Positions 1 to 21,146 of a stretch of 21,146 bases of DNA are shown here, one piece after another; the stretch's first letter is position 1; each line of letters begins with the position of its first letter. The position numbers and the translations under genes were made by a program. This DNA comes from a virus. Where the stretch lies: the IMG/VR virus record IMGVR_UViG_3300030106_006532, positions 1-21,146 of that record; one strand, given 5' to 3'. A model generated the notes under the pieces. The model made no database searches and was not told the DNA's origin. It saw only the letters and a list, made by a program, of their open reading frames with translations.

Positions 1-2
1 AG

Positions 3-569
3 AACAGAAGAGGCGTACCCCGAACTCCATTGACAACTATGGATGCGATGGGCCGTTTTAACATTGAGCAAGAGATAGCTCGACGTATGGGCAAAGGTAA
101 TGTCGATCCCAGAGAGTTCGGTTTAATGGCTCGAGGCACTATCCCAACCCTGAGCGGCGGCAGGAAGAGACCCGAGGAAAAGCCTCTTCAAAAACTTCGA
201 GAGGTTCGGCCGTATCGTGGGTCCGGTGATCGCTTGCCCCAAGTGCCACAAGTCATGATGAATGGCGGCATGGTCATGCCTATGCGTTACGCAAAGGGCG
301 GCGGTGTCGAGATGGAAGAATTTAAAGCGATGGATGGAAAGATAAACGGACCTGGTACAGAGACCAGTGACGATATTCCAGCCATGTTAAGTGACGGTGA
401 GTTTGTCATGAAAGCGCAAGCCGTCCGAGGAGCAGGAGCATTTGATTTAAACAAAGATGACGGGGGTATCATAACGCTGAAGCCAAACGGGAAGGAGAGC
501 AGAGAGCGCGGTACTCAGATCATGTACCAAATGATGGATATGTTTTCTAACCAAGCGAGGGCTAGCTGA
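3..569 (+). CDS. Phage structural-type protein, 5' end cut by window
   Basis: The reading frame is already open at base 3 and runs to a TGA. No convincing ribosome binding site precedes the TTG at 30 or the ATG at 39, so the real start probably lies upstream of the window. Counting from the TTG at 30, the visible part has a basic N-terminal half, a PMRYAKGG motif near residue 85, then the block TSDDIPAMLSDGEFVMKA around residues 112-129. That block I recall as common in virion-associated proteins of marine phages. The PMRYA(K/R)GG motif recurs near the C-terminus of the 965-aa protein ending at 21120. The stop overlaps the next start as TGATG, so translation is probably coupled and the gene belongs to the late structural operon. 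Exact role in the particle is unknown. Confidence 0.8.
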   Translation, partial: NRRGVPRTPLTTMDAMGRFNIEQEIARRMGKGNVDPREFGLMARGTIPTLSGGRKRPEEKPLQKLREVRPYRGSGDRLPQVPQVMMNGGMVMPMRYAKGGGVEMEEFKAMDGKINGPGTETSDDIPAMLSDGEFVMKAQAVRGAGAFDLNKDDGGIITLKPNGKESRERGTQIMYQMMDMFSNQARAS

Positions 570-2170
570 TGGCTACCGCTGAAGAGATAATGTCTTCTCC
601 AGAGTACATGGACGCTCTTCAGCGTTACCAAGATTCTCGTGGAGAGGATGCGGAGGCATTACAGACTTTACAGAATTTCCAAGCGCAAATTTCTGCTAGC
701 CAGGGTGGAAGTGCAGAAGAGCCGTTCATCGGTAATATTACTCAGACGGAAACTAGGCTGGATCCGCTTACCCAACAATTACTGTTCGGTCTAGATGGCG
801 AGGGAGGCTTCATCCCTGGAGCGTTTCGCGCAGCAGAGAGAGTATTCTTTGACGATCAAGGCAGACCGATCGTCATACCTCAAGAGATTGCGGGTCTTAC
901 GCCTGATCAGTTACGGGCAGCGCAGTTACAGAGACAAGCAATCGGTGTACAACAACCATTTATCGAAGAGGCGTTACGCCTCGGCAGGGAAGGACTAGGA
1001 TCATTACGCGGCGGCTTTGCAGGACAAGCCGAAGCAGACAGAAGGGCGCTTGAAGAACTCAGAGAAGCATCTCGATTCGCCCTAGATCAAAGAGATCGAG
1101 CTCTCCTGGATCAGTTGCGCGGTGGAGCCAGAGCAGAAGAAAGAGCACTAGCCGCTGAGCGTGGATTACGATCCGATCTTACAGATGCTCTAGGCATTGG
1201 TACGTTGGCTACCCAACAGCTTAGTGGAGCCTTGGGTGAGTCAGAAAGATTGCTGCGACAAACGACTCCAAGAACCGACATCGTTGCGGAAACCGAAAGG
1301 TTTATGGACCCATTCGAGCAACGGGTTATCGATCAGACTTTAGAGGATGCGTTTAAAGGTCTAGCGCAAAGAGACATAGCGCAGAGAGCCAGGGACATAT
1401 CAACTGGTGGTGAATCGGCATTCGGATCCAGAGCGAGACTCAGCGCAGAAGAAAGAGCAGAGGCTCTCGGACGCGGTCTTGCAAAAGAGATCGGCGGGTT
1501 GAGATCAGCAGGATTCCAACGAGCCCAACAAACCGCAATCAGCGAAGATGAAAGGCAAAAACAAGCAGCACGAGCTGCCGCATCTGGATTAGCTGGTCTG
1601 AGTGGACAGAGATTTGGTGCGACTACGGGACTAGCTGGCCAGGTAGGACAGCAAGCACAACAAAGATTTACGGCTGGACAAAGTGTCGGTCAACAACTCA
1701 ATCAGCTTGGGCAACAAGCGGGACAAGCTAGATTACAAGCCGGTCAGACGGGTCTTGCTGTAGCCGGTCAACTCGGTGGATTACAGAGAGGCGTTGGCGC
1801 CACGATGGCTGGACAAGGTCAAGCCTTGCAATCAGCTCAACAAGGTCTCGGTGGTTTCCTCACTGGGTTAGGTCAACAGCAACAAGCTGCAACAGCCGCT
1901 GACGTTGGTGCGCTATCAGGCATCGGTGCTCAGCAACAACAGCAGAGACAGCGGGAACTAGACGCACAAAGAGCTGCGTTGCTGCAAGCACAACAGGCTC
2001 CGCTAGCTCAATACCAAGCATTGATGCCATTCGTACAGATGGCACCAGCCGGTAGGTTCCAACAGCAGACCCAGTTCACTCCACCGCCGAGTGCGTTACA
2101 AGCTGGACTAGGAACAGGTCTATCTGCATTTGGTGCCTTGGGTAACTTCTACGGACAACCACAACAGTAA
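569..2170 (+). CDS. Gln/Ala/Gly-rich virion-internal type protein
   Basis: This 533-aa protein starts with ATG inside a TGATG overlap, behind a GAGGG ribosome-binding-like stretch. Residues 1-60 are helical and acidic. Residues about 95-125 hold GLTPDQLRAAQLQRQAIG, a pattern I associate with phage tail or internal virion proteins. Residues about 150-210 are charged and look like a coiled coil. Residues about 340-480 are a long low-complexity stretch of glutamine, glycine and alanine with an irregular GQxxxQQ/GLAGQ repeat. No enzyme motif is visible. Its place between other structural-type genes, with a TAATG link to the next, suggests a particle component, perhaps one ejected with the DNA. 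That role is inference; database labels for such proteins are usually hypothetical. Confidence 0.85.
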   Translation: MATAEEIMSSPEYMDALQRYQDSRGEDAEALQTLQNFQAQISASQGGSAEEPFIGNITQTETRLDPLTQQLLFGLDGEGGFIPGAFRAAERVFFDDQGRPIVIPQEIAGLTPDQLRAAQLQRQAIGVQQPFIEEALRLGREGLGSLRGGFAGQAEADRRALEELREASRFALDQRDRALLDQLRGGARAEERALAAERGLRSDLTDALGIGTLATQQLSGALGESERLLRQTTPRTDIVAETERFMDPFEQRVIDQTLEDAFKGLAQRDIAQRARDISTGGESAFGSRARLSAEERAEALGRGLAKEIGGLRSAGFQRAQQTAISEDERQKQAARAAASGLAGLSGQRFGATTGLAGQVGQQAQQRFTAGQSVGQQLNQLGQQAGQARLQAGQTGLAVAGQLGGLQRGVGATMAGQGQALQSAQQGLGGFLTGLGQQQQAATAADVGALSGIGAQQQQQRQRELDAQRAALLQAQQAPLAQYQALMPFVQMAPAGRFQQQTQFTPPPSALQAGLGTGLSAFGALGNFYGQPQQ

Positions 2171-3669
2171 TGGCTATCAGCAGGGCTCAGATGGAAGAGC
2201 AGATTAAGGGGTTTGAGGCTGGTGATTTGGTTACTAATGACCCAGCAGAGATTGACCAAGCGCAGCAAGACGCTTTTGATCCCGCGCAAGTAATCAGTGG
2301 CACTAGCACTCTGGACCCTAGAATATCTGCGTTGGCTCAAGCTCTTGCGGTTCCCGATTTTGAAAAAAGATCGCAACAATACAGAGATAGACTTTCTTCT
2401 GTTTATGCACCATCTGAACCGGCTAATTTTTACGACCTAGCGACAGACCTCGGCAGGGCCATACTAGCAGCACCAGCAGACACTGGCCCTTTTAGTGCGG
2501 CGGGAGCTGGATTCGTTGCGTTTTCAGATCGATTGAAAGCGGCTAAAGAAGAAGATAAGAAAAATCGTAGAGCGGTAGCACTCAAGGCCGCTGAGCTAGC
2601 CATGTCTGATGTCAGCAAAGCAGAAGACAAGCTCAGAGACTTTGTGATTGACTCCTACCAAGATCAGTTAGCCGGTGATGTCGATGTAGTCACCTTGCAA
2701 TTCGATGAGGTAGACGAGCAAGGCCAACCAACGGGTCGGCGTGTCACCCGAAGCTTCGATAAGAAGACACAATCAAAACAGATACTGAAAGCGTTGCGAC
2801 AACAGAACGGTGTCAAAGTATCAGATCTCCCAGACGTTCAAGGAGAGAGCACCCTAGACAAAGAATCCTCAAAGATTTTTGTGAAGGACTGGGTCGCCAT
2901 ATCAAAAAAAGGTAATGATGCTTACGGTCGTATAGATAACATTAGGAAAGCCAAAGAGATAGCAGGGGAGCTTGGCCCAGCCGGTTTTGGTAAAGGCCAA
3001 GAGCTTACTTTACCCTTCAGACAAATACTTGCAGACATGGCTCCCTGGGCGACTGATATTGAGAAGCTGAGAGGTCAGGAGGCGCTCAAATCAGTCACGA
3101 TTATTTTTACTCTTGCAAACGTGGCTCAGACAAAAGGTGCCATATCGAACAAGGAGATGACGCTCTTTGAACAAGCTTCACCGAATCTCGGTCAGACTTA
3201 TGAAGGTTTTTTATTTACATTAGATATACAAGAGGCGATCGCTCGGAAGGAAGCTGAGTTCGCGAGGGAGTACTCCGACGAGTTTAACCGATTGATGAAA
3301 GAAAATCCTGATTTGAAAGGACCAGGAGCAAAAGCGGCGATGGACGCTTGGACTGCTAAATGGCGAGAAGAGGGCCGCGATAAATTTTTAACTGAAGAGC
3401 AGAAAGCTAGGATTCAAAAGGCCGCTGACGATGCAAAGAAAATGGGCATCGGGGATTACACAGGGTATCAGAAAAGAAGAGATGAATTTATTAAAGAGCA
3501 AAACGAGCGCGGTCAATTAGCGGCAAACGCTGGACTTGATCGAGCTACTAATAGGAGTGGGCCTAGTTTAGAAGAACAGGAGCTTCTGAAACAAGCTGAA
3601 GAAGATCCAAGCGTATCCCGAGAAGAGTTAGCTCAGTTATACCGAGACATTTATGCCAAGTATCAATGA
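2170..3669 (+). CDS. Phage virion-associated type protein, unknown function
   Basis: This is a 499-aa soluble, mostly helical protein with no signal peptide or catalytic motif that I can see. The start is the ATG of the TAATG overlap with the preceding gene. Residues about 55-115 contain ALAVPDFEKRSQQYRDRL followed by a Gly/Ala-rich stretch. Residues about 235-370 contain GPAGFGKGQELTLPFRQIL and TKGAISNKEMTLFEQASPN, which resemble conserved blocks I recall from internal proteins of marine podovirus-like phages. The C-terminus is very charged and looks like coiled coil. It overlaps the next gene by 17 nt. A structural or DNA-ejection role is inferred from context only. Confidence 0.85.
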   Translation: MAISRAQMEEQIKGFEAGDLVTNDPAEIDQAQQDAFDPAQVISGTSTLDPRISALAQALAVPDFEKRSQQYRDRLSSVYAPSEPANFYDLATDLGRAILAAPADTGPFSAAGAGFVAFSDRLKAAKEEDKKNRRAVALKAAELAMSDVSKAEDKLRDFVIDSYQDQLAGDVDVVTLQFDEVDEQGQPTGRRVTRSFDKKTQSKQILKALRQQNGVKVSDLPDVQGESTLDKESSKIFVKDWVAISKKGNDAYGRIDNIRKAKEIAGELGPAGFGKGQELTLPFRQILADMAPWATDIEKLRGQEALKSVTIIFTLANVAQTKGAISNKEMTLFEQASPNLGQTYEGFLFTLDIQEAIARKEAEFAREYSDEFNRLMKENPDLKGPGAKAAMDAWTAKWREEGRDKFLTEEQKARIQKAADDAKKMGIGDYTGYQKRRDEFIKEQNERGQLAANAGLDRATNRSGPSLEEQELLKQAEEDPSVSREELAQLYRDIYAKYQ

Positions 3670-6046
3670 ATACCGGCGACAGCTAGGTTTAGACACTCCA
3701 GGGACTACGCTGGAAAAGGGTAGTGAGTTCCCAAACTTCGGTCAAATGTCTGAAGACCCAGACTATGCTTTGCGTAGAGCCAAAGCATCGTTGTTTTTTG
3801 ATGATGATGCAAAGCTTGAGTTTCTAGCCTCTCAGAGGTTTCCAAACGATCCCCTGGCGGCACTGCGCTACAAAATAGTAGATGGCGTTATTGTATATGA
3901 AGATGACGATGGCACTGTAAAACCAGAGTTCATTCGGCCTTCGGACGCTGGCGTACTCGATGAGTTTGTAACGCCTAACTTGGTTCCTGCCGGCACATTC
4001 ACCGCTGATTTAGCCGGCGGCATGATTGGAGCTAAGAAAGGATTCCAAAAAGGGCTGGAGTATGCCAAGAAATCTGGCGTTAAAAACCCTTTCGCTTTGG
4101 CCGGTGTTGTTTTAGGTTCAACAGCCATTGGCGGCTTCGGCGGTACGTTAGCCGTTGGCGGTGCAGCAAGAACAGCTAGAGGATTACTTGCTGATCAATT
4201 TTACAATCTTCCCCCTGAAGAAATTTACGCAGCACTGCGTGACGCTGGCATCTCGGCTTCACTGTCTGCCATTCCATTCGGCGCCGGTCCCACTCGCAAC
4301 GTGGTTGCAAAGTTCACTGGCAAAGAGGATGCGCTTAGGCAGTTATTGAACGAGAAGAAGTCGGTACAAGGAATCATAGATCAGGCAAAAGAATACGGTA
4401 TCGATCTGACCGTTGCGGAGGCAGGAGACATCGGCACTAGAGCTGCTTCATTGCAATACTTCTTATCCAGGCAACCTCAAATTCAAAAAATACAACAGTT
4501 TTATAACAACCGATCGCAGCAGATAGCTGAGGCGATAGGTTTGTTTGCAGACAAAATGGGTTCCAAGGTCAAAGATGTTGGTATCCAAGGGATTGAAAGA
4601 GGCGTCGCTGATACGGCCGCCAGTGTAATGAAAGAGTTACAAGAGCGGAGAAAGGCACGAGCGACCAAGCTATACGACGATGTTCGTAACGCACCTGATC
4701 AACAGCCAGTAGATTTGTCTGCCGTGATTGCAGAGCTTGATGACACTATCAACAACACGCAGAACCCTGCGTCTCTGATTCAAGCAGCACAAGACTTCAA
4801 AGACACTTTGTTTTTCACGCGAGTCGAACAAGTCAAGAAACTTGATGCTAACGGACTGCCGGTGCTTGATAAAAATGGACAGGAGATTTTTGAAGAGATT
4901 GAGGTAAAAGAGCCTCTTACTAATCTCATGGCTATTCACGATCGACGCACAACCGATATGGAAAAGATTGTTAAATCGAATCTGGATAGTGCGATTGCTC
5001 AAAAGGTTATTGGGTTTAGACAGCAAGTGACGCAAGCTCTAGACGAGGCTAATGGCACATACGCTTTGGCTAGAAGAGTTTACGATCCGAACAAGCCAAA
5101 CATAGATGCGACTGCAAGAAGCGCCATAGGTTCAATGGCTAGATTGTTCGGCCAAGGCAACGACAAGCAAGTCGCAAGATCGATCAAAGAAATATTCAAT
5201 CCAGATGTTTCGGCTCAGTCATTACGAAACGCGAGAAGAGTTTTACAAGCGGCCGACCCTGAAGGATTCAAGAACGTCAAAAAGTATTTCATTAATAGCA
5301 AGTTTGATGATTTCGCAAGGACACAAAGTCTTGAGGGTGGTGTCCCAAACTTCCAGAAATATTTCTCTCTGAAGAAAAACCAAGACATGTTGAGCAATTT
5401 GCTTGAGCCTGATGAGTTCGCAAATTTCAATCGCATGCTTGGATTTATGGATAGAGCATTTAACAGGGTGCCGAGAGGCGGTTCTCCGACTCAGCCTCTA
5501 CTAGCGATGGAAGAACAGCTTGCCAAGGATTTTGGCGACAAAAAATCAGCCACATTAAAATTCATGCTGGCTGCATTCAGACTTCCTGGACGGATAGTAT
5601 CCGGTCAAGTAGGCGATGACTTATTGAAGAGAATATCTCTTAAACAGCAAGAGGCTTACTACGATAAACTGACCGATGTACTTTTGGATCCTAACGCAAC
5701 GAAGGTTCTAGATGAGGCTTACGAATATCTTGACCTATCTCAGTTTGGAGCCAAACAAGCTGCGACTCGTACCGGAGCGGAAGTCATTGAAGAAGTGACG
5801 GAACCGGAGGTTCAGGAGTATCGGCCGACCGAGCAGCAGACCGAGAGAATACGAGAGCAACTACAAGAACTAGAGAAGCCTCAAGCGTCGATATCGATAG
5901 AGGATATTTTTGACCCGCTACCACAGACGCCAGGAGCCTCTCCTAGCAACGTAATCGATTCACCTACCCTATTACCCTCTGATCAGGACAGAGAGCTTGC
6001 AAGGCGGTTACAGGGAGGTATAGGAGGTCTAGGCGCTATCGCCTAG
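3653..6046 (+). CDS. Large virion-internal type protein with glycine-rich hydrophobic segment
   Basis: This 797-aa protein starts at an ATG inside the end of the previous gene; no strong Shine-Dalgarno is seen, so re-initiation is likely. Residues about 122-190 hold a glycine/alanine-rich, membrane-compatible stretch (LAGVVLGSTAIGGFGGTLAV) resembling glycine-zipper segments found in phage ejection or pilot proteins. The rest is helical and charged, with a long middle domain (about 200-640) and a low-complexity, proline/glutamate-rich tail after residue 710. No peptidoglycan hydrolase or transglycosylase motif was recognised. It is the last gene of this rightward late run and ends tail-to-tail with the leftward unit, overlapping it by 18 nt. 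A function in DNA delivery through the envelope is an inference from segment type and position. Confidence 0.85.
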   Translation: MPSINEYRRQLGLDTPGTTLEKGSEFPNFGQMSEDPDYALRRAKASLFFDDDAKLEFLASQRFPNDPLAALRYKIVDGVIVYEDDDGTVKPEFIRPSDAGVLDEFVTPNLVPAGTFTADLAGGMIGAKKGFQKGLEYAKKSGVKNPFALAGVVLGSTAIGGFGGTLAVGGAARTARGLLADQFYNLPPEEIYAALRDAGISASLSAIPFGAGPTRNVVAKFTGKEDALRQLLNEKKSVQGIIDQAKEYGIDLTVAEAGDIGTRAASLQYFLSRQPQIQKIQQFYNNRSQQIAEAIGLFADKMGSKVKDVGIQGIERGVADTAASVMKELQERRKARATKLYDDVRNAPDQQPVDLSAVIAELDDTINNTQNPASLIQAAQDFKDTLFFTRVEQVKKLDANGLPVLDKNGQEIFEEIEVKEPLTNLMAIHDRRTTDMEKIVKSNLDSAIAQKVIGFRQQVTQALDEANGTYALARRVYDPNKPNIDATARSAIGSMARLFGQGNDKQVARSIKEIFNPDVSAQSLRNARRVLQAADPEGFKNVKKYFINSKFDDFARTQSLEGGVPNFQKYFSLKKNQDMLSNLLEPDEFANFNRMLGFMDRAFNRVPRGGSPTQPLLAMEEQLAKDFGDKKSATLKFMLAAFRLPGRIVSGQVGDDLLKRISLKQQEAYYDKLTDVLLDPNATKVLDEAYEYLDLSQFGAKQAATRTGAEVIEEVTEPEVQEYRPTEQQTERIREQLQELEKPQASISIEDIFDPLPQTPGASPSNVIDSPTLLPSDQDRELARRLQGGIGGLGAIA

Positions 6047-6286
6047 TTCTTCATCAAGATCAGTGGGTCTACCGACTATGACGGCCTTATCTACATCAAA
6101 ATCGAAGTCGATTCCCATTAAGGGGCCGTCTTCTGTTTCTAGGATAAGGTTTCTTGATATGAGTCGGAGGAGTGCTGCCTGGTGATGGAGTGTTGTGCGC
6201 GAGAAAAGATCTATAATCTCGTCGGCGCCCATCGGAGGCTCATAGGTTGCAGCAAGGGTTTTTCGCCTCTTAGGCCAGGACAGCAC
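6029..6286 (-). CDS. Small protein paired with a ribbon-helix-helix regulator
   Basis: This 85-aa protein is read from a GTG start that overlaps the upstream stop as TAGTG, so it is translationally coupled to the RHH gene. Residues about 1-10 are basic (WPKRRK), 20-50 are predicted helical (DEIIDLFSRTTLHHQAALLRLI), and the C-terminus is acidic. I do not recognise the family. The pairing of an RHH protein with a small downstream partner resembles a toxin-antitoxin or repressor/anti-repressor layout, but no toxin fold is evident. Its 3' end overlaps the end of the convergent structural gene by 18 nt. Confidence 0.6.
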   Translation of the reverse strand: MLSWPKRRKTLAATYEPPMGADEIIDLFSRTTLHHQAALLRLISRNLILETEDGPLMGIDFDFDVDKAVIVGRPTDLDEELGDSA

Positions 6287-6477
6287 TAGACCCCCCGATA
6301 CTGTGCAGGGTTGTCAACTTCCCCGAACTCACGATCGTAAGCTTCATCTACAATGACCTCTAACTCGGCCTTGAAACTTCTACGATTACGAGTGCGGATC
6401 GCATCAATCTTTTCATACGTCTCTTTGGAAACGCTCAAGCTCTTGCGATCTATTTTGGGATCTTCAACCTCAGTCAT
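6286..6477 (-). CDS. Ribbon-helix-helix (Arc/CopG-like) DNA-binding protein
   Basis: I chose the ATG at 6477 because it is preceded by GGA at a suitable distance (CGGAATCAAAATG); a longer TTG reading from 6513 would overlap the probable promoter. The 63-aa product has the pattern of an RHH regulator: a short strand (RKSLSVS, residues about 11-17), helix A (KETYEKIDAIRTRNR, 18-32), then helix B after the turn at S34 (FKAELEVIVDEAYDREFG, 35-52). RHH dimers bind short operator repeats, and this one sits divergent to an oxygenase gene, so it may repress its own promoter and that of the neighbour. The next gene follows by a TAGTG overlap. Confidence 0.7.
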   Translation of the reverse strand: MTEVEDPKIDRKSLSVSKETYEKIDAIRTRNRRSFKAELEVIVDEAYDREFGEVDNPAQYRGV

Positions 6478-6534
6478 TTTGATTCCGTATAAACTTTTGG
6501 TAGATTGTGGCAAACATTATACAAGGTTGCAACC
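6478..6534. promoter_or_regulatory. Divergent promoter/operator region
   Basis: The short gap between the divergent RHH and oxygenase genes holds two outward-facing -10-like elements arranged as an inverted repeat, GTATAA (6487-6492) and TTATAC (6517-6522). A perfect 10-bp palindrome GGTTGCAACC (6525-6534) directly abuts the ATG at 6535 and could be an operator. The -35 elements are weak. These are visual calls, not scored predictions. Confidence 0.45.
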
Positions 6535-7257
6535 ATGTATGAATTGAAGAACTATCTACTCAGTATGCAGAGCCACTGGATGATAAACCAGCCCCTGTAT
6601 GACGCGGTGCAGAAGTCTATGCCGATGATTGCGAGATATACAGGTAAGCAGGGTATGGAACGCTTAGAAGAAACGCCAGTATCCAAAATGGCTAAACAGG
6701 TATTCCCTGGGATATATCGGATCCCATTATTCAGACGTCAGTTCTGCAAGCTTATGGTCGAAGAGATCGGGCATATGGTTAAGGAGATTCCCTTCGAGCC
6801 AAATGATTCGGAGGACGAGCTACGCCAGATACCGGAGATTGTGCTGCGCGAACATATACCGGCGCTGTACCGCAACATGTGGTTTGTGGTTAACACGGTT
6901 TTGAATCCCATCATCATTTCTCTGTTTCAGCGAGAGTGCCGGGACATAGCTAGCGTACAGATTGCCAATTACAACCTCGCAGAGAAGAAACAGGGCGCTT
7001 GGCACCATGACGAGAGCGCAGATATAAGCGTAGTGGTTCCCCTCAACACGGGAGCATATAAAGGTGGTGGAACAGAGTTTCACCGGCACGGTGTGTTAAA
7101 GCCACTGCCCAGCGGCCATGCGTTGATCTTCCCAAGCTTTACGAATCTGCATCGAGGTCTAGAGGTCACCAAGGGCGATCGATACCTTCTCGTGTTCTGG
7201 CTGTTTAACAAGAAAAGAACGATCGATTTGTATGAAAATATGATTACAGATTATTGA
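6535..7257 (+). CDS. 2-oxoglutarate/Fe(II)-dependent oxygenase
   Basis: The 240-aa product has the double-stranded beta-helix signature of 2OG-Fe(II) oxygenases in its C-terminal half. There is an iron-binding HxD (H157-H158-D159, in WHHDESAD), a GGGTEF block near residue 177, a distal H206 (NLHRGLEV) and R216 (KGDRYLLV), which would bind the 2OG carboxylate. The N-terminal 110 residues are helical and not recognised. The start at 6535 (MYELKNY) is preferred over an upstream TTG at 6505 because the latter lies within the apparent promoter. There is no Shine-Dalgarno, and a -10-like TATACA ends 11 nt upstream, so the mRNA may be nearly leaderless. Substrate is unknown; phage members of this broad family can act on nucleic acid bases or proteins. 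It is divergent from the RHH regulator. Confidence 0.85.
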   Translation: MYELKNYLLSMQSHWMINQPLYDAVQKSMPMIARYTGKQGMERLEETPVSKMAKQVFPGIYRIPLFRRQFCKLMVEEIGHMVKEIPFEPNDSEDELRQIPEIVLREHIPALYRNMWFVVNTVLNPIIISLFQRECRDIASVQIANYNLAEKKQGAWHHDESADISVVVPLNTGAYKGGGTEFHRHGVLKPLPSGHALIFPSFTNLHRGLEVTKGDRYLLVFWLFNKKRTIDLYENMITDY

Positions 7258-7263
7258 GTAAAA

Positions 7264-7298
7264 GTGTGGACAACGACACGGGATTCAGGCATTATAAT
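7264..7298 (+). promoter_or_regulatory. Promoter A of the ACAACGACACGG family
   Basis: It contains a -35-like TGGACA (7267-7272) running straight into the conserved CAACGACACGG (to 7281). The -10 is either TATAAT (7293-7298, 20-nt spacing) or CATTAT (7290-7295, 17-nt spacing). The same element recurs at 8669 and 9821. Transcription starting just downstream would exclude the ATG at 7300, supporting the start of the next gene at 7327. Confidence 0.7.
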
Positions 7299-7326
7299 CA
7301 TGTCTTTAAAAAAACAGGAGTTAGAA

Positions 7327-7518
7327 ATGGATCGAATAGCACACGAGATTGAAGTTTTAGAGTATACGATCGACGGTTACATCAACGATTGCCGATCGAT
7401 AATGGGAGCCCAGTTTTTTGGTGACGATTATGATTGGGAGTCTGACAAGGAAGTCCAGGGCTTGCGAGAAAAGATCGGTGAACTCAGAAAAATTCAACAA
7501 CGACTACTAACCGCATAA
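7327..7518 (+). CDS. Small acidic coiled-coil-like protein upstream of ribozyme
   Basis: The start is the ATG at 7327, with AGGAG 6 nt upstream; the ATG at 7300 lies at the likely transcription start. The 63-aa product begins MDRIAHEIEVLEYTIDGYI, has an acidic middle (GDDYDWESDKE) and ends in a helix (LREKIGELRKIQQRLL). It looks like two helices that could pair as a coiled coil. The family is not recognised. The TAA stop at 7516-7518 is directly followed by the first stem of the hammerhead ribozyme, so ribosomes terminating here would physically cover part of the ribozyme. Confidence 0.7.
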   Translation: MDRIAHEIEVLEYTIDGYINDCRSIMGAQFFGDDYDWESDKEVQGLREKIGELRKIQQRLLTA

Positions 7519-7573
7519 TCCAACTGACGAGAGCTGGATGGCATCCAGCCGAAACGCCGCGAGGCGTCTTGGA
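7519..7573 (+). ncRNA. Type I hammerhead ribozyme
   Basis: All core elements are present in order. Stem I is TCCAA (7519-7523) with TTGGA (7569-7573). CTGACGA (7524-7530) matches the CUGANGA core. Stem II is G7531-C7550 plus GCTGGAT (7533-7539) with ATCCAGC (7543-7549), closed by GGC, with A7532 bulged. GAAA follows at 7551-7554. Stem III is CGCC/GGCG (7555-7558, 7563-7566) capped by the GNRA tetraloop GCGA. A15.1-U16.1 corresponds to A7554-T7567, and the cleavage triplet GTC places self-cleavage after C7568. The open ends lie in stem I, making it type I. The bulged A next to the core is the only blemish. Cleavage would give the downstream mRNA a 5'-OH end 30 nt before the start codon at 7599. 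Confidence 0.87.
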
Positions 7574-7598
7574 AAGCCAACAACTAAGGGAAAACAAT

Positions 7599-7940
7599 AT
7601 GAAAATAGAATTAGAATTCACTGAGCAAGAAATCGATTTACTTGTGAACACGCTCTGCCCAGACTTCGCTTCTGAACAGCCGCATCGTTTTGAGGTGCCT
7701 ACTGTCCAAGATGGCAACTTGAGCGAAGATAACCTTCACGATCAAACGATCCAAAAGTTTGTGGGTGAACACGATGGAGAGGCAGCGCTGTCTTTCGTAG
7801 GTGACCAATTCTTGGTTGCGAAGATTTACGCTGACTGGTGGACTCAGAAGTTGGGCAAGAAATGCCACATTTTATGGGATACCCATAGTGAAGAGTGGGC
7901 TGTCTGGGTTCCCGAGTTTTACGAGGAGCTTGCTGCTTGA
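7599..7940 (+). CDS. Small acidic protein just downstream of ribozyme
   Basis: The ATG at 7599 was chosen because AAGGG lies about 8 nt upstream; the TTG at 7569 is at the ribozyme cleavage site. The 113-aa product (MKIELEFTEQEIDLLVN...) is acidic, with a C-terminal aromatic stretch (YADWWTQKLGKKCHILWDTH then WAVWVPEF). The family is not recognised. Its leader, GCCAACAACTAAGGGAAAACA, resembles the leaders of the genes at 8731 and 9882, but here it would be exposed by ribozyme cleavage rather than by its own promoter. The stop overlaps the next start as TTGA. Confidence 0.75.
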   Translation: MKIELEFTEQEIDLLVNTLCPDFASEQPHRFEVPTVQDGNLSEDNLHDQTIQKFVGEHDGEAALSFVGDQFLVAKIYADWWTQKLGKKCHILWDTHSEEWAVWVPEFYEELAA

Positions 7941-8110
7941 GAGCCCATCTCACCTTTCAGGGCCAGGAGGAGCCGATCGAGATCGAAGCCGGCTCCTACT
8001 CTGGTCTCTTCAAACAGTTTGTTAAAACCCTCAAAGCCAATAATTTCGATGAGGATCAACTGGTTCACGCGAGAGTGGACCTAGTGTCTATCAATGACAA
8101 AAATAAATAA
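7937..8110 (+). CDS. Small unknown protein, TTG start
   Basis: I place the start at the TTG of a TTGA overlap with the preceding stop because GAGGAG (7923-7928) sits 8 nt upstream; earlier starts run inside the preceding gene. The 57-aa product (RAHLTFQGQEEPIEIEAGSY...) looks like a short beta-rich N-terminus followed by a helix (YSGLFKQFVKTLKANN). The family is not recognised. Its end overlaps the kinase-like gene by 17 nt, placing it in the same early operon. Confidence 0.65.
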   Translation: MRAHLTFQGQEEPIEIEAGSYSGLFKQFVKTLKANNFDEDQLVHARVDLVSINDKNK

Positions 8111-8498
8111 TCCGCACAAAACTCTTTATCTGATACGAGGCTTGCCTGGATCAGGTAAGAGCACGTTGGCAAAGAGACTGGCTTCACGAGTGTTGATTGA
8201 GGCAGACACTTGGTTTTACGATCATGACGGTAATTACAACTTCGATCCCAAAGAGCTGCCCCAAGCTCACCACTATTGTGAAACGGTTACGTTACACGCG
8301 ATGGTGCATGGCGAGCCACAAATAGCGGTCGCTAACACATTTTCCCAAAAGTGGGAGATGGAGCCTTATCTACGACTCGCCGAAAAATACAACTACACCG
8401 TGAATATTATTGAGTGCCAAAACGATTATGGCTCTGTGCATGGTGTCCCGAGAGAAAATATCCAGGCGATGAAAGATCGATGGGAATCGATTGAGTGA
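8094..8498 (+). CDS. P-loop kinase-like protein (AAA_33 / polynucleotide-kinase-type)
   Basis: This 134-aa protein has a Walker A loop GLPGSGKST (residues 16-24), then IEADTW (35-40), where D38 sits where small kinases of this group carry a substrate-side acidic residue. The segment NYNFDPKELPQAHHYCE and the strand IAVANTFSQKWEMEPYLRLA match the NEDD4-binding-protein-2-like/AAA_33 family as I recall it. That family is related to the kinase domain of T4 polynucleotide kinase. It is short, a single kinase domain without a phosphatase half. The start overlaps the upstream gene by 17 nt. The substrate is unknown. It shares a transcript with a hammerhead ribozyme that leaves 5'-OH ends, which a polynucleotide kinase could phosphorylate; this link is speculative. 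Confidence 0.8.
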   Translation: MTKINNPHKTLYLIRGLPGSGKSTLAKRLASRVLIEADTWFYDHDGNYNFDPKELPQAHHYCETVTLHAMVHGEPQIAVANTFSQKWEMEPYLRLAEKYNYTVNIIECQNDYGSVHGVPRENIQAMKDRWESIE

Positions 8499-8647
8499 AA
8501 CAATCGCCCGAAGATCAAGTGCTCGATCTACTCCAGCTCGATACTGAGGATCGGAAAGAGCTGGCTATCTTACTCATACTATCCCTGCTTGATGACCTAA
8601 GCACTGCCCAAGTTCTTGAAATAGCTGAGATTCTCGGCAGAAAATAA
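8495..8647 (+). CDS. Short 50-aa protein, GTG start
   Basis: This short frame starts at a GTG in a GTGA overlap with the stop of the kinase-like gene and ends in TAA. The 50-aa product begins MKQSPEDQVLDLLQL and is highly helical and leucine-rich with acidic residues (ELAILLILSLLDDLSTAQVLEIAEIL is within residues 22-47, described rather than a known motif). It accounts for most of what would otherwise be a 230-nt gap. The overlap, composition and operon position support it. The family is not recognised, and no good terminator follows. Confidence 0.6.
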   Translation: MKQSPEDQVLDLLQLDTEDRKELAILLILSLLDDLSTAQVLEIAEILGRK

Positions 8648-8668
8648 TTTCATCTTTTTTGTCTACAG

Positions 8669-8701
8669 GTGTATACAACGACACGGAAATAGTAGTAGAA
8701 T
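8669..8701 (+). promoter_or_regulatory. Promoter B of the ACAACGACACGG family
   Basis: It has TATACA (8672-8677) as -35-like element, invariant CAACGACACGG to 8686, and TAGAAT (8696-8701) as -10 with 18-nt spacing. Immediately upstream GTCTAC (8661-8666) forms a near dyad with GTATAC. The leader after the -10 contains GCCAACAAAG and AAGGA before the ATG at 8731. Confidence 0.7.
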
Positions 8702-8730
8702 AACCCTGCCAACAAAGATAAGGAAAAAAC

Positions 8731-9198
8731 ATGAGTGCATTTCTAGTCAACGCGAACCACATTGCTGAGATAGTGAAGTTCGCAGAAAACAACCGGTTCG
8801 ACCACGCCTACAACTGTGCGACACAAACTCCGATCGATACCGATCCCAAGAAATTGGTCGCACTGTTAGCCCAGGCGAACATCGACAGCTTGGTTGCCAG
8901 GTACGGCGAAGATCCAAAAGACTTCGATGGATTCATCGAAAAGTGCTTGGCAAATCTTAAGTGGAGCACGGACGGAGTCGGCCAGAGCCTACTCACCGGA
9001 GTTGGTGTTTGCCAGCTCGACGCTGGAGACATTTACAACATGGTCACTTGCTGGGACTACCAATCTTGCGAGGTCGATAATTGGACGGGTACCGATGCCT
9101 ACTGGATTGGTGTTCGCATCAAAGACCTAGCCGCTAGGAAACTCGCCGAGAACGCGAGCGTCAAGTGGGAGTACTACCCGAATAAGGAGGTGGCGTAA
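8731..9198 (+). CDS. Conserved-looking phage early protein, unknown function
   Basis: This 155-aa protein begins MSAFLVNANHIAEIVKFAE, an N-terminus I recall from uncharacterised phage and cyanobacterial proteins. It has a helical N-terminal half and a second half with several aromatic residues and cysteines (VCQLDAGDIYNMVTCWDYQSCE, within about 93-114). It has no enzyme motif that I can name. AAGGA precedes the ATG, and promoter B lies directly upstream, so it is the first gene of its unit. It ends in a TAATG overlap with the next gene, which has a strong AAGGAGG. Confidence 0.8.
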   Translation: MSAFLVNANHIAEIVKFAENNRFDHAYNCATQTPIDTDPKKLVALLAQANIDSLVARYGEDPKDFDGFIEKCLANLKWSTDGVGQSLLTGVGVCQLDAGDIYNMVTCWDYQSCEVDNWTGTDAYWIGVRIKDLAARKLAENASVKWEYYPNKEVA

Positions 9199-9581
9199 TG
9201 AAGAAAGGAGACTACCTGATTTACGAGTGGGCGATCTACTTGGATTGCACAGAGACCCTGGAGGACGATGGATCAACTTCGATTGACTATGACGGTGATG
9301 TTGATTTCAACGATACCTATGCTTGTGTAGCGGGACGAGGTGATCCAGACGAGATCAATGTGATAGAGCTTCAGAGATCTCACCGCTCGGGTGAAGATGG
9401 AGATCTGATCGAAAGATACTACGCAGTGGTAAAGGACGGCGAGTTACCAGAGTTCTTTGACGGTACGCAGATTCACATACCGAAAAGGTTTCACAAAGAA
9501 GTAAAAAAATACCACGAGGAGCTAGACGCCTACACGGCGGCTGTATCCAAGAGAATATCGCAAATGAAAGGAGCCAGATAA
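9198..9581 (+). CDS. Acidic unknown protein
   Basis: This 127-aa protein starts at the ATG of a TAATG overlap behind AAGGAGG, a strong ribosome binding site. Residues 17-40 are very acidic (ETLEDDGSTSIDYDGDVDF) and the C-terminal third is a charged helix (RFHKEVKKYHEELDAYTAAV). The strongly acidic surface is common in small phage early proteins that inhibit host DNA-binding proteins, but nothing specific shows that here. It lies between two genes of the promoter B unit, with a TAATG link to the next gene. Confidence 0.75.
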   Translation: MKKGDYLIYEWAIYLDCTETLEDDGSTSIDYDGDVDFNDTYACVAGRGDPDEINVIELQRSHRSGEDGDLIERYYAVVKDGELPEFFDGTQIHIPKRFHKEVKKYHEELDAYTAAVSKRISQMKGAR

Positions 9582-9763
9582 TGGACAACTATTTAGCAGT
9601 CGGGATCGCAGAGGGGTTCGAGGAAGCAGAGAGCGAGGACCAGGTCATAGAGGCTTGGCAACACTTGGTCGATACGGGACTGGCCTGGACCCTGCAAGGT
9701 TCTTTCGGCAGGACGGCCCAAGCTTTGATCGACCAGGGCATCATAAATTCTGCCGGCTCGTAG
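9581..9763 (+). CDS. Small conserved phage protein (DUF7417-like)
   Basis: This 60-aa protein (MDNYLAVGIAEGFEEAESED...) has the pattern AEGFxEAxSExQVIEAWQHLxDTGLAWxLQGxFGRTA, which I recognise from a family of tiny proteins widespread in phages of diverse bacteria; the DUF number is from memory. The function is unknown. It starts in a TAATG overlap behind AAAGGAG and is the last gene of the promoter B unit, followed after 20 nt by an intrinsic terminator. Confidence 0.75.
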   Translation: MDNYLAVGIAEGFEEAESEDQVIEAWQHLVDTGLAWTLQGSFGRTAQALIDQGIINSAGS

Positions 9764-9769
9764 AATCAA

Positions 9770-9810
9770 TCCTCAAAAGGATCAAAAGGGAGTTTCGGCT
9801 CCCTTTTTTT
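9770..9810 (+). terminator. Intrinsic terminator with upstream repeat copy 1
   Basis: AAAAGGGAG (9784-9792) pairs with CTCCCTTTT (9799-9807) around a 6-nt loop, followed by a run of T ending at 9810. It is preceded by TCCTCAAAAGGATCAAAAGG (9770-9789), which recurs exactly at 10388-10407 before the second terminator. Confidence 0.85.
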
Positions 9811-9820
9811 ATTCGTATAT

Positions 9821-9852
9821 TTGTAGACAACGACACGGTAATTTGAGATACT
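9821..9852 (+). promoter_or_regulatory. Promoter C of the ACAACGACACGG family
   Basis: TAGACA (9824-9829) serves as -35, with invariant CAACGACACGG to 9838 and GATACT (9847-9852) as -10 with 17-nt spacing. The leader repeats GCCAACAAAG followed by AAGGAG, as in promoter B. Confidence 0.72.
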
Positions 9853-9881
9853 TTCTTCGCCAACAAAGTAAGGAGAAAGAA

Positions 9882-10121
9882 ATGGCTGATGAGAAAAGAA
9901 ATAATCTCGCAAAAGTAGCTGAGTTCATTGATTACGTTTTAGATTTCTACGGACCCGATTCAGAACTCTACCCAGAGCTAGCGTTCACTAGGCAAGAAGT
10001 TCTGTTTGCACTAGGTGCGGGACTGGTTGGAAATCGCTGGCTGAACGGACGTTTCGATGGTGACTCCGTTGACAGAGAATTGATCCGAGACTTGGTCTTA
10101 GAAATTAGGGAGGAGGCGTAA
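9882..10121 (+). CDS. Small helical phage early protein
   Basis: The ATG at 9882 has AAGGAG 6 nt upstream; a longer frame from 9843 would begin inside the promoter. The 79-aa product begins MADEKRNNLAKVAEFIDYVL and is acidic and helical (LIRDLVLEIREEA at the end). The family is not recognised. It is the first gene of the promoter C unit and overlaps the next gene by TAATG. Confidence 0.75.
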   Translation: MADEKRNNLAKVAEFIDYVLDFYGPDSELYPELAFTRQEVLFALGAGLVGNRWLNGRFDGDSVDRELIRDLVLEIREEA

Positions 10122-10381
10122 TGACTATCTACCACCATTACTTAGCAAACCCACCCGTTAGCCCCATCACTGGCCACCCAGATCGAGGTAGCACTGCTAG
10201 GGACGGATTCTGGGTTGGCTACAACGGTGGCCGAGCGGTAGGTCAGCCAGGTAGCGCAGCCCGATTAGCTTGGAAAGCTGGAGTCAAAGCCAAAAAGGAC
10301 GGTAACGAGAAAGCGATCCAAGCGAAAGAGAAGTTGAGTCGATTCAAGGAGAGGGTCCAATCAGAATTCGGCAAGCGATAA
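10121..10381 (+). CDS. Small basic phage protein
   Basis: This 86-aa protein starts in a TAATG overlap behind GGGAGGAGG. The N-terminal part is glycine/proline-rich with aromatics (HPDRGSTARDGFWVGYNGG, residues about 19-37) and the C-terminal part is a lysine-rich helix (KAKKDGNEKAIQAKEKLSRF). The basic helix could bind nucleic acid or an acidic partner, but the family is not recognised. It closes the promoter C unit, 20 nt before an intrinsic terminator. Confidence 0.75.
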   Translation: MTIYHHYLANPPVSPITGHPDRGSTARDGFWVGYNGGRAVGQPGSAARLAWKAGVKAKKDGNEKAIQAKEKLSRFKERVQSEFGKR

Positions 10382-10387
10382 AACTGT

Positions 10388-10427
10388 TCCTCAAAAGGAT
10401 CAAAAGGGGCTCTCGCCCCTTTTTTTT
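10388..10427. terminator. Bidirectional intrinsic terminator with repeat copy 2
   Basis: AAAAGGGGC (10402-10410) pairs with GCCCCTTTT (10415-10423) around TCTC, followed by T to 10427. The A-rich side makes it symmetrical, so it could also stop leftward transcripts. The leftward gene at 10400-10636 ends inside this hairpin. TCCTCAAAAGGATCAAAAGG at 10388-10407 matches the copy at 9770-9789. Confidence 0.85.
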
Positions 10428-10636
10428 CGCTCAGTCATGCGATGCACATATTCCATGTATGGCTCCCCGTACTTATCTTCCCACCACTGTTGCCAGCTCT
10501 TTTTACTAATCGGCGTCCTACGCTCCCGCTTATGATAAACGTCCCTGGCTGAATAGTATTTGATCTCAGCGGCCCAACGAGACTCTTGATCGTTATTTGA
10601 GTCAGACAATTCTAAACGCCGCACATACCATCGCAT
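10400..10636 (-). CDS. Small basic protein ending inside a terminator
   Basis: This 78-aa protein (MRWYVRRLELSDSNNDQESR...) is rich in tryptophan, arginine and lysine, with a helical segment SKKSWQQWWEDKYGEPYMEY at about 45-64. The family is not recognised. Its start overlaps the PAPS-reductase-like gene by 25 nt, so it is the last gene of the leftward replication operon. The final residues KKRGESPF and the stop are encoded by the stem, loop and T/A-runs of the bidirectional terminator, so gene end and transcript end coincide. A later start (GTG at 10624) is possible. Confidence 0.65.
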   Translation of the reverse strand: MRWYVRRLELSDSNNDQESRWAAEIKYYSARDVYHKRERRTPISKKSWQQWWEDKYGEPYMEYVHRMTERKKRGESPF

Positions 10637-11445
10637 TCATCCATGAAGGTGAAAGCGATTTGATCTTTGGCGGGATCCTCAAGATCGACTTGGTCTAGGG
10701 GAACCAGGCTACGGTGGACAAAAAGCTTTTGTTTGGTTCTGCCAAACCCTTCGCGTATGGCTGCATCTACAGCGATTGCGTCTTGCCATGATTCGGGATC
10801 GTCTTCTTTCATTTTTCGCCAGGTGGCGTTGTCATGATAGGGACAAAAAGTACAGGCGCTTTTCTGGGGCAACTCGTTATACCCGTTGTCTCGCATCCAC
10901 TCCAAGCAGTGGAGCCGTGTCATTCTCTTTTCGATTAGTGGCCAACGATTGTTGCACCACTTCTGAGGTGCATCTTTCATTCGCTGAATTTCATCCGTGC
11001 TGATACCTATCCATTGCTCTACGATTCCCTCGGGCATCCGTTGACGCGGTTGATAACCGGCTAGTTCCCTGATTTTTTTTTGAATGGGTTCGATTTTGTA
11101 TTCACGGGTGCATTGTCTTCTCAACAAACCCTCTCGTTCCCCAGATTCGGTTGAAGTATAAAATGGAGGTGGTGCCAATCTGTCACCCTCGTTGCCGGTC
11201 ATAACCGCCTCCCGTAGGTTTCCTTTCGTAACTTTAATCAACGGGAACGGGAGCTGGGTCTCAAGCCAGTCTAGCCAAGTATAAATATGTTTGGGCTCCG
11301 CTTGAGTATCGGCAAAGATCGCATAGTTGGGCATGGGCTCAATCTGCCCACGAGCAGCCATGAGTGCCATTGTGCTTGATTGCACCCCAGCACCCAGACT
11401 GATGACTACTAATTTTTTATCTGAGATCGCCAAGTTTAAATTCAA
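10612..11445 (-). CDS. PAPS-reductase-like PP-loop ATPase protein
   Basis: The product (277 aa from a TTG at 11445; 273 aa from a TTG at 11433) has an N-terminal PP-loop SLGAGVQSS (residues 16-24). That loop is typical of adenine-nucleotide alpha-hydrolase/PAPS reductase-like proteins, followed by a strand with FADTQAE. Conserved cysteines follow: C112 in RRQCTREYK, CTFC (198-201) in the ACTFCPYH block, and CDGMC (271-275) at the end, possibly a metal or Fe-S site. Such proteins are frequent in phages and are usually annotated as phosphoadenosine phosphosulfate reductase family. True sulfate reduction is doubtful; a role in nucleic acid sulfur chemistry or modification is a guess. No ATG start is available. 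The frame overlaps the end of the nuclease gene by 29 nt. Confidence 0.85.
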   Translation of the reverse strand: MNLNLAISDKKLVVISLGAGVQSSTMALMAARGQIEPMPNYAIFADTQAEPKHIYTWLDWLETQLPFPLIKVTKGNLREAVMTGNEGDRLAPPPFYTSTESGEREGLLRRQCTREYKIEPIQKKIRELAGYQPRQRMPEGIVEQWIGISTDEIQRMKDAPQKWCNNRWPLIEKRMTRLHCLEWMRDNGYNELPQKSACTFCPYHDNATWRKMKEDDPESWQDAIAVDAAIREGFGRTKQKLFVHRSLVPLDQVDLEDPAKDQIAFTFMDECDGMCGV

Positions 11446-12187
11446 CCTCCGAATCTAATCCGAAAGGTTTGAAGTTATCTTCTTGCTGGCACCTAAGCAA
11501 CTGAGCCATAGCTTGCTCATTACGACTGTCGCCGTAAGCGATCGCCTCATCGTCTAGGGTATAGACTGCGTATGGATATGGGTGAGCTTTCTCCTGGGCT
11601 AGGAAGTAAAACTTTTCTGTCGGCAAGCCAGCAGCTCGACAAGCCTGGATATAGTACGAGGCTTGCTGATAATACCGGAAGTTATTGATAGCCGCCAGGA
11701 AGCCACGAGGCGATGCGTCACGGCATGTTTTGAGATCCCAGATATCCGTGCCAGTGTGCCAGTCAAGTTTGGCTTTGCACGGCTGACCGCACCAGTAAAA
11801 ACAAATCGTTAGCTCTACACTGTGCTCGGGCTTGGGTACGAACTCCTCAACCACTGCTCGGCGGTCCATACAGGTATCATAGAGATCCTGCTTACAGGGC
11901 GTCTTATCACCGAGCCCCTCAAGCCAATCGGCGTATTCCTCTTTGCCGGCCTTGGTCCTACGATCGACTATTGGTTCGATCGCGAACTCATCCAGGAACT
12001 TCTCGTGCTCCAGGAACACAGTGTGTTGTACTCGGCCCTCCATCAATGCCGGCGACTCCTTATACTCCTGATACTTCCAAGTAAAAGGACACCTAACTAT
12101 ATCTGTTAGGTCATGAGATCGAATCGCGGGTATTGAGTCATAGGTCGGATAGTCTAAGTCTTCATAGACCCCTTCTTTAAAATCCAA
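11417..12187 (-). CDS. RecE-like PD-(D/E)XK exonuclease
   Basis: This 256-aa protein has the pattern of the RecE/exonuclease VIII C-terminal nuclease and related phage PDDEXK_1/DUF3799 proteins. It shows LTDIVRCPFTWKY (27-39), GRVQHTVFLE (51-60) with H55, KLDW with D142, IWDLKT giving D151-x-K153, and the YYQQASYYIQA helix (172-182). Such enzymes resect double-stranded DNA 5'-3' for recombination. No annealase of the RecT, Erf or Rad52 type is visible nearby, though the SSB-like protein is in the same operon. The start appears to be a TTG at 12187 with GGGGG upstream, overlapping the end of the small membrane protein gene. It lies in the leftward replication/recombination operon. Confidence 0.85.
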   Translation of the reverse strand: MDFKEGVYEDLDYPTYDSIPAIRSHDLTDIVRCPFTWKYQEYKESPALMEGRVQHTVFLEHEKFLDEFAIEPIVDRRTKAGKEEYADWLEGLGDKTPCKQDLYDTCMDRRAVVEEFVPKPEHSVELTICFYWCGQPCKAKLDWHTGTDIWDLKTCRDASPRGFLAAINNFRYYQQASYYIQACRAAGLPTEKFYFLAQEKAHPYPYAVYTLDDEAIAYGDSRNEQAMAQLLRCQQEDNFKPFGLDSEVEFKLGDLR

Positions 12188-12284
12188 AGTAACTGCCCCC
12201 TACAAAACCAATGACGAGCCCCAGGACCAGGGCAGATAAAACTGCCCAACCTGTATAGATCGGTAACCATACATATCTATTCAT
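12177..12284 (-). CDS. 35-aa single-span membrane protein
   Basis: The ATG at 12284 lies within the last codons of the DUF3310 gene, with AAGGA upstream, and the frame ends at 12177. The product is MNRYVWLPIY followed by a hydrophobic, glycine-rich segment (WAVLSALVLGLVIGFVGG, about 13-30), so a single membrane span with a short basic N-terminus. A longer frame to 12362 exists but would overlap DUF3310 extensively. The family is not recognised. Its position between DUF3310 and the nuclease, with overlaps on both sides, supports it as a real gene. Confidence 0.6.
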   Translation of the reverse strand: MNRYVWLPIYTGWAVLSALVLGLVIGFVGGSYFGF

Positions 12285-12537
12285 GAATGCGAGGATCCTT
12301 TCCACGAGCGAAGGAGGCATACCAATCCATCTTAGCCAAGTCCTGATCTTCTGCGTTGCCATCCTTCTTCCCTGCTCTCCAAAGATATTTGAAACTCGCT
12401 ATCTTGCAGTAAGTATTAACTGCATCCCTACCGAAAGCCGCAACCATTGCATCAATGCACTCTATCCCATTGTCAGATTTGTAATGAGATGGAGAGTTGA
12501 CGGGATCGGACTTCTTAGGTCTTCCGCGCTTTGCCAT
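12277..12537 (-). CDS. DUF3310 protein with AT-hook-like N-terminus
   Basis: This 86-aa protein contains the DUF3310 pattern: VNSPSHYKSDNGIECIDAM (13-31), then YCKIASFKYLWRAGKKDG (43-60) and DLAKMDWY (66-73). DUF3310 occurs in many phages; T7 gp1.7, a nucleotide kinase, contains a related domain, but this short form lacks an obvious P-loop. The first nine residues (MAKRGRPKK) resemble an AT-hook. The ATG follows a strong GAGGAG. A terminator-like hairpin with a T run lies just upstream of the ribosome binding site, which may tune expression relative to the SSB-like gene. Confidence 0.85.
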   Translation of the reverse strand: MAKRGRPKKSDPVNSPSHYKSDNGIECIDAMVAAFGRDAVNTYCKIASFKYLWRAGKKDGNAEDQDLAKMDWYASFARGKDPRIHE

Positions 12538-12548
12538 GTTATCTCCTC

Positions 12549-12582
12549 AAAAAAATGCGGCCATTAGCTGGTCCTGGACCGC
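12549..12582 (-). terminator. Candidate intrinsic terminator or attenuator before DUF3310
   Basis: Read leftward, GCGGTC (12582-12577) can pair with GGCCGC (12562-12557) around a 14-nt loop, followed by ATTTTTTT. It lies directly before the GAGGAG of the DUF3310 gene. A competing dyad, GGTCCAGGACC, overlaps the 5' arm. The stem is short with one G-T pair, so partial termination is more likely than full. Confidence 0.4.
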
Positions 12583-12636
12583 GCAGGAGTGCCAACTTAG
12601 CGTAAGGGTTGCCAACCAGCCTTAACCCGAGTGTAC

Positions 12637-13335
12637 CTAAAAAGGGATGTCATCCTCAAAGTCATCGTCATCATCATCATCCGATGAATCAGAGCCAGGG
12701 GCTGGTGGTGTGGGGCCGTCTACCTTTTTGGCTGCTTGCATCTCAAAGCATGGTTGCACCTTTCCATCATCGGAACCGGTAATGAGTTCTCGTTGGAAGG
12801 GCGCCAGCAGCTCTAACAGGTCACACATCTTTTTCGACTGGGCGTCCGACTGACCGGTGAACTCACGGATGTAATCTGCGAGTACGAACACCTCTTGTTC
12901 GTTTATGGTTGGCACTTTCTTAGGACCACCTTTGCTGGTCAAAACCGCATCGACCTTGTGACGATCGCCCGAGGTTCTGCCAACATCCAAGATACAGCTC
13001 ACGCCTAGTATCTTCTCGATGTCGAACTGTACGATCTCTTCCGTAGTGAACGGTTTACCGCGCCACTTCTCTAAATCTTTTTTCAGCCTTGAGTTGTCTC
13101 CTAACGAGCGAGTATAGGTGTGGCTAATCGTGATCGGCTTGTCATCGTCATCCCGCTCACCTTGCACTTCCCAGAAGATAGCAATCTTCTCTTGCTTCTT
13201 GGGTTCATCATTTTGGAACTGGTGCATGTTCGTACCTAGTTCCGCAATCATATAGGCTACTGCATCATGCAGACCTGGCTCTAGGTTAAAACTACCGCCA
13301 CCAGATCCAGAAGTTCCGCTTACATACATTGGCAT
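12637..13335 (-). CDS. Single-stranded DNA-binding-like protein
   Basis: This 232-aa protein ends in an aspartate run followed by DFEDDIPF, the acidic, aromatic-ended tail typical of SSB proteins, which recruits partner enzymes. The body contains strand-rich segments (KIAIFWEVQGE, PITISHTYTRSL, VSCILDVGRT) compatible with an OB-fold core, and a Gly/Ser-rich N-terminus. It is longer than E. coli SSB and does not match it closely, so it is a phage-type SSB-like protein rather than a clear orthologue. It starts at an ATG behind AGGA and is the first gene of the leftward operon with the RecE-like nuclease, divergent from the primase-helicase. The poly-Asp tail is encoded by a tandem GAT/GAC repeat. 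Confidence 0.7.
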   Translation of the reverse strand: MPMYVSGTSGSGGGSFNLEPGLHDAVAYMIAELGTNMHQFQNDEPKKQEKIAIFWEVQGERDDDDKPITISHTYTRSLGDNSRLKKDLEKWRGKPFTTEEIVQFDIEKILGVSCILDVGRTSGDRHKVDAVLTSKGGPKKVPTINEQEVFVLADYIREFTGQSDAQSKKMCDLLELLAPFQRELITGSDDGKVQPCFEMQAAKKVDGPTPPAPGSDSSDDDDDDDFEDDIPF

Positions 13336-13403
13336 TTTACTTGTCCTGTTTATAAAAAGTCAGTTAATCTTACACACTGTTCCAACATTTTGTAAATAAA
13401 CAA
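13336..13403. promoter_or_regulatory. Divergent promoter region, SSB-like / primase
   Basis: For the rightward primase gene, TTACAC (13370-13375) and TAAATA (13393-13398) are spaced 17 nt, placing the start of transcription at about the ATG (13404). Leftward, TTTATAAA lies before the AGGA of the SSB-like gene. The two divergent coding starts are similar as an inverted repeat (ATGCCAAyrTATGyAA). Confidence 0.45.
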
Positions 13404-15575
13404 ATGCCAACATATGCAAAGGGTGACCCACCAAAGAATCAAAGTAGACCGATGCAAGCTCAGATCGAAGCTGAGTTTCAAGACTTCTTACTGACACAAA
13501 ACATAGAGTTTACGGGCGTCGGCTTTTTAGCCGATAACCAATACCACCACGCCAGGTTCATCGGCGACAAGTCGAGGAAGCAGAACGCTTGGTATGTCTT
13601 TTTCTGGAACGATGGTCGCGCCTACGGAATGTGCGGAGACTATCGAGTAGACCAGAGTAAACCCACGGCGACCTGGAAAGCCGGCAAGGGTGAAACCAAG
13701 TTTACGTCAGCAGACAGAGAAAGGATTAAACATCTCAATGAGCTGGCCGCGCAGAGACAGGAGCTGGTTTATGAGGAGGCAGCGGAGAAAGCCAAAAAGC
13801 TATGGGCCACTTACACTCCCTGCGACTCGCACCCTTACCTGACGGCGAAGGGTGTAGCCAGCCACAATTTAAAAGTTACCCATCAAGGTCGATTAGCTTT
13901 ACCGGTTCTAAATCTGGAGAAGGGAATCGTTGGTTTACAACTGGTCTCAGGTGAACCATCTCAGGACGGGGGCTGGGTCAAAAAGTTTCTGACCGGCACC
14001 AGGAAGAAGGGTTCCTGGTTTGCGATCGGAACTAAGAACATAGAGAACGCACCAATAATCAATTACGCGGAGGGTTACGCCACCGCTGCTAGCTATTACG
14101 AACATCACAAACAGCCGATCTTCGTAACCTGGGACGCCGGCAACATCAAGGAGGTAGTCAAGGTCATAGGCAAAAAGTACCCTGATGCTCAACATGTAAT
14201 CGTCGCTGACAACGACGAGAGCGGTGTAGGTCAACAGAAAGCCGAGGCCGCTCACAAAGAATTACAGCTCATGGGCGTCGAAGCCAAAGTCATCATGCCG
14301 GTAGAGACCGGTGACTACAATGACGCCGTCAAAGAGGGTGAGCTTATGACGCCCACCAAAGAGATCACGGTAGCCACGGCTTTTGATTTTAATCGCACGG
14401 ACAACGGCCGTTACCTGAACACCAAAGATAATGTGAAAGGCGTTCTAATCGTCAACGACATAAGCGTGGTTTACAACGTCATCAAAAAGCGAATGGAAAT
14501 AAGCGTACCTAATACAGAGTTTATTGCGGACCTCAAGGAAGAGGCAGCACTGATCGAGATCGAGGACCGATGTATACAGATCGGTGTCCCGCACCAGAAA
14601 GTCAGAGACTATCTCAAGCTCCTAGCGAAGGAATACAACCCAGTTAAAGAGTGGATCGGCAGTAGGGCATGGGATGGCAAGCCTAGACTGCAAGCTTTCT
14701 TGGATAGCGTGACCAGCAGCAACACGCAACTGAAAGAATTACTCATGACCAAGTGGTTGATATCCTGTGTCGCCGCCGCATGCGAACCTGAAGGCGTGGC
14801 GCTAGAAGGCATCCTGGTCATCCAGGGAGCGCAAGGGCTGGGCAAAACACTTTGGTTCAAGCGATTAGCCAACTATGAAGATGGATGGCTGTTAGAGGGC
14901 GCGACACTGAACCCCAGCGACAAGGACTCCGTCAAGCAAGCGGTGAGCCATTGGATTGTTGAGCTGGGAGAGATAGAGAGCACTTTTAAGAAGTCAGACA
15001 TAGATCAGCTCAAGGCATTTGTTACAAAGCGCACAGACGAGCTTAGGTTGCCCTACGATCGAGCTTTTACAACTTACCAGCGCAGGACTGCGTTCTACGC
15101 AAGTGTCAACGCCAGGGAGTTCCTCACGGATACCTCGGGAAACCGAAGATTCTGGGTCATACCGGTCACTGCGATAAACGCAGATCATGGGATTGATATG
15201 CAGCAACTCTGGGCCGAGGTCGCAGAGAAATATTATCAACCAGGACAAAAGAACTGGTTCCTCACAAGTGAAGAGAGAGCACTGCTACAGGATAGTAACG
15301 AGTTCTATCGCACCCAGAGCAGCACAGAAGATTTGATACTGGAGTGTGTCAACTTTGAGAGCAGACAGACTAAGCCAACACAAATGACGAGCTTCCTGAA
15401 AGACCTTGGGATCGTCGCACCTCGCATGGCAGACTTCAAGGAAGCGGCCAGGATACTGTCAGAGAATGGCATAGAACCACGCCGATCGAATGGAAAAAAG
15501 ATATATGACCTCGATTATACGCCGCCTGAGAACAGTGTACCTCAACCTGGTCCTGGCTCGTATTATGCGGACTAA
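13404..15575 (+). CDS. Toprim primase / VirE-type helicase
   Basis: This 723-aa replication protein has an unusual N-terminal domain (1-130, with YVFFWNDGRAYGMCG at 64-78). A Toprim domain follows (about 215-305), with the catalytic glutamate in YAEGYA (E223) and DxD in VADNDESG (D269, D271). A helicase-like ATPase of the virulence-associated protein E type comes next, with Walker A GAQGLGKT (475-482), Walker B-like WIVELGEIE (517-525) and an arginine-finger-like GNRRFWVI (579-586). It would prime and unwind DNA at the phage fork. No DNA polymerase is in the window. There is no Shine-Dalgarno at 13404, and a -10-like TAAATA ends 5 nt before the ATG, suggesting leaderless translation. An in-frame ATG at 13452 is an alternative start. 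Confidence 0.9.
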   Translation: MPTYAKGDPPKNQSRPMQAQIEAEFQDFLLTQNIEFTGVGFLADNQYHHARFIGDKSRKQNAWYVFFWNDGRAYGMCGDYRVDQSKPTATWKAGKGETKFTSADRERIKHLNELAAQRQELVYEEAAEKAKKLWATYTPCDSHPYLTAKGVASHNLKVTHQGRLALPVLNLEKGIVGLQLVSGEPSQDGGWVKKFLTGTRKKGSWFAIGTKNIENAPIINYAEGYATAASYYEHHKQPIFVTWDAGNIKEVVKVIGKKYPDAQHVIVADNDESGVGQQKAEAAHKELQLMGVEAKVIMPVETGDYNDAVKEGELMTPTKEITVATAFDFNRTDNGRYLNTKDNVKGVLIVNDISVVYNVIKKRMEISVPNTEFIADLKEEAALIEIEDRCIQIGVPHQKVRDYLKLLAKEYNPVKEWIGSRAWDGKPRLQAFLDSVTSSNTQLKELLMTKWLISCVAAACEPEGVALEGILVIQGAQGLGKTLWFKRLANYEDGWLLEGATLNPSDKDSVKQAVSHWIVELGEIESTFKKSDIDQLKAFVTKRTDELRLPYDRAFTTYQRRTAFYASVNAREFLTDTSGNRRFWVIPVTAINADHGIDMQQLWAEVAEKYYQPGQKNWFLTSEERALLQDSNEFYRTQSSTEDLILECVNFESRQTKPTQMTSFLKDLGIVAPRMADFKEAARILSENGIEPRRSNGKKIYDLDYTPPENSVPQPGPGSYYAD

Positions 15576-15799
15576 GTTATGAAAGTTTATGCACTTCTAC
15601 GCACTTGTGCTAATTGTTACTCTCAGGGTGCAGTGTTAGGTAAACTATGCACTGTACAGGGTATAGTCTAAGTATATGATCTATATAGATATTCTCATAG
15701 GTCAGGGTAGGGTACTCTATTTTATAAGTATTTATTTATATAGTAATAGGTAGTAATAGTAGTAATAGTAATATATGTATATATAGGTATAGAAACACC
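15576..15799. other. AT-rich intergenic segment
   Basis: This gap contains no supported gene. The first part has a possible 30-codon frame (15579-15671) that I do not call. ACTATGCACTGT occurs at 15644-15655 and again at 15812-15823, inside the start of the next gene. The distal part is almost pure A/T/G with TAGTAATAG repeats and several TATA-like -10 candidates, the last (TATAGA, 15788-15793) 6 nt before the next ATG. It could be a promoter, an unwinding element of an origin, or a terminase-binding site; the sequence alone does not decide. Confidence 0.5.
15741..15772. repeat. Tandem TAGTAATAG repeats
   Basis: Three copies of the 9-mer TAGTAATAG start at 15741, 15751 and 15760, followed by a partial copy. 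They lie in the AT-rich gap upstream of the terminase small subunit operon. Confidence 0.75.
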
Positions 15800-16036
15800 A
15801 TGCACCCTCACACTATGCACTGTTGCCAAAACTGCCCATTTTTATTAGATCCTGGCTTGAGTGTCGAAGACAACTTCGTAAAATGGCAGGAGGCGAACAG
15901 GATCGAGCGCGAGGCGTGGGGTGATCTCCCGTATACTGAAGCCGAAGCGCGAGGAGCTTTCAATCTGGCAGTGAGTAATGGATGGCTGAAGTACAAAGAC
16001 CAAGAGGAAGACCAAAGAAAGATCGACCAAAGTTAG
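15800..16036 (+). CDS. Small Cys/His-containing protein before terminase
   Basis: This 78-aa protein begins MHPHTMHCCQNCPFLLDPG, with a CCxxC cluster and several histidines that could bind a metal. The remainder is acidic and helical (NFVKWQEANRIEREAWGDL, about 25-43). The family is not recognised. It overlaps the terminase small subunit gene by 55 nt, suggesting co-expression. No Shine-Dalgarno is seen; a -10-like TATAGA ends 6 nt upstream, so leaderless translation is possible, or the start is the internal ATG at 15815. Confidence 0.65.
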   Translation: MHPHTMHCCQNCPFLLDPGLSVEDNFVKWQEANRIEREAWGDLPYTEAEARGAFNLAVSNGWLKYKDQEEDQRKIDQS

Positions 16037-16509
16037 CGCCAGCTCCCCAGGTCTTCGAGAAGGATGAGGAGTTTGGGCTCACGGAGATGCAAGCTGCTTT
16101 CGTTTGGCATTATACTGAAGGAGCCGTAGGTCAAACCGAGGCTGCTCGTCGCGCTGGCTTTTCCTTCCCAAGCCACGCTTCGAGTAAAATGCTGAACGGC
16201 CGTGATCATCCGAATGTGGTTCGAGCGATACGAAGTAAGCAAGATGAGCTGAAAGAGCGATTTGCGATTAGGGCTGAGAAGACTGCGAAGATGCTGTTTG
16301 AGATAGCTGAGCAAGCTTTCGAGGCGGGGCATTACAATGCTAGCGTCAGCGCAGTTAAAGAACTAAATCAAATGGCCGGCATTACGGTTCATCGATCCCA
16401 GAACCTCAACATTAACGCCAACATAGATAACATGTCCAAGGATGACATCAAGAAGCGACTGGGGGCTTTGCTGGGGGCTTCTGAGGAATTGTCGGACAAA
16501 GATCGCTAG
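15982..16509 (+). CDS. terS: Terminase small subunit
   Basis: This 175-aa protein has the layout of phage small terminases. A basic N-terminus (PRGRPKKDRPK, residues 7-17) is followed by a helix-turn-helix region (LTEMQAAFVWHYTEGAVGQTEAARRAGF, spanning about 33-60; SHASSKMLNG follows). Then comes a helical oligomerisation part (FAIRAEKTAKMLFEIAEQAF) and a C-terminal tail. Small terminases recognise the packaging site and regulate the large ATPase/nuclease. The large subunit is not in the window; instead a 517-nt gene-free stretch follows. The GRPKK AT-hook-like tail also occurs at the N-terminus of the DUF3310 protein. Start chosen at the ATG within the upstream gene; translation is probably coupled. 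Confidence 0.85.
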   Translation: MAEVQRPRGRPKKDRPKLAPAPQVFEKDEEFGLTEMQAAFVWHYTEGAVGQTEAARRAGFSFPSHASSKMLNGRDHPNVVRAIRSKQDELKERFAIRAEKTAKMLFEIAEQAFEAGHYNASVSAVKELNQMAGITVHRSQNLNINANIDNMSKDDIKKRLGALLGASEELSDKDR

Positions 16510-16519
16510 GTTGATACGA

Positions 16520-16572
16520 CCAGGCGAAACAGGGGCTTACAACAAAGAAAAGAGCCCCTCTCTTTCCCCTGG
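16520..16572 (+). terminator. Nested hairpin, possible terminator after terS
   Basis: AGGGGCT (16531-16537) pairs with AGCCCCT (16553-16559), with an outer CCAGG (16520-16524) and CCTGG (16568-16572). The T tract after the inner stem is interrupted (CTCTTTCCCC), so it is a poor intrinsic terminator and may instead be a structural or packaging element. Confidence 0.4.
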
Positions 16573-16831
16573 CCCCAAAAATCCAGAAAAAATCGGTTTT
16601 TTTCGGGAAATGCCCAAAAATCGGGCGTTTTGAGCGGTAAAATGCGTAAAAACCTACGCAAATGTGTACAAAAGTCGTAACATTACTGCTCAGATGCGTT
16701 ACGATCGGCCTGTAATCGCGTCTAACGGGCGTAAATCAGCCAGGTATGTGACTCCTTGGCGCCAGAAAACGCAGCTCAGATCGCCTTAAAATCGGACCCC
16801 CGCACCCCCCTATATACAGCGCGGCCGTTGC

Positions 16832-16845
16832 GCTATAGCTATAGC
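16832..16845. repeat. 14-bp perfect palindrome
   Basis: GCTATAGCTATAGC is fully self-complementary and is flanked by TGCGC (16829-16833) and GCGCA (16854-16858) in inverted orientation. It could be bound by a dimeric protein or be a cut or packaging site. Confidence 0.7.
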
Positions 16846-16990
16846 TGAGTTTGGCGCATTCAGTACTAAATTTATTGTGGCGGGGTAGTAGGTACCCTAG
16901 CCCCCCGTTTTTCAGCTCTGAGGAGATCGAAGCATCGGAGGGATAGGGCCAACATGGAGAAGTTGGACCTCAAAGGTAACCATATCTGGA

Positions 16991-17019
16991 TTTGATTTCT
17001 ATCAAAATCTGCTCATAAT
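16991..17019 (+). promoter_or_regulatory. Promoter of the resolvase-like gene
   Basis: TTGATT (16992-16997) and CATAAT (17014-17019) are separated by 16 nt. The -35 lies in a dyad TTTGAT-TTCT-ATCAAA (16991-17006), a possible operator. Transcription would begin about at the ATG at 17027, which lacks a Shine-Dalgarno. Confidence 0.55.
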
Positions 17020-17026
17020 CGCCGAC

Positions 17027-17440
17027 ATGGCTGATTCAAGGAAAAAAGGGGCTCAGTTCGAGCGTCAAATCGTGCGAAGACTCAACGAGTTTTTTCATGA
17101 TCATGGTTATCCGAATATCACTTGTTCCAGGAACCTAGATCAATATCAGCAATCGAACCAATGCGACATTGAGATTCCTGGTCATGCGGTCGAGTGTAAG
17201 GCTTACAAAGATGGGTGGTGGTTTGCGACTGCCTGGTGGGACCAGGTATGTGAAGCGGTTCAATGTGAGACTCCGGTTCTAGTCTGGAAGTTCAACAATA
17301 AGCCGGTGAGGGTCACGATCCCGCTGCACTATGTGAATGATTCATTTGATGTGGATAACTCGAAAACATGTGTAGTGACGTTTGATGAATGGCTTGATAT
17401 TCTCAAGACCAAAGACCACTTGTTCGATGAGGTTGCATAA
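17027..17440 (+). CDS. PD-(D/E)XK nuclease, Holliday-junction-resolvase-like
   Basis: This 137-aa protein shows the PD-(D/E)XK core seen in Hjc-like resolvases and small phage nucleases. KGAQFERQIVRRLNE (7-21) carries E12, CDIEIPG carries D47, and VECKAY carries E56 and K58. After the core is a tryptophan-rich segment (DGWWFATAWWDQV, 62-74) and a strand PVLVWKF. A role resolving branched DNA before or during packaging fits its place beside the terminase small subunit. A restriction-like or other nuclease role cannot be excluded. No Shine-Dalgarno is present, and the -10 ends 7 nt before the ATG. It overlaps the next gene by TAATG. Confidence 0.8.
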   Translation: MADSRKKGAQFERQIVRRLNEFFHDHGYPNITCSRNLDQYQQSNQCDIEIPGHAVECKAYKDGWWFATAWWDQVCEAVQCETPVLVWKFNNKPVRVTIPLHYVNDSFDVDNSKTCVVTFDEWLDILKTKDHLFDEVA

Positions 17441-17706
17441 TGTCTGAAAGTATCAAAAGCTCAACCAGCTTTGATTTGGTCGATAAACATTATGATGATT
17501 GGATAATTTCGGGTCCATCCACCTTGGTTAGCGAAATGATTTCGCTTATCGAAGAGACGCAGCGTGATAAGGGCTTTGTTTTATCTCAAGAGGCGGCGAT
17601 GATGGCTTGCGTTGAGTCAAAGCGTAACGCTGAGCTGAGAGATATTCATTTAGCCTTAGATACAATTGTTGAGAACACGAAACCCCTTGAATCGTTGACA
17701 TGGTAA
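17440..17706 (+). CDS. Unknown small phage protein
   Basis: This 88-aa protein begins MSESIKSSTSFDLVDKHYDDW and is acidic, with two helical stretches (TLVSEMISLIEETQRDKG and RNAELRDIHLALDTIVEN). The family is not recognised. It starts in a TAATG overlap with the resolvase-like gene and is followed 4 nt later by the next start, so it is part of the rightward operon leading into the structural genes. Confidence 0.7.
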   Translation: MSESIKSSTSFDLVDKHYDDWIISGPSTLVSEMISLIEETQRDKGFVLSQEAAMMACVESKRNAELRDIHLALDTIVENTKPLESLTW

Positions 17707-17710
17707 GCTA

Positions 17711-18223
17711 ATGGATCCAACGATCGATATTTTCAGAGATCCGGTTTACGAAGAGATGGGTTTCATATTTGACCCAGAACGAAACCAATATTACGAAATA
17801 ATCGATCATCCAGAATACGGAGAAATACGCAGTTACATTTCTCCCCGAGATCAGAGCCCTGTGCCTGAGTTGAGTGAAGCTAGGATGTTGAGCGACATCG
17901 CTGCTTCAGTTGGTTCTCGATCGCTTATGGGCGGCGAGAAAAGAAGAAATGGGGTTTCTGACCGATCTTTGAGTATTGCTTCGGGGATAGCTCAAGATAT
18001 TTTATCTTCGGATATGGGCAGAGTGACTCCAGAGGAGTTTGATCGAATGACTCAGAGCATAGTCGATCGTATGCTTATGGGAGGCGTACAGATTATCCCT
18101 GAAGGTTTGGAAGAGGAATATGCGGAGCTTAAAAAAAGTTTGCTCCGAGATAGACCCATATCTCCAGGGGGTACGAGTAAAGCGTCAGAAGAACGCCGAA
18201 AAGGCATCATGTCTCTAATGTAA
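17711..18223 (+). CDS. Unknown protein upstream of large virion protein
   Basis: This 170-aa protein (MDPTIDIFRDPVYEEMGF...) has an N-terminal part with strand-like aromatic residues (FDPERNQYYEIIDHPEYGE, about 20-38) and a longer methionine- and glutamate-rich helical part. Two LMGG motifs appear (about 71-74 and 117-119). The family is not recognised. It ends in a TAATG overlap with the 965-aa gene, suggesting coupled translation and perhaps a shared role in the particle. Confidence 0.7.
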   Translation: MDPTIDIFRDPVYEEMGFIFDPERNQYYEIIDHPEYGEIRSYISPRDQSPVPELSEARMLSDIAASVGSRSLMGGEKRRNGVSDRSLSIASGIAQDILSSDMGRVTPEEFDRMTQSIVDRMLMGGVQIIPEGLEEEYAELKKSLLRDRPISPGGTSKASEERRKGIMSLM

Positions 18224-21120
18224 TGAACCCCAATGACGTAGATATATTTGGCTACGACGAAGGTGGTCTTGTCGGCCAGATGAAGCGCCGGCGAGACCCC
18301 GATCGAGATAGTGATCCGCTGATAACTCCTGCTCAACTCTCTTACTTAGCTGCTCAATTTGCTCCTGGCACTGGATTATTGGATGCATCTGGTCGTATGG
18401 CTGCTATGCCAGGAGATGAGGTTGGGATTATCGATGCGTTTGGTGGCGAATACATGCCCAGCATCGGCGAGAACATCGCCGAAGGAGAGTACTTTGATGC
18501 AGCGATGCAAGGTCTCGGCGTCTTGGGCGATGCGATGTATGCGGTTCCTTTAGTTGGTCCGGTTACAGGCGTTACTTTGGGTAGCACGTTTAAGGGTATA
18601 GGTCAGGCGGGTAAGGGCATCAAGAAAGGCATTGAGAGCCTAAGTGGTTTAGGTCCAGATACCAGGGTGACTAAAGATTTTGACGCTGGACCTGTCGAAG
18701 AGGGTCAAGGTCACGCGATGCCTTCTGATCTTTTGGTTCCTGGTAGTGGCGAAAAGGCCACGACCCCAGTGGTTCAAAAGTTTACACCTCAGAATACCGA
18801 CCAGGTCATACAGAAAATAGATGAAGTCAAAGCGAACAACCCAGAGGCGTTAAATTCTACAGAAAACTGGAAAGGCATGGAGGACCAAGCATTCGGTGGA
18901 TCCTATGTGCCTATGCCGCCGCTTGAAGCCATAAATTATAAAAATAATCCACAATTGCTTGCTCAAAAGCTTCAAAAGCTTACTCCTGAGCTGAAAGCGG
19001 GAGTGGATGAGGGTTTCGGGTACGTTCAAGATTTACGGAATATTTACAATTCGGGTAAATCCAGCCCAGAGATGACAGGTCGTTTGATGCTCTGGGGCAT
19101 TTTGTCAAGGGGAGCTGGCCCAGTGCAGCAAGAGGCTGCTTTCCTTGATGTTCTCGATGCGGCCAGACCCTTTATCAAAAAAGCAGTCGATGGAGAGTTC
19201 GGTCCGAAAGACAAAGCGCAGTGGCAAAAAACTGCTGCCAAACTTCTCCCTGAAGGATCTCCAGGCAAGCAAGTCACGATGAATGTGAATGCTGCTGGCC
19301 GATTGCTTGAATCCTTGAGTCAGAAAAAAGGTCCAGGCGGCGAAGTGGTTTTAAATCGGCTTCACGATCTTATGTCGAATCCAGAGGTTTCTGGTAGACA
19401 GTTCCGTAGAGAGTTTTTCCAAATGACTGACTCTCCAGGAATTGACAATAAAGTGGTCAGTTTCATAGGTCTCGTTGGCGGCAAAGACGATATGTTGGTT
19501 ATGGACCGCATTCAGTCCAGGCACCTTTGGGATGATGGTCGATTTGGTGGCGCCAATATTTATGACGGTTTGCCTATGGGCAAAGTCAAGACCGGTCTCG
19601 CGAACATACTCGGGGGTCCGCGTGGACTGTTGGTTACAGAGCAGTTAGAGGATGGTCTGGAAAATTCTGTCAAACAAGCATACGACATAATTGGTCGCCC
19701 AGAAGATGCGAGTATCGGCCGAATGCACTGGGAGACTTGGGTCATTGATGGAGATCAAGCAGTATCACATAGCACTTTGAACAGTGTACTCAGGGATTCT
19801 CCGATCGGCGGGGCAGTGAGAGAGGGTAAGCCAGGAACGTTTAGCTCGGGATCGACTTATCGAATGACAGTGGAGGGTCCGATAATCGAGTATCCGTTAT
19901 CTGATGGCTCTCTAGTTCGGATGACTCCAGAAAGATTCAAGGATTTCTTGGGTGTAGTCAAGAAGCCTAAAACTGGTATACTGCCAGATCAATTTAAAGT
20001 ATCTGCTGTTAAGGGCAAACCTTGGTATACCAAGGAAGGTGTAGATAGGAGTAAATTAGATGACCTCGCAAGACAATACGAAAACGCAAACCCAGACGGA
20101 AGCCTTCGATCGGGCGCTAGAAGGGCTCTCAAAGGTGCAGACCCCGTTTCTCAGCGAAGAGGAGACTTCCTCCGCTCTCTCAGAATCAACAGAGCAAGAC
20201 AAGGCGTTCAGGAGCGACCTGATGGACTCGATCCTGGAAGATCATCCCAAGCTTACACGAGAGGAGTTAGATCAACAGATGAAGGAGTTCGGCTTCTAGA
20301 TCTACAGCCTAACGCTCCGGTATCTAATCAGTTTCAATACGCGGGTCTTAACACCCCGAGAATTTCTCAGATTCCAGCGGCAGAAAACGCCTCTGCGTAT
20401 GAGCAGCAAATGCGTTCTTCTTTAGTTGGGAAGCAAACTGGTGCTCAAGTAGAAATCAAAACACCGGAAGAACTAGCCGAAACCAGGTTGTTTCAGACTG
20501 AATCCGGTAGTGGTTTTTCGATAAAATCTGATGGCGATATTACGGCTGTATACGCTTCTGAGGCAGAGCCATCTGGTGGCGCTTACGCGATGCTAGAGGC
20601 CGCTGTTGAAGCCGGTGGCAGAAAGCTAGATGCGTTTGATACTTACCTTCCCAAGATATATGAAACCGTGGGGTTTAGGCCCGTATCAAAAATAAAATGG
20701 AATGACGAGTTCGCGCCAAAAGCTCCGTCTGCCGTGGAGGACTGGGACAAACAGAAGTTCATAAAATATAACAACGGAGAGCCTGACGTTGTATTTTTTG
20801 TTTACGATCCTGATTACACAGGCTCTGGTGGTGCGGCAAAACTAAATTACAGTGAAGACTATGACGCTGCTGTCGCGGTGCAAAATGCAGAAGTAGAAAA
20901 GATAAAACCTCGTGTAGACGAGGTTCTTGGACCGGCGCCAGAGGGATTTTATTTAGGCGGTTCGGTAGGCATACAACCTTTCAACATGATGGGTGGTGGA
21001 CAGCCATCTCAGCCGATGAGATACGCACGAGGAGGCCGAGTCAGCAAAATGGATCAGACAGAATTCCTAAGATCCCTCGACCAGGTCGATATATTTACCA
21101 ACTCGTTGATGCGCTCCTAA
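18223..21120 (+). CDS. 965-aa virion-type protein with GNAT-like C-terminal region
   Basis: This long protein starts at the ATG of a TAATG overlap. Residues about 70-150 are Gly/Ala-rich and partly hydrophobic (VPLVGPVTGVTLGSTFKGIG), like the membrane-compatible segment of the 797-aa protein. The middle is a large helical region. Residues about 755-862 (SGFSIKSDGDITAVYAS through LPKIYETVGF to VVFFVYDP) resemble the fold order of GNAT-type acetyltransferases, with the late LxxxGF element, though an acetyl-CoA-binding loop is not clear. Near residue 932 is PMRYARGG, shared with the first gene of the window. Residues 613-692 are arginine-rich and coincide with a second gene in another frame. Probably a minor or internal virion protein; any enzyme role is tentative. 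Confidence 0.8.
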   Translation: MNPNDVDIFGYDEGGLVGQMKRRRDPDRDSDPLITPAQLSYLAAQFAPGTGLLDASGRMAAMPGDEVGIIDAFGGEYMPSIGENIAEGEYFDAAMQGLGVLGDAMYAVPLVGPVTGVTLGSTFKGIGQAGKGIKKGIESLSGLGPDTRVTKDFDAGPVEEGQGHAMPSDLLVPGSGEKATTPVVQKFTPQNTDQVIQKIDEVKANNPEALNSTENWKGMEDQAFGGSYVPMPPLEAINYKNNPQLLAQKLQKLTPELKAGVDEGFGYVQDLRNIYNSGKSSPEMTGRLMLWGILSRGAGPVQQEAAFLDVLDAARPFIKKAVDGEFGPKDKAQWQKTAAKLLPEGSPGKQVTMNVNAAGRLLESLSQKKGPGGEVVLNRLHDLMSNPEVSGRQFRREFFQMTDSPGIDNKVVSFIGLVGGKDDMLVMDRIQSRHLWDDGRFGGANIYDGLPMGKVKTGLANILGGPRGLLVTEQLEDGLENSVKQAYDIIGRPEDASIGRMHWETWVIDGDQAVSHSTLNSVLRDSPIGGAVREGKPGTFSSGSTYRMTVEGPIIEYPLSDGSLVRMTPERFKDFLGVVKKPKTGILPDQFKVSAVKGKPWYTKEGVDRSKLDDLARQYENANPDGSLRSGARRALKGADPVSQRRGDFLRSLRINRARQGVQERPDGLDPGRSSQAYTRGVRSTDEGVRLLDLQPNAPVSNQFQYAGLNTPRISQIPAAENASAYEQQMRSSLVGKQTGAQVEIKTPEELAETRLFQTESGSGFSIKSDGDITAVYASEAEPSGGAYAMLEAAVEAGGRKLDAFDTYLPKIYETVGFRPVSKIKWNDEFAPKAPSAVEDWDKQKFIKYNNGEPDVVFFVYDPDYTGSGGAAKLNYSEDYDAAVAVQNAEVEKIKPRVDEVLGPAPEGFYLGGSVGIQPFNMMGGGQPSQPMRYARGGRVSKMDQTEFLRSLDQVDIFTNSLMRS
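20060..20299 (+). CDS. Nested overlapping gene inside the 965-aa gene
   Basis: A 79-codon frame lies wholly within the large gene but in another frame. It has its own AGGAG (20047-20051) 8 nt before the ATG. Its product begins MTSQDNTKTQTQTEAFDRAL and ends DHPKLTREELDQQMKEFGF. It is acidic and helical, and looks like a normal small phage protein rather than a chance frame. The C-terminal LTREELDxxMxxFGF pattern recalls small proteins encoded among phage structural genes, though I cannot name the family. In the same stretch the large protein is arginine- and glycine-rich, which suggests the big frame was constrained by the small one. The large frame stays open on both sides, so this is dual coding rather than an interruption. 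Confidence 0.6.
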   Translation: MTSQDNTKTQTQTEAFDRALEGLSKVQTPFLSEEETSSALSESTEQDKAFRSDLMDSILEDHPKLTREELDQQMKEFGF

Positions 21121-21146
21121 GAACCATTCACCAGTTCGCGATCCCC

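Follow-up and report, generated by a model that had tools for sequence, protein, structure and literature searches.

A predicted type I hammerhead ribozyme with a loop II–leader pseudoknot at the border between a replaceable small gene and a conserved phage operon

Positions 7519–7573 on the plus strand of a complete IMG/VR virus record (21,146 bases, the entire stretch analysed here and called the window below) are almost certainly occupied by a type I hammerhead ribozyme, whose loop II would form a pseudoknot with the leader of the operon behind it. This identity is based on sequence and covariation, from which self-cleavage is predicted. A type I hammerhead was already recognized here in a first-pass annotation, and all the elements that it named were found where it had placed them. 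The 5'-strand of the covarying stem I (UCCAA, 7519–7523) is followed by the catalytic core segment CUGACGA (7524–7530), stem-loop II (7531–7550, with the pair G7531–C7550, a bulged A7532, helix 7533–7539/7543–7549 and the loop GGC at 7540–7542), the core segment GAAA (7551–7554), stem-loop III (7555–7566, where CGCC 7555–7558 and GGCG 7563–7566 enclose GCGA), nucleotides U16.1 and C17 (7567–7568) and the 3'-strand of stem I (UUGGA, 7569–7573). Cleavage is predicted between C7568 and U7569. The core complies with the rule C3UGANGA9 ... G12AAA ... U16.1 H17 (CUGACGA, GAAA, U7567, C7568), the core-adjacent pairs 1.1–2.1, 10.1–11.1 and A15.1–U16.1 are represented by U7569–A7523, G7531–C7550 and A7554–U7567, and the topology is that of type I, with stem I open and loops closing stems II and III. 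Since GGC of loop II (pseudoknot strand 1) pairs with GCC at 7576–7578 of the leader (strand 2), the element extends to approximately 7579, and its sequence thereby offers the tertiary contact between the regions of stems I and II.

All genes adjoining the element are read in its direction. The small upstream gene (7327–7518, 63 aa) starts with ATG 7327 preceded by the Shine-Dalgarno sequence AGGAG (7316–7320), within a frame that is open from GTG 7264, and its stop codon TAA (7516–7518) directly adjoins stem I. The next ATG, at 7599, lies 30 nt past the predicted cut, and both distances agree with the earlier reading. It opens a gene for a product of 113 aa (7599–7940), which is the first in a conserved operon and belongs to no known family. 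The leader that would remain after cleavage (7569–7598, 30 nt) contains the Shine-Dalgarno sequence AAGGGA (7586–7591).

A covariance model, R1, was constructed from 52 phage hammerheads of the same subtype with close relatives of this phage excluded. It scored the element with 80.6 bits (E=3.5e-25). A strict descriptor, which demanded the core, five pairs in stem I and four in stem III, had a single match in the window, against 2 matches in 1500 first-order Markov windows; given this rarity and the R1 score, a chance motif was rejected. No second hammerhead was found in the window by the strict descriptor, by a relaxed one or by the covariance model, for which the next-best place had E=0.5. 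The Rfam model of type I hammerheads (RF00163), proposed earlier as a check, did report the element (20.8 bits, E=0.0085 in 221 nt), but with a score below its gathering cut-off of 34 bits, which is a curation threshold rather than a defining feature of ribozymes. This shortfall does not count against the element, because at curated cut-offs Rfam reported zero hammerheads in 12 loci containing many clear type I phage hammerheads (L128, L133, L135, L058, L010, L012, L015, L017, L101, L060, L132 and L078). Curated cut-offs therefore miss phage hammerheads of this kind, which are likely to be under-annotated. The RAGATH-1 hammerhead (RF03152) has the hammerhead core in common with the element, but membership in that family was rejected, as the score was only 16.8 bits against a gathering threshold of 56.3.

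The phage hammerheads used for comparison were collected in two pattern scans of IMG/VR, both leaving stem I unspecified. The subtype pattern was found in 29 stretches of IMG/VR and had no match in 84,980 bacterial and archaeal species, each represented by one genome, while a broader pattern matched 56 stretches in one-per-species bacterial and archaeal genomes and at least 120 in IMG/VR. Against named phages, the DNA of the window gave no match to near relatives, the ribozyme gave short partial matches only, and the closest phages were detected by their primase, with approximately 34% identity. One named phage, Streptomyces phage Paedore, carries between gp62 and gp61 (L288, ~690–770) an unannotated arrangement CGAAAC-GCC..GGC-GTC-stem I-CTGACGA, which is possibly a type II (permuted) hammerhead.

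In the 52 subtype relatives 99.4% of cells were paired and 192 cells were changed on both sides, which far exceeds shuffles and slid controls, and all five helices showed two-sided changes with pairing preserved. Lack of compensatory changes in the stems of homologous phages had been named at first reading as an observation that would speak against a ribozyme; all stems were found to covary. The choice of sequences had partly predetermined stems II and III, so that the independent weight comes from stem I and the pseudoknot. For stem I it was estimated on unfiltered pattern matches: at least 4 bp can be formed in 118 of the 125 distinct broad-pattern matches listed, compared with a mean of 12.8 for shuffled partners, and 56 different four-pair combinations occur among 182 collected hammerheads. 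The pseudoknot, which played no role in selection, is formed by triplets that are exact reverse complements in 48 of 53 other subtype members (mean 24.4 and maximum 33 in 10,000 shuffles). The pairs are of many types (GGU/ACC, GGC/GCC, AGU/ACU, GGA/UCC, GAU/AUC, GGG/CCC, GAA/UUC and GAC/GUC), and compensatory changes in relatives are seen at all three pairs. In the hammerheads tested by Perreault et al. such a pseudoknot was required for fast cleavage (PMC3088659). Whatever other roles the element may have, this covariation argues for selection on its RNA structure.

Computed folding does not reproduce this structure. The nested minimum-energy fold differs from the hammerhead (−23.4 versus −20.2 kcal/mol with the pseudoknot left out), another structure being favoured by 3.2 kcal/mol in the window, with margins of several kcal/mol for most subtype members. 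Neither the pseudoknot nor tertiary contacts are represented in such models. Pairing of AUCCA (7518–7522) with UGGAU (7535–7539) as a conserved folding switch was tried and rejected, as its covariation was not beyond that in shuffles. Since the competing pairing does not covary, the disagreement is attributed to the limitations of nested energy models and not to a conserved switch. It might also be taken to mean that the hammerhead has decayed and has no present function, the more so that 4 of 18 consensus hammerheads tested earlier showed no cleavage (PMC3088659). This is hardly credible for an element with an intact core and strong covariation across its subtype, which is kept full-length in three relatives and remains near-identical in the four phages; the sole difference is C→U at N7, the one core position that is free to vary.

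The position between a stop and a start codon is common for elements of this kind. In 129 of 178 distinct phage hammerheads an ORF stop lies between −60 and +15 nt relative to stem I, with a start codon 0–80 nt past the cut, both on the sense strand, while by the same criteria only 1 of 178 was registered on the antisense strand and 34 of 534 at random places. The start follows the cut by 29 nt in the median (interquartile range 24–34), so that the offsets in the window, 0 nt for the stop and 30 nt for the start, are typical. In 37 of the 178, UGA of the CUGA core itself serves as the upstream stop codon. Examples of this arrangement are at L132:5916, L141:8213 and, on the minus strand, L137:1139. 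Such proximity could mean that a terminating ribosome blocks or guides folding, in which case cleavage would report translation of the upstream gene. A link of this sort between termination and folding was suggested at first reading, and the part of it that stands is the geometry: the stop abuts stem I in the window and coincides with the core UGA in L132, L137 and L141. The competing fold that would have to be regulated shows no covariation, however, and part of the stop pattern is mechanical, since any frame entering the motif meets a stop. Translation-controlled cleavage is therefore very improbable.

The relatives gathered through the downstream gene and the primase showed what is replaced at this border. 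The gene of a 2OG-oxygenase located before the small gene (6505–7257) is 98–99% identical in L132, L137 and L141, and the gene behind the ribozyme (7599–7940) is 88–96% identical. No homologues of the small upstream ORF were found, and it has no counterpart in these three relatives, where its position is taken by an unrelated ORF of 114 aa common to L132 and L141 or by an ORF of 86 aa in L137. On the left homology stops just past a promoter-like element, on the right at stem I, the 5' edge of the ribozyme. In another pair of genomes, L161 and L172, a segment with a promoter and a gene is present or absent exactly between the stop codon and the ribozyme. The ribozyme is replaceable too, because the site holds something else in some relatives (L166, L124, L098). 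In L166, L098 and L109 a GC-rich hairpin, such as GGCCGC-GTAA-GCGGCC, with the stop codon in or near its loop, takes the place of the ribozyme before genes that have a hammerhead in relatives; such hairpins are perhaps another border element, processed by a protein. L132 (7337–7400), L141 (9634–9697) and L137 (4826–4889, minus strand) carry a second hammerhead, whose stem II is long and whose stem III has just 2 bp; its neighbours on both sides in L137 differ from those in L132 and L141.

The same data can be read at the level of DNA, where a ribozyme of 55–70 nt would serve as a shared sequence for recombination and its activity as RNA would be secondary or a selfish relic. Termination of homology at the ribozyme edge and the exchange of genes on both sides of the second hammerhead are in line with this. 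So are two further loci. In L128 a short segment separates two hammerheads (1799–2116), and in L148 a single hammerhead (10126–10193, minus strand) has both outer flanks, as if the two ribozymes had fused with loss of the intervening segment by recombination. Breakpoints were also commoner at ribozymes (65/80) than at other gene ends (262/601), which is only suggestive, as near-duplicate contigs are included in the counts and weaken the argument for a linker. One-sided homology was registered at 52 of 55 ribozymes and 134 of 164 control junctions (p=0.03), a modest margin for observations that are non-independent. Gene borders are in any case where phage genomes break. Moreover, changes in the stems and the pseudoknot are compensated, which is not expected from selection for DNA identity, and a mere recombination linker is quite unlikely.

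On its left the variable segment begins just past the promoter-like element at 7265–7295 (plus strand), which is conserved in relatives and consists of the repeat TGTGGACAACGACACGG with TGGACA-17-CATTAT. The repeat TGT-N2-ACAACGACACGG is found in the window at 7265–7281, 8670–8686 and 9822–9838 (3 copies against 0.04 expected) and also in many relatives. A −10-like box comes next, and frequently a leader such as GCCAACAAAG-TAAGGA-ATG; the standard leader after the repeat may be written as GCCAACAA..TAAGGA before ATG. The repeat is probably a recurrent phage promoter. The promoters are consensus matches, the 6 of which are about as many as were obtained in shuffles (mean 4.0), while the repeat itself is not due to chance. 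Another repeat, of 40 nt, contains a terminator-like hairpin in both of its copies; the first (9770–9809) precedes the third promoter repeat, and the second (10388–10427) lies between convergent genes.

A conserved promoter-like repeat and a conserved leader flank the ribozyme, and the leader left by the predicted cleavage, UUGGAAAGCCAACAACUAAGGGAAAACAAU, has the same make-up as the leaders that follow the promoter repeat. In L157, where both the small ORF and the ribozyme are absent, the promoter repeat directly precedes ACGAACCATAAAGCCAACAATTAAGGGAACCAAC-ATG, that is the same leader. A second case is provided by gene N, located behind the second ribozyme in L132 and L141 but directly behind the promoter repeat in L137, with the leader GCCAACAAAG(A)TAAGGAGTAAAC and the coding start conserved across them. 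Based on these two sites one can conclude that the promoter and the ribozyme alternate before the same genes. This relationship, the gene replacement ending at the ribozyme and the pseudoknot were all missed by the first-pass annotation.

The following sequence of events can be suggested. Transcription would start at the promoter-like element near 7267–7295, judging by its consensus matches, and run through the replaceable small gene into the conserved operon from 7599. The nascent RNA would fold and cleave itself co-transcriptionally at C7568|U7569. The upstream product would then end in stems II and III right behind its stop codon, and the downstream one would begin with a 5'-hydroxyl and with 30 nt of leader nearly identical to that after the phage's own promoters, for which reason the ribozyme may be regarded as a generator of 5' ends, or an insulator. 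The two messages would be separated, and the leader of the operon would become independent of whichever gene is upstream. Post-transcriptional separation of the two genes, already proposed at first reading, is the most likely consequence of the predicted cut. We infer cleavage in the cell, the transcription start site and insulation as the selected trait, and consider it probable on the whole that the ribozyme splits the transcript, restores a native-like leader and insulates the operon from the upstream gene. Against this interpretation stand the preference of nested folding for another structure, the promoters that are consensus matches only, the tendency of phage genomes to break between genes, the replaceability of the ribozyme, and the fact that the alternation of promoter and ribozyme was seen just twice, within one phage lineage. 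More tentatively, the element may be a natural insulator at a site of gene exchange, where a small gene together with its hammerhead is inserted or swapped between the promoter and the leader of the operon.

Alternatively, the cut could be kept because it sets the lifetimes of the two messages and not because it insulates the leader. In the type I layout stem I is open, and it is by this arrangement that the upstream product retains stems II and III, two hairpins immediately past its stop codon that could protect the 3' end; in phage hammerheads at large, stops tend to lie close to stem I. RNA with a 5'-hydroxyl is in turn a poor substrate for 5'-monophosphate-dependent decay by RNase E. Stability alone, however, explains neither the native-like leader nor the alternation of promoters and ribozymes, and differential stability is rather unlikely to be the main reason for the cut, compared with the regeneration of the leader proposed above. 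In the same operon a P-loop kinase-like gene (AAA_33, 8094–8498) has weak similarity to phage polynucleotide kinases and no match among solved structures, and its product could act on 5'-hydroxyl ends. L137 has no such gene and yet keeps the ribozyme.

Hammerheads flanking phage genes have been known since 2011, when prophage examples were found to flank small genes, to process polycistronic RNA and to form loop pseudoknots (Perreault et al., PMC3088659), and the element of the window is another of them. A review of 2017 linked prokaryotic hammerheads to phages and called their role open (PMC6155905). The bacterial and prophage type I elements have the same core, three stems, open stem I and stem I–II pseudoknot as the one described here (PMC3088659). 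They occur several per genome around single small genes (PMC3088659, PMC6155905), and cleavage of native polycistronic RNA was shown for some of them (PMC3088659). The element described here differs in being located on a contig of an uncultured phage, in scoring below the Rfam cut-off and in that the small gene before it is swapped or absent in close relatives, while the ribozyme and the operon are kept.

The closest parallel to the proposed role is synthetic: in the insulator RiboJ a hammerhead trims variable upstream RNA and leaves a uniform 5' end (PMC6206723). RiboJ is derived from sTRSV by engineering, has a 23-nt hairpin behind it and takes away a leader only (PMC6206723), while in the window the RNA cut off would include a gene, and one strand of the pseudoknot is supplied by the leader itself. 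Theta ribozymes of gut phages are likewise self-cleaving and recurrent at borders of phage RNAs, but have an HDV-like fold and are located at tRNA 3' ends, not at an mRNA border (PMC10879173). Among systems based on proteins a comparable layout is found in phage T7. Its polycistronic early mRNA is cut at gene borders by RNase III at intercistronic sites, which gives defined ends. Cleavage in the window is predicted to be catalysed by RNA, so that no host enzyme is needed and the chemistry of the ends is different. In the open-access literature, as far as it was covered, no description of an alternation between a gene with a ribozyme and a promoter was found.

These phages provide natural pairs with and without the element: the window, L132, L137 and L141 against L157 for the first ribozyme, and L132 with L141 against L137 for the second. 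Since members of the pairs share the promoter repeat, the leader and the downstream gene, resetting of the mRNA 5' end by the ribozyme, as proposed here, can be put to a direct test. If the more tentative reading of a natural insulator at a site of gene exchange is true, self-cleavage would regenerate the native 5' leader and phages could acquire new genes with the operon left undisturbed, and the promoter and the ribozyme would be interchangeable means of giving an mRNA a fresh start.
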